Of a DNA stretch of 64,000 nt, positions 1 to 64,000 are shown in pieces. A program made the position numbers and the translations under genes. The DNA lies in contig JANQKC010000021.1 of NCBI GenBank assembly GCA_028281325.1, positions 310,001-374,000 on the forward strand, written 5' to 3'. This DNA is from Alphaproteobacteria bacterium (lineage in GTDB: Bacteria; Pseudomonadota; Alphaproteobacteria; UBA8366). How positions within the stretch are numbered: position 1 is the first letter of the stretch; the number at the start of each line of letters is the position of its first letter. Below the pieces are notes generated by a model. It saw only the letters and a program-made list of their open reading frames with translations. It was not told the origin of the DNA and ran no database searches.

Positions 1-958
1 CGAGCTTGCGCTTGTGCGTCGCGAACGCCTTGTTCAGCGCGTCGGCATAGGTGAGGTAGGTATGCGCGCCGATGCCTTGGGACACGTCCAGCGCTTCCTC
101 GATGTGAGCCAACGCTTCAAGCATGCGCGGGCCGCCGCTGGTCTCGCCCGCCGTGTGGATCGTGGCGCCGCGATGGGTGCCCGACAACGGTTCGTGCACC
201 GCCGCCCGGTAGGCCGCCAGATCCTCCATCGCGATGCGGCTGCCGCCCGCCTGCAGGTCGCCGACCATGCGTTCGGCAAGGTCGCCTTCGTAGAAATCGC
301 GCGGGCCGTGATCCGCCAGCCGGCGCAGCGTCTCGGGCAGCTTGCCGAGCACGCGGTATTGCTCCGGCCCGAGCGGCGCGCCGCCGGGCAGGTAGGTCTT
401 GGCGGCTTCCGGGTCCTTCAACAGGTTGGCCGCTTCCAGCGCGATCTGCAGCGTGCCGTGCCAGTCGACCGGCAGGCCGCGCTCGGCAAGGTCGATCGCC
501 GGTTTCAGCGCCGTGTCGAAGGACAGCCGGCCGAACCGCGCCTGCGCCTCGGACAGGCCAGCGACCGCGCCCGGCACCGTGATCGCGCCGTAGCCGGTCA
601 CGTTGCGGTCGTCGACGACGCCGGGAAACCCCATGATCGAGCCCGGGACCGACGGATCGAGCGGATAGTCCGCGAGGTCGATCGCCTGCGGCAGCGTGCC
701 CTGGAAATTCACCACATGCGCGGTGTCCGACTCGGCGAGCCAGATCACCATGAAGCCGCTGCCGCCGAGCCCGCACATCCAGGGCTCGACCGCATTCAGC
801 GCCAGCGCGGTGGCCACCGCCGCGTCGACCGCGTTGCCGCCCTCGGCCAGGACGCCGGCCCCCGCCTGCGCCGCCAGCCAATGCTGCGATCCGACGACGC
901 CGCGCTCGCTCCGGACGGCTTTCTTATAGACCTGCCATTGCTCGACGTTTCTGTTCAT
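1..958 (-). CDS. gamma-glutamyltransferase family protein (3' end outside window)
   Basis: Reading the minus strand from the ATG at 958 gives about 319 codons with no stop before the window edge, so the C-terminus is missing. The N-terminal part has the gamma-glutamyltransferase signature: a segment reading AAQAGAGVLAEGGNAVDAAV near residue 29, then EPWMCGLGGSGF near residue 58, and PGAVAGLSEAQARFG further on. Family members are Ntn hydrolases made as one precursor that self-cleaves. They hydrolyse or transfer gamma-glutamyl groups, for example from glutathione. The cleavage threonine lies in the part beyond the window, so activity cannot be judged. No signal peptide is obvious at this start. 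The gene is divergent from the RraA-like gene across about 100 bp that should hold both promoters. Confidence 0.9.
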   Translation of the reverse strand, partial: MNRNVEQWQVYKKAVRSERGVVGSQHWLAAQAGAGVLAEGGNAVDAAVATALALNAVEPWMCGLGGSGFMVIWLAESDTAHVVNFQGTLPQAIDLADYPLDPSVPGSIMGFPGVVDDRNVTGYGAITVPGAVAGLSEAQARFGRLSFDTALKPAIDLAERGLPVDWHGTLQIALEAANLLKDPEAAKTYLPGGAPLGPEQYRVLGKLPETLRRLADHGPRDFYEGDLAERMVGDLQAGGSRIAMEDLAAYRAAVHEPLSGTHRGATIHTAGETSGGPRMLEALAHIEEALDVSQGIGAHTYLTYADALNKAFATHKRKL

Positions 959-1056
959 TGGACTATTGTGATCCGTATGGGCTGTGAAGGGACGCTTACC
1001 GGAAGGAAAGCCCGATCATAGCATTGCGCGCGAGCGCGAAACAGGACAGCCGACTC

Positions 1057-1725
1057 ATGAGCTACATCATCAAGGACATGCCGCCTCAGGTCGACGACGC
1101 GTTGATCGGGAAGGGCCGTCGCGTGGAAACCGCGACGATCGGCCACCGCCGGCATATGGGATTCATGGATGCGGCCATTCAATGCGTGCTGCCGGACCGC
1201 CGCGTCGCGGGCACGGCGGTCACGCTGGCGTTGCCCGGCATGGACGCGACCCTGTTGCATCACGTCATCCAGTTCCTGCGGCCGGGCGACTTTCTCTGTA
1301 TCGACCGGCTCGGCGATCACAAGCATGCCTGCGTGGGCGGCGGGGTGGCGGCGGCGATCAAGGCGAGCGGCTGCGTCGCGGTCGCGATCGACGGCCCCTG
1401 CACCGACCTGCCCGAGATCGAAGAACGGGACCTGGCGGTGTGGGCGCGCGGGGTGGCCCCGATCACCACACGGCTCTACGATGTCGGCGGCAGCTTCAAC
1501 GTGCCCATATCCTGCGGCGGCGCGGTCGTGATGCCCGGCGACTTGGTGGTCGGCGATTTTTCCGGCGTCGTGGTTCTTCCGCCGGACGAAGCCGAGGCCG
1601 ACCTGGATTGGGCGCTGGCGAAAGCGGCCGCCGAGCCCGAGGGGCACAAACGCATGCTGGCGGGCGAGAAGATCGGCGACCGATCGGGTGCGACGAAGAT
1701 GGTCGAGGCGAAACGCGGCGGGTAG
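1057..1725 (+). CDS. RraA family protein (HMG/CHA aldolase-like)
   Basis: A 222-residue protein of the RraA/MenG fold. The family includes 4-hydroxy-4-methyl-2-oxoglutarate/4-carboxy-4-hydroxy-2-oxoadipate aldolases and the RNase E regulator RraA. Visible features are the glycine-rich GDFLCIDRLGDHKHACVGGG stretch and the metal-site region AIDGPCTDLPEIEE, followed by the C-terminal PGDLVVGDFSGVVVLP motif. The usual active-site Arg-Asp pair (DGxxRD) is replaced by Thr-Asp here, so classical aldolase activity is doubtful. The ATG at 1057 is preferred over an in-frame TTG at 1024 because homology begins right after it. It is divergent from the gamma-glutamyltransferase gene and may belong to the same catabolic function. 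Confidence 0.85.
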   Translation: MSYIIKDMPPQVDDALIGKGRRVETATIGHRRHMGFMDAAIQCVLPDRRVAGTAVTLALPGMDATLLHHVIQFLRPGDFLCIDRLGDHKHACVGGGVAAAIKASGCVAVAIDGPCTDLPEIEERDLAVWARGVAPITTRLYDVGGSFNVPISCGGAVVMPGDLVVGDFSGVVVLPPDEAEADLDWALAKAAAEPEGHKRMLAGEKIGDRSGATKMVEAKRGG

Positions 1726-2019
1726 CGCACGCCATCCTTCCAGGTTCAGGACGAGATTTCGCCAGACCCGGGAGGCGGATGTCTAGACGCATGCCGACCT
1801 TGTCGTCGACCGTCGACGTTCTTTGCCCGCCCGCGTTACCCTCTCCGCCGTCGCGGGCCGACCGTGCATGACGGTGCATAATGACGGTACGTAGTGTCCG
1901 GCGACGCCGTTCCGATGTCGGGCGAATGTTCCCATGACTCCAAACCTTTGGTTGATCGTTAAGACTTGATTAAGCAAACCGGCCGATGATGGGTATAGGC
2001 GTCGCGGCACGCTTGTCCC

Positions 2020-3837
2020 ATGGCGACCGACGTGGTCGCCGCCGCCCGCCCAGGGGAGCGGTTCGGCGACGTGAACAAGGCAAACAACATTCGATTGATC
2101 CTCCTGCTGGCGACGATCGCCACGCTCGGCTTTGCCTTTCTTCGGACGCAAACGGTCGATTTCGAGAAACTGGCCCAGGTCCAGTCGCAGTTGGAAACGC
2201 TGCGGCAGCTTGAGCAATCGATCGACCAGGACGCTCTCAAGATCCGGGCCGGATTGGACGGCGACGACAATTCCGTTGCCGACCTGACCTCGCGCATGAC
2301 GCTGATGTTGTCGCAACTGCGCCAGGACCCGGCGAATGCGGAAAACCCGGCGACCGCCAGCATCGGCACCATGCTGCAGCCGTATGCGGCATTGTTGAAG
2401 AAACGGAAAGCGCTGCTGCAACGGTTCAAGATCCGCAATGCATCGGTCCAGGATTCGGTGCAGGCCTTTCCGGCGCTGGCGGACACCCTCAAAAGCGTTC
2501 CCGCGACGCAGCTCCCGGGCGTCGAGCGCGCGGTCACGGCCTTCGAAACGGCGGTGCTGCGCTACCGCGTCAACGCCGCCTCAGCGACCGGAAGCATCGG
2601 GTGGAGCATCCGACGAATACAACAGCTCGTGAAACAAGCGCCCAAGCCGATCGCCGACCAGCTGCGCACCCTGCTGCGGCACGGCGAGGTCATCGTTGCC
2701 CATCGCACCGAAGCCGATTGGACATTGCGCGAGTTATTGTCGCTCGACGGCCACGCCCTGCTCAGCAAGGTCCTGACGGCCTTTTCCGCGGACGTCGTCA
2801 CGCTTCGGCAGGAGAGCGATACCTATCGCCTGATCATGTTCCTCGCCGCCGTGGTCCTGGTCGGCTTCATCGCCTATACCTTCGTCAATCTCATGCAGAT
2901 TCGCCAGGACTTGCAGACGGCGAACGCGGCACTGGAGGATCGGATCGACGACCTCTCGCGCGCCAAGGCAGAGGCGGAGCTGGCCAACCGGTCGAAATCC
3001 GAATTCCTGGCGATGATGAGTCACGAACTGCGCACACCGCTCAACGCGGTGATCGGATTCTCCGACCTGATCCGGATGGAATCCACCGGCCCGGACGGCA
3101 ACAAGCGCTACGCGGAATACGCCACCGATATCCATGATTCGGCGCATCACCTGCTGTCTTTGATCAACGATATCCTCGACCTGTCGAAGATCGAGCGCGG
3201 CAGCCTGCAGCCGGACGAGGAAGATCTGGACATCGCCACCACGATCGGCGCGGTCGAAACCCTGGTCAAGGATCGGGCGTTCCGCGGACAGGTGAGCCTG
3301 CTGCTGGAATGTCCGGCGGGCCTGCCGAAGCTGCGCGGCGACCCCCGGCAACTGAAACAGATGCTGGCGAACCTGATGTCGAACGCGATCAAGTTCACCG
3401 ACCCCGGCGGCGTGGTGACCGTCCGCGTCTGCGACACCGAGTCCCGCGGCATCGCGATGGAGGTGCACGACACCGGGATCGGCATCGCCGAAGACGACAT
3501 CCCCAAAGCGCTGGCGCCCTTCGTTCAGGTCGACCGGTCGCTTGCCCGCAAGCATGAAGGAACCGGACTCGGTCTGCCGCTGACCAGTCGGATGATCGAG
3601 CTGCACGACGGGCGGCTCGAATTGGAGAGCGAACTGGGCGGCGGCACCACGGCGCGGCTGGTATTCCCGGCGACGCGGGTGATCCGGCGCAACGCCGCGC
3701 CCCCAGAGGCGCCCCCGTCCGACCCCAAAGCCGCCAAGCCGGTTGGCGAGAACAAAACCGTCAAGAAACCGGCGCGCCGCAAGACCGCCGCCGCCGCGAC
3801 CAAGAAAGCCCGGAAGCCGCGCGCCCGCGCGGGCTGA
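2020..3837 (+). CDS. membrane sensor histidine kinase with basic C-terminal tail
   Basis: A 605-residue hybrid-free kinase. Order: transmembrane helix about residues 24-41, a mostly helical periplasmic sensor region to about 268, a second transmembrane helix about 271-293, a short coiled coil, a HisKA domain with phospho-acceptor His335 in MMSHELRTPLNAVIGFSD, and a HATPase domain with N box (LMSNAIKFTD), G1 (DTGIGI) and G2 (GTGLGL). The all-helical sensor resembles DAHL-type domains. After the ATPase domain comes a Pro/Ala linker and a Lys/Arg/Ala-rich tail of about 35 residues resembling histone H1 tails. No response regulator is adjacent, so it is an orphan kinase and the signal is unknown. 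A GTG at 2071 is a possible alternative start. The 294-bp upstream region (1726-2019) shows no gene. Confidence 0.93.
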   Translation: MATDVVAAARPGERFGDVNKANNIRLILLLATIATLGFAFLRTQTVDFEKLAQVQSQLETLRQLEQSIDQDALKIRAGLDGDDNSVADLTSRMTLMLSQLRQDPANAENPATASIGTMLQPYAALLKKRKALLQRFKIRNASVQDSVQAFPALADTLKSVPATQLPGVERAVTAFETAVLRYRVNAASATGSIGWSIRRIQQLVKQAPKPIADQLRTLLRHGEVIVAHRTEADWTLRELLSLDGHALLSKVLTAFSADVVTLRQESDTYRLIMFLAAVVLVGFIAYTFVNLMQIRQDLQTANAALEDRIDDLSRAKAEAELANRSKSEFLAMMSHELRTPLNAVIGFSDLIRMESTGPDGNKRYAEYATDIHDSAHHLLSLINDILDLSKIERGSLQPDEEDLDIATTIGAVETLVKDRAFRGQVSLLLECPAGLPKLRGDPRQLKQMLANLMSNAIKFTDPGGVVTVRVCDTESRGIAMEVHDTGIGIAEDDIPKALAPFVQVDRSLARKHEGTGLGLPLTSRMIELHDGRLELESELGGGTTARLVFPATRVIRRNAAPPEAPPSDPKAAKPVGENKTVKKPARRKTAAAATKKARKPRARAG

Positions 3838-3973
3838 CCGGGGTCAGCCGTCGTCCCGCCGGTCGTCAGTCCCGTTGCCGCCGTTCGGCCGGGTCTCGGG
3901 CGAGGCCAGGCGGACAACGCCGCGCCGTTTGCATTCGGTCCGGATGCTCCCGGCGGTTCCGCCCGCCAAAGCG

Positions 3974-5323
3974 TCAGCCGCGCTGTAGCTCGCCCGCAAG
4001 CGCGCGCCATTTTCGCGCGCCGTCCGTGTCGGGTTGGTAATCGGCGTCGGCGTCGGCGCCGTCATACCCCGTGACCGCCTGACCCTGGCTGAAGGTCGCC
4101 AGCGGGGTCCCTTCGATCTCCGCCGTGCCGGATTCCTGAAACGTGTCGAGCGGCAAGGACTCGATGAATCGTTTGGTGTCCATCATCTGCTCGCGCGTCT
4201 CGCCGGGTAGGCCGTATGTGAAGGTCCCATGGACGGTCATGCCGAGCCGTTTGCATTCCTCGACCACGCCGCGCGCATAGTCCAGATCGAGATGCTTGTT
4301 GACGATATTGTCGATGACCCACTGGTTGCCCGACTCGAAACCGATCTTGACGCCGAAACAGCCGGCCTCGCGCATCAGCGCCCAAGTCTCCTTGCGGATC
4401 GTGTCGGCGCGGCACATGGCTGACCAGGGCAGCCCGATACGGCCCATCACCTCGCACATGCGGACCACATGACTGTTGCCCAGGTTGAAGGTGTCGTCGT
4501 CGAAATAGATGGACTGGTAACCGTGCCGCTCGACCAGCTCGCTTAGGTAGGCTTCCATGTAGTCGGCCGAATAGTGTCGCACGCTGCGCTTGCCCGCGCC
4601 GTCGGGGTCGTTGCCCGTCATCGTCGCCGGCCAAACGCAGAAGATGCATTTGAACGGGCAGCCGCGGCTCGACCAGACCTGCGCCTGCGGCGGCACCTGG
4701 CCCTGGGGATTCGGGTCCCAATACCGGTGCGCATGCAAGTCGTCCATATAAGGAAAGGGCGCGGCGTTCATCTCCTCCCGCGTCAGCAGGTCGTGATCGA
4801 TCACGCCTTCCGCCCCCTCGATGACCTTGACCGTCCCCTTCTCGTACTCGCCCTTGATGCACGCCACGACGGGGTCGAGGTCCAGCACAGAGTCGGCGTT
4901 GGCCGAAATCGGCCCCGTGACGGCGACCCGAACGTCCGGCAGCAGCTTCGTCAGATTGCCGATCAGCCCGCGATCGTGATCCCAGCTCGGCGTCGCCGAC
5001 TCGATGAATATGAGATCGTAGCGCGCCTCGCGGAGATGCCGGAAATAGCTGTCGTAGCTTTCCGCGAGGGCTATAGAATCGCGGAAGGCGACCGTGGCGC
5101 CGGTCTCGCGCGCCGCGTAGCTCGCCGCATATCCCATGAAGAACGGATAGGGACGGTAGTCGCCCCAGACGAACCGATCCGGCCCCGAGCGCATGTTCCG
5201 CGTGAACGGCCAGCGCGACCCGGCACGCACGCCGCCGGTCCAGAGCATTCCCTCGACGCCGTTCTTATCGACGTATTTATCCTCGCGCACCCACCAGGGC
5301 GGATTGCTGAAAAGGGCCTTCAT
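3974..5323 (-). CDS. B12-binding domain radical SAM protein
   Basis: A 449-residue protein. The N-terminal half looks like a cobalamin-binding-type domain (residues about 1-150). The central radical SAM motif is CPFKCIFC at about residue 219, giving the CxxxCxxC ligands for the 4Fe-4S cluster. Downstream are IYFDDDTFNLG, FGVKIGFESG and HGTFTYGLPGET, typical of class B/MiaB-like radical SAM proteins. It probably performs methylation, C-C bond chemistry or rearrangement on an unknown substrate. The gene is divergent from a glycosyltransferase and close to two sugar epimerases, so a role in surface-glycan or glycolipid decoration is an inference. It ends convergently with the histidine kinase gene, with 136 bp between them. 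Confidence 0.88.
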   Translation of the reverse strand: MKALFSNPPWWVREDKYVDKNGVEGMLWTGGVRAGSRWPFTRNMRSGPDRFVWGDYRPYPFFMGYAASYAARETGATVAFRDSIALAESYDSYFRHLREARYDLIFIESATPSWDHDRGLIGNLTKLLPDVRVAVTGPISANADSVLDLDPVVACIKGEYEKGTVKVIEGAEGVIDHDLLTREEMNAAPFPYMDDLHAHRYWDPNPQGQVPPQAQVWSSRGCPFKCIFCVWPATMTGNDPDGAGKRSVRHYSADYMEAYLSELVERHGYQSIYFDDDTFNLGNSHVVRMCEVMGRIGLPWSAMCRADTIRKETWALMREAGCFGVKIGFESGNQWVIDNIVNKHLDLDYARGVVEECKRLGMTVHGTFTYGLPGETREQMMDTKRFIESLPLDTFQESGTAEIEGTPLATFSQGQAVTGYDGADADADYQPDTDGARKWRALAGELQRG

Positions 5324-5499
5324 GTCATATGCGTCTTTCCGCTGGACAGCGAACCGTGTTTCGCCGGGAACGGACGCGTGTTACCGCGGCGGCCGCCGCC
5401 GCTTCCCTTTCTCACGATCGGCGCCGCGCGCTTGGGCCGGACCCACCGGGACTCGACAACGCGGTGTAAGCGGCCGCAAATTGGTGCTTAAATGCGTCC

Positions 5500-6669
5500 A
5501 TGACGGTACATCTCGTTGACCCAGGCTGCCGGGCCGCCAGCAGCCACCATTTCGCGATGAACCTAGGCTTTCGGGAGTCCTGCCGTCAACGGGATATCGA
5601 CCTTCGATGCCTGGTCAACAAGGAGGCGGACGAGAAGATCCTGGCGACGCCGGGCATGGTCCCGACCTTCACCCACAGCATCGTCTACAATCAGCCGAAG
5701 GACGACCTGTTCCTGTTCGGCATTAACTACCACTTCGCCATGAGCTTCGGCGACGAGCTGCGCGATACCATGGCGGACGCCCTCGCGCCGGGCGACATGG
5801 TGGTGCTCCATACCGTGACGCCGACACATGTCCTTGGGCTGGCGCGATGGCTCGAAACCGCGGAGCCGGACGATTTGCGAGTCCGCGTCGTCTTTCGGTT
5901 CCCGCCGAATTTCCGCATGTCCGGCGCACATGCCGAATTGAACGCCGCGATCTACCGGTTCGCCTTCAGCCTGCTGGCGCGCAGCGGCCGAGACCGCGTG
6001 CGCCTATTCGCCGACAGCGATCCGCTCGCCGCGTGCCTGTCCGAATTGACCGACATGCGAATGGATGTCGCACCGCTGCCGATCGCCTACTTCCCGACCG
6101 CCCGACAAGCGCCATCGCCGGACGCGGGACCGACCTTCCTTTATGCCGGCGAGGCGCGCATGGAAAAGGGTTTCCATCTCTTACGCGACGCCTTTTCGCG
6201 GATCGCCGCGGAGACGCCGTCCGTTCGGTTCATCGTGCAAGCCGCCAACGTCGACCCTGCCGCGGTGGATTGGCCCGACGCCGTGCTGACACGGACGACA
6301 TTTGCACCCGGCACCATGGAGCCGCCCGCGTTCCACGCCTTCCTGGGTTCCGCCGACGCCGTTCTCGTCCCTTACGATCCGCGGGAATACACGCTGCGGA
6401 CCTCGCATATCTTCGCCGAAGCGATCGGCCTGGGCATCCCGGTCATTACGACGGCGGGATCCTGGATGCACCGGGAAATGACCAAACTGGACCGCGAGCC
6501 GGGCCTCGCGATGGCCGCCTTCACGGCGGACAGCCTGGCGCAGGCCATGGCCGTCATGGCGTCGCAGCTGTCCGACTATAAAGCCGCCGCCGCGACCGCA
6601 GCGCCCCAATGGCGGGCGCGGGAGAATTTCGAAAACTTCGTCGATGTGATTCTCGGCGCGGAACCCTAG
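5500..6669 (+). CDS. glycosyltransferase, GT4/GT-B type
   Basis: A 389-residue protein with GT-B features in the C-terminal half: FLYAGEARMEKGFHLL (start of the nucleotide-sugar-binding domain), a segment ending in DAVLVPYDP, and IFAEAIGLGIPVITT, which corresponds to the EX7E-type donor site region. The N-terminal half is less conserved and contains MVVLHTVTPTHVLGLARWLE. It should transfer a sugar from a nucleotide donor to an unidentified acceptor in the cytoplasm or at the inner membrane face. Its stop codon overlaps by 4 bp the end of the convergent epimerase gene. It is divergent from the radical SAM gene across 176 bp. Confidence 0.82.
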   Translation: MTVHLVDPGCRAASSHHFAMNLGFRESCRQRDIDLRCLVNKEADEKILATPGMVPTFTHSIVYNQPKDDLFLFGINYHFAMSFGDELRDTMADALAPGDMVVLHTVTPTHVLGLARWLETAEPDDLRVRVVFRFPPNFRMSGAHAELNAAIYRFAFSLLARSGRDRVRLFADSDPLAACLSELTDMRMDVAPLPIAYFPTARQAPSPDAGPTFLYAGEARMEKGFHLLRDAFSRIAAETPSVRFIVQAANVDPAAVDWPDAVLTRTTFAPGTMEPPAFHAFLGSADAVLVPYDPREYTLRTSHIFAEAIGLGIPVITTAGSWMHREMTKLDREPGLAMAAFTADSLAQAMAVMASQLSDYKAAAATAAPQWRARENFENFVDVILGAEP

Positions 6670-7730
6670 CCCGCGAGCAGCGGTTCCAACGTTTCCCGGT
6701 GCGCCCGCAGCCAATCGAAAACATCGTCGAGAATACCGTCCAGATCGCGTGTCGGCCGCCACCCCGTCGCCGCGGTAACCTCGGCATTGTCGGTCACATA
6801 CCACGGAATATCGGACGCATGGGTCTCGGCAACGGACCCAATGGCGATGCGGCGACCCGCGCGTTCCTCGCACGCGGCGGTCAGGGCCCGCAGGCTGATC
6901 GCGTTGCGCCGCCCGCCCCCGGCGTTGAAGACCCGGCCCCGGTGATCCGCCAGAGTCTCGACCTGACAGCGCATCAGGTCGTAGAGGTCGTCCACATGCA
7001 GCACGTCGCGGCGCTGCTGTCCCGCGCCGCCCCACCCGACATAGGCGAGTTTTCCGCCGAAAAGATGCCTTGCCGCCCATAGCACGATGACGCCCTGATC
7101 GACCTTTCCCATCTGCCAGGGGCCGCTGATCATGCCGGCCCGCGTTACCACGCAAGGCAGGTCGTAGGCGTGGCCGTATTCGGTGATCAACAGCTCTGCG
7201 CCGAGCTTCGTCGCGCCATACAGCGAACGCGGCCCAGCGAGCGGAAAGCCGGTCGTGATGCCGTCATGGGACCATCCCGGACCCGCCGCGTCCACCGCCG
7301 GATCGAGCCCTTCCGGCGTTTCCCGCAAAGGCAAAGCCCGTAATCCCCCTAGAGGATAGACCCGCGACGTGGAGAGAAAGATCATGCCGGCGCCGTTCTT
7401 CCGGCACGCCTCCAGGCAATGCGCCGCGCCGCCGAGATTGGTGTCGATCAGGTAGTCGGGCGAGTCCCCGTAACCGGCTTTCGCGGACGGCTCGGCCGAG
7501 CATTCGATAAGCAGGTCGAACCCGTCGCATTCCTCGATATCCTGCCGGTGGCGGACGTCGCCGCGCCGGAATTCGACGCCCGCCGCCGCGAGCCGGGGCA
7601 GCGACAATTCGCTGCCCTTGCGATAGAGATTATCCAGCGCCGTGATCTCCCACGCCGGAAAATCGCGCTTGAAGGCAAGCGCCAGAGTGGCGCCGACGAA
7701 GCCCGCGCCGCCGGTTACCAAAAGCCGCAT
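6666..7730 (-). CDS. NAD-dependent sugar epimerase/dehydratase (extended SDR)
   Basis: A 354-residue extended short-chain dehydrogenase. The Rossmann motif TGGAGFVG starts at residue 6. The catalytic Ser/Thr region is FLSTSRVYPLGG, and the catalytic YxxxK reads YGATK within LYGATKLGAELLITEYG. The substrate half contains VTRAGMISGPWQMGK and DVLHVDDLYDLM. It resembles CDP-paratose 2-epimerase-type enzymes, which act on nucleotide-activated sugars, but the substrate cannot be assigned. It lies 33 bp downstream of a second epimerase on the same strand, so the two are very likely co-transcribed. Confidence 0.87.
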   Translation of the reverse strand: MRLLVTGGAGFVGATLALAFKRDFPAWEITALDNLYRKGSELSLPRLAAAGVEFRRGDVRHRQDIEECDGFDLLIECSAEPSAKAGYGDSPDYLIDTNLGGAAHCLEACRKNGAGMIFLSTSRVYPLGGLRALPLRETPEGLDPAVDAAGPGWSHDGITTGFPLAGPRSLYGATKLGAELLITEYGHAYDLPCVVTRAGMISGPWQMGKVDQGVIVLWAARHLFGGKLAYVGWGGAGQQRRDVLHVDDLYDLMRCQVETLADHRGRVFNAGGGRRNAISLRALTAACEERAGRRIAIGSVAETHASDIPWYVTDNAEVTAATGWRPTRDLDGILDDVFDWLRAHRETLEPLLAG

Positions 7731-7763
7731 GACGCCTCGTCGACCCGGTGAGGCCGCGCCGCG

Positions 7764-8849
7764 CTAGGCCCGCAGGGCCGCGGGCGCCGGGTGTCGTTGC
7801 CGCTGGGCATGATGTAGCTCCAGCATGATGGTTTCCAGATCGTAGCGTGGCCGCCAGGCCGGGTAGTCGGCTTCGAAGCGGCGCAGATCGCTGATCCACC
7901 AGACGTGATCGCCGGACCGGTTGTCCTCGCGATACTCCCAATCGAGGTCGTGTCCGGAAACCTCCTGCGCCAGTTCGATGGCTTCGAGCATCGAGCAATT
8001 ACTGCGCCGGCCGCCGCCCATATTATAGACCGCGCCGGTCGGCGGCGATTGAACGATATGCCAGATAGCGTCCGCGAGGTCGCGGCTGTGGATGTTGTCG
8101 CGGACCTGCTTCGCCTTGTATCCGAACACCGTGTACGGAAGGCCCGTCTCGACGCAGCGCATGAGGTAGGAGAGGAAGCCGTGCAGCTGCGCGCCGGAAT
8201 GCGCCGGCCCGGTCAGGCAGCCGCAGCGCAAACAGGCGGTCTTCAAGCCGAAATACCGACCATATTCCTGCACCATCAGGTCGGCCGCCGCTTTCGACAC
8301 GCCGAACAGGCTGTGCTTGCTCGCGTCGATGCTCATCGTCTCGTCGATGCCGTGCTCGAAGTAGGGGTGCGACCGGTCGAGTTCCCATCGCGTTTCGGTC
8401 TCGACAAGCGGCAGGTCGTTCGGCCGATCGCCATACACCTTGTTGGTGCTAAGGAAAACGAACGCCGCTTCCGGCGCATGCGCGCGGACCATTTCGAGCA
8501 AGAGGAGCGTTCCCTCGGCATTGACCGAGAAATCGGTGAACGGATCGCGCGCCGCCCAGTCATGCGACGGCTGCGCGGCGCAATGGACGACACCGGCGAT
8601 CGATGCGCCATAGCGCCGGAACAGCGCCGCCATTCCGGCCCGGTCCCGGATATCGATGTCGTAATGCGTATAGCCGGCGATGCGGCTCTGCAGATGGCGC
8701 ATGTTCCAGGCCGTGCTGGCCTCCTCGCCGAAGAAATCCCGCCGCATGTCGTTGTCGATGCCGACGACATCGAGACCTTCTTCCGAAAGCCGTTCGACCA
8801 TGCTCGACCCGACGAGTCCGGACGATCCTGTGACTATGGCGACGGACAT
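7764..8849 (-). CDS. NAD-dependent epimerase, CDP-paratose 2-epimerase-like
   Basis: A 361-residue extended SDR protein. The N-terminus [15 protein letters not shown] is the NAD-binding motif. The following [16 protein letters not shown] resembles the CDP-paratose/tyvelose epimerase subgroup. The position of the catalytic tyrosine in YxxxK is occupied by Phe, reading SLFGVSK. I believe this is a feature of a recognised subgroup rather than a sequencing error, because the surrounding residues are intact, but I could not check this. Downstream are [17 protein letters not shown] and [15 protein letters not shown]. It is the first gene of a two-gene operon with the other epimerase. The upstream 250 bp are unusually AT-rich. 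Confidence 0.87.
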
Positions 8850-9100
8850 GACGATGTATCTCTGATGATGGCGACCACCTCAACAATAATAATAAAACAT
8901 GCATTCTTAACGAAATCTCTTAATAGACGGTTTGTTATTTTACAAGTATTTCCTGAATTTTTGACTTTGACGACAGTTTTGCCGGTTTCATTTAATTTTA
9001 CTGTCTGCACGTCGCCGACGCCGGTAAGGTCATCGGCTTTGCCGGGAATGGCATCGCATCGGCGGCCGGCAGCAGGCATATCGTGACCTGCCGCTTCCGA
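8850..9100. other. AT-rich intergenic stretch upstream of the epimerase operon
   Basis: There is no gene here. About 130 bp (8877-9005) are strikingly AT-rich in a genome that is otherwise about two-thirds GC, with runs such as CAACAATAATAATAAAACAT and several TTAA/ATTT tracts. It lies immediately upstream of the minus-strand epimerase operon, so it probably contains that promoter, possibly with binding by nucleoid proteins. A -10/-35 pair cannot be picked with confidence. Confidence 0.5.
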
Positions 9101-9355
9101 TCATTCGTCCAGCGCGGCGGCCAGAGCCTTGCGGAAGCGGCGGTCGCGCTTGAGATGCCATTCCCGGCTCATCGCTTCGGCCCGCGCCGGGTAGCGTTCC
9201 GCGTAAAGCAAGGCCCAGGTCCGGCCGCGGGTCGAGCGCGCGCCGGTCCCGGCGTTGTGTTTGCCGAGCCGCGCGTCGAGGTCGGTCGTCCAACCCACAT
9301 AGGTGCGGACGCCCGCCCCATCCCGGCTGCCGAGGACATAAACGAAACAGGCCAT
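9101..9355 (-). CDS. GIY-YIG nuclease family protein
   Basis: An 84-residue single-domain GIY-YIG protein of the YhbQ/UPF0213 type. The motif appears as VYVL near residue 5 and TYVGWT about 13 residues later. The conserved Arg is followed by His in LGKHNAG, and the ARAEAMSREWHLKR segment carries the conserved Glu. These small proteins are presumed DNA endonucleases, and their biological role is poorly known. The length is typical of the family. It is a stand-alone gene, ending shortly after the AT-rich region. Confidence 0.85.
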   Translation of the reverse strand: MACFVYVLGSRDGAGVRTYVGWTTDLDARLGKHNAGTGARSTRGRTWALLYAERYPARAEAMSREWHLKRDRRFRKALAAALDE

Positions 9356-9396
9356 CGCCCGCTTTATGCCCTGCCGCGCGGGCGGAGGAAACGGAA

Positions 9397-9420
9397 AAGG
9401 GCCGGTGAAAACCGGCCCTT
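9397..9420 (-). terminator. rho-independent terminator of the repeat lipoprotein gene
   Basis: A perfect 10-bp stem (AAGGGCCGGT / ACCGGCCCTT) closes a GAAA loop on the plus strand (TTTC in the transcript). Read on the minus strand it is followed by TTTTCCGTTTCC. It sits 76 bp after the end of the minus-strand lipoprotein gene and before the GIY-YIG gene, so it separates the two. Confidence 0.75.
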
Positions 9421-9495
9421 CGTTCTGATCCGCGCCGATCCGGAATCGCGGGAAACTTCGTTGATCGATCCCGCGCGCCGGTCGCTCGGGACGCT

Positions 9496-9981
9496 TTACT
9501 TCGCGGCGTCCGGCGCCTTCTGTTTCATGATGTCGATCGTTTCGCTCGACTTGACCTGATCGGCGACCGCGTCCTTCGCATCCTGGACCTTCTCGCCCGC
9601 GGCATCCATCGCATCCTTGGCCTTGTCGCCGGCCTCGGACAGGGTCTCGGTCGCCTTGTCCTTGGCGTCGATCGCGGCTTCCTTGGTCGCGGCGCCGGCC
9701 TCCTTGGCCTTGTCCATCGCGGCCTCACCCGCTTCCTTGGCTTTGTCGGCGGCATCGGCGGCGGCTTGCTTGGCCTTGTCGGCGGCGTCGCTGGCCGCTT
9801 CCCTCGCCTTCTCGCCGGCATCCTTCAGGCCCTGGACGGCCTTGTCCGTGACGTCGGTCACGGTGGATTTGGCGTCGTTGGCCGCGTCCTTGGTGGCCGT
9901 GCTGGTGGTGGCCTCTTCGCCGCACCCGGTGAGCGCGAAGAGCGACAAGGCGACGACGCCCGCAATCGGTGTCAATTTCAT
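9496..9981 (-). CDS. LEA-like Ala/Lys/Asp-rich repeat lipoprotein
   Basis: A 161-residue protein. The N-terminus is a lipoprotein signal peptide with lipobox LTGC, so Cys20 should be lipidated. The rest is almost entirely Ala, Lys, Asp and Glu in degenerate 11-residue repeats of the type AADKAKEAGEA. This is the pattern of group 3 late-embryogenesis-abundant proteins, which form amphipathic helices and are linked to desiccation or osmotic protection. The C-terminus (SSETIDIMKQKAPDAAK) is non-repetitive. The inferred role is an envelope-anchored helical spacer or stress-protection protein. It is monocistronic, with a clear terminator downstream. Confidence 0.8.
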   Translation of the reverse strand: MKLTPIAGVVALSLFALTGCGEEATTSTATKDAANDAKSTVTDVTDKAVQGLKDAGEKAREAASDAADKAKQAAADAADKAKEAGEAAMDKAKEAGAATKEAAIDAKDKATETLSEAGDKAKDAMDAAGEKVQDAKDAVADQVKSSETIDIMKQKAPDAAK

Positions 9982-10585
9982 TGGTTACTCCTCTATTCTC
10001 TAATCAAGTCGTTCAAATTTTTCCGGGCCATCCCTGCTGACGCCGGTCCGTTACATGCACGCGACAAGTCGCCCAAAGCGCGCCACCCTACCCTTACGAT
10101 CAAGCCCGACCGCCGCGCGAACGGTTCCGATATGAGCCGCATCTGTCAGCAAGCCGCCGGGTCGGTCAAGCCCATTCGGCACACACCCGAACACGTCGAC
10201 ACCCGCGACGACGACCCCTTCTTCCGCCTCCCGTTGGCGCAGCCCCGCACCGACAATCAAAGGGGAGAGAGTGGTTGGAACCATCGCCGGTGCGGAGACC
10301 ACGCCCCGATCACCGCAAGCCCCATGCCAGGGTTTCGTTATCCCGTAACGGCAGGGTCGCCACCGATCACCGGCCGTTCGGAGACCGTCAGCCACGGCCG
10401 ACCGTGTTGATTTTCAACATCTATTCTGGGTCTCCGGCCACCCGGGCCCAGACAGGCGGCAAGACGGACCGGCCACATCGAGTCTCAAAGTGAGACACCC
10501 CTTGCGACAACGCGCCGACAGACTCCGCACGGATAGACGCCCGCCGGCGCGGCCGGCCTTTACGGATTAACGATCGAGAGAAAAA
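9982..10585. other. 600-bp intergenic region without a supportable gene
   Basis: The left end must hold the promoter of the lipoprotein gene. I find no convincing coding region: frames of up to about 115 codons exist but have no recognisable domain or ribosome-binding site. There are two small inverted repeats: TGTTGATTTTCAACA at 10405-10419 (6-bp arms) and GCCGGC-GCG-GCCGGC at 10543-10557, shortly downstream of the tRNA gene. Neither has a poly-U tail. Confidence 0.5.
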
Positions 10586-10660
10586 TGGAGCGGGCGATGA
10601 GATTCGAACTCACGACTTCAACCTTGGCAAGGTTGCGCTCTACCCCTGAGCTACGCCCGC
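10586..10660 (-). tRNA. tRNA-Gly(GCC)
   Basis: The minus strand folds as a complete cloverleaf. The acceptor stem is GCGGGCG/CGCCCGC, the D-arm is GCTCAGGGGTAGAGC, the anticodon stem-loop is CAACCTTGCCAAGGTTG with anticodon GCC, and the T-arm contains GTTCGAATC. The discriminator is T, followed by an encoded CCA (10586-10588). The body without CCA is 72 nt, normal for tRNA-Gly. Confidence 0.96.
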
Positions 10661-10795
10661 ATCGGCAGGGCGCGATAATACCGATTGGCGGGCGCAACGC
10701 AAGTCATCGATGCAGGCGACGGCCGCACCGGACAAACTCCCCGATGGCCGCCGGATGCTTGCCGCCCCGGCCGCATCCGGGCTATGACAGCGGGC

Positions 10796-11323
10796 ATGAA
10801 GGACACAGCCGACCCGATCCCGCCGCATACCGGCGCCGACGGCCTGTTCGCGCGGCTCGACGCGCTGGGCATCGCCCATACGACGCATCACCACCCGCCG
10901 GTCTTCACGGTGGAGGAATCGAAGGACCTGCGCGGCGTCCTGCCGGGCAGCCATGTCAAGAATCTGTTCCTGCGCGATAAGAAGAAGCGCATCTGGCTGG
11001 TCACCGCGCTGGAGGAACGGCGGATCGACCTCAAGGCGCTGCGCAAGCGTCTGGGCGCGTCGGGCAGCCTGTCCTTCGGCAGCGCCGACCTGCTGATGGA
11101 GGTGCTGGGCGTGACGCCGGGCGCGGTCACGCCCTTCGGGGTCATCAACGACCGCGACGGCCGCGCCTCTATGGTGCTGGACGCCGGGGTGATGGAGACC
11201 GGTCCGGTCAACGCGCACCCGCTGCGGAACGACATGACGACGGCGCTGGCGCCGCAGGACCTGCTTAAATTCCTCGAAGCGGAAAACCACCCGCCCGAGG
11301 TCATCGACTTCGGCGCGGCCTAG
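10796..11323 (+). CDS. aminoacyl-tRNA deacylase, YbaK/ProX family
   Basis: A 175-residue single-domain protein of the YbaK/EbsC family, which hydrolyses mischarged tRNAs such as Ala- or Cys-tRNA(Pro). It begins with the typical ADGLFARLDALGIAHTTHHH, continues with HVKNLFLRDKKKRIWLVTAL including the conserved Lys, then GVTPGAVTPFGVINDR, and ends with LLKFLEAENHPPEV. The length fits the stand-alone ProX subgroup. Two close starts exist, ATG at 10784 and 10796, and homology starts after both. It is divergent from tRNA-Gly. The following thioredoxin-like gene begins 92 bp downstream. Confidence 0.85.
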   Translation: MKDTADPIPPHTGADGLFARLDALGIAHTTHHHPPVFTVEESKDLRGVLPGSHVKNLFLRDKKKRIWLVTALEERRIDLKALRKRLGASGSLSFGSADLLMEVLGVTPGAVTPFGVINDRDGRASMVLDAGVMETGPVNAHPLRNDMTTALAPQDLLKFLEAENHPPEVIDFGAA

Positions 11324-11415
11324 CGCGCCGCCCGCCCCTTGCCAGAGAGCGAGCGAGCGGCCATTTAATCTGATACACTGAACGTCTGGGCAGGATCGGG
11401 AGCCACGAAAACACG

Positions 11416-12363
11416 ATGCAAGACATTCTCGGCGGAGCGACACCCGGCGGCGACGGCATGACGGCCGGCGACGCGGAGGGTGCGTTGATCAAGGACACGA
11501 CGACGACCACGTTCGCCGCCGACGTCATCGAAGCCAGCATGCAAGTGCCGGTCATTGTCGATTTCTGGGCGCCCTGGTGCGGCCCGTGCAAACAGCTCGG
11601 CCCGTTGCTGGAAAAGGCGGTGACCGAACGCGCGGGCGCGGTCAAGATGGTCAAGCTGAACATCGACGAAAACCCGGAGATCGCGCAGCAATTGCGCATC
11701 CAGTCGATCCCGGCGGTCTTCGCCTTCGCGAAAGGGCAGCCGGTCGACGGCTTCGTCGGCGCGCTGCCGGAAAGCCAGATCAAGACCTTCATCGAACGCG
11801 TGATCGTCGCCGGCGGCGGCGAGGCCGGCCCCACCCCGGTGGAACAGGCGCTGGAGGCCGCGGCGGCCGCGATCGAGGAAGGCGACGTTGCCGGCGCCGG
11901 CGCGCTGTACGGTCAGGTGCTGCAACAACAGCCGGACAACGTGAAGGCCATCGCCGGCATGGCGAAATGCTATGTCGAAACCGGCCAGCCGGACTCGGCG
12001 ACGAGCCTGCTGGCGACCCTGCCGGAAAGCAAGCGCAACGACCCGGACGTGGCCGCGGTCCAAGCGACGCTCGACCTTGCCGGCAAGGCGCAGGAAGCCG
12101 CCGGCCGCGTGGGCGAGTTCGAGAGCCGGGTGGCGCAGGACCCGAACGATCACGAAGCGCGGCTCGAACTTGCGCTCGCCGCCTATGCGGGCAACCAGAG
12201 CGAGCGCGCCATCGACGAACTGCTGGAAATCGTCCGCCGCAACCGGACTTGGAACGAAGACGCGGCCCGCAAGGAATTGGTCAAGATTTTCGACGCGCTC
12301 GGTCCGACGCATGACGCCACGATCGCCGGCCGGCAGAAATTGTCATCCATTCTGTTCGCATGA
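11416..12363 (+). CDS. thioredoxin-TPR co-chaperone, YbbN/CnoX family
   Basis: A 315-residue protein with an N-terminal thioredoxin domain (about residues 25-130) and a C-terminal TPR-like helical half (about 140-315). The redox motif WCGPC is intact at residues 54-58, unlike the SXXC of E. coli CnoX, so it can act as a real thiol oxidoreductase. The family protects unfolded proteins under oxidative stress and hands them to DnaK/GroEL. It is 13 bp upstream of the LON-domain gene and part of the run of conserved genes through the DUF971 gene. A start nearer to residue 15 (ATG at 11458) is possible. Confidence 0.9.
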   Translation: MQDILGGATPGGDGMTAGDAEGALIKDTTTTTFAADVIEASMQVPVIVDFWAPWCGPCKQLGPLLEKAVTERAGAVKMVKLNIDENPEIAQQLRIQSIPAVFAFAKGQPVDGFVGALPESQIKTFIERVIVAGGGEAGPTPVEQALEAAAAAIEEGDVAGAGALYGQVLQQQPDNVKAIAGMAKCYVETGQPDSATSLLATLPESKRNDPDVAAVQATLDLAGKAQEAAGRVGEFESRVAQDPNDHEARLELALAAYAGNQSERAIDELLEIVRRNRTWNEDAARKELVKIFDALGPTHDATIAGRQKLSSILFA

Positions 12364-12376
12364 GGATGAACCGCCC

Positions 12377-13033
12377 ATGAGTGTATTCGACCCCGGATTC
12401 GACGCGTTGCCCGGCCGTTTGCCGATCTTTCCGTTGACCGGGGTCCTGCTCTTGCCGCGCGGAGAGCTGCCGCTCAACATTTTCGAACCGCGATACCTGA
12501 ACATGACCCTCGACACGATCGCCAGCGACCGGCTGATCGGCATGGTCCAGCCCACCGAGGCGGATAGCCCGGACGCCAATCCGCCGATCTACCGCACCGG
12601 CTGCGCCGGCCGCATCGTGAGCTTTCAGGAAACCGAGGATAGCCGTCTGCTCATCACGCTGAAGGGGCTTTGCCGCTTCGACGTGAAGGAGGAATTGCCG
12701 CTGGTGGATGGCTACCGCTCGGTGGCGGCGGACTGGTCCCGATACGGCGCGGATATGGAGTCGTCCGAAGAAACGGTGATCGACCGCGAGCGGCTGCTCG
12801 GCCTGCTGAAGACCTATTTCAAGATTCAGGGCATCCAGGCCGATTGGAACGCCATCGAGACGACCACCGAAGAACGGCTGGTCACCTGCCTGTCGATGAT
12901 CTGTCCGTTCGAGGGGCCGGAGAAACAGGCGCTGCTCGAAGCGCCCACCCTGACCGAGCGCGGCAAGGTGTTGATCACCCTGGTCGAAATGGCGGTGCAC
13001 GCCAGCGCCCCCGGCGAAGCCGCGCGCCAATAA
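12377..13033 (+). CDS. LON peptidase substrate-binding domain protein
   Basis: A 218-residue protein consisting only of the N-terminal substrate-binding domain of Lon-type proteases. The family hallmark LPIFPLTGVLLLPRGELPLN is near residue 14, followed by IFEPRY. There is no ATPase or protease domain. Such short LON-domain proteins occur widely in proteobacteria, and their role is unproven but presumed to involve substrate recognition. It is translationally close to the upstream thioredoxin-TPR gene, which suggests a shared protein-quality-control function. Confidence 0.9.
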   Translation: MSVFDPGFDALPGRLPIFPLTGVLLLPRGELPLNIFEPRYLNMTLDTIASDRLIGMVQPTEADSPDANPPIYRTGCAGRIVSFQETEDSRLLITLKGLCRFDVKEELPLVDGYRSVAADWSRYGADMESSEETVIDRERLLGLLKTYFKIQGIQADWNAIETTTEERLVTCLSMICPFEGPEKQALLEAPTLTERGKVLITLVEMAVHASAPGEAARQ

Positions 13034-13102
13034 CGCATATCGGAAACAGTACCGCCGGCAGCAAAACCCGCCAGACTATGGGGCCATAGGATAGAGAAAC
13101 GC

Positions 13103-13291
13103 ATGTCATCGAAAAACGCCGAGGTCGACCCGAAACTGCTGGAAGTGCTCGTCTGCCCGCTCACCAAGGGGCCGTTGACCTATGACCGCGAGGCGCAGGA
13201 ATTGATCAGTGCGCAGGCCAGCCTCGCCTACCCGATCCGCGACGGCATTCCGATCATGCTGATCGACGAAGCCCGCAGCCTGGACGACTGA
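13103..13291 (+). CDS. Trm112 family protein
   Basis: A 62-residue protein. [17 protein letters not shown] is the conserved N-terminus, and [18 protein letters not shown] is the conserved C-terminus of the bacterial Trm112/YcaR family. Only one of the usual zinc-binding cysteines remains, which is common in alphaproteobacterial members. Eukaryotic homologues stabilise methyltransferases, and the bacterial partner is not established. It sits in the conserved run thioredoxin-LON-Trm112-DUF971. Confidence 0.9.
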
Positions 13292-13320
13292 CCGCCGCGA
13301 TAGGAGAGTCCGAGACGAGC

Positions 13321-13710
13321 ATGCCCAGCGATTCCTCCACAGACGGGTTTTCCACGGACATCTGGCCGATCGAAGTCCGCCTGAAGAAGGCGGAGAAACG
13401 GCTTGAGATCGATTTCGACGACGGCCGCACCTTTTCCTTGCCGGCGGAACTGCTGCGGGTCGAAAGCCCGTCGGCCGAGGTGCAGGGCCACGGTCCGTCG
13501 CAGAAGACGATCGTCGGCGGCCGTCGCCATGTCGGCATCATGGCGCTGGAAGCGGTCGGCAATTACGCGGTCCGCATCAAGTTCGACGACCTGCACGACA
13601 CCGGCATCTACAGCTGGCAATACCTCTACAAGATGGGCGAGAATCAGGATACGCTCTGGCAGGACTACCTCGACGCATTGGCCGCCCAAAGCCTTAGCCG
13701 CGACCCCTAA
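13321..13710 (+). CDS. DUF971 domain protein
   Basis: A 129-residue protein with the DUF971 (gamma-butyrobetaine hydroxylase N-terminal-like) fold. LEIDFDDGRTFSLPAELLRV comes near the start, EAVGNYAVRIKFDDLHDTGIY follows, and SWQYLYKMG lies close to the end. In other proteins this domain accompanies iron-sulfur carrier ATPases or 2-oxoglutarate oxygenases. Here it stands alone, so the function is unknown. A GAGAGTCCGAG purine-rich stretch just upstream can serve as ribosome-binding site. It is 29 bp after the Trm112 gene. Confidence 0.88.
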   Translation: MPSDSSTDGFSTDIWPIEVRLKKAEKRLEIDFDDGRTFSLPAELLRVESPSAEVQGHGPSQKTIVGGRRHVGIMALEAVGNYAVRIKFDDLHDTGIYSWQYLYKMGENQDTLWQDYLDALAAQSLSRDP

Positions 13711-13729
13711 CCCGTCTACCGCACCTACG

Positions 13730-14623
13730 ATGATAGCGCCTATTGAACTGACCCACCGGACCGAGGACACCATCCCGTCCTTCGAATTGGCGCATGTCTT
13801 CTGCCATCCCGACATCGGCCGAAGCGGCAACCCAACGGGATTGGTGCTGAACGCGGCCGGCATGACGCCCGCGGAAATGCAGGAAATCACCGCCCGGTGC
13901 GGTCACGAAAGCGGCTTCGTCCTGCCGCCGAGCAGCCCGGAGGCGGATTTCCGCTTCCGGTTTTTCGTGCCGCGCCACGAGATGGAGATGTGCGGTCACG
14001 CCACCGTCGGCGCATTGTGGCTGTTGCGGGCGCGTGGCCACATCGATGACGGCGTCTATCGCATCGAGACGGAGAGCGGCCCGGTCATCGGCCATGTCGG
14101 CGAACGCGTCGAGATCACCCAACCGCTCGGCACGACCGAACCGCGCGACGACAAGCGCGACGCGATCCTGTCGGTGCTCGGCCTCGCCGCGAGCGACCTC
14201 GCCGATCTGCCGATCGAGAACGCCACGACAAGCCGAACCAAGACGCTGGTGCCCCTTTCCAGCGCGCACACGCTCAACGCCATCACGCCGGACTTCGACC
14301 GCATGGAAGCGCTCTGCGAGGAGCTCGGGTCGACCGGGCTCTACCCCTACGCGATGATTTCGATGACGGCGGGGCAATACGAAGCGCGCCAGTTTCCGAA
14401 AAACGCCGGCTATCCCGAGGACGCGGCGACCGGCGTCGCCGCCACCGCGCTCGCCAGCGCGCTGTTCGAAAAGGACATGATCGCCGCCCCGTCCGCCGGC
14501 ATCACGATCTTCCAAGGCCGCGCGATGGGCAACCCGTCGCAGATCCAGGTCCGCTTTGCAAAGAACCAGGAAACCGGCGTGATCGACCAGTGCCTCTTGT
14601 CGGGACTGGTCTGCGTGTGGTGA
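13730..14623 (+). CDS. PhzF family isomerase
   Basis: A 297-residue protein of the PhzF/diaminopimelate-epimerase fold. The N-terminal VFCHPDIGRSGNPTGLVL motif, the catalytic glutamate Glu60 in CGHESGFVLP and the MEMCGHATVGALWLL motif are present. The C-terminal repeat has YPEDAATGVAATALA. The family includes PhzF, which isomerises dihydro-hydroxyanthranilate, and many enzymes of unknown substrate. The ATG at 13730 is chosen because homology begins right after it. It lies 19 bp downstream of the DUF971 gene. Confidence 0.88.
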   Translation: MIAPIELTHRTEDTIPSFELAHVFCHPDIGRSGNPTGLVLNAAGMTPAEMQEITARCGHESGFVLPPSSPEADFRFRFFVPRHEMEMCGHATVGALWLLRARGHIDDGVYRIETESGPVIGHVGERVEITQPLGTTEPRDDKRDAILSVLGLAASDLADLPIENATTSRTKTLVPLSSAHTLNAITPDFDRMEALCEELGSTGLYPYAMISMTAGQYEARQFPKNAGYPEDAATGVAATALASALFEKDMIAAPSAGITIFQGRAMGNPSQIQVRFAKNQETGVIDQCLLSGLVCVW

Positions 14624-14763
14624 GCGGGTAACGCCCCCTCTTCGACCGGTTTAGGCATGCCCGCCGCCGAACGCCATCGCCGCAATCCTTAGGCCCGCGC
14701 CGCCGTCCCGTTGATCCACTGCCGTCGATTTGGCATTCTGTTTGGATTGCATGGGGAGGTCCG

Positions 14764-15480
14764 ATGTTTAACCAAAAGTGGCAGCATGTGATCGCGGCAT
14801 TGGGCATGGCAGTGCTGGCCGGTTGCCAGACAAACAATATCGATTACGGCAATGGGCCGATAACGCTGAACGACAACACGATGGCGTCGTTCGAACTCTA
14901 TCTGATGCACGAGGACCCGCTCTATTTCGCCGTGCAGTGGGACGGGTTCAAATACGGCTATTCCGTCTGCAACGAACCCAATTGCTTTGATTCCGTCGGC
15001 GATGTTGCCCTATCGACCTGCCGGCGGCGATCGAAAGGCGAGCGCTGCTATCTGCTGGCGGTAGGCCGAGACCTCGTCTGGAACGGGCCGATTTCCTATC
15101 GCGTCGGGCGCTTCATTCCGCCAAACCCGAACGGCCGGGCCTTCACCTTCTCTTGGCACCCCAAGGTCATGCAGTACAGTGGGCGGCGCTTCATCCGCGG
15201 CGTCATCGAGAACGGAACGGCCGGCCCGGTTATCGAGCTGAAATTCGATCGACGCCAACGCCGCACCTTCGGGAAATGCGAAGGCAATCTGAATGTAGAA
15301 ACGAAACGCTTCGATGTGACCTGTTCGAAGAAAGGAACGGTGTCCGGCCATTACGAGATCATGGAAACAGGAAACGTCGGCGGCAAAGGTGCGGGCGAAG
15401 ATGGCCAGGGCGAAATCGCCGAACTCATCATCATCCCGAAATCGAAACTCCGCGACACGTTCACACGAAAAACAGAATAG
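14764..15480 (+). CDS. putative lipoprotein of unknown function
   Basis: A 238-residue protein whose first 21 residues form a lipoprotein signal peptide ending in LAGC. The mature part has several cysteines (CNEPNCFD, CRRRSKGERC, KCEGN, CSKKG), which suggests disulfide bonding in the periplasm, and no domain that I recognise. GGGGAGGT, 7 bases before the ATG, is a good ribosome-binding site. It ends 6 bp before the convergent UbiH-like gene. It is not obviously part of the housekeeping run around it. Confidence 0.7.
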   Translation: MFNQKWQHVIAALGMAVLAGCQTNNIDYGNGPITLNDNTMASFELYLMHEDPLYFAVQWDGFKYGYSVCNEPNCFDSVGDVALSTCRRRSKGERCYLLAVGRDLVWNGPISYRVGRFIPPNPNGRAFTFSWHPKVMQYSGRRFIRGVIENGTAGPVIELKFDRRQRRTFGKCEGNLNVETKRFDVTCSKKGTVSGHYEIMETGNVGGKGAGEDGQGEIAELIIIPKSKLRDTFTRKTE

Positions 15481-15486
15481 TGCCTC

Positions 15487-16785
15487 CTACAGCGCTTCGC
15501 CCTTCACCAGTCTCGGCAATTCGCCGACCACGCCCATGGCGTGGCGCATCAAGAAGCGTTTGAGCGGGGGCAGCTTGCCGACGCCGGCGAGGCCGAGGTC
15601 GCGGGCGAGGCGGACCGGGCCGATGTCGTTGGAGAACAGGCGGCAGAGGCCGTCGGTCACGGCGGCCAGCAGCGTGTTGTCGAAGCGCCGCCAGCGCGTG
15701 TAGCGGTCGAGCACCGCCGGGGCGCCGATGTCGAGGCCGAGCCGGTGGGTGTCGACGATCAACTCGGCCAGCGCCGCCACGTCGCGCAGTCCCATGTTCA
15801 GCCCCTGCCCGGCGATCGGATGGATCGCATGCGCCGCGTCGCCGATCAGCGCGAGCCGCCGGTCGGTGTAGCGGTCGGCATGCTGCAGGCCGAGGGGATA
15901 GGAAAAACGCGGGCCGACCAGCTCGATGTCGCCGAGCCAGTCGCCGAAGCGGCGGGTCAACTCGTCCGTGAAGGCGGCATCGTCAAGGCTGAGATAGACC
16001 GGCGCCAGGTCGGCGCGCTCGCTCCACACCACGTTGCTGCGGTTCTCGGTCATCGGCAGCATGGCGAAAGGCCCGCCCGGGAGGAACAGCTCGACCGCGA
16101 CGCCCGCATGGGCGCGTTCGTGCCGCACCGTGCAGACGATCGAGGTCTGGTCGTAGCGGAACCCGCGCACGCCGATGCCCGCCTCCTGCCGCGTCTTCGA
16201 GAAACGGCCGTCCGCCGCGACCACGAGCTGCGCCCGGATTCGCCGTCCGTCGGAAAGCCGTGCGTCGGCCAGTCCGCCGTCGCGGTCCAGCGCCGCGACC
16301 GCCGCCGGGGCCAGCAGGGTCAGCGCCGGCAGGGTCGCGCCGAGCTCCGACAGGGCATGGCGGGTCCAGCGGTTCTCGATGATGTAGCCGAACGGATCGT
16401 CGCCTACCTCGCGGTGGTCGTAATGAAGGAACAGCGGCGAGACGCCGCGTATCGGATGACCGTCGGCGACGCGAATGTCCAGGATCGGCTGCGCCGCGTC
16501 GGCAAGGTAAGGCCACAGCCCGATGCCACGCAGCGCCTGCGCCGAGGCATGGGCGATCGCCGACGCGCGGCCGTCATACTCGGCCGCCAATTGCTCCGCC
16601 GGCGCTTCGCGGTCGACCACCACCGTGGTCACCCCCGCGCCCGCCAAGGCGCAGCCGAGCGTCATGCCCGTCATGCCGCCGCCGATGATCAGGACATCGG
16701 TATGGGTCGTGTCCGTGATGTCGACGCGCCCGTCCGCGCCGGATGCTGCCCTCGCCTGTGCCATGCCCGCAGCTTCGCCTTCCAT
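15487..16785 (-). CDS. UbiH/UbiF/Coq6-type FAD-dependent hydroxylase
   Basis: A 432-residue flavoprotein monooxygenase. The N-terminal dinucleotide-binding motif is VLIIGGGMTGMTLG, the DG motif is VVAADGRFSKTR, and the second FAD motif is ALIGDAAHAIHPIAGQGLNM followed by GLRD, which is diagnostic for ubiquinone-pathway hydroxylases. It probably hydroxylates the aromatic ring of a ubiquinone precursor at the inner membrane. Which ring position is not evident. The start is uncertain: ATG 16785 is used, and ATG 16764 or GTG/ATG further upstream are also open. It is divergent from glnK, a neighbourhood also familiar from related alphaproteobacteria. Confidence 0.88.
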   Translation of the reverse strand: MEGEAAGMAQARAASGADGRVDITDTTHTDVLIIGGGMTGMTLGCALAGAGVTTVVVDREAPAEQLAAEYDGRASAIAHASAQALRGIGLWPYLADAAQPILDIRVADGHPIRGVSPLFLHYDHREVGDDPFGYIIENRWTRHALSELGATLPALTLLAPAAVAALDRDGGLADARLSDGRRIRAQLVVAADGRFSKTRQEAGIGVRGFRYDQTSIVCTVRHERAHAGVAVELFLPGGPFAMLPMTENRSNVVWSERADLAPVYLSLDDAAFTDELTRRFGDWLGDIELVGPRFSYPLGLQHADRYTDRRLALIGDAAHAIHPIAGQGLNMGLRDVAALAELIVDTHRLGLDIGAPAVLDRYTRWRRFDNTLLAAVTDGLCRLFSNDIGPVRLARDLGLAGVGKLPPLKRFLMRHAMGVVGELPRLVKGEAL

Positions 16786-16867
16786 ATCATCGCTGTCCAG
16801 CGGCCAAATTGCCGCGTAGCAACCCCGCGCGGCACAGGTGATCAATTTTTAGTCATGTAGCCTAATC

Positions 16868-16884
16868 TGCATATTATTTATGCA
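16868..16884. promoter_or_regulatory. inverted repeat upstream of glnK, possible activator site
   Basis: TGCATA and TATGCA arms flank a 5-nt AT spacer. It lies about 85 bp upstream of the sigma-54-like promoter, the usual distance for an enhancer-binding protein such as NtrC. The match to the published NtrC consensus (GCAC-GTGC type arms) is only partial, so this is a weak inference. Confidence 0.25.
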
Positions 16885-16968
16885 TGTGTGTGACCTCGAT
16901 TTAAGCCGTGTCGCCGCCGCCTGTTGCAACACTTTGACATTAAACGCGTTTTTGGATCGCCCTCAGTC

Positions 16969-16984
16969 CGGCACGGTTCTTGAT
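16969..16984 (+). promoter_or_regulatory. sigma-54-like -24/-12 promoter of glnK-amtB
   Basis: CGGCACGGTTCTTGAT matches the sigma-54 consensus TGGCACGNNNNTTGCW with the GG and TG blocks at correct spacing. The mismatches are the first base and the last C. It lies about 83 bp upstream of the glnK start. glnK-amtB operons are generally under RpoN/NtrC nitrogen control, which supports the assignment. Confidence 0.55.
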
Positions 16985-17018
16985 TGACCGACGGGTAGCG
17001 CCGTTGCGACACCCGTGA

Positions 17019-17405
<387 letters not shown>

Positions 17406-17436
17406 CAGATATCTGCGATATAAGGGAATTTCAGGG

Positions 17437-18795
17437 ATGACGACATTCTTCAGCCGTATGGCACTATGCGCCGGTGTGGGGCTTTTGGTGCTGATGACGA
17501 CAGGCACGGCGCAGGCTGCGGTCAGCGGAGAAGCGGCTTACATCTTCAACACTTTCTCGTTTCTGGTGCACGGCTTCCTCGTGATGCTGATGGCGGCGGG
17601 TTTCGCCATGCTCGAATCCGGCCTGGTGCGCACCAAGAACACGGCGGCGATCTGCCTCAAGAACATCGCGCTCTATTCGCTCGCCGGCATCATGTACTAC
17701 TTGATCGGCTACAACCTGATGTATGTGGACGTGGCGGGCTGGATCGGCTCCTTCTCGTTCCTGTACAACCCGTCGGCCGACGAATTGGCGCTGATCGGCG
17801 CGGACGAGGCGACGCCCGAGATGGTCGCCAAGGTCGTCGACGCGAGCGGCTATTCGGTCATGTCGGACTGGTTCTTCCAGATGGTCTTCGTCGCCACCGC
17901 GGCGTCGATCGTATCCGGCACCCTGGCCGAGCGGATCAAGATCTGGCCGTTCCTGATCTTCGTGGTCGTGCTGACCGGCGTGATCTACCCGATCCAGGGC
18001 TCCTGGGTCTGGGGCGCCGGCTGGCTCGACGCGATGGGCTTCTCGGACTTCGCCGGCTCGACGCTGGTTCACTCGGTCGGCGGTTGGGCGGCCCTGGCGG
18101 GCGCGATCGTCCTCGGCGCGCGCAAGGGCAAATACGGCCCGGACGGTCAGGTCAATGCGATGCCCGGCGCCAACCTGCCACTCGCCACGCTCGGCACGTT
18201 CATCCTGTGGTTCGGCTGGTTCGGTTTCAACGGCGGTTCGCAGCTCGCGCTCGGCAGCGCGCTTGACGCGACCGCCATGTCGATCGTCTACGTCAACACC
18301 AACCTGGCCGCCGCCGGCGGCGTGGTCGCCGCCATGGCGCTGACGCAGATCCTCTACAAGAAGATCGACCTGACGATGACGCTGAACGGCGCCATCGCGG
18401 GCCTGGTCTCGATCACCGCGGGGCCGGACCTGTCCAACCCGTTGCTGGCGCTGATCGTCGGCGCTGTCGGCGGCGTCCTCGTGGTGTTCGCGGTGCCGTT
18501 GCTCGACAAGCTCAAGATCGACGACGTGGTGGGCGCGATTTCGGCCCATCTGGTCGCCGGCATCTGGGGCACCCTCTGCGTCGGCATCTTCGGCAGCGGA
18601 TCGATCGTCACGCAGCTTATCGGCATCGCCGCCATCGGCGCCTTCGTCTTCGTGGTCAGCTTCATCGTGTGGACCATCCTGAAGGTGACGATGGGAATCC
18701 GCGTCGACGAAGAGGACGAGGTCCTCGGTCTCGACCGGGCCGAACTCGGCATGGAGGCGTATCCGGAATTCGGGTCCGGATCGCAAACCCTCTAA
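17437..18795 (+). CDS. amtB: ammonium transporter AmtB
   Basis: A 452-residue Amt/Rh family channel with a cleavable signal peptide (residues about 1-26, ending AQAA) and about 11 transmembrane helices. Family landmarks include AGFAMLESGLVRTKN, the segment starting DWFFQMVFVATAASIVSG, the pore histidine in STLVHSVGGWAALAGA, GAVGGVLVV and SAHLVAGIWGTL. It conducts ammonium across the inner membrane and is regulated by GlnK encoded just upstream. GGG four bases before the ATG is a short ribosome-binding site. A strong terminator follows. Confidence 0.97.
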   Translation: MTTFFSRMALCAGVGLLVLMTTGTAQAAVSGEAAYIFNTFSFLVHGFLVMLMAAGFAMLESGLVRTKNTAAICLKNIALYSLAGIMYYLIGYNLMYVDVAGWIGSFSFLYNPSADELALIGADEATPEMVAKVVDASGYSVMSDWFFQMVFVATAASIVSGTLAERIKIWPFLIFVVVLTGVIYPIQGSWVWGAGWLDAMGFSDFAGSTLVHSVGGWAALAGAIVLGARKGKYGPDGQVNAMPGANLPLATLGTFILWFGWFGFNGGSQLALGSALDATAMSIVYVNTNLAAAGGVVAAMALTQILYKKIDLTMTLNGAIAGLVSITAGPDLSNPLLALIVGAVGGVLVVFAVPLLDKLKIDDVVGAISAHLVAGIWGTLCVGIFGSGSIVTQLIGIAAIGAFVFVVSFIVWTILKVTMGIRVDEEDEVLGLDRAELGMEAYPEFGSGSQTL

Positions 18796-18815
18796 AGAAA
18801 AACCCCGCGCGGCCG

Positions 18816-18857
18816 CTGCCCGGGAGACTCCTGCCAGAGTCTTCCGGGCAGTTTTTT
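18816..18857 (+). terminator. rho-independent terminator of glnK-amtB
   Basis: A 15-bp stem (CTGCCCGGGAGACTC with GAGTCTTCCGGGCAG, one G-U pair) with a 6-nt loop is followed directly by six T residues. It lies 20 bp after the amtB stop codon. Confidence 0.9.
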
Positions 18858-19091
18858 GAAGACGCCGGAAAATAACCTGCAAAACGAAACTGCGCCGAAG
18901 ATTTGCGGCGCTTGTGTCGAACGGCGGCCGAAGCTACACTTCGCACCGCTTTTTTTGCGGAACTGTGGTAATAAACGCTGTGACTACTTCGCGGCGTCTT
19001 TATTCATGGGCAATACGTTCCGCAATACACTGATGCGACTTGATACGACACCGATGCGTTACGGATACGGCAACGACGCGGCGCGACACGC

Positions 19092-20300
19092 ATGAAGAAT
19101 CCCCGGCTCGACCAACTGGACACCTATGCGTTCTGGCGGCTTGAAACGCTGCTCGAGAACGAGACGCCGCCGGCCGCGCTGGAACCGCTGCGGCTGCACG
19201 TGGGCGAGCCGAAGATCCCGCCGCCCGATTTCGTCGCCGACACGATCCACGACTGTAAGGCGCAATGGGGCAGTTACCCGTCGCATTCGGGTACGGCGAC
19301 CTATCGCAAGGCCGCGGCCGACTGGCTGAACCGGCGTTACGACCTTCCCGCCGGCATGATCGACGGCGACCGCAACGTGCTGCCGGTCTCGGGCAGCAAG
19401 GAAGGCCTGTTCCACATGGCGCTGCTGGCGGTGCCGGGGGCCGAAACCTGGACCAAGCCCGGCCGGCCGGTCGCCTTGATGCCGAACCCGGTCTATCCGG
19501 TCTATCAAGGGGCCGCCCTGTTCGCGGGCGCGGAGGCGGTGTCGGTCTCGGCGACCGCGGAAACCGATTTCATGCCGGATTACGCCGCGCTCGACCGCGA
19601 CCTGCTCGACCGCACGGTGCTGGCGTATCTCTGCAATCCCGCGAACCCGCAAGGATCGATCGCCGACAGGGACTATATGGCGACGTTGGTGCGGATGGCG
19701 CGGGAATACGATTTCGTGCTGGTCTTCGACGAATGCTATTCGGAAATCTACCGCGGCGACCCGCCGGCCGGCGGGCTTGAGGTCTGCGCCCAACTCGGCG
19801 GCGACCTGACCAACGTCATGGTGCTGCATTCGCTGTCGAAACGGTCCAGCGCGCCGGGGCTGCGCGCGGGCATCGTATCCGGCGACCCGGAGCTGATCGA
19901 CGCCTGCCGCGCGATCCGCAGCTATGCCGGCGTGTCGATGCCCGGCCCGGTGATGAAGGCCGCCGAGAAGCTGTGGCAGGACGAGGCGCATGTGGACATC
20001 AATCGCCAACACTACGCCGAGCTGTTCGCCCTGGCGGAGCGTATCCTGGGCAACACGCCGGGATTCGCCAATCCGCCCGGCGGGTTCTTCCTGTGGCTCG
20101 ACGTGGGCGACGGCGAGGCGATGACCCGCCGGCTGTGGACCGAAGCCGGCGTGCGCGTCATGCCGGGCGGCTATATGACGAAACCGGATCCGGAAACCGG
20201 GGAAAACCACGGCGACCCGTATATCCGCGTCGCCCTTGTCCACGACAAAACCATCGCCGAAGAGGCGTTGACGCGAATTGCGGCCGTGCTGAACGGGTAA
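19092..20300 (+). CDS. PLP-dependent aminotransferase, class I/II (DapC-like)
   Basis: A 402-residue fold-type I aminotransferase. It shows LHVGEPKIPPPDFVAD at the N-terminus, the VLPVSGSKEGLFHMALL segment, the AYLCNPANPQGSIADRDY motif, VFDECYSEIYRG with the PLP-pyridine Asp, and the Schiff-base lysine Lys250 in LHSLSKRSSAPGLRAG. The substrate-binding Arg is in the C-terminal DPYIRVALVHD. It resembles N-succinyldiaminopimelate aminotransferases of the lysine pathway, but other amino donors are possible. It lies 14 bp upstream of ftsK. The region before it (18858-19091) holds no gene and probably its promoter. Confidence 0.88.
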   Translation: MKNPRLDQLDTYAFWRLETLLENETPPAALEPLRLHVGEPKIPPPDFVADTIHDCKAQWGSYPSHSGTATYRKAAADWLNRRYDLPAGMIDGDRNVLPVSGSKEGLFHMALLAVPGAETWTKPGRPVALMPNPVYPVYQGAALFAGAEAVSVSATAETDFMPDYAALDRDLLDRTVLAYLCNPANPQGSIADRDYMATLVRMAREYDFVLVFDECYSEIYRGDPPAGGLEVCAQLGGDLTNVMVLHSLSKRSSAPGLRAGIVSGDPELIDACRAIRSYAGVSMPGPVMKAAEKLWQDEAHVDINRQHYAELFALAERILGNTPGFANPPGGFFLWLDVGDGEAMTRRLWTEAGVRVMPGGYMTKPDPETGENHGDPYIRVALVHDKTIAEEALTRIAAVLNG

Positions 20301-20313
20301 CGGAGAGACTTTC

Positions 20314-22683
20314 ATGGCGAGCGCTAGTCAGAAAACCGCCTTCCTGCCGCCGGGCGCGGGGGCCTTCCTGAAGCGCCGGGGTAGCGAAATCCTCGGCCTG
20401 GCCTTGTTTTTCCTGGCGATCGCCTTGTTCCTGGCGCTCGTGACCTATCGCCCAGCCGACCCGTCCTTCAACACGGCGAGCGGACAGCCGGTCCGCAACA
20501 TCATGGGCATCGCGGGCGCCACGGTCAGCGACCTGCTGCTGCAGACGCTCGGTCTCGCCGCCGCTTTTCTGGTGCCGTTGATCGGCGGTTGGGGGATTCG
20601 CCTGCTGCGCAAGCATGTGCTGGAAGCCTGGCTGCTGCGCGTCGCCTTCCTGCCGGTCGGCCTGTTGCTGGCCGCGATCGCGCTGGCGACCATCGACCAC
20701 CCCAGCGCCTGGCCGCTCGACGCCGGCCTCGGCGGCGTGGTCGGCAAGATGCTGGTGGCCCGGCTGATCGAGTTCATCGGCTTGACCGGATTCCGGGTGG
20801 ACGGCGTGATCCTGTTCGTCGTGTTCGGGTCGGCCGCCGTCGCCGTGATGTATTACGTGCTCGGCTTCACCGCCGACGAATGGCGCGTCGCCGCGCTGAA
20901 GGCGCAATGGGCGGCGCGCGGCGTCACGCATGCCGCCCTGGCCCCGGTCCGCTGGCTGCGGGCGCGCCCCAAACGCGCCGAAAAGCCGGCGAAACGCGCG
21001 CCCGCACGCAGGCCACGGCGCGAACCGGCGCTGGCCCGCGCCGCCGACCGGCCCGAGCCGAAGCTTCGCAAGCTGCGGGAAACCAAGGCGGTCGTCGAAA
21101 CGGCGACGCCCAAGACGACACCGGGCAAGCGCGGCGCGGCCGCCCGGCAACGCTCGCTCGACCTGCCGCGGACGGACGACGGCGTCGACCTGCCGCCGCT
21201 CGACCTGCTGGCGGACGTGCCCGACCTGGCGCCCGACGCCCGCGCGGTCAACGAGGAAGCGCTGCAACAGAACGCGCGGCTGCTGGAAAGCGTGCTCGAC
21301 GATTTCGGCGTGCGCGGCGAGATCGTCAAGGTGCGCCCCGGCCCGGTGGTCACGCTCTACGAACTGGAGCCCGCGCCCGGCACGAAGACGAGCCGCGTGA
21401 TCGGCCTGTCCGACGATATCGCGCGGTCGATGAGCGCGGTCTCCGTCCGCATCGCCGTCATTCCCGGCCGCAACGTGATCGGCATCGAACTGCCGAACCA
21501 GAGCCGCGAGACGGTGTATCTGCGTGAATTGCTGGCCTCGACCGCCTATGAGAAGGCGTCCGGACGGCTGCTCATGGTGCTGGGCAAGGACATCGGCGGC
21601 GCGCCGGTGATCGCCGACCTGGCCCGCATGCCGCATCTGCTGATCGCGGGCACGACCGGGTCGGGCAAGTCGGTCGGCCTGAACGCGATGATCCTGTCGC
21701 TGCTCTACCGGATGGGACCGGACGTCTGCAAACTGATCATGATCGATCCGAAGATGCTCGAATTGTCGATCTACGACGACATCCCGCACCTGATCGCGCC
21801 GGTCGTGACCGAACCGAAGAAAGCGGTCGTGGCGCTGAAATGGACCGTCCGCGAGATGGAAGAACGCTATCAGGCGATGTCCAAGCTCGGCGTGCGCAAC
21901 ATTGAGGGCTATAACCGCCGGGTGGCCGAAGCGGCCAAGAACGGCGAGGAGATCACCCGCAAGGTGCAGACCGGCTTCGACGAGGAGTCCGGCAAGCCGA
22001 TCATCGAGGAACAGCCGCTCGACCTCTCGCCCCTCCCCTACATCGTGGTGGTGGTCGACGAGATGGCCGACCTGATGCTGGTGGCGGGCAAGGATATCGA
22101 GGCGTCGATCCAGCGCCTGGCGCAGATGGCGCGGGCCGCCGGCATCCATCTCATCATGGCGACGCAGCGGCCGTCGGTCGACGTCATCACCGGTACGATC
22201 AAGGCCAACTTCCCGACCCGGATCAGCTTCCAGGTCACCTCGAAGGTGGACAGCCGCACGATCCTCGGCGAACAGGGCGCGGAACAGCTTCTCGGCCAGG
22301 GCGATATGCTGCATATGGCAGGCGGCGGACGGATCACGCGCGTTCACGGTCCCTTCGTCGGCGATGACGAAGTCGAGAGCGTGGCCGAGTTCCTTAAAAA
22401 TCAGGGTGTGCCGACCTATATCGATGCTGTGACCGAAGACGCGGAAGGCGAATTCGGTCTCGGTACGGAGAACGAGCCAGGAGGCGGATCAGGCGATGAA
22501 CTCTACGATCGGGCGGTGGCGTTGGTCCTACAGGAGCAGAAAGCCTCGACCAGTTTCGTCCAACGGCACCTGCAAATCGGCTATAACCGCGCCGCGCGGC
22601 TTATCGAGCGGATGGAGAAGGAAGGCGTTATCGGCCCGGCGAACCATGTCGGCAAGCGCGAGATCCTTGTCGGCAACCATTAG
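20314..22683 (+). CDS. ftsK: DNA translocase FtsK
   Basis: A 789-residue protein. The N-terminal membrane domain has about four transmembrane helices (residues about 25-190). A basic Ala/Arg/Pro linker spans about 195-290. The motor follows, with Walker A GTTGSGKS at 446-453, LIMIDPKMLELSIYDDIPHL, Walker B VVVVDEMADLML, and the signature IHLIMATQRPSVDVITG. The C-terminal gamma winged helix (DELYDRAVALVLQEQKAST onward, ending before VGKREILVGNH) reads KOPS-type sequences. It pumps chromosomal DNA at the division septum toward the dif/XerCD site. The gene continues into lolA with overlap. Confidence 0.97.
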   Translation: MASASQKTAFLPPGAGAFLKRRGSEILGLALFFLAIALFLALVTYRPADPSFNTASGQPVRNIMGIAGATVSDLLLQTLGLAAAFLVPLIGGWGIRLLRKHVLEAWLLRVAFLPVGLLLAAIALATIDHPSAWPLDAGLGGVVGKMLVARLIEFIGLTGFRVDGVILFVVFGSAAVAVMYYVLGFTADEWRVAALKAQWAARGVTHAALAPVRWLRARPKRAEKPAKRAPARRPRREPALARAADRPEPKLRKLRETKAVVETATPKTTPGKRGAAARQRSLDLPRTDDGVDLPPLDLLADVPDLAPDARAVNEEALQQNARLLESVLDDFGVRGEIVKVRPGPVVTLYELEPAPGTKTSRVIGLSDDIARSMSAVSVRIAVIPGRNVIGIELPNQSRETVYLRELLASTAYEKASGRLLMVLGKDIGGAPVIADLARMPHLLIAGTTGSGKSVGLNAMILSLLYRMGPDVCKLIMIDPKMLELSIYDDIPHLIAPVVTEPKKAVVALKWTVREMEERYQAMSKLGVRNIEGYNRRVAEAAKNGEEITRKVQTGFDEESGKPIIEEQPLDLSPLPYIVVVVDEMADLMLVAGKDIEASIQRLAQMARAAGIHLIMATQRPSVDVITGTIKANFPTRISFQVTSKVDSRTILGEQGAEQLLGQGDMLHMAGGGRITRVHGPFVGDDEVESVAEFLKNQGVPTYIDAVTEDAEGEFGLGTENEPGGGSGDELYDRAVALVLQEQKASTSFVQRHLQIGYNRAARLIERMEKEGVIGPANHVGKREILVGNH

Positions 22684-23311
22684 GGGACTGTCCGCCGCCG
22701 TCGCGGCGTTGCTGCTGATCGTCTCGGCGGGCGGGCCGGCGGAGGCGACGCCGCGGTCGCTGAAAGACCCGGAGGTCGTCGGCGAAATTAACCGGATTCA
22801 AGGTTATCTGAACGCCATCACCTCACTGGAATCGCGGTTTATCCAGGTCAATCCGGACGGCAGCAGTTGGACCGGCAAGGTCTATGTGCAGCGGCCGGGC
22901 AAATTCCGCTTCGAATACGATCCGCCGATTCCGCATCTCCTGGTCGCCAACGGTCGGTGGTTCATCCATGTGGACAAGCAGTTGCAGGAAACCAATGTGC
23001 TGCCGCTGGTCAAGACGCCGGCGCATTTCCTGGTGCGCAACGACATCTCCTTCAAGAAGGGGCTGACGGTCACGCGATACGACAAGGCGCCGGGGCTGAT
23101 GCAGGTCAGCGTGGTGACCGACGACAACCCCGAACTCGGCGAGATGACGTTGACCTTCACGGACAAGCCGCTCGAACTGCGCAAGTGGAGCATTCGCGAC
23201 GTGCAGGACAACACCACGCAGGTCACGCTGCAGAACACGCGGTTCGGCATGGACCTCGACCCGAAACTGTTCAGATTCGTCGAACAGGGCGATACGATCA
23301 AAGTGGAGTAG
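22646..23311 (+). CDS. lolA: outer-membrane lipoprotein carrier protein LolA
   Basis: About 221 residues with an N-terminal Sec signal peptide (hydrophobic AAVAALLLIVSAGG, cleavage after AEA). The mature protein has the LolA pattern: INRIQGYLNAITSLESRFIQ, then a segment through GKVYVQRPGKFRFEYDPP and FIHVDKQLQETNVLPL, and DLDPKLFRFVEQGDTIKV at the end. It carries lipoproteins across the periplasm from LolCDE to LolB. The best ATG (22646) overlaps the ftsK 3' end by 38 bp. A TTG at 22667 is an alternative. The overlap implies translational coupling. Confidence 0.92.
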   Translation: MSASARSLSATIRGLSAAVAALLLIVSAGGPAEATPRSLKDPEVVGEINRIQGYLNAITSLESRFIQVNPDGSSWTGKVYVQRPGKFRFEYDPPIPHLLVANGRWFIHVDKQLQETNVLPLVKTPAHFLVRNDISFKKGLTVTRYDKAPGLMQVSVVTDDNPELGEMTLTFTDKPLELRKWSIRDVQDNTTQVTLQNTRFGMDLDPKLFRFVEQGDTIKVE

Positions 23312-23366
23312 CGGAAATGGGGGCTTTACGCTGGACGATCGCGTCCCGGAATGCGATTTTAATCAG

Positions 23367-24179
23367 ATGAGTACGCAAGCCTGTCCCATCGTCGGAATCC
23401 CCACCTGCGCCATATCGGTGGACGGCAAGCCCACCTATCGGGTCGTGGGGAAATACGCCGACAGCGTCGTCAACGGGGCCGGCTGCTTGCCGCTGCTGAT
23501 TCCGGCGGTGGGCGAGGTCGGCTGTTTCGTCGAACTCATGGGGCGGCTCGACGGCTTGTTCCTGACCGGCGGCGCGTCCAACGTGCGGCCCGATTTCTAC
23601 GACGGCGAGGAGAGCCGCGCCGGCACGCTGCACGATCCCGACCGCGATTCCACGACCCTGCCGCTGATCCGCGCCGCCATCGCGGCGGGCGTGCCGGTTT
23701 TCGCGGTGTGCCGCGGCATTCAGGAGCTGAACGTCGCGCTGGGCGGCACATTGCACCAGAACGTCCATGAACTGCCGGGCAAGAGCGAACACCGCATGAA
23801 CCGGTCGGTTCCGACGGACGAACGCTACGACGTGCGCCACCCGATCACCATCCATCCCGGCGGCATGCTCGAGAAGATGGCCGCCGAGGATTTGGCCGCG
23901 GGCCGCGAGGTGATGGTCAACTCGCTGCACGCTCAGGCGATCGACCGGCTCGGCGACGGGTTGTTCGTCGAAGCGGTCAGCGACGACGGCGTGATCGAGG
24001 CGGTCAGCGTGCCCGGCGCGAAAGCCTTCGCACTCGGCGTGCAGTGGCATCCCGAACACCACACCTCGCTGCAATGGCCGCTGTCGAAGGCGATGTTCGG
24101 CGGGTTCGGCGACGCCTGCCGCGACCGTATGGCCGCGCGCCGAAGCGCCGGCGGCTCTTCCTCCATCCGCGCCGCCTGA
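23367..24179 (+). CDS. gamma-glutamyl-GABA hydrolase family (class I glutamine amidotransferase)
   Basis: A 270-residue PuuD-like hydrolase. The nucleophile Cys115 lies in PVFAVCRGIQELNVALGG, and the His228/Glu230 pair is in GVQWHPEHH. The oxyanion strand FLTGGASNVRPDFY and the EHRMNRSVPTDERYD segment are typical. Family members cleave gamma-glutamyl amides such as gamma-glutamyl-GABA in putrescine breakdown. The substrate here is unknown because no other puu genes are nearby. It starts 55 bp after lolA and probably has its own expression signals. Confidence 0.88.
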   Translation: MSTQACPIVGIPTCAISVDGKPTYRVVGKYADSVVNGAGCLPLLIPAVGEVGCFVELMGRLDGLFLTGGASNVRPDFYDGEESRAGTLHDPDRDSTTLPLIRAAIAAGVPVFAVCRGIQELNVALGGTLHQNVHELPGKSEHRMNRSVPTDERYDVRHPITIHPGGMLEKMAAEDLAAGREVMVNSLHAQAIDRLGDGLFVEAVSDDGVIEAVSVPGAKAFALGVQWHPEHHTSLQWPLSKAMFGGFGDACRDRMAARRSAGGSSSIRAA

Positions 24180-24283
24180 TATAGTTTCCCGTGCCGCAAG
24201 ACTTTCGATTCCGAGCGCCGCCGCCGTTTGCGACGATCTGCATCTGCGGCCGCGCCGTTCAATGGGGATAAGGACCTGATTAC

Positions 24284-24967
24284 ATGACCGATTCCGTGAT
24301 TTCGACTTGGGACACGCCGTCCCTGCCGGTTGCCGGCGGCGGCCGCTTTCCGGTGCGCCGCATCTATTGCGTCGGCCGCAACTACGCCGCCCATGCCCGG
24401 GAGATGGGGCATGACCCGGACCGCGAGCCGCCGTTTTTCTTCACCAAGGCGCCCGACGCCGTGTTCACGGGCCCGGAACTGCCCTATCCCACCGCGACGG
24501 AGGACGTGCATCCGGAATGCGAGATGATCGTGGCCCTCGCCAAGGGCGGGCGCGATATTCCGGTCGACAAGGCGCTCGACTGCGTCTTCGGCTACGGCGT
24601 CGGTTTCGACGTGACCCGCCGCGACATGCAGTCGGTCGCCAAGGACCTGCGCCGACCCTGGTCGCTGTCCAAGGATTTCGACAACGCCGCGCCCTGCAGC
24701 CAGCTGCACCCGGTGAGCGAGGTCGGGCATGTGGAGAAAGGCACGCTGCGCTTCACCGTGAACGGCGAAACGCGGCAGGAATCCGACCTGGATAAGATGA
24801 TCTGGTCGGTGCCCGAGACGATTTCCTTCCTGTCCGGGCTGATCACCCTGTTGCCCGGCGACGTCATCATGACCGGCACGCCGGAAGGCGTTTCCGCGGT
24901 CGTGAAGGGCGACACGCTGGTCGGCCATGTGGATGGCCTGACCGACCTGACGCTGAAGATCGTCTGA
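24284..24967 (+). CDS. fumarylacetoacetate hydrolase family protein
   Basis: A 227-residue FAH-fold protein. It shows RIYCVGRNYAAHAREMG, the metal-ligand region HPECEMIVALAKGGRDI, FGYGVGFDVTRRDMQ and PGDVIMTGTPEGVSAV. The family hydrolyses or decarboxylates acylpyruvate-like substrates, for example oxaloacetate, acylpyruvate or homoprotocatechuate intermediates, with Mg2+. The length matches the compact single-domain members. It lies 13 bp upstream of xth and is likely co-transcribed with it. Confidence 0.88.
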   Translation: MTDSVISTWDTPSLPVAGGGRFPVRRIYCVGRNYAAHAREMGHDPDREPPFFFTKAPDAVFTGPELPYPTATEDVHPECEMIVALAKGGRDIPVDKALDCVFGYGVGFDVTRRDMQSVAKDLRRPWSLSKDFDNAAPCSQLHPVSEVGHVEKGTLRFTVNGETRQESDLDKMIWSVPETISFLSGLITLLPGDVIMTGTPEGVSAVVKGDTLVGHVDGLTDLTLKIV

Positions 24968-24980
24968 CCGGACCGTCCCG

Positions 24981-25772
24981 ATGCGCCTCGTCACCTGGAA
25001 CATCAACTCGGTCCGCGCGCGGCTGCACCTGATCGAGCAGCTGGAGAAGACCGCGTCGCCGGACGTGATCTGCCTGCAGGAAACCAAGGTTACGGACGAA
25101 CTGTTCCCCGCGGACGCGCTCCGCGACCTTGGCTATCCGCATATCGCCTTCAGCGGCATGAAGGGCTACAACGGCGTCGCGATCCTGTCGCGCGATCCCT
25201 TCGCCCGGGTCGAGAAACGCGAGTGGTGCGGCAAGAGCGACGCGCGCCACATCGCGGTGGAACTGGCGGACGGGGTCGAGTTGCATAATTTCTACGTCCC
25301 GGCCGGCGGCGACGTGCCCGATCCGGCCGAGAACGACAAATTCGCCCATAAGCTCCAGTTTCTCGACGAGATGACGGCCTGGTTCCCCGAGAACCGCAAC
25401 CCGGACACGCCGATGATCCTGGTCGGCGACCTCAACATCGCCCCGCTGGAGACCGATGTGTGGTCGCACAAGCAACTGCTGAAGGTGGTCAGCCACACCC
25501 CGGTCGAGGTGGAGAAACTCGACGGCGTCCAGTCGGCCGGCGCCTGGGTCGACGCGGTGCGCCATTTCATTCCGGAATCAGAACAGCTTTACAGTTGGTG
25601 GAGTTACCGGGCGCGCGACTGGTCGACATCGGACAAGGGCCGGCGGCTCGATCACGTCTGGGTGACGCCGCCGCTGCAATCCCGCCTCGCCGGCGCATCG
25701 GTCTTGCGCGACGCGCGCGGCTGGGAAAAAGCCTCCGACCACGCACCCGTCATCCTCGACCTGACCCCATAG
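24981..25772 (+). CDS. xth: exodeoxyribonuclease III
   Basis: A 263-residue EEP-superfamily AP endonuclease/3'-5' exonuclease. MRLVTWNINSVRARL at the N-terminus holds the conserved Asn, and CLQETKV has the metal-binding Glu. PMILVGDLNIAP supplies the Asp-Asn pair, and KASDHAPVILDL the catalytic Asp-His. It repairs abasic sites and 3' blocks in DNA. Downstream (25773-25903) are only weak hairpins, for example GCCTA/TAGGC at 25862-25877, before the convergent methyltransferase gene. Confidence 0.95.
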   Translation: MRLVTWNINSVRARLHLIEQLEKTASPDVICLQETKVTDELFPADALRDLGYPHIAFSGMKGYNGVAILSRDPFARVEKREWCGKSDARHIAVELADGVELHNFYVPAGGDVPDPAENDKFAHKLQFLDEMTAWFPENRNPDTPMILVGDLNIAPLETDVWSHKQLLKVVSHTPVEVEKLDGVQSAGAWVDAVRHFIPESEQLYSWWSYRARDWSTSDKGRRLDHVWVTPPLQSRLAGASVLRDARGWEKASDHAPVILDLTP

Positions 25773-25903
25773 CGACCCCCCAAAAGCCCGATAGTCCGCC
25801 TACGGACAGGCGGTCGCGGCGCGAACCGCAAGCCCGGGAGAAGCCTCTTATTAGATACTATGCCTAGTTCTTTAGGCTTGAATTTTAATTAAATCCCCGA
25901 TAG

Positions 25904-26428
25904 CTATAGTTTCGCGCGCCGATACAGGAAGTATCGCCCGTCGGCAACCTCCGGCGGCGGACCAACCGCGTCGATTCCCGCCGATCGCGCGAGCGTCGGC
26001 AACGGTTGGTCCGAAACGACCATCCCGCCCGCCGCCAGCATCGCCAGAAGCGGCGGTTCCACCCCGGCGATATTTCGTTCCGTTTCCGGTATCTCGCCGC
26101 TGCCGATGTCCAGATGGGCCAGCGCCGCCGGCGCGGGCAACCGGGCCGCCGCGTGCGGCAGCGTCGACGCCATTTCCCCGAGAAAAAGACGGTCGTCATC
26201 CGGGCGGCAATCGGGATGGGCGGCGAGTTGGCGGTCGAACACATAGATCGTCCGGTCCGGCAGAATTTCCCGTAGATGATCGTAGGTCCGGCCGTTGCCG
26301 AGCCCGAGTTCGAGGACCACGCCATCGACCCGTTCCCCGCCGCCGCGCCCCTCTATGATGTCCGCCGCATGGCCGAGGCAGGCGCGTTGCGCCTGAAGCC
26401 TGCGAATCGCGGAATCCAGGCGGGACAT
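25904..26428 (-). CDS. class I SAM-dependent methyltransferase-like protein
   Basis: A 174-residue protein starting MSRLDSAIRRLQAQR. Motif I of the SAM fold is VLELGLGNGRTYDHL, followed by TIYVFDRQLAAHPD (motif II acidic residue), AHLDIGSGE, and MVVSDQPLP. The C-terminal GRYFLYRRAKL is compact. The substrate is unknown. The ATG at 26428 is used; longer reading frames would run into the upstream CNB gene. It is the last gene of the minus-strand set ABC exporter - cyclic-nucleotide-binding protein - methyltransferase, so it may act on the same glycan or lipid product. Confidence 0.78.
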   Translation of the reverse strand: MSRLDSAIRRLQAQRACLGHAADIIEGRGGGERVDGVVLELGLGNGRTYDHLREILPDRTIYVFDRQLAAHPDCRPDDDRLFLGEMASTLPHAAARLPAPAALAHLDIGSGEIPETERNIAGVEPPLLAMLAAGGMVVSDQPLPTLARSAGIDAVGPPPEVADGRYFLYRRAKL

Positions 26429-26453
26429 CAGCGCGGATCGCCGGCAAAGGGCC

Positions 26454-26921
26454 TCACGGCGCCGGGCGGTCCCCCGCCGCGGCGTGCGCCTCGCGCAACC
26501 GGCCGGTGGTCGTTTCGAGGCGGTGCGCCAGTTCACGCATTATTTCGATCGCCATTTCGGGAAATTCCTCGATCAGCCCGAAGAACCGGTCCTTGGAGAT
26601 GCGCAGCGTTTCCAATTCGGTCGCCGCGCGCACGGTCGCGGTGCGCGGCACGTTGCAGAGGATGGCGATTTCGCCGACGATCTCGTTTTCCTCGATCGTC
26701 GCCACGGTCAGCGGCCCGTCCGGCGTGTCGACCAGCACCTCCGCCGAGCCGCGCAGCACCAGATAGGCGGCGTCGCCCTGCTGACCCTGCGCGAAGACCA
26801 CGTCATCGGGCGCGAAGATGAGCCGCTCGCTGGTGAAGGCGAGCAGTTTCAGCTTGGCCGGCTCGATCTTGGCGAACAGCGGCACGCGGCGCAGCAGATC
26901 GACTTCTTCCTGCAAGCTCAT
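26454..26921 (-). CDS. stand-alone cyclic nucleotide-binding domain protein
   Basis: A 155-residue Crp-like sensory domain without a DNA-binding helix-turn-helix. It begins with VDLLRRVPLFAKIEPAKLKL. The beta-roll includes VVFAQGQQGDAAYLVLRG, and the phosphate-binding cassette reads EIVGEIAILCNVPRTATVRA, with Gly-Glu and Arg residues that normally contact cAMP or cGMP. It likely transmits second-messenger levels to a partner. It is 16 bp downstream of the unusual ABC exporter, the natural candidate partner. A class III cyclase is encoded at 42.2-43.5 kb. Confidence 0.87.
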   Translation of the reverse strand: MSLQEEVDLLRRVPLFAKIEPAKLKLLAFTSERLIFAPDDVVFAQGQQGDAAYLVLRGSAEVLVDTPDGPLTVATIEENEIVGEIAILCNVPRTATVRAATELETLRISKDRFFGLIEEFPEMAIEIMRELAHRLETTTGRLREAHAAAGDRPAP

Positions 26922-26937
26922 CGGTTTCGTCCCTCCA

Positions 26938-29634
26938 TCATGCGACCCGGAGCAGCGAATTCAGGGTCTTACCGCTTTCGGCAAGCGATTTGAAGCTGCC
27001 TTGCTCGGCCACCTTCCCGTCGTCCATCACGACGATCTGATCGAAATGCTCCGCGCCGACGATCCGGTTCATCACCCAGACCAGGCCTTGACCGCGCCGC
27101 TCCTCCAACATGTTTTCCAGGATCTCTTCCTGGGTGCGCTGATCGAAGACTTCCGCGGCTTCGTTGACGATCAGGATATCCGGGCGTTTCAGCACGGCCC
27201 GACCAAGCGCCAATTTCTGACGCTGCGGGATCGACAGCCGCGACCCGCCGATGCCGACCGACGCGCGCAGGCCGATCTCGATCACGGTATCCCGCAGGTC
27301 CAGGCTTTCCACCACCTCGCGGACGAGCGCGCCGATCTTGCGCGCCCCATAGGCCTGGCCATGCGCCAGTTTGCCGAACAGGATGTTGTCCTGGATCGTC
27401 GCAGCCGGGTTGTAGTCGTCCTCGTCGAAGAAGGCGATCGAATCCTCCAACTCGGGCGGCAGACCGTCGGCGAAGGCGTGCCGCGCCTCCAGAATCCGTT
27501 CCTGCATCGGCGGGTCGATCAGGCCGAGGCGATGACGTTCGGTGATCAGCATGAACGGCAGCGACAGCAACCGCAGCCGGCTCTCGTCGCTCAACGGGAC
27601 GCCGCGCGTCGCCTGATCGATGATCTGGCGATAATCCGGCAGTTCCTCGGCGGAGATGAAGCTGTATTGCTGGAAGAATTCGTGATCCGACGGCAGGTCG
27701 GCGAACAGTTCGACCATGGTCTCGGCGACGCGCAGGCCAATGGCGACGAAGTCGTTGGTCAGCCCCGCCCGGTCGAGCACGCGGCGTACATAGGGGTGTT
27801 CGGCCAGCCGGTCCATGTCGAACCGGTCGTCCAGCGGCGCGCCGAACAACAGGTTCTCGCCGACCGTCGCATTGCCGTTGTAGCGGTCCTTCTCGAACCG
27901 TTCGACCAGGGCGGCCATCGGCGCGGCGCGCGTACGGTCGCGCATGGTCGCCCGCGCCTGCAAAATTTTCTGTGCGATTTCCGGATTTTCCGATGGGTTC
28001 ATGCAACCCCGCAGGCCGATGCCATAGACATCCTCGTCCATCTTCACGACACGCAACGCCGCGATCAGCCGGGCCGGAATCTCCGCGGGCCCGGACACCC
28101 CGGCGGCCGCGTAGTCGACCCAATCGGCCGCGTAGTCGTAGGGCGAGTTGCCCGACCATGTGGCTTCGGCGCGGGCCTCGGCTTGCGCCTCGGCATCCGC
28201 CAAATCCGCCGCCAGGGCATCGGGCGCGGCGGGCAGGTGTTTCAACCCATAGAGCAGGTTCTCGCCGATGCTGGCGTTGTGCAGATGGGTGTTCGCGCCG
28301 ACATAGCCGATGCGGCGGCCGGTGACCGATTCCGGCAGCCGGGCGAGATCGTGCGCGCCGATCGATATCCGGCCCGAACTGGGCGGGAACAACCGGGCCA
28401 ACAGCATCGCCAACTCGCTCTTGCCGCTTGCCGGGTCGCCGACGATGGCGACATGGGACGCGACCGGCACCGTGAACGCCGCGCCGTCCAGAATCTTGTG
28501 GCCGTCCTCGTCGGACAGGCTGACGTTGATCGCAATGTCGCCCTCCAGCGGACCGGGGTCCACGGCATCCGTGGATTGCAGCGCCTCGTCCAGCATGCCC
28601 GGCGGGTGGAACTGTTCGATCACCTGTTCATACTTGATGCGCACGTCCTCGCGCTGCTGATACCACACCAGCAGCTCTTTCCACGGCGCGGCGAGGTCCT
28701 TGTAGGCGGCGAGAACGGCGATCAACGCGCCCAAGGTCAGGTCGCCCTGAATGACCAGATAGCCGCCGATCGAAAAGAAGAAGAAGGGCGTCAGCTTATC
28801 GATGAAGTTGTTGAGGAACTTGATGAAGAACTTGCGCCGGTAGATCTCGTAGCGGATATGGAAGATCCGGCCGAGCCGGTCGGTGAAGCGCGACAGCTCC
28901 AACTGCGCCGTGTCGTTGGCATGAATTTCGACGATGCCGGAGACCGACTCGCCGATATGGTCCGACAAGCGGCGCACATTCTGAATCCGCTGCTTCGCCA
29001 GCATGTTGACCCGGCGCTGCAGCTTGGGGATCAGGTAAATCTGCAGCGGATAAAAGGCGATCGCCGCCAACCCGAGCCAGACATCCTGCAGCAGGATGAA
29101 GCCGAGGATGATCGCAAGCTGGCCGCCGTAGAACATGACGTCGACGAAGGCGGTGCCGATAAACCCGCCCAGCGGCTCGACCTCCGCGGTGATGATCGGG
29201 ATGACTTCGCCCTGGCCCACCTTGCGGAACCGCGCGAGGGGAAAGCGCAGAACGCGGGCGTAGAGCTGATAGCGCAGCCGGCGCAGCAACCGTTCGCCCA
29301 ACTGCCCCTTGTACACGTTGATGTGATACTTGAAGCAGCCGTTGACCAGCACCAGGAACAGGTAGCAGAAGCTCAGCGTCAGCAGGAAGTGGATCTGCGT
29401 GGTGTTGACGTGGAAGGCGGTGCCGAACAGCGGCATGACATAGGGCGGCCCCTCGCCGCCGATCGCCTCGTTGACGATGATCTTCGGCAATTCGAGCGAC
29501 ATGAAAAGAAACGGGTAATAGGCGATCGTAACGGCGATCAGATAAAGCTGCTGCGGCCCGCTGTACCGCAGGATATATCTGAAAATGGAGTTTTCCATGA
29601 ACCGCCCGCCGTCCCCCTTTTGGGCATGCTCCAT
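26938..29634 (-). CDS. ABC exporter with repeated, degenerate nucleotide-binding domain
   Basis: An 898-residue half transporter. The membrane domain (about residues 20-325) has the type IV exporter pattern, with hydrophobic segments near 30-50, 82-98, 168-202 and 283-312. Walker A is GDPASGKS at 399-406. The segment that normally joins Q-loop and signature is greatly expanded: a unit ending in ENLLYG/ENLLFG/DNILFG occurs at about 453-463, 588-598 and 744-754, each followed by an IGLR motif (about 539, 632, 787). The signature reads LSIPQ (800-804) instead of LSGGQ, Walker B ends VNE (Asn824), and the H-loop His is Asn856. So ATP hydrolysis may be weak or regulatory. GTG 29649 and ATG 29598 are alternative starts. 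The gene is divergent from a glycosyltransferase operon. Confidence 0.88.
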   Translation of the reverse strand: MEHAQKGDGGRFMENSIFRYILRYSGPQQLYLIAVTIAYYPFLFMSLELPKIIVNEAIGGEGPPYVMPLFGTAFHVNTTQIHFLLTLSFCYLFLVLVNGCFKYHINVYKGQLGERLLRRLRYQLYARVLRFPLARFRKVGQGEVIPIITAEVEPLGGFIGTAFVDVMFYGGQLAIILGFILLQDVWLGLAAIAFYPLQIYLIPKLQRRVNMLAKQRIQNVRRLSDHIGESVSGIVEIHANDTAQLELSRFTDRLGRIFHIRYEIYRRKFFIKFLNNFIDKLTPFFFFSIGGYLVIQGDLTLGALIAVLAAYKDLAAPWKELLVWYQQREDVRIKYEQVIEQFHPPGMLDEALQSTDAVDPGPLEGDIAINVSLSDEDGHKILDGAAFTVPVASHVAIVGDPASGKSELAMLLARLFPPSSGRISIGAHDLARLPESVTGRRIGYVGANTHLHNASIGENLLYGLKHLPAAPDALAADLADAEAQAEARAEATWSGNSPYDYAADWVDYAAAGVSGPAEIPARLIAALRVVKMDEDVYGIGLRGCMNPSENPEIAQKILQARATMRDRTRAAPMAALVERFEKDRYNGNATVGENLLFGAPLDDRFDMDRLAEHPYVRRVLDRAGLTNDFVAIGLRVAETMVELFADLPSDHEFFQQYSFISAEELPDYRQIIDQATRGVPLSDESRLRLLSLPFMLITERHRLGLIDPPMQERILEARHAFADGLPPELEDSIAFFDEDDYNPAATIQDNILFGKLAHGQAYGARKIGALVREVVESLDLRDTVIEIGLRASVGIGGSRLSIPQRQKLALGRAVLKRPDILIVNEAAEVFDQRTQEEILENMLEERRGQGLVWVMNRIVGAEHFDQIVVMDDGKVAEQGSFKSLAESGKTLNSLLRVA

Positions 29635-29774
29635 GATGCGCCGCCGCACTTAAAAATAGCTTAACCGACGCGATTGTCCGGGTAAATGAACTCACGATTT
29701 ACGGGATATCATCACTTCCACGGCAAGCGCGCGCCATGCGATAGTCCGGCAGGAGCGGTACAGGAAGGTCCGGC

Positions 29775-30998
29775 ATGACACTCCCCGGCGGGCGCAGGCG
29801 CGTCCTGATCTACAGCCACGACACCTTCGGCCTCGGTCATCTGCGGCGGTGCCGCACGATCGCCCAGGCGCTGGTCGCGGGCGACCCGGATATGTCGGTG
29901 CTGATCCTGTCGGGATCGCCGATCATCGGCCGGTTCGATTTCGGCGAGCGCGTCGATTTCGTGCGCATTCCCGGCGTCATCAAGCTCAAGAACGGCGAAT
30001 ACACCTCGCTGTCGCTCGGTATCGATTTCGAGCAGACGCTCGCCATGCGCGCGGCGATCATCCGCCATACCGCCGAGGCCTTCGACCCGGACCTGTTCAT
30101 CGTCGACAAGGAGCCGCTGGGCCTGCGCGGCGAAGTGCGCGGCGCGCTGGAGGTGCTGCAGGCCCGCGGCTGTCCGCTGGTGCTGGGCCTGCGCGACGTG
30201 CTGGACGATCCGACGGCGCTGGCGCGCGAATGGGGCCGGAAGCGGGCCGTGCCGGCGTTGCGCGACCTGTATGACGAAATCTGGATCTACGGCCTGCCGC
30301 AGATCTGCGATCCGCTGGACGGCCTGGCCCTGCCGCCGTCGGTCCGGCGCAAGGCCAGCTTCACCGGCTACCTGCGCCGGTCGCTGCCGGATACGAAGAA
30401 TACCGGCCATGACGTGGCGCGCCGCCCGATCGACATGACCGACCCGTATATCCTGGTGACCGCGGGCGGCGGCGGCGACGGTGAGATTCTGATGGATTGG
30501 GTGCTGCGCGCCTACGAAGCCGACGCGACGCTGCCGTTGCGGGCGCTGTTCGTGCTGGGGCCGTTCATGGCGGCCGACCGGCAGCAGGAATTCCAATCCC
30601 GCGCCCGGCGGATCGGCGCGAGCGTCCTGACCTTCGACGCCTATATGGAGACGCTGGTGGCGCAGGCGGCGGGGGTTGTCTGCATGGGCGGATACAATAC
30701 CTTCTGCGAGGTGCTGTCCTTCGACAAACCCGCGCTCATCGTGCCGCGCACCCGGCCCCGCCGCGAGCAGTTCATCCGCGCCCAGCAGGCCCGCGCGCTA
30801 GGGCTGGCCACCATGCTCGACGCGGCCGACGCGGCGGCCGCAACGGTGATGGCGACCGCGCTGAAACATCTCAGCCAGCAACCGCCGCCCTCCGAGAGCG
30901 TCGTCCCCGGCCTGCTCGACGGGTTGGAGAATGTGCAACGGCTGGCCAAACGCGCCATGGCGCCCGGCCGGGCCGCACTGAGCGCGGCGAACGAATGA
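29775..30998 (+). CDS. MurG-like glycosyltransferase (COG4671 type)
   Basis: A 407-residue GT-B protein. The N-terminal VLIYSHDTFGLGHLRRC resembles the acceptor-side motif of MurG/GT28-like enzymes. The middle has CPLVLGLRDVLDDP, and the C-terminal donor domain has ILVTAGGGGDGEILMDWVL and VVCMGGYNTFCEVLSFDKP. The acceptor and sugar are unknown. It is the first gene of a five-gene, mostly overlapping operon and is divergent from the ABC exporter across 140 bp. A second protein of the same type ends the operon, so the two may perform consecutive transfers. Confidence 0.83.
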   Translation: MTLPGGRRRVLIYSHDTFGLGHLRRCRTIAQALVAGDPDMSVLILSGSPIIGRFDFGERVDFVRIPGVIKLKNGEYTSLSLGIDFEQTLAMRAAIIRHTAEAFDPDLFIVDKEPLGLRGEVRGALEVLQARGCPLVLGLRDVLDDPTALAREWGRKRAVPALRDLYDEIWIYGLPQICDPLDGLALPPSVRRKASFTGYLRRSLPDTKNTGHDVARRPIDMTDPYILVTAGGGGDGEILMDWVLRAYEADATLPLRALFVLGPFMAADRQQEFQSRARRIGASVLTFDAYMETLVAQAAGVVCMGGYNTFCEVLSFDKPALIVPRTRPRREQFIRAQQARALGLATMLDAADAAAATVMATALKHLSQQPPPSESVVPGLLDGLENVQRLAKRAMAPGRAALSAANE

Positions 30999-31014
30999 GA
31001 CGGCGGAGCATGAC

Positions 31015-32283
31015 ATGACGATCGCCATCGTGCTCAAAGGCTATCCGCGCCTGTCCGAAACCTTCATCGCGCAGGAAATCCTCGGCCTCGAACGCCGCGG
31101 CCTGCCGCTGCATCTGGTCTCGTTGCGCCATCCCACCGACCCGGCACGCCACCCGATCCACGACGAGATCGCGGCGCCGCTGCTGTACCTACCGGAATAC
31201 CTGCATCAGGAACCGCGCCGGACGCTGCGCGCCTGGCGCAACGCCGCCCGCCTGCCCGGCTACGCCGCCGCGCGCACCGCCCTTGCCGCCGATTTTCGCC
31301 GCGACCCGACCCGCAACCGGATACGCCGGTTCGGCCAAGCCTGCGTGCTGGCGGCCGAGTTGGGCGGCGCGGTGACGCATCTGCACGCGCATTTCCTGCA
31401 CACGCCGGGGTCGGTCGCGCGCTATGCGGCGATGATGTTGGGCATCGGCTTCAGCCTGTCCGGCCACGCCAAGGATGTCTGGACCACGCCGCAATGGGAC
31501 CTCGCCGGCAAATTGGCCGACGCGGCCTGGACGGTGGCGTGCAGCGCGGCGGCGACGGACACCCTCCGCACCATCGCACCCGGCGCACCCCTCGAAACGG
31601 TGTATCACGGTCTCGATCTCGACCGCTTTCCGCTCTTCACGGACTCGCGCCCACCGCGCACCGGAACGATGCCGGACGATCCGGTGCGGCTGCTCGCGGT
31701 CGGCCGCGCGGTCGGGAAGAAAGGCTTCGACGGGCTGTTGACCGCGCTTGCCGCCTTGCCGCCCGCCCTGCACTGGCGGCTGACCCATATCGGCGCCGGC
31801 CCGGACCTGGAAAACCTGCAACGGCAGGCGCAGACCCTCGGCCTGTCGGACCGTATCGACTGGCAAGGCGCGCGCACGCAGGATCACGTGCTGCAGGCGA
31901 TGCGCGCGGCGGACCTGTTCCTCATGACGTCGCGCATCACGGCGGACGGCGACCGTGACGGCCTGCCCAATGTCCTGATGGAGGCGCAGAGCCAGGCGTT
32001 GCCGGTGATCGCGACGGCGGTTTCCGCGATCCCGGAACTGATCGAGCCCGATCGGACGGGCGTGCTGGTGCCGCCGGAAGACCCGGATGCCCTCTGCGCC
32101 GCGATCCTGCGCCTTGCCGCAGACTCAACGGAACGGACCCGGTTCGGCGTCGCCGGCGCGGCGCGGCTGCGCGAGCGCTTCGGCAGCGGCCCCGGCCTCG
32201 ACCGCCTGGCCGTGCGGCTGCGCGACAGCGCCGCGATCCCGCAGCCGACCGGCGTACCGAACGCCAACGCACGGGCCGCCTGA
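31015..32283 (+). CDS. glycosyltransferase family 4 protein
   Basis: A 422-residue GT-B enzyme. The N-terminus IAIVLKGYPRLSETFIAQEI is the WcaL/AmsK-like motif seen in exopolysaccharide transferases. The middle has HLHAHFLHTPGSVARY and FSLSGHAKDVW, and the donor domain has LAVGRAVGKKGFDGL, GLPNVLMEAQSQALPVIAT and VSAIPELI. It transfers a hexose or similar sugar to a growing lipid-linked glycan (inferred). It begins 16 bp after the previous gene, and its stop overlaps the next start (TGATG). Confidence 0.87.
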   Translation: MTIAIVLKGYPRLSETFIAQEILGLERRGLPLHLVSLRHPTDPARHPIHDEIAAPLLYLPEYLHQEPRRTLRAWRNAARLPGYAAARTALAADFRRDPTRNRIRRFGQACVLAAELGGAVTHLHAHFLHTPGSVARYAAMMLGIGFSLSGHAKDVWTTPQWDLAGKLADAAWTVACSAAATDTLRTIAPGAPLETVYHGLDLDRFPLFTDSRPPRTGTMPDDPVRLLAVGRAVGKKGFDGLLTALAALPPALHWRLTHIGAGPDLENLQRQAQTLGLSDRIDWQGARTQDHVLQAMRAADLFLMTSRITADGDRDGLPNVLMEAQSQALPVIATAVSAIPELIEPDRTGVLVPPEDPDALCAAILRLAADSTERTRFGVAGAARLRERFGSGPGLDRLAVRLRDSAAIPQPTGVPNANARAA

Positions 32284-33425
32284 TGCGGATCGCCTTCTAC
32301 GCCCCGATGAAACCGCCGACCCATCCGGTGCCGTCCGGCGACCGCCGCATGGCCGGGCTGCTGGTGGACGCGTTGCGGCATGCGGGCCATGACGTGTCCC
32401 TCGCCTCGCCCTTGCGCAGCTACGACCGCACCGGCGATGCCCAACGGCAGGCCCGCATCCGCCGGATCGCCGAGCGCGTAACGCGGCGCTATCTGGCGCG
32501 ACACCGCCGCCACCGGCCCGACCTTTGGTTCACCTATCACGTGTATCACAAGGCCCCGGACTGGATCGGCCCCGCCGTCGCCGAGCGCTTGTCGATTCCC
32601 TATGTCATGGCCGACCCGATCGTTTCGCCATCGCAAGAAGGCGGACCCTGGGCGCTGGGGCATGACGCATCCGCCGCCGCGATCGCCAAGGCCGACCGGC
32701 TGATCGCCTTCGACCCGATCGATATTCCCGCCGTCGCGCGGCTGCGCCGGGGCGATGGCGCCATCACGCCGCTGCCGCCCTTCCTGGACGCCCCGCCGGC
32801 GCGATCGTCCAAACCGGCGCTGCGCGCGGCCCTGGCGAAGCGCCACGATCTGGACCCGGCCATCCCCTGGCTGGCGACGGTCGCGATGATGCGGCAAGAC
32901 GTGAAACGCGAGTCCTACCGCCTGTTGGCCGAGGCGCTGGGAAGGCTGCGGTCGAAGAACTGGGCGCTGCTGATCGCCGGGGACGGCCCCGCGCGGGACG
33001 AGATCGAACCGTTGCTGCTCGCCGCCGGGCGGGTCGTGTTCCTCGGCCATGTCGCGGACGACACGATACCCGATCTTTATCACGCCGCCGACATCGCCGT
33101 CTGGCCGGCGCTGAAGGAAGGTTACGCCATGGCGCTGGTGGAAGCGCAGGCATGCGGGCTGCCGGTGGTCGCCGGGTTCCGGCCCGGAATAGCCCAGGTG
33201 GTGGAGCAGGACGAAACCGGCCTGCTGACGCCGGAAGGCGACGGCGCGGCCTTCGCCGCGGCCATCGGCCGGCTGCTCGACGACCCGCCGGCTTTGGCCG
33301 CGATGGCCGACCGGACCCGGGCAAGGACCGGCCGGCTTGGCCTGGACCGGGCGGCGCGCCGGCTCGACACGGTGTTGCAGGCGGCGCGCGGCGATCATCG
33401 GAAGCGTTGGGGGCATCGGTCATGA
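32283..33425 (+). CDS. glycosyltransferase family 4 protein
   Basis: A 380-residue GT-B enzyme. It begins MRIAFYAPMKPPTHPVPSGD, a common GT4 start that places the acceptor-side glycine-rich loop. The C-terminal domain has LLIAGDGPARDEIEPLL, DIAVWPALKEGYAMALVEAQ (the EX7E pair) and ACGLPVVAGFRPGI. The sequence LWFTYHVYHKAPDWIG is unusual. It follows the previous gene with a one-base overlap and overlaps the phosphatase gene by 4 bp (ATGA), so the enzymes are made together. Confidence 0.87.
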   Translation: MRIAFYAPMKPPTHPVPSGDRRMAGLLVDALRHAGHDVSLASPLRSYDRTGDAQRQARIRRIAERVTRRYLARHRRHRPDLWFTYHVYHKAPDWIGPAVAERLSIPYVMADPIVSPSQEGGPWALGHDASAAAIAKADRLIAFDPIDIPAVARLRRGDGAITPLPPFLDAPPARSSKPALRAALAKRHDLDPAIPWLATVAMMRQDVKRESYRLLAEALGRLRSKNWALLIAGDGPARDEIEPLLLAAGRVVFLGHVADDTIPDLYHAADIAVWPALKEGYAMALVEAQACGLPVVAGFRPGIAQVVEQDETGLLTPEGDGAAFAAAIGRLLDDPPALAAMADRTRARTGRLGLDRAARRLDTVLQAARGDHRKRWGHRS

Positions 33426-34018
33426 CGCTGCTCGCCCTGATCCGCCACGGCCCCACCGAATGGAACGAGAACGGCCTCGTCCAGGGCCGCAGCGACATCC
33501 CGCTCAGCGACCGGGGCCGCGCCAAGGTCACGCAATGGCGGCTCCCCGATATGCTGGCGGGTTTCGACTGGGTCGCGAGCCCGCTGTCCCGTGCCCAGGA
33601 AACCGCACGGATTCTGTCCGGCGGGCCGGTGCCCGGCGACGACCGGCTGGTCGAAATGGACTGGGCCGTCTGGGAGGGCCGGACGCTGCCGGACCTGCGC
33701 GCCGAACTCGGCGACCTGATGACCGCCTGGGAGGCGAAGGGGTTGGACTTCCGCGCCCCCGGCGGCGAGAGCCCGCGGGAGGTCCAGGCGCGCCTGCGGC
33801 CTTTCCTCGCGGAACGCGCCGCGGCGGACAGGCCGACCGTCGCGGTTTGCCATCGCGGCGTCATCCGCGCGGTCTATGCGCTTGCCATCGATTGGGACAT
33901 GACGCACAAGCCGCCGCGCCGGCTCGCCGACAGCACGGTGCAGCTTTTCCGGCTCGGCGAGGACGGCATGCCAAGCGTACACGCCCTCGACCTGCCGCTG
34001 ACCGGCGGCACGCCATGA
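33422..34018 (+). CDS. histidine phosphatase family protein
   Basis: A 198-residue phosphoglycerate-mutase-like phosphatase. The catalytic motif LIRHGPTEWNENGLVQGRSD holds the RHG phosphohistidine. The second Arg is in SPLSRAQETARIL, the acid residue region is EMDWAVWEG, and the second His is in AVCHRGVIRAVYA. Within a glycosyltransferase operon it is likely to remove a phosphate from a sugar-phosphate or phosphoglycerate-linked intermediate, but the substrate is not known. It overlaps genes on both sides by 4 bp. Confidence 0.88.
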   Translation: MTLLALIRHGPTEWNENGLVQGRSDIPLSDRGRAKVTQWRLPDMLAGFDWVASPLSRAQETARILSGGPVPGDDRLVEMDWAVWEGRTLPDLRAELGDLMTAWEAKGLDFRAPGGESPREVQARLRPFLAERAAADRPTVAVCHRGVIRAVYALAIDWDMTHKPPRRLADSTVQLFRLGEDGMPSVHALDLPLTGGTP

Positions 34019-35142
34019 GCGCGCCCCGCGTCTTCTTCTATGTGCAGCATCTGCTCGGCATCGGGCACACGGCGCGCGCCGCGGCGTTGACACGGGCGAT
34101 GCGGCGGCGGGGGCTGGACGTGATCTACGTGTCGGGCGGCTTCGACGCGCTGGAGGAAGACCTGGCCGGGGCGGCCGTCCGGCGGCTGCCGCCGGTGCGC
34201 AGCGCGGACGCCACCTTCACCGCCTTGCTGGGCGACGGCGATATCCCGATCGACGACACATGGCGCGACCGGCGGCGCGCGGCGCTGCTCGCCGCCTACC
34301 GCGAGACGCGGCCGGACCTGGTGCTGATCGAAACCTTCCCGTTCGGCCGCTGGCCCTTCCGGTTCGAGTTGCTGCCGCTGCTGCGGGAAGCCCAGGGGCA
34401 GGCAAGGATTCTGTGCTCGCTGCGGGACGTGTTGGTGCCCAAGACGAAGCGGACGCGGCTCGACGCGATCGTCGATGTGGTCGAGACGTATTTCGACACG
34501 ATCCTGGTGCATGGCGATCCCGCTTTCGTGCGGCTCGACGAAACCTTCGCGCCCGCGCCGCGCATCGCCGGCAAGCTCCGCTACACCGGCTATGTGGCGG
34601 ACGCGCCCGACATCCCCCGGAACGGGCCCGGCGCGGGCGAGGTCATCGTATCGGCGGGCGGCGGCGGCACCGGCGGCCCCCTGATGCGCATGGCGCGGGC
34701 GGCGCGCGCGCACAGCGGCCTCGCCGATGCCTCCTGGCGGTTCCTGATCGGCCCCAACATGCCGCAACGGGACGCTGCCGCCTTGGCCGACGACAACACG
34801 ATCACCGTCGAGCCGGTTCGGCCCGATTTCCAGGCCCTGCTCGCCCGCGCCGCTGTTTCGGTCAGCCAGGGCGGCTACAATACGGTCATGGATATCCTGA
34901 CCGCGGGCGCGCGCAGCGTCGTCGTGCCGTTCAGTGCGCATGGCCAATCGGAACAGCGACGCCGCGCCCGCCTGCTCGCGGATCGGGGTATTCTGACGCT
35001 GGTCGAGGAGGACGGGCTGACGCCCGCGGCCCTGGCCGCCGCCATCGACCGCGCCGCGGCCGGCCCACGCGCCCAACCCATGGGAATCGACCTGAACGGC
35101 GCGCATAATAGCGCAGAATTGATCGCGGCCGCCGCCGCATAG
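34015..35142 (+). CDS. MurG-like glycosyltransferase (COG4671 type)
   Basis: A 375-residue GT-B enzyme related to the first gene of the operon. It has VFFYVQHLLGIGHTARAAAL at the N-terminus, ILCSLRDVLVPKTKRTR in the middle, and VIVSAGGGGTGGPLMRM and VSQGGYNTVMDILTAGARSV in the donor domain. The two proteins share the same layout but differ in detail, which suggests duplicated enzymes with different acceptors. It is the last gene of the operon. A perfect hairpin follows 85 bp downstream. Confidence 0.84.
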   Translation: MSAPRVFFYVQHLLGIGHTARAAALTRAMRRRGLDVIYVSGGFDALEEDLAGAAVRRLPPVRSADATFTALLGDGDIPIDDTWRDRRRAALLAAYRETRPDLVLIETFPFGRWPFRFELLPLLREAQGQARILCSLRDVLVPKTKRTRLDAIVDVVETYFDTILVHGDPAFVRLDETFAPAPRIAGKLRYTGYVADAPDIPRNGPGAGEVIVSAGGGGTGGPLMRMARAARAHSGLADASWRFLIGPNMPQRDAAALADDNTITVEPVRPDFQALLARAAVSVSQGGYNTVMDILTAGARSVVVPFSAHGQSEQRRRARLLADRGILTLVEEDGLTPAALAAAIDRAAAGPRAQPMGIDLNGAHNSAELIAAAAA

Positions 35143-35460
35143 GCCGATGAGGGATTAAGATGCCGCTTTGCGAATGCGTTCACCCACAATATAGTCCGCA
35201 GCCATGACGATCATCGCGAGCGTCCCGCTGCCGGCGCGCGCCCGCGCCGGCAGCGATCCGATCAGACCGGGACTTACCCGGCGTACGGGGCGACCATCGG
35301 TAATCCCTAGCAGTTTGTTAACCAAAGATCGCAACAATCGGCGCAGGGGAATCGGCAATCCCGCCGCGGCAGGCCGGAAAATCAGCGATTTTCGGACCGA
35401 ACGACACGAAACCGTCGCGACCAACATCACGGAACCGCCGAAGAGGCGGCCTCTCGAAAC
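35143..35460. other. 318-bp gap between glycosyltransferase and transporter operons
   Basis: I see no convincing gene. One open frame from 35204 ends by overlapping the next start, but it has no ribosome-binding site or domain and runs through a hairpin. The region contains the strong hairpin at 35227-35254 and presumably the promoter for the downstream transporter operon, in the less GC-rich part around 35300-35460. Confidence 0.5.
35227..35254 (+). terminator. perfect GC hairpin, possible terminator
   Basis: Twelve-base arms GCTGCCGGCGCG and CGCGCCGGCAGC close a 4-base loop. There is no T tract after it, so it could be a Rho-assisted end, a transcript-stabilising structure or a repeat. Its position 85 bp after the glycosyltransferase operon suggests a 3' boundary. 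Confidence 0.4.
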
Positions 35461-36012
35461 ATGATCTATCACCGCTATCCCGCCCGCAGCCTGATGTGGG
35501 ACTATTGCCGGGCCGCCGCCGGGCTCCTCATCGCCCTCGTGCCGCTGACCATGGGCGCGCCAGGCGCCTTCTTCACCCTTCTGCTCGGCACGATCGCCGC
35601 GCTGTTCTTCTTTTACGGATTGCGCACGGTCAACCAGCATATGAGCGCCCTGGAAATCCGCGAGGACGGAATCATGAACCACGGTCCCCGCAAGAAGTTC
35701 TTCGGATGGGACGACCTGTCGGACGTGCGCTTGCGCTATTACTCGACCGCACGCGACAAGAACCGGCGCAGCCTCGACACCGGCTGGATGGAACTCAAGC
35801 TCACGAGTCCGACGGACAAGCTCCGCATCGATTCGGAAATCAGCGGCTTCGACAAGATCCTCGATGCGGTCGCCAGCGTGATCGAACGGCGCCACCTTGA
35901 GCTTGACGAAACGTCGCAGCAAAATTTCAACGCCTACTACGGCAAAGCCGACGAGTCGGACGACGGCCCCGGCCGAGACGATGGGCGAAATCACCCAGGC
36001 GGGGTGCGTTGA
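35461..36012 (+). CDS. small membrane protein, PH-like cytoplasmic domain, unknown function
   Basis: A 183-residue protein. Two hydrophobic helices occupy about residues 12-55 (LLIALVPLTMG and LGTIAALFFFYGL). They are followed by a soluble part with LEIREDGIMNHGPRKKFFGW and DLSDVRLRYYSTARDK, a strand pattern like bacterial PH/DUF-type membrane proteins. I do not recognise a named family. Its stop overlaps the ATG of the transporter ATPase gene (TGATG), so it is the first gene of the transporter operon and may regulate or localise it. Confidence 0.75.
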   Translation: MIYHRYPARSLMWDYCRAAAGLLIALVPLTMGAPGAFFTLLLGTIAALFFFYGLRTVNQHMSALEIREDGIMNHGPRKKFFGWDDLSDVRLRYYSTARDKNRRSLDTGWMELKLTSPTDKLRIDSEISGFDKILDAVASVIERRHLELDETSQQNFNAYYGKADESDDGPGRDDGRNHPGGVR

Positions 36013-37925
36013 TGGACGATTTGCTGCAGGTTCGCAATCTGCGCGTCTCCATCACCTTGCCGGAATGCGAGATTCCGGCGGTTAAATGCGTCAATTTCAG
36101 AATCCGTCCCGGTTCCACCGTCGCCCTGGTCGGCGAATCCGGTTCGGGCAAATCGATGACCGCCCACGCGATCATGGGACTGCTGCCGCGCCAGGCTCAC
36201 ATCGACGACGGCGAAATCCTGTTCGCCGACCGGCTCGGCGGCGGGAACGGGGCGTCGGGAGCCGTCGTCGACCTCGCCAAACTGCGCCCCAACGGCCCGG
36301 ACATGCGGGCGTTGCGCGGCGCGCGCATGTCGATGATCTTTCAGGAACCGATGACGTCGCTGTCGCCGCTGCACACGATCGGCGACCAGATCGGCGAGGC
36401 CTTGAAATTCCACAAGGGCTGCCCGGGCGACGAGTGCCGCCCGCGGACGCAGGACCTGCTGCACCGGGTCGGGTTCCGCAATCCCGCCAGCGCCTATGAC
36501 GCCTATCCGTTCGAACTGTCCGGCGGGCTGCGCCAGCGCGCGATGATCGCGATGGCCTTGATCTGCCGGCCGGCGCTGCTGATCGCGGACGAGCCCACCA
36601 CCGCCCTGGATGTCACGATCCAGGCGCAGATCCTCAAGCTGATCCGCGACCTGCAGCGGGAATTCGGCATGGCCGTGCTGATCATCACCCACGACCTGGG
36701 CGTGGTCGCCAACCTGGCCGAGGAGATCGTCGTGATGTATGACGGCGAGGTGGTCGAGGCCGGCATGCGCGAGGACATCTTCGGCAACGCGCAGCATCCC
36801 TATCTCAAGGCCCTGTTCGACGCGGTGCCGCGGATCGGGCTGGACCGCAACGCCCGTCTCAAGCCGATCCATGACAGCGCCGCGCACACGCCGGCCCGGG
36901 CCGCCCCGCCGCCCCGACCCGACCCGACCGAAACAAAGCCGGCCGCCGCCGAGCCAATCCTCACGGTCGACGGCCTCAGCAAATCCTTCGCGACCCGCAA
37001 AAACGGCTTCGCCCCGCGGCCCGGCGACCCTCGGATCAACGCGGTCGATGCGATCACCCTGACGGTGCGGCGCGGCGAGACCCTGGGCCTCGTCGGGGAA
37101 AGCGGTTCGGGCAAATCGACGCTCGCGAAACTCATCATGCGCGCCCTCCAACCCGACGCGGGCCGGATCCTGTTTCATCGGGACGAGGCGGAGATCGATA
37201 TCCAGGCGCTCGACGCCGCGGGCCTCGCCGCGTATCGCCGAGAGGTACAATATATTTTCCAGGACCCGTACGGATCGCTCGACCCGCGCATGACGGTGCT
37301 CGACATCATCGCCGAACCGCTCGCCATCCAGGGCATCGGCAACCGTGCGGACCGGGTCGCCGCGGCGCGCGACTGCATGCGGTTGGTCGGGCTCGACGAG
37401 CGCTTCCTCAACCGCTATCCGCATAGTTTTTCCGGCGGCCAGCGGCAGCGGATCGGCATCGCCCGGGCGCTCACGTTGAAACCGGCGTTGCTGATCTGCG
37501 ACGAGCCGGTCTCAGCGCTCGATGTGGGCATCCAAGCGCAGATCCTGAACCTGCTGCGCGACCTGCAGGCCGACCTCGGGCTGACCTATCTGTTCGTGTC
37601 GCACAATCTGGCGGTGGTCGACTATATCGCCGACCGGATCGCGGTGATGTGCCAGGGCCGGATCGTCGAGATCGCGCCGCGCGCAGAGCTGTTCCGCCGC
37701 CCGATGCATCCTTATACCCAAAGCCTGCTGGCCGCCGTACCGGACACCGACCTGGAAAAGCGGCTCGACTTCGACGCCCTCTCCGCCGGGCGGCAGGCCG
37801 ACCCGACGGCCTGGCCCGACGCGTATCGCGCGGAACACGGCCGGCCGCAGGACATGCTCGACCTCGGGGACGGCCATTTCATCCGCGCCAACGCCGACGT
37901 CGCGCTTGAGGAGACCGGCCTATGA
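36012..37925 (+). CDS. peptide ABC transporter, fused double ATP-binding protein (YejF-like)
   Basis: A 637-residue protein with two complete ATPase domains. The first half has Walker A GESGSGKS, signature [15 protein letters not shown] and Walker [13 protein letters not shown]. The second half has a second [23 protein letters not shown] and [12 protein letters not shown]. Each half ends in a peptide-transporter C-terminal segment ([13 protein letters not shown] and [13 protein letters not shown]). It energises import of oligopeptides or related molecules. It overlaps the SBP gene by 4 bp (ATGA). The arrangement ATPase-SBP-permease-permease in one operon resembles YejABEF. Confidence 0.92.
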
Positions 37926-39862
37926 CCCGGCTGGCCCGCCTTGCCCTTTGTATTGCGCTGTGCACGGCCGCGTGTGTCTCGCGCCCCGCCGCCGCCGGGA
38001 TGACCTACTCGGAGTCGCCGGTCCTCGCCGAGGCCGTCGATAAAGGGACGCTGCCGCGGCTTGCCGAACGGTTGCCGGAGATCCCGTCGGTGGCCCCGTT
38101 CGTCCGAAAGAACCAAGTCGTGGGGCGGCATGGCGGCACGCTCAATATCCTGATGGCGCGACCGAAGGACGTACGGCTCATGGTGGTCTACGGCTACGCG
38201 CGACTGTTGCGCTACGACCATCGCCTCGACCTGGTGCCCGACATCCTGCGCAAGGTCGAGATCGAGAAGGGCCGAATCTTCACGCTGCACCTGCGTCCCG
38301 GCCATCGCTGGTCGGACGGCGCGCCGTTCACCGCCGAGGATTTCCGCTATTACTGGGAAGACGTCGCCAATAGTCCGGAACTGACGCCGACCGGCCCGCC
38401 GGACATGCTGCGGGTCGAAGGCGAACTGCCGATTTTCGAGGTCATCGACCCGCATACGGTGCGGTATAGCTGGCACAAGCCGAACCCGGCCTTCCTGCCG
38501 TCGCTCGCCAAGGCGCGGCCGCCCTTCATCTATCGCCCGGCGCATTACCTGAAGCAGTTCCACGCGGCGTATTCCGACATCGCCGCCCTGCGCGACAAGG
38601 CGAAGAAGCGCGGCTACCGCAGTTGGGCGCCCCTGCATAACCGCATGGACAACCTGTACAAGAACGACAATCCGGCCCTGCCGACGCTACAACCGTGGAT
38701 CAACACCATCAAGCCGCCGGCGGACCGCTTCGTCTTCGAGCGCAATCCGTATTTCCATCGCGTCGATCCGGACGGGCGGCAACTGCCCTATATCGACCGG
38801 GTGGTGATGGACGTGGTCGACAAGAAGATCGTGCCCGCCAAGACCGGCACCGGCGGGTCGGACCTGCAGGCGCGCTACCTGCGCTTCGACAACTTCACCT
38901 TCCTGCGCAAGAACGGCAAACGCCTCGGCTTCGACGTCAACCTCTGGCGCATCGGAAAGGGCGCGCATATGGCGCTGTACCCCAACCTCAACGTCAAGGA
39001 CGAGGGGTGGCGCGCGCTGCTGCGCGACGTGCGGTTCCGCCGGGCGCTGTCGCTTGCGGTCCACCGGCGCGAGATCAACCGCGTGATGTATTTCGGCCAG
39101 GCGATCGAGGGCCAGAACACGGTGCTGCCGAACAGCCCGTTGTTCGATTCCGCCTATCAGAAAGCCTGGGCCGATTTCGACCTGGACAAGGCCAACGCGC
39201 TGCTCGACGACATGGGGCTGACCGACCGCAACAGCCGAGGCATCCGCCGGATGCCCGACGGCCGGTCGATCGAAATCGTCGTGGAAACCGCCGGCGAAAG
39301 CACCGAGGAATCGGATGTCCTGCAACTGGTCCATGACAGTTGGCTGCGCGCCGGCATCAAGCTGCACATCAAGCCGTCGCACCGCGACGTGCTGCGCAAC
39401 CGCATCTATGCCGGCCAGACGGTGATGGCGCTGTCCTCCGGGCTGGAGAACGGGCTGGCGACGCCGGAATCGAGCCCGCGCGAACTCGCGCCGACACGGC
39501 AGCGCCAATATCAATGGCCGAGCTGGGGCCAGTATACCGAGACCGCCGGCCAGGCCGGCATCGCGCCGGACATGCCGGTCGCCCGGAAACTGCTCGACCT
39601 GCTCGGCGACTGGCGCAATGCGACGACCCGCCTCGGCCAGGCGCACGCGTGGCGCGCGATGCTGTCGCTTTATACCGATCAGGTGTTCACCATCGGCCTG
39701 ATCGCGGGCACGCTGCAGCCGGTCGTGGTCGGCAAGCGCGTGCGCAACGTGCCGGAACAAGGCCTCTACACCTGGAACCCGGGCGCGCATTTCGGTATCT
39801 ACGAGCCCGACACCTTCTGGCTCGAACCGCCGGAACAGGTGACGGAGGATCGCCGCAGATGA
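37922..39862 (+). CDS. ABC transporter substrate-binding protein, peptide type (family 5)
   Basis: A 646-residue periplasmic binding protein. The first 25 residues form a signal peptide; a cysteine pair near its end (CTAAC) leaves lipidation possible but no good lipobox. The mature part has LVPDILRKVEIEKGRIFTLH and LRPGHRWSDGAPFTAEDFRYYW, the SBP_bac_5 hallmark, and later LRDVRFRRALSLAVHRREIN. Its large size matches YejA-like proteins that bind long peptides or microcin-like molecules. The ligand is unknown. It precedes the two permease genes. Confidence 0.92.
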   Translation: MTRLARLALCIALCTAACVSRPAAAGMTYSESPVLAEAVDKGTLPRLAERLPEIPSVAPFVRKNQVVGRHGGTLNILMARPKDVRLMVVYGYARLLRYDHRLDLVPDILRKVEIEKGRIFTLHLRPGHRWSDGAPFTAEDFRYYWEDVANSPELTPTGPPDMLRVEGELPIFEVIDPHTVRYSWHKPNPAFLPSLAKARPPFIYRPAHYLKQFHAAYSDIAALRDKAKKRGYRSWAPLHNRMDNLYKNDNPALPTLQPWINTIKPPADRFVFERNPYFHRVDPDGRQLPYIDRVVMDVVDKKIVPAKTGTGGSDLQARYLRFDNFTFLRKNGKRLGFDVNLWRIGKGAHMALYPNLNVKDEGWRALLRDVRFRRALSLAVHRREINRVMYFGQAIEGQNTVLPNSPLFDSAYQKAWADFDLDKANALLDDMGLTDRNSRGIRRMPDGRSIEIVVETAGESTEESDVLQLVHDSWLRAGIKLHIKPSHRDVLRNRIYAGQTVMALSSGLENGLATPESSPRELAPTRQRQYQWPSWGQYTETAGQAGIAPDMPVARKLLDLLGDWRNATTRLGQAHAWRAMLSLYTDQVFTIGLIAGTLQPVVVGKRVRNVPEQGLYTWNPGAHFGIYEPDTFWLEPPEQVTEDRRR

Positions 39863-39948
39863 CCGCCCATTCAACCGCCCCGATCACCCCGCAACCAACC
39901 CCACATTCGACCCCGGGCCCGACCGGCTAACGGCGCGAGGCGCAGGCG

Positions 39949-40947
39949 ATGCTCGGATATATCGGCCGACGCGTTCTGATAATGGTCCCAACCCTGTTGG
40001 CGATCAGCCTGATCGTGTTCACGATCATCCAGTTGCCGCCGGGCGATTATTTCACCAGCTATATGAACGAGCTGGAGACCCGGGGCGAGACGGTCGATCC
40101 GGACAAGATCGCCTTCCTCAAGGCGCAATACGGCTTCGACCGGCCGCTGTATCAGCAATACCTGCTGTGGGTGACCGGTATGCTGCGGGGCGATTTCGGT
40201 TATTCCTTCGAATATGACCTGCCGGTCCGAGACGTCGTGGGCGACCGGTTGCTGCTGACCTTCATCGTGTCCTTTGCGACGATCCTCTTCACCTGGATGC
40301 TGGCCTTTCCGATCGGCGTCTACACGGCGGTGCGGCAATACAGTTTCGGCGATTACGGGCTGACCTTCATCGGCTTCATCGGGTTGGCGACGCCCAATTT
40401 CCTGCTGGCGCTGGTGCTGCAGTATTTCGCCTATGTCTGGTTCGGCACGTCGATCGGCGGGCTGATGGATCCGGAGTATGTCGACCAGCCGTGGTCCTGG
40501 GCCAAGGCGATGTCGGTCCTGGAACATCTGTGGATTCCGGTGCTGGTGATCGGCACGTCGGGCACCGCCGGCATGATCCGCCGGTTGCGCGCCAACCTGC
40601 TCGACGAGCTGGACAAGCAATATGTCATCACGGCGCGCGCCAAGGGCATGCCGCCGTTGCGGGCGCTGATCAAATACCCGCTGCGGGTGGCGCTCAACCC
40701 GTTCATCGCCGATATCGGCAACCTGCTGCCGCAGATCATCTCCGGCGCGGCGATCGTGTCGGTCGTGCTGTCGCTGCCGACCACCGGGCCGATGCTGCTG
40801 CGGGCGCTGCAGAGCCAGGACATGTATCTGGCCGGCAGCTTCCTGATGTTCCTGGCGACGCTGACCGTCATCGGCACGCTGCTGTCCGATCTGGCGCTGG
40901 CCGCGCTCGACCCGCGCATCCGTTTCGGCAGGACGGAGGCGTCATGA
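39949..40947 (+). CDS. ABC transporter permease, DppB/YejB type
   Basis: A 332-residue integral membrane protein with about six transmembrane helices. MLGYIGRRVLIMVPTLLAIS is the usual first helix. Then come a periplasmic loop, ALVLQYFAYVWFG, VIGTSGTAGMIRRLRANLLD, and the EAA-type coupling segment ARAKGMPPLRALIKYPLRVA. It forms one half of the peptide-import channel. It overlaps the second permease gene by 4 bp. The 86 bp before it are a C-rich spacer with no gene. Confidence 0.93.
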   Translation: MLGYIGRRVLIMVPTLLAISLIVFTIIQLPPGDYFTSYMNELETRGETVDPDKIAFLKAQYGFDRPLYQQYLLWVTGMLRGDFGYSFEYDLPVRDVVGDRLLLTFIVSFATILFTWMLAFPIGVYTAVRQYSFGDYGLTFIGFIGLATPNFLLALVLQYFAYVWFGTSIGGLMDPEYVDQPWSWAKAMSVLEHLWIPVLVIGTSGTAGMIRRLRANLLDELDKQYVITARAKGMPPLRALIKYPLRVALNPFIADIGNLLPQIISGAAIVSVVLSLPTTGPMLLRALQSQDMYLAGSFLMFLATLTVIGTLLSDLALAALDPRIRFGRTEAS

Positions 40948-42116
40948 GCGACGACCGCCTGCCGCATTACGTCAACCCCGCGCCCTACCGGCCGGGCATG
41001 GCGGAGACCCTGACCCCGGCGCAGGAGCGGGTCTTCCTCGCCTCGCAATGGACGCTGATCTGGTGGAAGTTCCGCCGGCATAAGCTTGCCGTGATCTCCG
41101 GCGCCTTCCTGCTGCTGTTGTATCTCTCGACGCTGATCGCCGAGGTGATCGCGCCCTACGACCTGCATGCGCGTCATACGGACTACCTCTTCGCGCCACC
41201 GCAACCGGTCCATCTGTTCCACGACGGCGATTTCGTGGGGCCCTTCGTCTACGGCATGACGGTCAATCTCGACCTGGATAACATGCGCTGGGTCTATGCT
41301 GAGGACAAAACCCAGGTGCAGCCGCTGCGTTTCTTCTGCACCGAGGGCGACTATCCGGGGGCGACCTATTCCTTCTGGACCCTGTTCGAGGGCGACTTCC
41401 ATCTCGTCTGCCCCGCGCCGGGCGGGCAGATGTTCCTGCTCGGCACCGACCGGCTGGGGCGGGACATGCTGTCGCGCATCATCTACGGCGCGCGGATTTC
41501 CCTGACCGTCGGGCTGCTCGGCATCACCATCAGCCTGCTGCTCGGCATGCTGTTCGGCGGGCTGGCCGGCTATTTCGGCGGCTGGGTCGACGGCTGCGTG
41601 CAACGCATGATCGAGATCATCCGGTCCTTCCCCGAGCTGCCGCTGTGGATGGCGCTGTCGGCGATCATGCCGGTGACCTGGGGGCCAGTGGCGGTCTATA
41701 TCGGGATCACGGTGATCCTCGGCCTGCTCGACTGGCCGGGGCTGGCCCGCGCGGTGCGCTCGAAACTGCTGGCCCTACGCGAGGAGGATTTCTGCCTCGC
41801 CGCCCAGTTGATGGGCGCGAAGCCGCGCCGCATCATCACCCGCCACCTGCTGCCGAGCTTCAGCAGCCACCTGATCGCGTCGGCGACGCTATCGATCCCC
41901 AGCATGATCCTGGCGGAAACGGCGCTGAGCTTTTTGGGATTGGGCCTGCGCCCGCCGATCACGAGCTGGGGCGTGCTGCTGAACGAGGCGCAGAACATCA
42001 ACGTGGTGGCGCTCTACCCCTGGCTGATGCTGCCGGTCGTGCCGGTGATCCTGGTCGTGCTCGCCTTCCAATTCCTGGGCGACGGGCTCAGGGATGCGGC
42101 GGATCCATATAACTAA
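40944..42116 (+). CDS. ABC transporter permease, DppC/YejE type
   Basis: A 390-residue permease. The first helix is near residues 48-70 (LAVISGAFLLLLYLSTLIAE). A longer periplasmic insert of about 100 residues follows, before the conserved LLGTDRLGRDMLSRIIYGAR and AQLMGAKPRRIITRHLLPS coupling segment, ending in LAFQFLGDGLRDAADPY. It pairs with the upstream permease. The insert is typical of YejE-like members. It is the last gene of the operon. Confidence 0.93.
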   Translation: MSDDRLPHYVNPAPYRPGMAETLTPAQERVFLASQWTLIWWKFRRHKLAVISGAFLLLLYLSTLIAEVIAPYDLHARHTDYLFAPPQPVHLFHDGDFVGPFVYGMTVNLDLDNMRWVYAEDKTQVQPLRFFCTEGDYPGATYSFWTLFEGDFHLVCPAPGGQMFLLGTDRLGRDMLSRIIYGARISLTVGLLGITISLLLGMLFGGLAGYFGGWVDGCVQRMIEIIRSFPELPLWMALSAIMPVTWGPVAVYIGITVILGLLDWPGLARAVRSKLLALREEDFCLAAQLMGAKPRRIITRHLLPSFSSHLIASATLSIPSMILAETALSFLGLGLRPPITSWGVLLNEAQNINVVALYPWLMLPVVPVILVVLAFQFLGDGLRDAADPYN

Positions 42117-42128
42117 AGCAAATCCCGA

Positions 42129-42146
42129 GCGGCCGAGATCGGCCGC
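42129..42146. terminator. possible bidirectional terminator hairpin
   Basis: A GC stem GCGGCCG/CGGCCGC with loop AGAT lies between the convergent ends of the transporter operon (42116) and the cyclase gene (42173). A modest T-rich stretch occurs downstream on the plus strand. It may serve both directions. Confidence 0.4.
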
Positions 42147-42172
42147 GACGATACCTTTGCGTTTGGAAAACC

Positions 42173-43534
42173 TCACCGCGCCAACACCACCACATCCAAC
42201 GGCGCATCGACCCCGGCGACAGTCGCCGCGTCCCGCCGGTCATGGGTCAGCAACGGCACATAGCCCTGGTCCAACGCCAGCGCATAGGTCTCGGCGTCGA
42301 CCAGCGCCCGGGTGCCGGAGGCGCTGTTGTGTTTTTCCAGCTTGGCCGAGAGGTTCACCGGGTCGCCGATGCAGGTGTATTCGAGGCGCGATTCCGCGCC
42401 GACCGCGCCGAAGATGATGCGGCCGCTCGCCACCGCGACGCCGATGCGGATCGGCTCCTCGCCCGCCGCTTGCCGCTCGGCGGCCCAGGCATCGGCAGCG
42501 GCGATCACGTCGTCGGCCGCGCGCACCGCGTCGGCCGCATAGGTCCCGCTGGTCACCGCCGCGCCGAAGGACGCCAGCACGCCGTCGCCGAGGAACTTGT
42601 CGACGGTGCCGCCGTTCGCCTCGATCGCGGCGACCATGCGCGCCTCGTAATCGGTCAGCAGTCTGATCAGCGCCGACGGGTCGAGCCGGGTCGACAGCGC
42701 CGTGAAGCCGCGAATGTCGACCGACAGGATCGCCGCGCTGCGCGCCTCGCCCTCGCCGGCGCGGATGCGTTGTTCCGATTGGGTGATTTGGCGCACGATC
42801 TCGGGCGAGAAGAAACGCGACAAGTCGCGGGCGGCTTCTTCCTCGGCGACCGACCGTTCGAGCAGACGCTGCGCGCGCATCAGCACCACGGCGATGATCC
42901 CGGTGACCATCAGGATCGAGATGATCTTGTCGAATTCCGCCCCGATCAACACCGAGTTGGACGTGAGGTAGGTGACGTAGTTGCGCGTGATCATCGTGTC
43001 GGGATAGCTGTCGGTCACGGTGTAGAGCACCAACAGGACCCAGCCCGCCGCCGCGCTCAACCCGGACATCACCACGTAGCGCGGCTCGAACCGCAGCGCC
43101 CGCAGCGCGATGAAGATGAACACGTACAGCAGCGTCGGCGCCTTCAGGGAGAAGGACGCGGGCTGGCCGTATTGCAGATGGAAGCTCCAGATCAGGGTCA
43201 TCAGCAAGGCGATGTCGAAGACCACCGAAAGGCCCACGAGCCAGCCGCGAATCCGACCGCGATACGCCAACCGCAATCGTAGTAGCGTGAACAAGAAGTA
43301 GAACAGCAGCGCCAGAGCCACCGGCGAGAGCCACGGATTGACCGCCGACGTCTTGGGCGATAACGCGTACAGCACGGAGAAAGTGCCGACCACGAAAAGC
43401 TGCACCCAGGCGATCAGCTTTTCGCTGCTTGCCTGCTGTTCGCGTATGGCCTGGCGTACACGATCGGGCACCGCACCGCCGCGTTCGCCGATCAGAAACG
43501 TCAGAAATCGCTGCCACAGGCTCGAGGGCATCAT
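42173..43534 (-). CDS. class III adenylate/guanylate cyclase, membrane-bound
   Basis: A 453-residue protein. The N-terminal half (about residues 40-225) has six hydrophobic helices. The C-terminal catalytic domain has ILSVDIRGFTALSTRL with the metal-binding Asp, GGTVDKFLGDGVLASFG with the second Asp, and LEYTCIGDPVNLSAKLE with the conserved Asn. These are class III nucleotide cyclase motifs. It makes cAMP or cGMP; the base specificity is not clear by eye. A cyclic-nucleotide-binding protein is encoded at 26.5 kb. It is divergent from nothing and lies 100 bp after the methyltransferase gene on the same strand. Confidence 0.9.
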   Translation of the reverse strand: MMPSSLWQRFLTFLIGERGGAVPDRVRQAIREQQASSEKLIAWVQLFVVGTFSVLYALSPKTSAVNPWLSPVALALLFYFLFTLLRLRLAYRGRIRGWLVGLSVVFDIALLMTLIWSFHLQYGQPASFSLKAPTLLYVFIFIALRALRFEPRYVVMSGLSAAAGWVLLVLYTVTDSYPDTMITRNYVTYLTSNSVLIGAEFDKIISILMVTGIIAVVLMRAQRLLERSVAEEEAARDLSRFFSPEIVRQITQSEQRIRAGEGEARSAAILSVDIRGFTALSTRLDPSALIRLLTDYEARMVAAIEANGGTVDKFLGDGVLASFGAAVTSGTYAADAVRAADDVIAAADAWAAERQAAGEEPIRIGVAVASGRIIFGAVGAESRLEYTCIGDPVNLSAKLEKHNSASGTRALVDAETYALALDQGYVPLLTHDRRDAATVAGVDAPLDVVVLAR

Positions 43535-43634
43535 GCGCCGTCCTCTTCCGCTGCCGTCGCGCGGCGTGGGGAGAAGACTATGCCGAATGCCGCCGTTTGG
43601 CGACCGCTCCCCGCGCCATCGTGACCGCGCCCGC

Positions 43635-44348
43635 CTAATCGTGTTCGAGCCATAAACCGGACTCGATCGCGCCGTCGACCAGCGGCAGCGCGCCCGCGAC
43701 GCTGCCGGCGACCGCCGGCGCCATCCGCGAGACCGCGTAATGCGATGCGAAGTCGATGGTCCATCCGCCGCCGGCGATCATCGCCGCCACCGCCGCCTGC
43801 TCGTCATAGCCGCGCCACGCCCATGAATCCGGATAGCCGTCAGGCAGAAACATGTCGTGGAAATGGACCAGCGCGCCGGACGGCAGCGCCGGCAAAACCT
43901 GGGTCATCAGAAAGTCCAAGTCGCCGCCAGGCGCAGCCTTATGGCTGGAGTCGACACTCAGGATATCGCCCGCCGCGAGCGCCGCGAACGGGGCAAGCCC
44001 CACCGCCTGCACCGGTCGCTCGATGCGTTGCAGGTTCGGCAGTCCAGCGAGGGCCGCGCGCGGATCCGGGTCGATCGCCGTGACCGTGGCCGCAAACCCG
44101 CCGTCCGCGACGGCGCGACAGAAGAAGCGCGTGGAATGACCGCAACCGACCTCGACGATGCGGCGGGGCCGCCGGTCCCGGACCTGGGCATAGGCCATCG
44201 CAGCATCGAGCCGAGGGAACCAGTCCTGGTTCCAGCGCGGGGCGGGCGGCGTATCGGGGCCGATGGCGAGCAGATCGTCGCGATACCGGTCCAGGGCACG
44301 CAGCCGGTCGGCGAAATGGGACTCGCGCGCCGCCAAGCGGTCGATCAC
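43635..44348 (-). CDS. class I SAM-dependent methyltransferase-like protein
   Basis: A 237-residue protein. Motif I is RRIVEVGCGHSTRFFCRA, the acidic end of strand 2 is VTAIDPDPR, and VHFHDMFLPDGYPDSW follows. The latter resembles sugar-linked or macrocin O-methyltransferase-type folds. The substrate is unknown. Its start overlaps the upstream MBL-fold gene stop by 4 bp, so they are a translationally coupled pair. The cyclase gene lies 100 bp downstream on the same strand. Confidence 0.78.
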   Translation of the reverse strand: MIDRLAARESHFADRLRALDRYRDDLLAIGPDTPPAPRWNQDWFPRLDAAMAYAQVRDRRPRRIVEVGCGHSTRFFCRAVADGGFAATVTAIDPDPRAALAGLPNLQRIERPVQAVGLAPFAALAAGDILSVDSSHKAAPGGDLDFLMTQVLPALPSGALVHFHDMFLPDGYPDSWAWRGYDEQAAVAAMIAGGGWTIDFASHYAVSRMAPAVAGSVAGALPLVDGAIESGLWLEHD

Positions 44349-45193
44349 GGGGTCAGCACCATGCCTTCGCGCGCGACCACGGTGCCGGGGCGCATCGCCG
44401 ACGCCTCGGCCGCGATCGCGTCCATCCGGTCGTCGTCGTGGCTCGGCTCGTGATGGAAGATGACCAGCGTCTTCGCGCCGGCGGCATCGGCCAGCCGCAC
44501 GCCTTCCTGCCAGGTGGAATGCCCGAACCCCGCATAGGTCGGATATTCGTCGTCGGTATAGGTGGAATCGTAGATCACCAGGTCCGCGCCCTGGATCAGC
44601 CCCAGGATATTCCGGTCCGGCGCGTCGATGACATGCTCGGTGTCGGTGATGTAGCAGATCGACCGCCCCCCAAATTCGATGCGATAGCCCGTCGCGCGGT
44701 TCGGATGGTTGAGCGGCGCGGTGCGGATCACGACGCCATCGGCGGGCGATTGCGTCTCGCCCGCGGTGAAATCGGTGTAGCTGACCTGCGCCTGAAAGAC
44801 CGACGGCGGAATCGGAAACAAGGGCGCCATCATCATCTCGACCAGCACCTGTTTCAGGTCGGCCTCGGGCTTCAAATGCCCGGCGGCCAGGCGAAAGTGG
44901 TTGCCGGGAATAAAGAGCGGCGCGAAGAACGGCAGGCCGCAGATATGGTCGAAATGCGTATGCGTCAGGTAAAGATGCGCGTCGACGTCGCCCCGGCCCT
45001 TCGACGAATGATCCATCAGCGACTGGCCGAGCAGGCGGATCCCGGTGCCGGCGTCGAAGATGAACAGATGGTCGCCGCAGCGAACTTCAAGGCAGGAGGT
45101 GTTGCCGCCGTAGCGGACGGTGTCCGGTCCCGGGCAGGCGATACTGCCGCGCACGCCCCAGAATCGGACGAAGAAATCCCCCGGATTCGACAT
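44345..45193 (-). CDS. metallo-beta-lactamase-fold hydrolase
   Basis: A 282-residue MBL-fold protein. The N-terminus FVRFWGVRGSIACPGPDTVR and YGGNTSCLEV is a family signature. The zinc ligands are in THTHFDHICGLPFF, an Asp in CYITDTEHV, and a late His in VIFHHEPSHDDDRMD. The family is broadly annotated as beta-lactamase-like, and some members sit beside regulatory domains or act on nucleotides. Position next to a nucleotide cyclase raises the idea of phosphodiesterase activity, which is speculation. It overlaps the methyltransferase gene by 4 bp. Confidence 0.85.
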   Translation of the reverse strand: MSNPGDFFVRFWGVRGSIACPGPDTVRYGGNTSCLEVRCGDHLFIFDAGTGIRLLGQSLMDHSSKGRGDVDAHLYLTHTHFDHICGLPFFAPLFIPGNHFRLAAGHLKPEADLKQVLVEMMMAPLFPIPPSVFQAQVSYTDFTAGETQSPADGVVIRTAPLNHPNRATGYRIEFGGRSICYITDTEHVIDAPDRNILGLIQGADLVIYDSTYTDDEYPTYAGFGHSTWQEGVRLADAAGAKTLVIFHHEPSHDDDRMDAIAAEASAMRPGTVVAREGMVLTP

Positions 45194-45315
45194 GTCGCCT
45201 CATCGTCGTCTATCGCCAACGCCCCACCCTTGGCGCAGTCTGCGAAATTGGCCGCTGGGTGTAAACCGTCCGCCGGGCTATTGTCACCGGTCTTTCATCA
45301 ATCTTCCGTTAATGC

Positions 45316-46533
45316 ATGGCACAGCGCGCAATCAACTGGACAGGCATCGGATTCGGCTTCGGGATCATGGCCTTGGCGGCGTACCAGCAGCTCAAACTGC
45401 CGCCCGCCTTGCCGGTGCTGATCGACGCCTACGGGTTCGAACGGATTCTCGGCGGCGCGTTCATGTCCGTCTACGCGTTGAGCGGGCTGTTGCTCTCGCT
45501 GCGTCTCGGCGGGCTGATCCAACGCCATGGCGCGCTGGTCTTTCTCTACGCCGCCTTCGCGATGTTCGTCGTCGCCGCGATGGTGATGATGATCTGGCCG
45601 GAAAACGGCTGGGTGTTCCTGGCCGCCCGCGCGGTCGAAGGCGTCGCCTTCGCGATCCTGGCGATCGCCGGGCCGTCGATCTGCACCGCGAATGCCGGCC
45701 CGGGCGGATTGGCCATCGCGTCCGGGATCGTCGCGGCGTGGATTCCCGTCGGCGGACTGATCGCCAGCCTCGTGGCCGCGGGCGTCGGGCTCGATGACGC
45801 AGGCGGCAACTGGCGGGTGCTGTGGATCGTCGGGATTGTCGCCGCCGCCGCGCTGGCCGTCTGGACCCGGCGGCTGCACCAGCAGGGCGGCATCGATCTG
45901 GGCCGGCCGCATGCCGACGCGTCGACCGCGCGGCCGGCGTTGTTATCCGCAACGCCGGCGCATTGGCGCAGCATGACGCTGGCGGCCTTCCTGTTCACGC
46001 TGTGGTCGGTGCAGTTCTTCGCCTATGTCACCTGGCTGCCGGCCTATCTGGTCGAGGCGCGCGGCGTCTCGGTCTCCGGCGCCGCCGCGCTGTTCATGAT
46101 CCCGACGGCGCTGGTCATCCTGTTCAACCTGCTGGCCGCCCCGATCCTGCGCGCGGGCGTGCCGGTATCGTTGCTGCTGGCGGCGGCGGCGGCGGTGCAA
46201 GGCGGGGTGTGGCTGCTGCTGCCGGTGCTCGGCCCGGTCGCGGCGGGGATCGCGGCTTTCGGCGTCTACGCGGCGGCCGCCGGACTGACGCCGACCTGCC
46301 TGTTCGCGATGCCGGGCACGATCTTCGGCGTCGACCGCGCGACCGCGAAACCGTTCGCGGTGCTGATGACGGGCCGGAACCTGGGCGTGTTGTTGGGGCC
46401 GGTCGTCACCGGATGGCTGGTGCAGTATCTGGGCGGATGGGCAACGCTGCCGCCCACGCTCAGCGGGATCACGCTGGCGCTGGCCGCCGGCGCGCTGATC
46501 CTGCATCGGCGGTTAGGGCAAATCACCGACTAG
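45316..46533 (+). CDS. MFS transporter, CynX/NimT-like
   Basis: A 405-residue protein with about 12 transmembrane helices in two halves. The inter-helix motif is LRLGGLIQRHGALVFLYA between helices 2 and 3, and GPSICTANAGPGGLAIASGI lies in helix 5. The second half has LFMIPTALVILFNLLAAPIL. The substrate is not known; cyanate, small acids and nitroimidazole-type molecules are transported by relatives. It stands alone between oppositely oriented genes, with 122 bp upstream and only 11 bp to the convergent regulator gene. Confidence 0.87.
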   Translation: MAQRAINWTGIGFGFGIMALAAYQQLKLPPALPVLIDAYGFERILGGAFMSVYALSGLLLSLRLGGLIQRHGALVFLYAAFAMFVVAAMVMMIWPENGWVFLAARAVEGVAFAILAIAGPSICTANAGPGGLAIASGIVAAWIPVGGLIASLVAAGVGLDDAGGNWRVLWIVGIVAAAALAVWTRRLHQQGGIDLGRPHADASTARPALLSATPAHWRSMTLAAFLFTLWSVQFFAYVTWLPAYLVEARGVSVSGAAALFMIPTALVILFNLLAAPILRAGVPVSLLLAAAAAVQGGVWLLLPVLGPVAAGIAAFGVYAAAAGLTPTCLFAMPGTIFGVDRATAKPFAVLMTGRNLGVLLGPVVTGWLVQYLGGWATLPPTLSGITLALAAGALILHRRLGQITD

Positions 46534-46544
46534 TCAGGGAGTAA

Positions 46545-47231
46545 TCACGGAACCAGGCGGTAACCGCCGGGTTCGGTCACCAGGATTTCCGCGTTCGACG
46601 GGTCGCGTTCGATCTTCTGACGCAGCCGGTAGACATGGGTTTCCAGCGTATGCGTCGTGACGCCCGCGTTGTATCCCCAGACCTCGCCCAACAGCGTGTC
46701 GCGGCCGACCACCTTGTCGCCGGACCGATAGAGATATTTCAGGATGGCGGTTTCCTTCTCGGTCAACCGCACCTTCTTGCTCGTCTCTTCGTCGACGAGA
46801 ATCTTCGAACTCGGCATGAAGGTGTAGGGTCCGATGGTGAAGACCGCGTCCTCGCTCTGCTCATGCTGGCGAAGCTGCGCGCGCAGCCGCGCCAACAGTA
46901 CGCCGAGCCGGAACGGCTTGGAGATGTAGTCGTTCGCGCCCGCGTCGAGGCCGAGGATCGTGTCCGCATCGGTATCCGCCGCGGTCAGCATGATGATCGG
47001 CGATTTGACGCCGCCCCGCCGCATCAACCGGCAGGCCTCGCGGCCGTCCATGTCGGGCAGCCCCACGTCGAGCAGGATCGCGTCATAATATTCCTGCTTC
47101 GCCTGCTCGATCCCTTCGCCCGCGGTGCCGCAGGCCGCCGTCGTGAATTCCTCGTGCAGCTGCAACTGCTCTTCAAGGGAGGAGCGGAGCACTTCATCGT
47201 CGTCGACGAGTAAAATTTTCTTGCCAGTCAT
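46545..47231 (-). CDS. OmpR-family response regulator
   Basis: A 228-residue regulator. The receiver domain has acidic residues in ILLVDDDEVLR, the phospho-acceptor Asp in AILLDVGLPDMDG, the Thr in IIMLTAADT and the Lys in YISKPFRLG. The winged-helix DNA-binding domain follows (VRLTEKETAILKYLYRSG, then VTTHTLETHVYRLRQKIERD). No kinase is adjacent. Whether the orphan kinase at 2.0-3.8 kb is its partner is unknown. The upstream region (47232-47409) holds its promoter and short inverted repeats but no gene. Confidence 0.93.
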   Translation of the reverse strand: MTGKKILLVDDDEVLRSSLEEQLQLHEEFTTAACGTAGEGIEQAKQEYYDAILLDVGLPDMDGREACRLMRRGGVKSPIIMLTAADTDADTILGLDAGANDYISKPFRLGVLLARLRAQLRQHEQSEDAVFTIGPYTFMPSSKILVDEETSKKVRLTEKETAILKYLYRSGDKVVGRDTLLGEVWGYNAGVTTHTLETHVYRLRQKIERDPSNAEILVTEPGGYRLVP

Positions 47232-47409
47232 GGGGGCTTTCCGATCTAGAAATCACATACCCAGGTATGGGTTTAACTGGTCTCAATCTGGTCGCAACGC
47301 TGGAATAACGCAAGTGTCGCGGCCTTCCAGGATTTCCACGGTCACATTGCGTGGAATCGCTTTTTGATTTTGATTCTATAGACTTACTTGGAATCTGGCG
47401 GTCCCGCGT

Positions 47410-48240
47410 TCACGGCGAATTGAGGGGCGGTGAACGACTCGCGGGGGAACCCGACGGCGGCAGCGCCAAACAGTCGCGATGCCCGATAACGAGACGGAGT
47501 TGCCCGGCGGCCGCCTGGGCCCGGCGGCGGTCGGACCAGCCGGCGACCGCGTCCCGGCTTTCGAACAGCGCGGCATCGGCCGCCGCCGCCGCAAAGCCGT
47601 CGATCATGCGGCCGAGCATCACGCGGTCCTTCGACCCGATCCGCCAATCGCTACGGCGCATGTGAACCTGATAGCCCCGCGCGCGCAGGTCGGCGGCCAG
47701 CCGCCACGGCGCGGCGGCGCCGAGCGCCGGCCCGAACCCCTTGTCGCGCGCCTGATCGCGTCGGAACAGCCGCAGCACCAGCGCGTCGTCGGGGTCTTGC
47801 GGCGTCCAGGCGACGCGCCCGTCGACCGACAGCGCGACCAGGACCGGCAGCCGGCGGCGCGCAACCGCCCGCGCAAACCGCGCCAACCACGCCGCCGACA
47901 CCAGATCGGCGAAAGCCGCCGCGGTAACGCCATCGACGCGCGCGAGCGTGCGCGGCCAAGCGGGCCGGGCAAGGTCGAGGGCCCGCCGCTCCATCCGCGC
48001 GGTGCGCAAATCGGCGGCGGCGAGCAAGGCACGGTCCGCGTCCGCCAGCACCCAGTCGGCGCGGCCCTGGCCCATCGACATGAGATATCGGGCATTCGAT
48101 CCCGCACCCGCCGCCAGGTCCAACACGCGCGGGGCGGCGGGCAGGACCGTCAGGAAACGATGCGCCAGGGCAGCCGAACGGGCCGCGTGATCGTAAGGCT
48201 CGCGCAGGCGCAGCCACGTCTCGGCGAATGTCTCGGTCAC
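47410..48240 (-). CDS. class I SAM-dependent methyltransferase
   Basis: A 276-residue protein starting with GTG at 48240, chosen because that start overlaps by 4 bp (GTGA) the stop of the upstream glycosyltransferase. Motif I is VLDLAAGAGSNARYL, the acidic position is VLADADRALLAAA, and LVSAAWLARFARAVARRRLP follows. It is the last gene of a five-gene minus-strand operon with RibD-like, MDR, PTPS-like and glycosyltransferase genes, so it probably methylates the same small-molecule product. Methyl acceptor unknown. Confidence 0.82.
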   Translation of the reverse strand: MTETFAETWLRLREPYDHAARSAALAHRFLTVLPAAPRVLDLAAGAGSNARYLMSMGQGRADWVLADADRALLAAADLRTARMERRALDLARPAWPRTLARVDGVTAAAFADLVSAAWLARFARAVARRRLPVLVALSVDGRVAWTPQDPDDALVLRLFRRDQARDKGFGPALGAAAPWRLAADLRARGYQVHMRRSDWRIGSKDRVMLGRMIDGFAAAAADAALFESRDAVAGWSDRRRAQAAAGQLRLVIGHRDCLALPPSGSPASRSPPLNSP

Positions 48241-49313
48241 GGCGCGCTCACCGCCGCGGCGAAACGCGCGGCCGCCGTCGGCCAATCCGGCAGCGCCCGC
48301 CCAGCCGCGTAGGCGCCCGAAGCTTTGGCGGCGCGCAGGCCGGGGTCCGCGATCAGGGCGCGCAAGGCGGCGACCAGCGCGGCATGATCGCCGGCCGGCA
48401 CGATCATCCCCGCCGCTGCGGGCACTGTATCCGCGACTGCGCCGCCGCCGCTGGCGATCACCGGCAGGCCGCGCGCCATCGCCTCGGCGAACGCCATGCC
48501 ATACCCTTCGTAGAAGGATGCGAGGACAAACAGGTCCGCCGCCGCATACAACGAGTCCAACGCCACGCCGCGCACCTCCCCGGCCAGCGTCACCCGGGCG
48601 GCCAGACCGGTCTCATCAAGCGCCCGCGCGACCGCCGCCGGCGTGTCCGGGTCGCGGTCCGCCGGCCCGGCGCAGGTCAGATGCCAATCCAGATCGGCGC
48701 AATCGGCCAAGGCGGCGATCAGCCCAAGATGTCCTTTCCGGGGCGTCAGCGCGGCGACGCACAGCAACTGCACCGTCGGGCCGTCCGATCCCGTGGCGCA
48801 CGGCGCTGGGTCGGTCCCGGGCTCGACCACCGCGATGCGCTCGGCGGGCACGTCGAAATCCGCGAGCCGCCGCGCCATCGCCGGGCTCGGCACGACGATA
48901 CGCCGCAACGTTTCGAACAAGGCGGTTTCCGTGGCGCGCAACGCTTGCTGCGTTTCCGGCGACAACCCCGTCTCGTCGCTGACCGGGTGATGCACCAGCG
49001 CCATTGGCGTCAGACGCGCCGCATGAACCGGCAGGGCCTGTTCGAACGCCGGAAGCGCGAGGCCATCCACGACGACGCGGGCGCCATCCGGCAACGCGGC
49101 GAGCACCGCCGCCGCCGCGCCGCATGCTACCGCGTCGGTGTCGGGGAACCGCCCCGGCAGTTCGTGCAGGTCGACACGCCAGCCGATGCGGCGCAATCCG
49201 TCGATCACGCGCTTGTCATAGAGGGAGCCGCCGGTCGGCGTGTCGATCGCGCCGGGATGGATGAAATGCAGGACCGGCCCGACGGCGGGCCTGCCCGCCT
49301 CACTCGGAGTCAT
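48237..49313 (-). CDS. glycosyltransferase family 4 protein
   Basis: A 358-residue GT-B enzyme. The N-terminal half has LHFIHPGAIDTPTGGSLYDK, placing the glycine loop, and ALVHHPVSDETGL. The donor domain has LLCVAALTPRKGHLGLI, FVLASFYEGYGMAFAEAMAR (EX7E pair) and GLPVIASGGGAVADTV. The chosen ATG (49313) overlaps the upstream PTPS-like stop by 14 bp. Within this operon it likely glycosylates a pterin, flavin-like or alcohol-type product (inference). Confidence 0.85.
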   Translation of the reverse strand: MTPSEAGRPAVGPVLHFIHPGAIDTPTGGSLYDKRVIDGLRRIGWRVDLHELPGRFPDTDAVACGAAAAVLAALPDGARVVVDGLALPAFEQALPVHAARLTPMALVHHPVSDETGLSPETQQALRATETALFETLRRIVVPSPAMARRLADFDVPAERIAVVEPGTDPAPCATGSDGPTVQLLCVAALTPRKGHLGLIAALADCADLDWHLTCAGPADRDPDTPAAVARALDETGLAARVTLAGEVRGVALDSLYAAADLFVLASFYEGYGMAFAEAMARGLPVIASGGGAVADTVPAAAGMIVPAGDHAALVAALRALIADPGLRAAKASGAYAAGRALPDWPTAAARFAAAVSAP

Positions 49314-49728
49314 CACCCCGGTCTTCGTGCACGGTGCCGGCGTAACTTGCCCAGGCATTCGGCGTTTCCCGCAGGGTAACGGCGATCCGCTTCACCTCGG
49401 TCGCGGTGTCGCCGCCGAGCCGGCCCTGGACCACGCCATGGCGGAACCGTTCGAAGATGTCGCGGGCGAGAAACTCGGTGGTCGTCACCTGCCCGGCGTA
49501 TTGCGGCAGGTCGTCGAGGTTGCGGTAGGAGAGCGGCTCCAGCACCTCGGCCAACAGGGCGCTGGCGCGGCCGATGTCGGCGACGATATTGTCGCGGTCC
49601 AATCCCGGCCGGCGGAGTTCCACCTCCACCACATAGGTTGCGCCGTGCATCCGCTGCGCGGGACCGAACACCTCGCCCTTCAGGCTGTGCGCGATCATGA
49701 TGCTGTCGGAAACGGTGACGCTGAACAT
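49300..49728 (-). CDS. 6-pyruvoyl-tetrahydropterin synthase-like protein, variant active site
   Basis: A 142-residue PTPS/QueD-fold protein. His14 (MIAHSL) and His28 (MHGATY) align with two zinc ligands. The third ligand, the second His of the usual HGHNY motif, is Ala30, and the catalytic Cys before that motif is absent. The late ETPNAWASYAG with the substrate-binding Glu is kept. So it is probably not a true 6-pyruvoyltetrahydropterin or queuosine enzyme but a derived relative. It lies 3 bp after the MDR dehydrogenase gene and overlaps the glycosyltransferase gene. Confidence 0.85.
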   Translation of the reverse strand: MFSVTVSDSIMIAHSLKGEVFGPAQRMHGATYVVEVELRRPGLDRDNIVADIGRASALLAEVLEPLSYRNLDDLPQYAGQVTTTEFLARDIFERFRHGVVQGRLGGDTATEVKRIAVTLRETPNAWASYAGTVHEDRGDDSE

Positions 49729-49731
49729 GTC

Positions 49732-50700
49732 CTATTCCTCGCTGTCGTAAGTCACCACATGGCATAACGCGCCGCTCGGCTCGGCGGCAAGCCGCGCCAT
49801 CGTCGCGGGCAGGTCCTCGAAACGGCTTTCCCCGGTCAACAGCACATCGAACGCCGGGTCGCCCAGCAACTCCAACGCCAGCACGAGCCGGTCGCGATGG
49901 CTGCGGCGGCTGCGCCGGGCGGCCGCGACGGAGCCGACCTGCGACGATTTGAGAATCAGGCGGCCGCTGTGGAAATTGCCGCCGAGCGGGACCGGCACGC
50001 TACCCGCCCCGTACCAACTGATTTCCAGCACCGTCGCCTCGAACCCCGCGAGTCTTAGAGACGTCGCGAGACCATCCGCCGAGCCGCTGGCGTGGATCAC
50101 CAGGTCCGCATCGGCGCGGGCATCGCCGGGCAAGGCGAAATCCACGCCCAATGCGGCAGCGGTGTCGGCCCGCGCCGGATCGATATCCACGAGTTGCACC
50201 GCCGTCGCCGGATGCCGCGCGGCCAGCGCCGCGGCAAGGCAGCCGACCGTGCCGCCGCCGACCACGGCGATGCGGTCGCCGAGGCGTGGCCCGGCGTCCC
50301 AGAGCGCGTTGATCGCGGTTTCCATGTTGGCGGCCAGCACCGCGCGGCGGTCCGGCACGGCGTCGGGCACCGGTGCCAGCGCCGCCGCCGGCACGCAGAA
50401 ACGGTCCTGATGCGGGTGCAGACAGAACACCCGGTCGCCCGCATCGGTGCGGCCGACCACCGCGTATCCGTATTTCACCGGGGCGGGAAAATCGCCTGCC
50501 TGAAAAGGGCACCGCATGATGTCGACTTGATCGTCGGGCACCGCGCCGCGGAAGACCAGACTTTCGGTGCCCCGGCTGATGCCGCTGGCCACGGCGGTTA
50601 CGCGGGCGTCACCGGGGCCCGGATTTTCGATTGTTTCGCCGCGGATCTCGCCTTCGCCCGGCCGGACGACCCAGAAGGCGCGCGCCGGCACGTTACGCAT
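49732..50700 (-). CDS. medium-chain dehydrogenase/reductase without zinc-site residues
   Basis: A 322-residue MDR-fold protein. The catalytic-domain part reads VASGISRGTESLVFRGAVP, a form also seen in BchC-like dehydrogenases. The zinc-binding Cys and GHE motifs of alcohol dehydrogenases are missing. The nucleotide-binding motif is IAVVGGGTVGCLAAALAAR, followed by an acidic residue at the end of the next strand (QLVDID), which suggests NAD(H) preference. It probably reduces or oxidises an intermediate of the cluster product. It overlaps the RibD-like gene by 8 bp. Confidence 0.85.
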   Translation of the reverse strand: MRNVPARAFWVVRPGEGEIRGETIENPGPGDARVTAVASGISRGTESLVFRGAVPDDQVDIMRCPFQAGDFPAPVKYGYAVVGRTDAGDRVFCLHPHQDRFCVPAAALAPVPDAVPDRRAVLAANMETAINALWDAGPRLGDRIAVVGGGTVGCLAAALAARHPATAVQLVDIDPARADTAAALGVDFALPGDARADADLVIHASGSADGLATSLRLAGFEATVLEISWYGAGSVPVPLGGNFHSGRLILKSSQVGSVAAARRSRRSHRDRLVLALELLGDPAFDVLLTGESRFEDLPATMARLAAEPSGALCHVVTYDSEE

Positions 50701-51553
50701 CCAACAGGCACTCGATCATGACATCCGCGCCGAAGCGGAACCGCCGCACCGCCGGGCGCAGCACATCGGTCAGGGTCTCCACCTGCGGCAGGACGATGCC
50801 GGGCCGTCCCGAGCCGATGATCAGCGGCGCAACGGTGATCTGCAGCCGGTCGAGACAGCCCGCCTCCAGAAAGCGCGACACGGTGACGCCGCCGCCCTCG
50901 ATGAACAGCCGGTGCATCCCCCGGCCGGTCAGCGTCTCGCGGATCGCCGCCGGACACAGGCCCTTGCCCCAGCGTTCGATGCCGATCACCTCGGCGTCGC
51001 CATGCCGGTCGCCGTCGCCCACTTTGTCCGTCGCGGTCAGTAACAGAGTTTCCGCCGCGCCGTCGCGGAAGACGCCGAAATTCGTATCGAGCCGACGGTC
51101 GGTATCGATCACCACGCGCACCGGCTCGTCCCCGCTGCACAAGCGCACGGTCAATTGCGGATCGTCGTGGCGCACCGTGCCCGCGCCGACGATGACCGCG
51201 TCGAACAAGGCGCGCATGCGGTGATTGTGCAGGATGTCTTCCGGCCCGGTGACGTAATGCGACGCGCCCGACGCCGTCGCGATCCGGCCATCCAGGCTCT
51301 GTCCCAGATGCGCCACGATGCAATCGGGGCCGATCGCCAGCAATGGAGCGTAGAGGTCCAGCAGATCGGTGCAGCCGTCGGCGTCGCGGGCCGCGCCATC
51401 GTCGCGCACGGCCGCGGCGGCCGGCCCGCGCCCGTTAAACAACCCGCGCTCGCGCACCGCATCGGGCGACAACCGCGCCATCGCCCGCAGGGCATCCCAA
51501 GCCGGCGCGTCATGAGAGCGGCGCGCCGCTCGCGGCTGTTCCATCGAAGTCAT
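50693..51553 (-). CDS. RibD C-terminal-type pyrimidine/dihydrofolate reductase
   Basis: A 286-residue protein whose C-terminal part (from about residue 75) is the RibD reductase domain: CIVAHLGQSLDGRIAT, DAVIVGAGTVRHDDPQLTVR, LFIEGGGVTVSRFLEAG and a segment through PLIIGSGRPGIVLP. There is no cytidine-deaminase-like domain, so it is not a full RibD. The first 70 residues are variable. The first gene of the operon, it is divergent (105 bp) from the CDP-alcohol transferase. The start at ATG 51553 was chosen; longer frames cross the divergent gene. Confidence 0.88.
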   Translation of the reverse strand: MTSMEQPRAARRSHDAPAWDALRAMARLSPDAVRERGLFNGRGPAAAAVRDDGAARDADGCTDLLDLYAPLLAIGPDCIVAHLGQSLDGRIATASGASHYVTGPEDILHNHRMRALFDAVIVGAGTVRHDDPQLTVRLCSGDEPVRVVIDTDRRLDTNFGVFRDGAAETLLLTATDKVGDGDRHGDAEVIGIERWGKGLCPAAIRETLTGRGMHRLFIEGGGVTVSRFLEAGCLDRLQITVAPLIIGSGRPGIVLPQVETLTDVLRPAVRRFRFGADVMIECLLDA

Positions 51554-51658
51554 TGCGTCACACGATGCGGTGTCAGCGGTTGATTGGCAAGACGGCGAAA
51601 CGAAAGCGTGAACGCCGCCCCTGGATTCAGCGACCCAAAGCGCCCAGGTTAGACATAT

Positions 51659-52405
51659 ATGACTCGACTCACGACATATCCATCCGCCCGGCGATCCGCC
51701 CTGCTCGGGGGCGCGGTCACCGCCGCCACGGTCGGCGCGGCGGTCGTCGCGCTCGGCGTGTCGCTCTATGCGTCGGCGGCCAGCCTTGCGATCGCGGCCA
51801 GCGGTTATGCGATCGTCGCCACGATCATGCTGGGCGGCCTCGTCTACAGCGGCATCGCGGCCCCCTTCGGCGCCGCCAACGTCATCACCCTGGGACGGGC
51901 CGGCATGATCATGATCGTCGCCGGGTTCGCGATCGACAGCGTGACCTATGGCGCAACCGCCTGGTGGATCGCCGCGGGCCTGGCAACCGCCGCCTTCCTG
52001 CTCGACGGCGTCGACGGCTGGGCGGCCCGGCGCGGCGGCCGTTGCACGCGGTTCGGCGCCCGGTTCGATATGGAAGTCGACGCGGTGTTCGCGCTCGTCG
52101 TCGCCGCCGTGCTGTGGCAGACCAGCAAAGTCGGGGCTTGGATCATGCTGATCGGCGCGTTGCGCTATCTCTTCATCCTCGCCGGCGCCCTGTCTCCGGC
52201 GATGCAGGCCCCGTTGCCGCGGAGCAATCGGCGGCGGGCGGTTTGCGCTTTCCAAGGCGGCGCCCTTTGTGTCGCGTTGATGCCCGTAATCGACGGGGGC
52301 CTCGCGGCCGGGTTGGCCGGCGCGGCGTTGCTGGCGACCGTAACGTCCTTCGCAATCGATACCGTCTGGCTGCTGCGGCGGCGCAGCCAAGCCCCGGCAC
52401 GCTAG
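51659..52405 (+). CDS. CDP-alcohol phosphatidyltransferase family membrane protein
   Basis: A 248-residue protein with about six transmembrane helices. The full catalytic motif DGxxARx8GxxxDxxxD is present from DGWAARRGG to FDMEVD (about residues 119-141). The family transfers a phosphatidyl or phospho-alcohol group from a CDP-linked donor to an alcohol. The N-terminus is basic. It is divergent from the RibD-like operon across 105 bp. It may attach the cluster product to a lipid head-group, which is an inference. Confidence 0.86.
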   Translation: MTRLTTYPSARRSALLGGAVTAATVGAAVVALGVSLYASAASLAIAASGYAIVATIMLGGLVYSGIAAPFGAANVITLGRAGMIMIVAGFAIDSVTYGATAWWIAAGLATAAFLLDGVDGWAARRGGRCTRFGARFDMEVDAVFALVVAAVLWQTSKVGAWIMLIGALRYLFILAGALSPAMQAPLPRSNRRRAVCAFQGGALCVALMPVIDGGLAAGLAGAALLATVTSFAIDTVWLLRRRSQAPAR

Positions 52406-52468
52406 GCAGCATCCGGCCGGCAACCGGTAATTTCTGCCCTTTTCGAAGCGGTTTCAGCCATACTCCCC

Positions 52469-52489
52469 GCCGGAACCATGGGTTCCGGC
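52469..52489. promoter_or_regulatory. 21-bp palindrome upstream of the 52.5 kb hypothetical gene
   Basis: GCCGGAACC and GGTTCCGGC arms are perfect and separated by ATG. It lies 53 bp before the GTG start of the hypothetical gene and 64 bp after the CDP-alcohol transferase. It could be an operator, a 5' leader hairpin or a terminator without a T tract. Confidence 0.4.
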
Positions 52490-52541
52490 TGGCATCCGGA
52501 TTGCACAGTCTCCTAGCGAGAGAGAAGGAGACACGGCACCC

Positions 52542-53651
52542 GTGACCATCGGTGCGCCCATCGCCCCGGTTCCCGGCCACGTGCCGGCGCCGGCCAAAGC
52601 CCCCGTTCCGGCAAAGACGCCGGCCGCGCTCGCGCCGCCGACGCTGGAAGAGCGCGTGGCCGAATTGAGCCTGTACGCCGAAGCCGGCGACGCCGTCTCC
52701 GAAGGCGAAATCTGGCATGTCGAGGAAACCGCCCCGGTCTTCGGCGAGGACGGGTTGGGCTTCGACGACCTGCTCGATATCGTCAACCCGCTGCACCACA
52801 TCCCCATCGTCGGCACGCTGTACCGATCGATTTCCGGCGATACGCTCGCGCCCGGCCCGCGCGTCATGGGCGGCGCGCTGTTCGGCGGCGTGATCGGCTT
52901 CGCCGCCGCGCTGGTCAACGCGATCGTCGATGAAACCACTGGCTCGGATATCGGCGACAAGGCGTTGGCCTTGATCACCGGGGACAAGCCCGGTGGCGGC
53001 GAGGGCACGGCGGTGGCGGCGGCCCAGACCGCCCCATCCCCGGTGGCCCGGGCGGCGGCTGCAACCACACCGGCAGCGGCGGATACCACCGCGCGACAAG
53101 CCGTTGAGTCCGCGCCGGTCGACCCGGCCCGGGCAACGGTCCCGAACCCGGCGCTCGCTACATTCCTAACGGATCGCGGCGCAACCGCCAAGCCCGCCAG
53201 CGCCGCGACCGCAGAGAAGGGACAGTTGCCGCCCAGCGAAGCGTTGATCCGCGCCCGGTCGGCCGTGCCGGTCGCCCGCAAGGCCGCGGCGCTCGGCTTC
53301 GGGGGCGCGTCCGCGCCGTCGCCGGCCCCGTCACAGTCCACCGCCACGGCCCCCGGACCACCGGCCAACGCAACCCAGGCCAGCGGGCATCTTGACCGGC
53401 CGGTCGCAAAACCGGCGATCCGCAGCGTCGTGTCGCACCAGCCGGTCCGCCATACGGCCGCCGCACTCCCCGTCACGCAAGAGGCCGTCGGAGCGGCACG
53501 CCAAGACACGGCGGCGCGGACAACGCTGCCATCGGCAGCCCGGCCGCCCGACGACATCGCGTCCGTGCCGACACTCATGCAGCAGGCGTTGGAAAAGTAC
53601 GAAGTATTGATGCAGGCCCGCGCCAACAATACGCTGGCGGATGACATCTAA
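52542..53651 (+). CDS. conserved-looking protein of unknown function, Pro/Ala-rich
   Basis: A 369-residue protein starting with GTG; GAGAAGGAG 12 bases upstream is a strong ribosome-binding site that fixes this start. The first 30 residues are Pro/Ala-rich. A globular part follows (residues about 35-150) with VAELSLYAEAGDAVSEGEIW, DLLDIVNPLHHIPIVGTLYR and the glycine-rich hydrophobic MGGALFGGVIGFAAALVNAI, which could insert in a membrane. The rest is low-complexity Ala/Pro/Thr, with a final QQALEKYEVLMQARANNTL helix. I do not recognise a family. The L,D-transpeptidase gene follows after 38 bp. Confidence 0.7.
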   Translation: MTIGAPIAPVPGHVPAPAKAPVPAKTPAALAPPTLEERVAELSLYAEAGDAVSEGEIWHVEETAPVFGEDGLGFDDLLDIVNPLHHIPIVGTLYRSISGDTLAPGPRVMGGALFGGVIGFAAALVNAIVDETTGSDIGDKALALITGDKPGGGEGTAVAAAQTAPSPVARAAAATTPAAADTTARQAVESAPVDPARATVPNPALATFLTDRGATAKPASAATAEKGQLPPSEALIRARSAVPVARKAAALGFGGASAPSPAPSQSTATAPGPPANATQASGHLDRPVAKPAIRSVVSHQPVRHTAAALPVTQEAVGAARQDTAARTTLPSAARPPDDIASVPTLMQQALEKYEVLMQARANNTLADDI

Positions 53652-53689
53652 ACCGACCGCGCAGGCCGGCGCGGCGCAGGATATCGGCT

Positions 53690-54199
53690 ATGGATATCGA
53701 CGTTTTTCCGGATCATCGCCTCGTCCTGGCCACGCGGACGTTCCGCTGCGCCCTGGGAAAGCAGGGTGTCGTCGCGGAGAAGCGCGAAGGCGACGAGGCG
53801 ACGCCGGTCGGCCGGTTTCCGTTACGCCGGGTGTTGTTTCGCCCCGATCGCATGACCGCCCCGGAGACGCGATTGCCCGTTGCCGCGCTAACACCGGACG
53901 ACGGCTGGTGCGACGCGCCGGACGACCCGGCGTACAATCGCCCGGTCCCGCACCCCTATCCGGCGAGCCACGAGCGGTTGTGGCGGGACGATGCGGTCTA
54001 CGACATCATCGTGATCCTGGGGCATAACGACGACCCGCCGGTCCCCGGCCGCGGCAGCGCCGTCTTCCTGCATGTCGCGCGCGCCGACTACAGCGGAACC
54101 GAGGGCTGCGTCGCGTTGGCGTTGGATGATTTGAAGACGGTGCTGGCGGCCTGCGGCCCCGGCGACCATTTGACGGTGCATGCCGACGGGGACGGCTAG
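53690..54199 (+). CDS. L,D-transpeptidase (YkuD-type) domain protein
   Basis: A 169-residue YkuD-type domain. The catalytic residues are His128 (VFLHVARADYSG) and Cys140 (TEGCVALALDDL), matching the HxnSHGC-like motif. The N-terminal CALGKQGVVAEKREGDEATP is the usual strand region with the T-P-x-G element. No signal peptide is visible, so either export uses an unrecognised route or the real start lies elsewhere. It cross-links peptidoglycan or attaches lipoproteins in the periplasm if exported. Its end overlaps the PLP-homeostasis gene by 4 bp in convergent orientation. Confidence 0.85.
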   Translation: MDIDVFPDHRLVLATRTFRCALGKQGVVAEKREGDEATPVGRFPLRRVLFRPDRMTAPETRLPVAALTPDDGWCDAPDDPAYNRPVPHPYPASHERLWRDDAVYDIIVILGHNDDPPVPGRGSAVFLHVARADYSGTEGCVALALDDLKTVLAACGPGDHLTVHADGDG

Positions 54200-54870
54200 T
54201 CGCGCGCGCCGAAGATCGCGGACCCGACGCGCACATGCGTCGCGCCGAAGGCGACGGCGACGGGATAATCGGCGGACATGCCCATGCTCAATCCCGCGAG
54301 ACCATGCCGCCGGGCGATTTCCCGCAAAAGACCAAAATGCAGCGACGGCTCTTCGTCGACCGGCGGAATGCACATTAGCCCGACCACCGGCAGGTTCAGC
54401 GTCTCGATGCAATCGCGCAGGAAGCCGTCGCAGTCTTCCGGCAGGATGCCGGCTTTCTGGGGTTCCGCGCCGGTGTTGACCTGAATGAAACAGTCGCGCC
54501 GAACGCCCTGTTTCTCCATTTCGTGGGCCAAGGCCCGCGCCAGTTTCGGCCGATCGACCGTCTCGATAACGTCAAACAGGGCGACGGCCTTGCGCACCTT
54601 GTTGGTCTGCAGCGGACCGATCAGATGCAGCTCGGCCTCGGGAAAGTCGTCGCGCAACGCCGGCCATTTGTCTTCCGCTTCCTGGACGCGGTTCTCGCCA
54701 TAGACGCGCTGCCCCGCCGCCAAGGCGCGCGCGATCAGCGCCGCCGGTTTGGTCTTGCTGACCGCGACCAGCGTCACCTCCTCGGGGTTGCGGTCCGCTT
54801 TCCGCGCGGCCGCCTCGATTTCGGCCCGGACAGCCGCCAAATTTGCCGTGATATCCACTGAATCAGCCAT
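54196..54870 (-). CDS. YggS-type PLP homeostasis protein
   Basis: A 224-residue fold-type III PLP-binding protein. The PLP-lysine is in TLVAVSKTKPAALI. GQRVYGENRVQEAEDKW, ELHLIGPLQTNKVRKAV and FIQVNTGAEPQKAGI are family hallmarks, and SMGMSADYPVAVAFGATHVR near the end binds phosphate. It maintains the balance of pyridoxal phosphate and some amino acids. ATG 54870 is used because a longer frame has no homology. It is divergent from the porin gene across 277 bp. Confidence 0.93.
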   Translation of the reverse strand: MADSVDITANLAAVRAEIEAAARKADRNPEEVTLVAVSKTKPAALIARALAAGQRVYGENRVQEAEDKWPALRDDFPEAELHLIGPLQTNKVRKAVALFDVIETVDRPKLARALAHEMEKQGVRRDCFIQVNTGAEPQKAGILPEDCDGFLRDCIETLNLPVVGLMCIPPVDEEPSLHFGLLREIARRHGLAGLSMGMSADYPVAVAFGATHVRVGSAIFGARD

Positions 54871-55147
54871 CTTGGACCCATACAGGAGCGTGCGGCCGAC
54901 TGCAACCATGCGATGCCGATTCGTCACAATCGCCGGAATACGGACCGTTATCCCTATTTTGCCCTTGGACTCTGTTATTTCCATGTCACCTTATGTATAA
55001 GAACCGCAAGTTAGAGCGAGTCTATAGAAAGGTCTGTTGTCGCATTAGAACGGTTCAAGGTTAACGGCGTTAAGATTCTGTTAACGATAGCGTCGTACCG
55101 TTATGGTTGCAGCAGCATATGCTGAGCACTTATTGATTGCTGATCGA
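54871..55147. other. 277-bp divergent intergenic region upstream of yggS-like and porin genes
   Basis: No gene. It is AT-richer than average toward the right (GGTTAACGGCGTTAAGATTC and TGTTAACGATAG elements), consistent with a porin promoter. No consensus operator is obvious. Confidence 0.45.
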
Positions 55148-55912
55148 ATGACCCTGTCTCGCACGTCATTGATTGCGTTAGCCGCCGCCAGCTTGATTGC
55201 GCTGGCCGCTGCCGATTCGGCGGCCGAACCCTTGCATCAGCAGCATGTGGTGGACGACCGCTATCAGGTCTTCATCGGCGAGCGGGGCGCGGCCAGCGCG
55301 GCGGCGGCGTCCGGCTATTCGACGTCCGGACCGTGGGGCACGATCAACCTGGACAACGCCGCGCACGGCAGCAAGAGCCTGAGCGACGGCAGCGAAGTCA
55401 AATACAGCGGCCCCGGCGGCGTCTCCTATTTCACGCCCAAACTGTCCGGGGTGCGGGTCGGCATCGGCATCTCGACGGTGCCGCGCAATGCCAACGACTA
55501 CACGTCGCTTGGCCCGCGGACCCAGACCAAACGGGACCTTTCCAGTAACTGGCAGGCCGGGGCCACCGTGGGGTATTCGGCGCTCGAAATCGGGGCGAAT
55601 ATCGGCGATCACGCCGATCCAACCTGCCAGCCCGGCGGTACGTGCAAGACGAACGACTTCTGGGATGTCGGGGTGGCGCTGCGCTTCGGGTCCGGATCGA
55701 TCTCCGCTGCCTACACGGCGTCGCAGGCCCGGACTGCCCGCCCGGACGAAACGGCGCGCGTGGATGTCTTCTCGTTGAACGCCGGATACCAGTTTGCGCC
55801 CGGGCTCAACGTCTATGGCGGGGTCGATTGGGTCGACTTCAACAACGACAGCGAAACCGCCGAGGCGCCCCTCGATACGCGCTTCATGCTCGGCACAAGC
55901 CTGAGGTTCTAG
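55148..55912 (+). CDS. porin-like outer-membrane protein
   Basis: A 254-residue protein with a signal peptide (LIALAAASLIALAAADSAA) and a mature part rich in alternating strands, ending in the aromatic LGTSLRF typical of outer-membrane beta barrels. GPGGVSYFTPKLSGVRVGI and AGYQFAPGLNVYGGVDWVD are Gram-negative porin-type motifs. It is shorter than trimeric porins, so it may be a small barrel. The ATG at 55148 is preferred over 55103 because it starts the signal peptide. Confidence 0.78.
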   Translation: MTLSRTSLIALAAASLIALAAADSAAEPLHQQHVVDDRYQVFIGERGAASAAAASGYSTSGPWGTINLDNAAHGSKSLSDGSEVKYSGPGGVSYFTPKLSGVRVGIGISTVPRNANDYTSLGPRTQTKRDLSSNWQAGATVGYSALEIGANIGDHADPTCQPGGTCKTNDFWDVGVALRFGSGSISAAYTASQARTARPDETARVDVFSLNAGYQFAPGLNVYGGVDWVDFNNDSETAEAPLDTRFMLGTSLRF

Positions 55913-56022
55913 GCTTCGGACGTCCGCCGTGCGACTGCGGCACTAGGTCACAATCCGCCTCACGATCCATCTTGAAAGAAAGCGCTGGAAATGTCGGACC
56001 GTTTTCCGGCATATAGGCGGCT

Positions 56023-56538
56023 ATGGTGTACCGAAACATTCGACTTTTCCCGGTTGCGCTCATGGCGGTGGCGTTTCTCGGCGCCGCATGCGCCGGTAAG
56101 GATGCCGAAGTGGCCAAGGAACCCGAGCCCGTGCAAGTCACCGACGGCCGGAACGGCGGCCTGCTGGAGCAATTGCTCGGCCCGGGCGGCGGCCGTGGCG
56201 GCGGCGACACATCGATCGCCGTGAACAGCTTTCTTTGGCGCGCATCGCTCGACACCGTCTCCTTCCTGCCGCTCAGCACGGCGGACCCGTTCGGCGGCAT
56301 CATCATCACCGACTGGTACAGCCCGCCGGCGACACCCGAAGAGCGCTTCAAGGTGACCGTCTACATCCTCGACCGCGAACTGCGCGCGGACGGGCTTCGC
56401 GTCGCCGTCTTCCGGCAGACACGCGCGCCGGAGGGCAGCTGGATCGAAGCCGAGGTCGATGGCCGAACCGGCCGCGACCTGGAGAATGCAATCCTCAAGC
56501 GGGCGCGTCAGATGCGCATTCGCATCAACCAGCGCTGA
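56023..56538 (+). CDS. DUF3576 domain lipoprotein
   Basis: A 171-residue protein with an N-terminal lipoprotein-like signal (Cys23 after FLGAA). The mature domain has NSFLWRASLDTVSFLPLSTA, ADPFGGIIITDWYSPPATP, RFKVTVYILDRELRADGLRV and a final ILKRARQMRIRINQR, characteristic of DUF3576. It is an envelope protein of alphaproteobacteria with unknown function and is commonly encoded just before leuS, as here (118 bp). Confidence 0.87.
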   Translation: MVYRNIRLFPVALMAVAFLGAACAGKDAEVAKEPEPVQVTDGRNGGLLEQLLGPGGGRGGGDTSIAVNSFLWRASLDTVSFLPLSTADPFGGIIITDWYSPPATPEERFKVTVYILDRELRADGLRVAVFRQTRAPEGSWIEAEVDGRTGRDLENAILKRARQMRIRINQR

Positions 56539-56656
56539 CCGGCGTCATGGCGGCAGGATCAGGCCGCGATACCGTCGCTGGCCGCCGCGCACAGCCTGAA
56601 GCGGTGGGTGCCTAGGCGTTTACAATGACCGGCGCGCCCGGACGGACAAGCGATAG

Positions 56657-59224
56657 ATGAGCCGATACAACGCAAAAGAAACCGAAGCGAAATGGCAGAC
56701 GGTGTGGGATGATCGTCAGTGTTTCGCCGCGCAGGAAGACCCCAGCCGGCCGAAATACTACGTCATGGAAATGTTCCCCTACCCCTCCGGCCGCATCCAC
56801 ATGGGGCATGTGCGGAACTACACGCTCGGCGATGTGGTCGCCCGCTACAAACGGGCGCGGGGCTATAACGTGCTGCACCCGATGGGCTGGGATTCCTTCG
56901 GACTGCCGGCGGAGAACGCCGCCATCGAGAACAACGTCCATCCGGCCAAATGGACGCGCGAGAATATCGCCGTCATGCGCGACCAGCTCAAATCTATGGG
57001 GCTGTCGCTCGACTGGAGCCGCGAGCTCTCGACCTGCGAGCCGGACTATTACAAGCAGGGCCAGCGACTCTTCCTGGACTTCGTCGAGGCCGGCCTCGCC
57101 TATCGGAAAGAGTCCTGGGTTAACTGGGATCCAGTTGAAAATTCGGTGCTGGCCAATGAGCAGGTGATCGACGGGCGCGGCTGGCGCACCGGCGCGCCGG
57201 TCGAAAAGCGCCTGCTGAGCCAATGGTTTCTGAAGATCACCGAATATTCCGACGACCTGTTGGCCGCACTAGGATCGCTCGACCGCTGGCCGGACAAGGT
57301 TCGCCTGATGCAGCAGAATTGGATCGGGCGGTCCGAAGGCGCGCGGGTCAATTTCAAACTCAAGGGCCGGCAGGACCGGCTCGACGTGTTCACCACCCGT
57401 CCCGACACGCTGTTCGGCGCGTCCTTCTGCGCCGTCGCCGCGAACCATCCGCTGGCGCAGGAAATGGCCGCCGACAATCCGGCCCTGCAGGCCTTCATCG
57501 CCGAGTGCAACCGCATGAGCACCAGCGAAGAAGCGATCGAGACCGCGGAGAAACGCGGGCACGATACCGGCCTGAAGGCCCTGCACCCGTTCATCGACGG
57601 ACGCGAACTGCCGGTCTATGTCGCCAACTTCGTGCTGATGGATTATGGCAGCGGCGCGATTTTCGGCTGCCCCGCGCATGACCAGCGCGATTTGGACTTC
57701 GCCCGCAAATACAAGCTGCCGGTGGTGCCGGTCGTGGCCCCGAAAGACGCCGACCCGGCGGGTTTCGATGTCGCGGATGTCGCCTTCGTCGACGACGGGG
57801 TGATCATCAATTCCGAATTTCTCGACGGGCTGAACGTGACCGCGGGCAAGCGCGCGGCGATCGACCGGCTGGTCGAGCAAGGCGACGGCGAGTCCTCGAT
57901 CCGATACCGCCTGCGCGACTGGGGCGTGTCGCGCCAGCGCTACTGGGGCAGCCCGATCCCGATTATTCACTGCGACTCCTGCGGGATCGTGCCGGTGCCG
58001 GCGGCGGACCTGCCGGTCCTGTTGCCGGACGACATCTCCTTCGACCAGCCGGGCAATCCGTTGGAACACCATCCGACCTGGAAGAATGTGGACTGCCCGG
58101 TCTGCGGCAAGGCGGCGCGGCGGGAAACCGACACGCTAGACACCTTTTTCGACTCGTCCTGGTATTTCAACCGCTTCTGCGCGCCGCATGCGGACGACAC
58201 GCCGTTCACCCGCAGCGCGGTCGATTACTGGATGCCGGTCGATCAGTATATCGGCGGCATCGAACATGCCGTGCTGCACCTGCTTTATGCCCGGTTCTTC
58301 ACCCGCGCGCTGCGGCAATGCGGCTATATCGGCATCGACGAACCGTTCGACGGCTTGTTCACGCAAGGCATGGTGTGCCACGAGACTTATCGCGACGCCG
58401 ACGGGCAATGGCTGTTCCCGGACGACGTTCGCCCCGGCGACGACGGCGCGCCGCGCCACGCGAAGACCGGCGCGGTGGTCGAGCGCGGTCGGTCGGAGAA
58501 GATGAGCAAGTCGAAGAAGAATGTCGTCGATCCGGCCGCCATCATCGACACCTACGGCGCGGACACGGCGCGCATCTACATGCTGTCCGACAGCCCGCCG
58601 GACCGAGACCTTGAATGGACCGAGGCCGGCATCGAAGGGGCCTGGCGCTACGTCAACCGGCTCTGGCGTCTGTTCACCGACAAAGACGCGCCGCTCGCCG
58701 CGATCGATGCGCCGATGCCGAATTCGCTCGGCGAGCACGCGGACGCCGCCTGGAAGGCGATCCATCGGACCATTGCCGACGTCAGCGGCGATCTCGACCG
58801 GTTCCATTTCAACCGCGCCGTCGCGCGAATCCGTGAATTGACCAATCTGCTCGGCGACCTGAAAGGGTTGTCGGAGGACGTGGCCTGGGTCCGGCGCCAG
58901 GGGCTGCAAACCGCGGCGCAATTGATCGCCCCGATGATGCCGCATCTGGCGGAAGAGCTGTGGCACGCGCTGGGATACGAAGACTTGCTCGTCGACACCG
59001 CTTGGCCGACGCATGATCCCGCCATGCTCGCCGAGGAGTCGGTGACCATCGCCGTTCAGGTAAACGGCAAGCTGCGCGCAACCCTCGACATGCCGCGCGA
59101 CACCGCGCGAGAGGCGGTCGAGACCGAAGCGTTGGCCCTTGAGAATGTGCAACGCGCCACGGACGGGAAAGCGCCGCGAAAGGTCATCGTCGTGCCGAAC
59201 AAAATTGTCAATGTGGTCGTCTAG
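56657..59224 (+). CDS. leuS: leucyl-tRNA synthetase
   Basis: An 855-residue class Ia synthetase. The HIGH-type motif is HMGH at residues 48-51, and KMSKS is at about 615-619. The CP1 editing domain contains [22 protein letters not shown] and [17 protein letters not shown]. The C-terminal anticodon-binding region includes [18 protein letters not shown]. It charges tRNA-Leu and removes mischarged amino acids. The 3' end overlaps the lptE start by 14 bp. Confidence 0.98.
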
Positions 59225-59771
59225 AATCCGCGCGCTTCTCTGCGCCGCGTTCCTGCTGGCGTTGTCCGCCTGCGGCTTTCAACCGCTGTATCAGAAGAAT
59301 GCGGCGACGGGCGTCGTCACGGACGATCTGGGGCGCGTCAAGATCGCAACCATCAAGACCACCCGGCGGGAAGACGACCGGCTGGCGCAGAAATTTCATA
59401 ACTTGCTGCTCGACCGGATGAATCCGCAAGGCCGGCCCCGGCAACCGACCCATACGCTGATCATCACGATGAGCGTGGGCAGGGAAGAGACCGGTATTCA
59501 GATTACCGACGACGCCACGCGCGCGCGCCTGACCGTCAGGGCAAGCTTCGTGTTGCGCGCCACCGTTGACAACGAGGAAGTCCTCACCGGTTCGGAACGA
59601 TCGGTCAATTCCTACAACATCGTCGATTCCGAATTCGCCACCCTCAGCGCCGAAGCCGACGCGTCCGACCGGGCGATTCGCGAGTTGAGCGACGCCATCA
59701 AGCTGCGCATCGGCGTCTATTTCACCCGCTTGCATCAAGGCATCCCGCCCGATGAAAATCGCCGCCGGTAA
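59211..59771 (+). CDS. lptE: LPS assembly lipoprotein LptE
   Basis: A 186-residue lipoprotein. The N-terminal [13 protein letters not shown] signal gives a lipidated Cys21 followed by GFQPLY, a typical LptE start. [20 protein letters not shown] and [20 protein letters not shown] match the family. It plugs LptD at the outer membrane for LPS export. Its ATG lies inside leuS (14 bp overlap) and it overlaps holA by 20 bp. Confidence 0.92.
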
Positions 59772-60783
59772 AGCCGATGCCTTCGCGCGCGCGCCGGACC
59801 CGGCGATCCGCGGCGTGCTGGTCTATGGACCGGATACCGGGCTGGTGCGCGAACGCGCGGACAGACTGGCGCAATCCGTCGTCCCCGACCTGTCCGATCC
59901 GTTCCTGGTCGCCGACCTCGCCGCGGAGTCGATCACGGCCGATCCGGCGCGGCTGGCCGACGAGGCGGCCGCCCTGGCGTTGACCGGCGGACGGCGCGTC
60001 GTGCGGGTGCGCGACGGCGTCGATGGCTTGGCCGCAGCCGTGAAGAACATGCTGGAGATGCCGGCTGCCGACAGCTTGGTCATTCTGCAGGCCGGCGACC
60101 TCAGCCCGCGCTCGGCGCTGCGTAAGCTGTTCGAAGGGAACGGCGCGCTGGCCGCCCTCCCCTGCTACGCGGACGATGCCCGCGGTTTGGACCGCCTGAT
60201 CCATGACGTCCTGGCCGGCGCGTCCCTCTCCGCCGCGCCCGATGCGATCGCCTATTTGTCGGAAAACTTGGGATCGGATCGGGGTATCAGCCGGTCCGAA
60301 CTCGAAAAGCTGGCGCTCTATGCGCATGGCGCGGATCAAGTCACCCTGGACGATGCGATGGCCGTGATCGGCGACAGCGCCGCCCTGGCGCTGGACGATC
60401 TCGTCTTTGCCGCCACCGACGGCGATATCGCCACGGTCGACCGGACGCTGCACCGCAGCCTGCAGGAAGGGCAAGCCACCGTCGCGATCCTGCGCGCGGT
60501 CGCGCGGCATCTTATGCGGTTGCAGGTCGCCGCGGACAAAGTGGCGTCGGGCGACCAGCCGGACCAAGCGATGAAGGCGCTTCGCCCGCCGGTCTTCTTC
60601 AAACGGCAGACGCAGTTCCGCCGGCAATTGGGCGCCTGGCGCAGCGCGCGCATCGCCCGCGCGCTGGATATCGCGCTGACCGCGGAACGCGGTTGCAAGA
60701 CGACCGGCATGCCGGACACGGCCCTATGCGGCCGGGCCCTGATGCAAATCGCCGCCCTGGCGCAGCGCGGCCGACGGGCTTAA
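59752..60783 (+). CDS. holA: DNA polymerase III delta subunit
   Basis: A 343-residue HolA. It has VLVYGPDTGLVRERADRLAQ at the start, LVILQAGDLSPRSALRKLFE in the middle and PVFFKRQTQFRRQLGAW near the C-terminus. It is the clamp-loader wrench that opens the beta clamp. It overlaps lptE by 20 bp, as in many alphaproteobacteria, and ends convergently with parB, with two inverted repeats between. Confidence 0.93.
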   Translation: MKIAAGKADAFARAPDPAIRGVLVYGPDTGLVRERADRLAQSVVPDLSDPFLVADLAAESITADPARLADEAAALALTGGRRVVRVRDGVDGLAAAVKNMLEMPAADSLVILQAGDLSPRSALRKLFEGNGALAALPCYADDARGLDRLIHDVLAGASLSAAPDAIAYLSENLGSDRGISRSELEKLALYAHGADQVTLDDAMAVIGDSAALALDDLVFAATDGDIATVDRTLHRSLQEGQATVAILRAVARHLMRLQVAADKVASGDQPDQAMKALRPPVFFKRQTQFRRQLGAWRSARIARALDIALTAERGCKTTGMPDTALCGRALMQIAALAQRGRRA

Positions 60784-60840
60784 GCGAGCTTGAGACTTTT
60801 TCGGCGCTCGTTCCCCTCAAGCCAAGCCGAGATTGGCGGC

Positions 60841-60882
60841 GCATGCTTCGAGACGGGCCTACCGGCCCTCCTCAGCATGAGG
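60841..60882 (-). repeat. dispersed palindromic-type repeat, copy 1
   Basis: Read on the minus strand it contains GAGGAGG, a GGCC-GGTA-GGCC core, CGTCTCGAAG and ATG. This is the shape of the short extragenic repeats common in alphaproteobacteria. A second, oppositely oriented copy lies about 45 bp further on. Both lie between the convergent ends of holA and parB. Confidence 0.6.
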
Positions 60883-60924
60883 TGACTCGCTGATATCAAA
60901 TGATGACCTTATCCTTGTCTGTGG

Positions 60925-60959
60925 GAGAGGAGCCGCCGCAGGCAGCGTCTCGAAGGATG
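60925..60959 (+). repeat. dispersed palindromic-type repeat, copy 2
   Basis: Shares GAGGAG, then after a different core CGTCTCGAAG and ATG with copy 1, in the opposite orientation. The two copies can therefore pair as a large hairpin in RNA from either direction, acting as a bidirectional 3' end for holA and parB. Confidence 0.55.
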
Positions 60960-60997
60960 TGATATCTGTCGCCGCGACTGCAGCGCGGCCGCCGCGT

Positions 60998-61900
60998 TTA
61001 CCCGTCGCCGCCGGACAGCCGCTGCAACAGATCGTCGAGCTGCTCCAGCGTCTCGTAGTGGATCGAGAGCAACCCGCCCTCGCCGCGTTCTTCGATCGAC
61101 ACCCGCAGGCCGAGCATGGCGGCAAGGTCGCGTTCCAGCGCCGCGGTGTTGGGATCCTTCGCCGGCTTCGGCGGGCGGCCGCGCGGACGACCGGTCGCGC
61201 TCGGCTTGCCGCGCCGCGCCAGGCGCTCGGTCTGGCGAACGTTGAGGCCTTTCTTCACCACCTCGTGCGCCAGGGTTTCCACATCGTCGGCGGTCAGCAG
61301 CGCCCGGGCGTGGCCGGCGCTCAACGCGCCGTCGCGGATCTGCGCTTTCACCGGATCGGGCAGGCCGAGCAGCCGCAGCGTGTTCGCGACATGGCTCCGG
61401 CTCTTGCCGATCGCCTTCGCCAGGGCGTCCTGCGTGTGGTCGAATTCGTCGATCAGCCGTTTATAGGCCTCGGCCTCCTCCAGCGCCGACAGGTCGTCGC
61501 GATGGATGTTCTCGATCAGCGCGATCTCAAGCGCGTCGCGGTCGGTGAACTCGCGCAGCAGGACCGGCACCTCGTGCAGCTTCGCGAGCTGGGCGGCGCG
61601 CCATCGCCGTTCGCCGGCGATGATCTCGTACCCGTCGCCGCCGTCGGGACGCGCGCGGATCAGGATCGGTTCCAGCACGCCCTTCTCGCGGATCGAGTCG
61701 GCCAGGCCGGCGAGGCTTTCGTCGTCGAAATGCTGGCGCGGCTGGTACTTGCCCGGCCGCAGATCGCCGACCGGCATGTGCCGCACGCCGTCGCCGGCGG
61801 GCGCCGGAGGGGTCGGCTCGTTGACCGCGGCCTCCTCGCCGAACAATGCGGACAGGCCCCGGCCGAGCCCGCGTTTCTTGCTGTCATCCGCCGCCGCCAT
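60998..61900 (-). CDS. parB: chromosome partitioning protein ParB
   Basis: A 300-residue ParB. N-terminal KKRGLGRGLSALFG is followed by the CTPase/ParB core (GKYQPRQHF, YEIIAGERRWRAAQLA, EIALIENIHRDDLSALEEAE), the helix-turn-helix AIGKSRSHVANTLRLLGLP, and a C-terminal dimerisation segment (LLSIHYETLEQLDDLLQRL). It loads at parS sites and forms the partition complex at the origin. The ATG at 61900 overlaps the parA stop. Confidence 0.97.
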   Translation of the reverse strand: MAAADDSKKRGLGRGLSALFGEEAAVNEPTPPAPAGDGVRHMPVGDLRPGKYQPRQHFDDESLAGLADSIREKGVLEPILIRARPDGGDGYEIIAGERRWRAAQLAKLHEVPVLLREFTDRDALEIALIENIHRDDLSALEEAEAYKRLIDEFDHTQDALAKAIGKSRSHVANTLRLLGLPDPVKAQIRDGALSAGHARALLTADDVETLAHEVVKKGLNVRQTERLARRGKPSATGRPRGRPPKPAKDPNTAALERDLAAMLGLRVSIEERGEGGLLSIHYETLEQLDDLLQRLSGGDG

Positions 61901-62748
61901 CACGCCGCCACCGCTTCGCGCTTGAGGATCTCGCTCGCCAGATGGATATAGGCCTGGCTGCCCGGACAGCGCCAGTCATAGAGCAGCACCGGCTTGCCGT
62001 GCGACGGCGCCTCCGAGACCCGGACGTTGCGCGGGATGATCGTCTCATACACCTTGTCGCCGAAATGCGCCCGCACGTCGGCCGCCACCATTTCCGACAG
62101 ATTGTTGCGCTTGTCGAACATGGTCAGCACGACGCCGAGAATTTCCAGCGTCGGATTGAAGGCGCGGCGCACGCGCTCGATCGTCGTGACCAGATGGCTG
62201 AGCCCTTCCAGGGCGTAGAACTCCACCTGCAACGGCACCAGCACCGCATCCGCGGCGCAAAGCGCGTTGAGCGTCAACAGGTTGAGCGAGGGCGGGCAGT
62301 CGATCAAAACATAGTCGAAATCGCCGCTGCTTCCGTTAATTGCATCGGCAAGCCTGAATTCCCGGCGTGATTGTTCGACCAACTCCAGTTCCGCGCCCGC
62401 CAAATGAACCGAGGACGGAACGATCGACAACCCGGGGATCGCCGTCTTCCGCACCGCGTCGATCAGCGGGACGCCATCCATCAGGATCTCGTAGGAGGTC
62501 GTTTTGCGATCGGAACGATCCACCCCGAACCCGGTGCTGGCATTGCCCTGCGGATCGAAATCCAGCACCAGTACCGATTTGCGGATCGCCGCCATCGCGG
62601 TGGCGAGATTGACGGCGGTCGTGGTTTTGCCGACGCCGCCCTTCTGATTGGCGACGGCGATGACGCGGGGCCGTTTCGCCGACGCGGCCGCAGACCCCAC
62701 CTGAAGCGGCTCCGATGGCTGGCCCGACTGATCTCCGGTCTCAATCAC
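61900..62748 (-). CDS. parA: chromosome partitioning ATPase ParA
   Basis: A 282-residue ParA/Soj. The deviant Walker A is VIAVANQKGGVGKTTTAVNL. VLVLDFDPQGNAS, YVLIDCPPSLNLLTLNAL and IIPRNVRVSEAPSHGKPV are family motifs. It drives segregation of ParB-parS complexes. It overlaps rsmG by 8 bp. An N-terminal extension of about 25 residues precedes the Walker A motif. Confidence 0.97.
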   Translation of the reverse strand: MIETGDQSGQPSEPLQVGSAAASAKRPRVIAVANQKGGVGKTTTAVNLATAMAAIRKSVLVLDFDPQGNASTGFGVDRSDRKTTSYEILMDGVPLIDAVRKTAIPGLSIVPSSVHLAGAELELVEQSRREFRLADAINGSSGDFDYVLIDCPPSLNLLTLNALCAADAVLVPLQVEFYALEGLSHLVTTIERVRRAFNPTLEILGVVLTMFDKRNNLSEMVAADVRAHFGDKVYETIIPRNVRVSEAPSHGKPVLLYDWRCPGSQAYIHLASEILKREAVAA

Positions 62749-63391
62749 ACGCGATATCCTCTACCTTTAGAATGACGCCCGACGCGTCGGTATGGCTCGG
62801 AATTCTGGTAACCTGGAACCGCCAACCCTCCCGGGCCGCGGCGATTTCCGCCTCCGCCTGTCGTCCTTTGTGGAAGAAACAGACTGTATTGGGTCTTATA
62901 TATAATTTAATCGTCTCTAAAAGCAAAGGCAAAGACGCAACCGCCCGCGCGGTAATCACCGCCGGCGGCGCAATCCGATCGGCCATCGTTTCGACCCGCC
63001 CGGTCAGGACCGTGACCGGCGTATCGGTCTGGCGGGCAACTTCCCGCAGAAAGCTGCCTTTTCGCGCGTCGGAATCGACCAGGGTGACAGTCTCCACGCC
63101 CAGAATGGCGAGAATAAGGCCGGGGAAACCCGCCCCGCTGCCGATGTCCAACACGGGCGCCGCCGGATCGTCGAGTTGCGGCAGAAGCTGCGCCGAATCC
63201 CAGACATGCCGCCGCCAGACATCGGCCAAGGAGTTCGGGCTGACAAGATTGATCGCCGTCTGCCAACGCCGCAGCAGGTCGACATAGATCTGGAGCCGGG
63301 CCAGTGTTTCACGTGAAACATCGCAGGCCTCGGCGAAGGACTCGGGGGTGAGCGGGTCAGCGGCCAACCGTCGGCTGGTCCTTTTTGACAT
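62741..63391 (-). CDS. rsmG: 16S rRNA (guanine-N7) methyltransferase RsmG
   Basis: A 216-residue RsmG/GidB. The SAM motif is PVLDIGSGAGFPGLILAI, followed by VTLVDSDARKGSFLREVAR and VITARAVASLPLLLE. It methylates G527 of 16S rRNA. The ATG at 63391 lies inside the end of mnmG (35-bp overlap). A perfect parS site lies within its codons 24-29, encoding part of DVSRETL. Confidence 0.96.
   Translation of the reverse strand: MSKRTSRRLAADPLTPESFAEACDVSRETLARLQIYVDLLRRWQTAINLVSPNSLADVWRRHVWDSAQLLPQLDDPAAPVLDIGSGAGFPGLILAILGVETVTLVDSDARKGSFLREVARQTDTPVTVLTGRVETMADRIAPPAVITARAVASLPLLLETIKLYIRPNTVCFFHKGRQAEAEIAAAREGWRFQVTRIPSHTDASGVILKVEDIACD
63305..63320. promoter_or_regulatory. parS centromere site
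   Basis: TGTTTCACGTGAAACA is a perfect 16-bp palindrome and matches the bacterial parS consensus exactly. It lies inside rsmG, directly next to parAB, which is usual near the replication origin. It is the nucleation point for ParB. Confidence 0.97.
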
Positions 63392-64000
63392 GGCGCAACA
63401 GGGCGACCAACGCGGCCGGCGTGACGCCGGAAATCCGCGACGCCGCCCCCAGGGTGGCCGGGCGCGCCTCGATCAGCTTCTCGCGCACCTCGGTCGACAG
63501 ACTGCCCACCGCGGCATAATCCAGGTCGGTCGGCAACCGCAACGCCTCGTCGCGGCGATAGGCGCGGATATCCGCATCCTGCCGCTCGATATAGCTGGCG
63601 TAGAGGGCATCCGTCTCGAGCTGATTGCGGATCTCCGCCGGGAGGCCGCCGAGATCCGGCCAAACACCAGCCAGGGTGTCCACGGTGATGTCCGGGAAAG
63701 CCAGCAAGTCCATCGCCGTCCGCATCGCGCCGTCCTGGCTGACGGCGATGCCGTGTTTGGCCAGCGCGGTGGGACTGGCGCGCAGCGCCGCCGCCTGCTC
63801 CCGTGCGGCGGCCAACGCGTCCCGCTTGGCGGTCCAAAGCCGCGCCCGGCCGAACGACAGGCAACCGATCCGCAGGCCCACCGGCGACAGCCGTTGGTCC
63901 GCGTTGTCGGCGCGCAGTTTGAGCCGGTACTCGGCGCGCGAGGTGAACATCCGATACGGTTCCCGCGTCCCCTTGGTGATCAGGTCATCGATCAACACGC
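63357..64000 (-). CDS. mnmG: tRNA uridine-5-carboxymethylaminomethyl(34) synthesis enzyme MnmG (5' part outside window)
   Basis: The last 213 or so residues are in the window, and the frame continues past the right edge. IDDLITKGTREPYRMFTSRA and EYRLKLRADNADQRLSPVGL are MnmG-specific. The C-terminal domain has DALYASYIERQDADIRAYRR and ISGVTPAALVALLRHVKK. With MnmE it modifies the wobble uridine of several tRNAs. It is the gene upstream of rsmG-parAB on the same strand. Confidence 0.96.
   Translation of the reverse strand, partial: VLIDDLITKGTREPYRMFTSRAEYRLKLRADNADQRLSPVGLRIGCLSFGRARLWTAKRDALAAAREQAAALRASPTALAKHGIAVSQDGAMRTAMDLLAFPDITVDTLAGVWPDLGGLPAEIRNQLETDALYASYIERQDADIRAYRRDEALRLPTDLDYAAVGSLSTEVREKLIEARPATLGAASRISGVTPAALVALLRHVKKDQPTVGR

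Follow-up and report, generated by a model that had tools for sequence, protein, structure and literature searches.

The window analysed here is a stretch of 64,000 nucleotides from an alphaproteobacterial genome, and six of its genes, at positions 47410–52405, had been interpreted in a preliminary description as a single uncharacterised pathway. All six open reading frames were confirmed by an ORF check together with Pfam searches. Five of them lie on the minus strand, where they abut or overlap with spacings (–8, +3, –14 and –4 bp) that proved exact as first reported, given the listed starts, and they are divergent to a CDP-alcohol phosphatidyltransferase (CDP-OH) gene on the plus strand. 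The minus-strand genes encode, in order of transcription, a RibD_C reductase without a deaminase domain (50693–51550, start codon uncertain; PF01872, 2e-35), a zinc-less MDR dehydrogenase of a BchC-like subgroup (49732–50700; TIGR01202 bchC, 1e-10, below cut-off), a PTPS-IV protein (49300–49728; PF01242, 1e-23), a GT4-family glycosyltransferase (48237–49313, in an ORF extending to 49358; Pfam Glycos_transf_1, 3e-25) and a class I SAM methyltransferase (MT; 47410–48240, with a GTG start at 48240 in an ORF open to 48285). The CDP-OH transferase (51659–52405; PF01066, 6e-16) has an N-terminal extension and a divergent sequence. The Pfam matches to RibD_C, PTPS, GT1/GT4 and CDP-OH_P_transf are clear, and those to ADH_zinc_N (8.5e-5) and Methyltransf_25 (4e-4) fell below Pfam's own cut-offs; the predicted MDR and class I methyltransferase folds are supported by NCBIfam BchC-like matches, models and fold searches.

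The gap that separates the RibD_C gene from the divergently transcribed CDP-OH gene (51551–51658) is presumed from its position to be a promoter region. A consensus scan of it revealed no sigma-70-like site, and scanning the locus for sigma-70 sites and terminators gave no signal above chance. A response regulator gene at 46545–47231 was considered as a further member of the cluster and rejected, being syntenic in the two nearest families only.

Conservation of the gene set across phyla

The suggestion that these genes form one co-conserved pathway was borne out, in that the same neighbours were found in relatives and in loci from other phyla. In each of 18 relatives, the close orthologue of the PTPS-like gene has MDR and GT genes as neighbours in identical order, with the MT gene also present wherever the fetched stretch reaches far enough; the loci from other phyla share the MDR and GT neighbours. 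In a species-genome collection, PTPS-IV is encoded in at least 588 matched stretches from several phyla; these loci were ordered by how similar their PTPS proteins are and share ancestry, such that the counts do not represent independent events. Partners were counted in the 73 loci with full flanks (at least 6 kb on either side): MDR and GT were present in 73/73 loci and MT in 68/73, with MDR-PTPS-GT-MT as the core order on a single strand, followed by CDP-OH (60/73), RibD_C (53/73), GTP cyclohydrolase II (GCHII; 43/73, a frequency in keeping with its earlier mention as a partner), a flippase-like protein (41/73) and creatininase (30/73). The gene set is, judged by this conservation, not a chance arrangement. 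Mirror-tree correlations were positive for every pair, which could reflect shared taxonomy.

The cluster was found in 45/385 Alphaproteobacteria from an evenly drawn sample, and nearly all the loci fetched from these genomes keep the core. Streamlined genomes carry a seven-gene core consisting of creatininase, MDR, PTPS, GT, MT, RibD_C and GCHII. The preliminary description had placed similar sets in other alphaproteobacteria, where they were indeed found, but the range is far wider: bearers include actinobacteria (Streptomyces), Halomonas relatives and Variovorax as well as alphaproteobacteria with 1.4 Mb genomes.

Active sites and partners of the cluster enzymes

The PTPS-like protein does not qualify as a functional PTPS or QueD. 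It is orthologous to Streptomyces coelicolor SCO6650, whose structure has been solved (PDB 3D7J; E 9e-58), and the FGPAQ signature of PTPS-IV is present in the window protein and in 94 of 95 homologues. In alignment with QueD, the segment HPCARLHGH is represented in PTPS-IV by GPAQRLHGA, and an HGAT motif is present; the catalytic Cys is replaced by Ala and HGH by HGA, and both replacements are invariant in alignment A1, as opposed to the QueD-like proteins of relatives. The Asp-His of the catalytic triad is likewise gone (LDHRHL is changed to xxYRNL). The Glu residues that anchor the pterin are retained, E85 and E121 being invariant in A1 and aligned with their QueD counterparts. By its sequence, PTPS-IV, a subfamily of COG0720, is a PTPS homologue of the T-fold type in which the zinc site is incomplete and the catalytic triad is missing. 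The passages of PMC5445326 (2017) that deal with PTPS-IV are the source of the FGPAQ signature; they already note a neighbourhood with PF00925, read there as FolE2, and RibD_C (PF01872), and give no description of the MDR, GT4, MT, CDP-OH, flippase or creatininase proteins. PTPS-IV and some of the genes around it had thus attracted attention before (2008, 2017).

The RibD_C domain stands alone in the window protein, which missed the NCBIfam cut-offs. The nearest solved relatives of the cluster RibD_C are reductases (6p8c and 2azn) of 2,5-diamino-6-(5-phosphoribosylamino)-4(3H)-pyrimidinone (DARP), and the deaminase motif (HxE..PCxxC) was found in 0/68 homologues. A full RibD of the same genome is encoded on another contig, beside RibBX. 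For these front-end enzymes, the proposal that RibD-type and PTPS-type families handle GTP-derived rings held. RibD_C is absent from the neighbourhood in 20/73 loci, mostly creatininase-bearing actinobacteria, so that either another reductase serves there or RibD_C is not essential.

Since GCHII and RibD_C yield ribitylaminopyrimidines, the cluster might instead make a deazaflavin or flavin-like cofactor such as F420 straight from these compounds. With reference to unpublished data, PMC5041015 gives PTPS-IV a part in the F420 synthesis of archaea, and the cluster is carried by actinobacteria, a group with many F420 makers. However, F420 needs a deaminated uracil, which is at odds with the missing deaminase motif, and the radical-SAM F0 synthase family is absent among the recurrent neighbour families examined. 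The Halomonas relatives, Variovorax and the 1.4 Mb alphaproteobacteria are not known to us as F420 makers. We regard an F420-like product as very improbable.

The zinc cysteines are present in the GCHII partners, whose sequences can be aligned with E. coli RibA (2bz0). A form with an altered active site was defined by Tyr105 changed to Met or His, or Glu53 changed to Ala or Ser. Creatininase adjoins the altered GCHII in 28/32 loci, versus 0/21 for unaltered GCHII (Fisher p 4e-11), and this was replicated in freshly fetched genomes, where it stood beside altered GCHII in four of five cases and beside unaltered GCHII in none of five. The best NCBIfam match of the creatininase is MftE, below cut-off, which scores above ArfB. 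BrbF, a creatininase-family protein, is a proven deformylase of the formyl intermediate (PMC9478397). Because it occurs only beside altered GCHII, the cluster creatininase is probably a formyl-pyrimidine deformylase. The window locus has neither GCHII nor creatininase. A GCHII paralogue elsewhere in the genome had been envisaged, but the genome check revealed none able to act here: the only PF00925 protein is RibBX-like, without the zinc cysteines, and no recognisable active GCHII was detected in this genome.

In an alternative reading, a canonical pterin made by FolE is the substrate of PTPS-IV and MDR, with GCHII and RibD_C being extra riboflavin genes that happen to lie nearby. FolE is present in 41/45 of the cluster-positive alphaproteobacteria tested. 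Relatives of family f2 have two PF00925 proteins, of which the one in the cluster, a GCHII, is the stronger and the other is RibBX-like by score, so that the cluster GCHII may also feed riboflavin. Against this, the core is repeatedly accompanied by GCHII and RibD_C in different phyla, FolE is not among the recurrent neighbour families examined, and the cluster RibD_C is deaminase-less in a genome that has its own full RibD. We consider the alternative improbable.

Four cluster-positive genomes (G202, G299, G376 and G269) lack both FolE and FolE2 and keep FolK; in G072, a congener without the cluster, FolK is absent too. FolK is kept in 5/14 cluster-negative FolE-less genomes, FolE-less being judged here on FolE alone. 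In G202, G299 and G376, a divergent TrpF/PRAI-like gene flanks the folate operon (pabB-pabA-pabC-folP-folB-folK), which points to a Chlamydia-type solution. This gene and the FolK of cluster-negative FolE-less genomes led us to reject the FolE gap as support for a bypass by the cluster.

Turning to the remaining enzymes, the GHE zinc motif of MDR proteins was found in 0/95 homologues, and ISRGTE replaces the Cys zinc-ligand motif. The MDR model is closest to polyol dehydrogenases, in tied rows, a fold likeness that does not show the substrate. The MT model is a confident class I methyltransferase with orthologues at the same place in the 68 loci counted above; a fold search for its acceptor returned generic class I methyltransferases only, and a search by sequence returned no solved relatives. 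The catalytic motif D..DG..AR(8)G...D...D is present in the CDP-OH protein of the window and in 69/72 homologues. Anchoring of the product to a lipid had been raised as a possibility: the CDP-OH gene is frequent, but it is accessory and absent from minimal clusters, so that such anchoring does not belong to the core of the pathway. The same evidence weighs on the reading that envelope lipid or glycan decoration (by GT4, MT, CDP-OH, flippase-like and sulfatase-like proteins) is the heart of the cluster and that the pteridine enzymes build a head group. The frequencies of CDP-OH and flippase-like genes, and the recurrence of YceI, sulfatase-like and OpgH-type proteins as neighbours, speak for it, whereas the streamlined seven-gene clusters do without CDP-OH transferase or flippase, and we hold it to be unlikely.

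A proposed branch from DARP

The sequences themselves show which genes are present and that they are conserved together, that PTPS-IV has lost the PTPS site, that a deaminase is absent and that GCHII and creatininase are coupled. We think it reasonably likely that the cluster is a dedicated branch off DARP, the first riboflavin intermediate, towards a sugar-decorated, methylated pterin-like compound. We infer DARP as the substrate, and the order of steps, the chemistry of MDR and PTPS-IV and the nature of the product would be as follows. GTP would be opened to DARP by the cluster GCHII or, where GCHII stops at the formyl intermediate, by GCHII together with the creatininase as deformylase; in the window genome, GTP opening would have to be supplied from elsewhere. 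RibD_C would reduce DARP to a ribityl compound before deamination, so that the 2-amino group of a pterin would be kept. The zinc-less MDR would then oxidise the polyol side chain, and PTPS-IV, its PTPS chemistry lost and its Glu anchors kept, would bind the intermediate and aid ring closure. GT4 and the methyltransferase would decorate the product, which is probably of pterin or pyrimidine type, and optional additions (CDP-alcohol transferase, flippase-like, YceI and sulfatase-like proteins) could link it to an envelope alcohol or move it.

With low confidence, we suggest that the likeliest MDR reaction is oxidation of the 2'-OH to a ketone. Equally tentatively, this oxidation and the RibD_C reduction might together amount to an Amadori rearrangement split into two redox steps, leading to a pterin of the dihydroneopterin-phosphate type. 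Our best guess is that reductase and dehydrogenase replace the Amadori step and that PTPS-IV closes the pterin ring. A complete FolE-independent pterin route, in which the 2'-ketone made by RibD_C and MDR equals the deoxypentulosyl intermediate that FolE makes by Amadori rearrangement, zinc-free PTPS-IV closes the ring, and GT4 and MT then give a new class of glycosylated pterins, is conceivable but doubtful; if true, hundreds of species would have a glycosylated pterin that is possibly a cofactor or an envelope-linked molecule.

Comparison with known systems

The preliminary description knew of no pathway with this combination, and we found neither a match to a known cofactor pathway nor literature on the pathway itself or its product. 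No described product was found, although hundreds of species carry the pathway, among them Streptomyces, relatives of Halomonas and streamlined alphaproteobacteria. The cluster predicts a new GTP-derived metabolite, supplies a biological context for the orphan structure 3D7J and the PTPS-IV subfamily, and offers a testable link between the creatininase family and a particular alteration of GCHII.

Streptomyces loci are arranged MDR-PTPS-GT-MT-flippase-creatininase-GCHII, with Tyr105 of GCHII changed to Met. S. coelicolor SCO6650 shares the replaced residues of the window protein and has SCO6655 as its GCHII neighbour; in contrast to S. coelicolor, the operon of the window includes RibD_C, and its cluster has neither GCHII nor creatininase. 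Papers from 2006 and 2008 reportedly studied single proteins and gave no product, and the papers found to name SCO6649–6656 contain them in expression and flux tables only.

The proposed route resembles ArfA/ArfB/ArfC of archaeal riboflavin and F420 synthesis, together with bacterial BrbF, in ring opening to a formyl intermediate, the deformylation by a creatininase-family protein and the reduction before deamination; it differs in being coupled to PTPS-IV, MDR, GT4 and MT, and in a ring opener of the GCHII type. In 2014, Adams and colleagues reportedly described a bypass of FolE in Chlamydia, in which GCHII and TrpF provide a pterin from DARP. This bypass would bring about the same net change as proposed here, but it uses an Amadori isomerase rather than a reductase and a dehydrogenase. 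Cyanobacteria and green sulfur bacteria make glycosylated pterins (cyanopterin, limipterin), and we know of no link between these and a PTPS-IV cluster; like the product proposed here, pterins of this type carry a sugar and, in the case of cyanopterin, also a methyl group.

A gene set conserved around a PTPS-IV protein

The window lies within contig 20 of a 5.1-Mb genome in 41 contigs, whose relatives and best named matches are Alphaproteobacteria. ORF calls confirmed six genes: a class I methyltransferase (MT, 47410-48240), a GT4 glycosyltransferase (48237-49313), a PTPS-like protein (49300-49728), a zinc-less dehydrogenase (MDR, 49732-50700) and a RibD_C protein (50693-51550), all on the minus strand, and a CDP-alcohol phosphatidyltransferase (51659-52405) on the plus strand. 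Given the GT4 start at 49313 and a GTG start for MT at 48240, the spacings in the preliminary description (-8, +3, -14, -4) are exact. RibD_C, PTPS, GT4 and the CDP-alcohol transferase have clear Pfam support; MDR and MT fall below Pfam cut-offs and are supported by weaker NCBIfam matches or confident models. An OmpR-family response regulator (46545-47231) adjoins the cluster in the two nearest families (81-98% identical) and not elsewhere.

The PTPS-like protein, the sole PF01242 protein of this genome, belongs to the PTPS-IV subfamily, because 94 of 95 homologues carry FGPAQ, the PTPS-IV signature according to a 2017 network study (PMC5445326). Its profile matched the S. coelicolor orthologue SCO6650, whose structure is already solved (PDB 3d7j), at 9e-58. 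Relative to QueD-like proteins, the catalytic Cys is replaced by Ala, HGH by HGA and LDH by xxY, while the two pterin-holding Glu are retained; the aligned rows were the QueD-like proteins of two relatives and E. coli QueD. The 2008 structure paper reportedly described SCO6650 as being without zinc, without the triad and without PTPS activity.

Among 59 genomes searched, 18 relatives besides the window genome had orthologues of the PTPS-like protein at 47-87% identity, below which came two QueD-like proteins at only 30-34%. MDR and GT neighbours were found in the same order in 18/18 of these relatives, as was MT where the fetched stretch permits. An alignment scan of a species-genome collection found the protein encoded in at least 588 stretches, the best 80 of which come from Alpha-, Beta- and Gammaproteobacteria, Actinobacteria, Acidobacteria, Spirochaetes and Thermoleophilia. 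Counts were taken over 73 non-redundant loci flanked on both sides by 6 kb or more; since PTPS similarity set their ranking and the loci are related, these are not independent events. We found MDR in 73, GT in 73, MT in 68, the CDP-alcohol transferase in 60, RibD_C in 53, GTP cyclohydrolase II (GCHII) in 43, a flippase-like PF03706 protein in 41, a creatininase in 30, YceI in 19 and a sulfatase-like protein in 18. In an evenly drawn class sample of Alphaproteobacteria, 45 of 385 genomes encoded the PTPS-like protein, and nearly all loci fetched again held the core of MDR, PTPS-IV, GT and MT. The co-occurrence check bore out the supposed co-conservation, with MDR and GT in all 18 relatives and at every one of the 73 loci, and similar sets do occur in other alphaproteobacteria, sometimes with GCHII, as the preliminary description had suggested. 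Without a common function, survival of this adjacency across phyla would be unlikely. One outlying locus (L182, G273:C5) has PTPS-IV and MDR ORFs on opposite strands, in longer frames of 373 and 613 aa, with GT and MT absent nearby, and may represent fusions or a decayed cluster.

From GTP to a putative decorated pterin

In relatives, the CDP-alcohol transferase gene has beside it one for a GCHII whose zinc cysteines are intact and whose N-terminal domain is degenerate. The cluster's other common partner is a creatininase. In E. coli RibA numbering, with the relevant stretches checked against 2bz0, altered GCHII carries Tyr105 to Met/His (actinobacteria) or Glu53 to Ala/Ser (mostly proteobacteria and acidobacteria). 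BrbF, a creatininase-family protein, has been shown experimentally to deformylate the formyl intermediate (PMC9478397). Creatininase adjoins altered GCHII in 28/32 loci and unaltered GCHII in 0/21 (Fisher p 4e-11); in further alphaproteobacterial loci, viewed after the rule was set, the figures were 4/5 and 0/5. SCO6655, a GCHII with Tyr105 replaced by Met, is reported to release the formyl intermediate; together with this coupling and the BrbF deformylase, this suggests that the cluster creatininase most likely completes formation of 2,5-diamino-6-(5-phosphoribosylamino)-4(3H)-pyrimidinone (DARP), the first riboflavin intermediate. The deaminase motif occurs in 0/68 RibD_C proteins, whose closest solved structures are DARP reductases. 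From this and the creatininase/GCHII coupling we infer that the pathway would act on un-deaminated DARP, preserving the pterin-like 2-amino group.

The zinc motif is found in 0/95 MDR homologues. In a fold search the MDR model came closest to dehydrogenases of the gutB type and to those for idonate, xylitol and sorbitol, which tied to within one Z unit, and ribityl-chain oxidation by MDR would fit these modelled folds. In the proposed route, MDR would oxidise the 2'-OH, reductase and dehydrogenase together giving a deoxypentulosyl intermediate as from the Amadori step of FolE; ring closure on PTPS-IV would then yield a dihydroneopterin-type pterin, to be decorated by GT4 and MT.

The variable parts are the CDP-alcohol transferase, the flippase-like protein, YceI, the sulfatase-like protein and an OpgH-type glucosyltransferase. 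Genomes of 1.4-1.6 Mb (loci L178, L179, L180) retain only creatininase, MDR, PTPS, GT, MT, RibD_C and GCHII. Because these seven genes persist without the CDP-alcohol transferase, lipid anchoring is not the core function; of the earlier suggestion that the product is decorated and possibly anchored, anchoring as a core role falls away and GT4/MT decoration stays a proposal. OpgH/MdoH-type glucosyltransferase genes adjoin the cluster in beta- and alphaproteobacteria (L050, L054-L056, L071, L181, L183, L201, L208, L210, L212), often without the CDP-alcohol transferase. A sulfatase-superfamily PF00884 protein, which could be a phospho-alcohol transferase, adjoins it at L042:12996-14765 and 17 other loci. 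A conserved 285-residue protein lies next to the CDP-alcohol transferase gene (L042:6943-7797, L041:6803-7672); neither copy had a Pfam match, nor the L042 copy an NCBIfam match.

Relation to known pathways

Some cluster-positive genomes are without FolE and FolE2 and have FolK. We rejected this as proof that the cluster bypasses FolE, as folate operons adjoined a divergent TrpF-like gene in 3/3 inspected, a neighbour that points to a Chlamydia-type bypass. Since this gene offers such an alternative, the cluster as a FolE-independent bypass to pterins is retained only at low weight and seems improbable. The alphaproteobacteria with this TrpF/PRAI-like gene (L218:7017-7670, L219:8444-9106, L220:8220-8882) have neither FolE nor FolE2, and the gene lies next to their pabB-pabA-pabC-folP-folB-folK operon; this may be a folate bypass by GCHII and a TrpF-like enzyme outside Chlamydia.

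PTPS-IV with PF00925 and RibD_C neighbours already appears in the network study (PMC5445326), and a 2016 review ties PTPS-IV to F420, citing unpublished work (PMC5041015). A search of mainly open-access literature returned no description of the whole gene set or its product. The preliminary description rightly flagged the cluster: the pathway is real and widespread, belongs to the GTP-derived pteridine kind and is for the most part uncharacterised.

In the window genome and its congener, GCHII and creatininase are absent at the locus. A GTP cyclohydrolase paralogue had been thought worth seeking elsewhere in the window genome; there, as in the congener, the sole PF00925 protein is RibBX-like. 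In the copy of the window genome (G000:C36:322059-322538, L023) none of the three zinc cysteines of the GCHII domain is left. The same contig encodes a full RibD, and three creatininase-family proteins are encoded away from the cluster. In several relatives (among loci L144-L152), too, a RibBX-like protein is the only PF00925 match. The window genome thereby resembles S. meliloti, in which a similar gap at the GTP-opening enzyme has been reported (PMC9478397).
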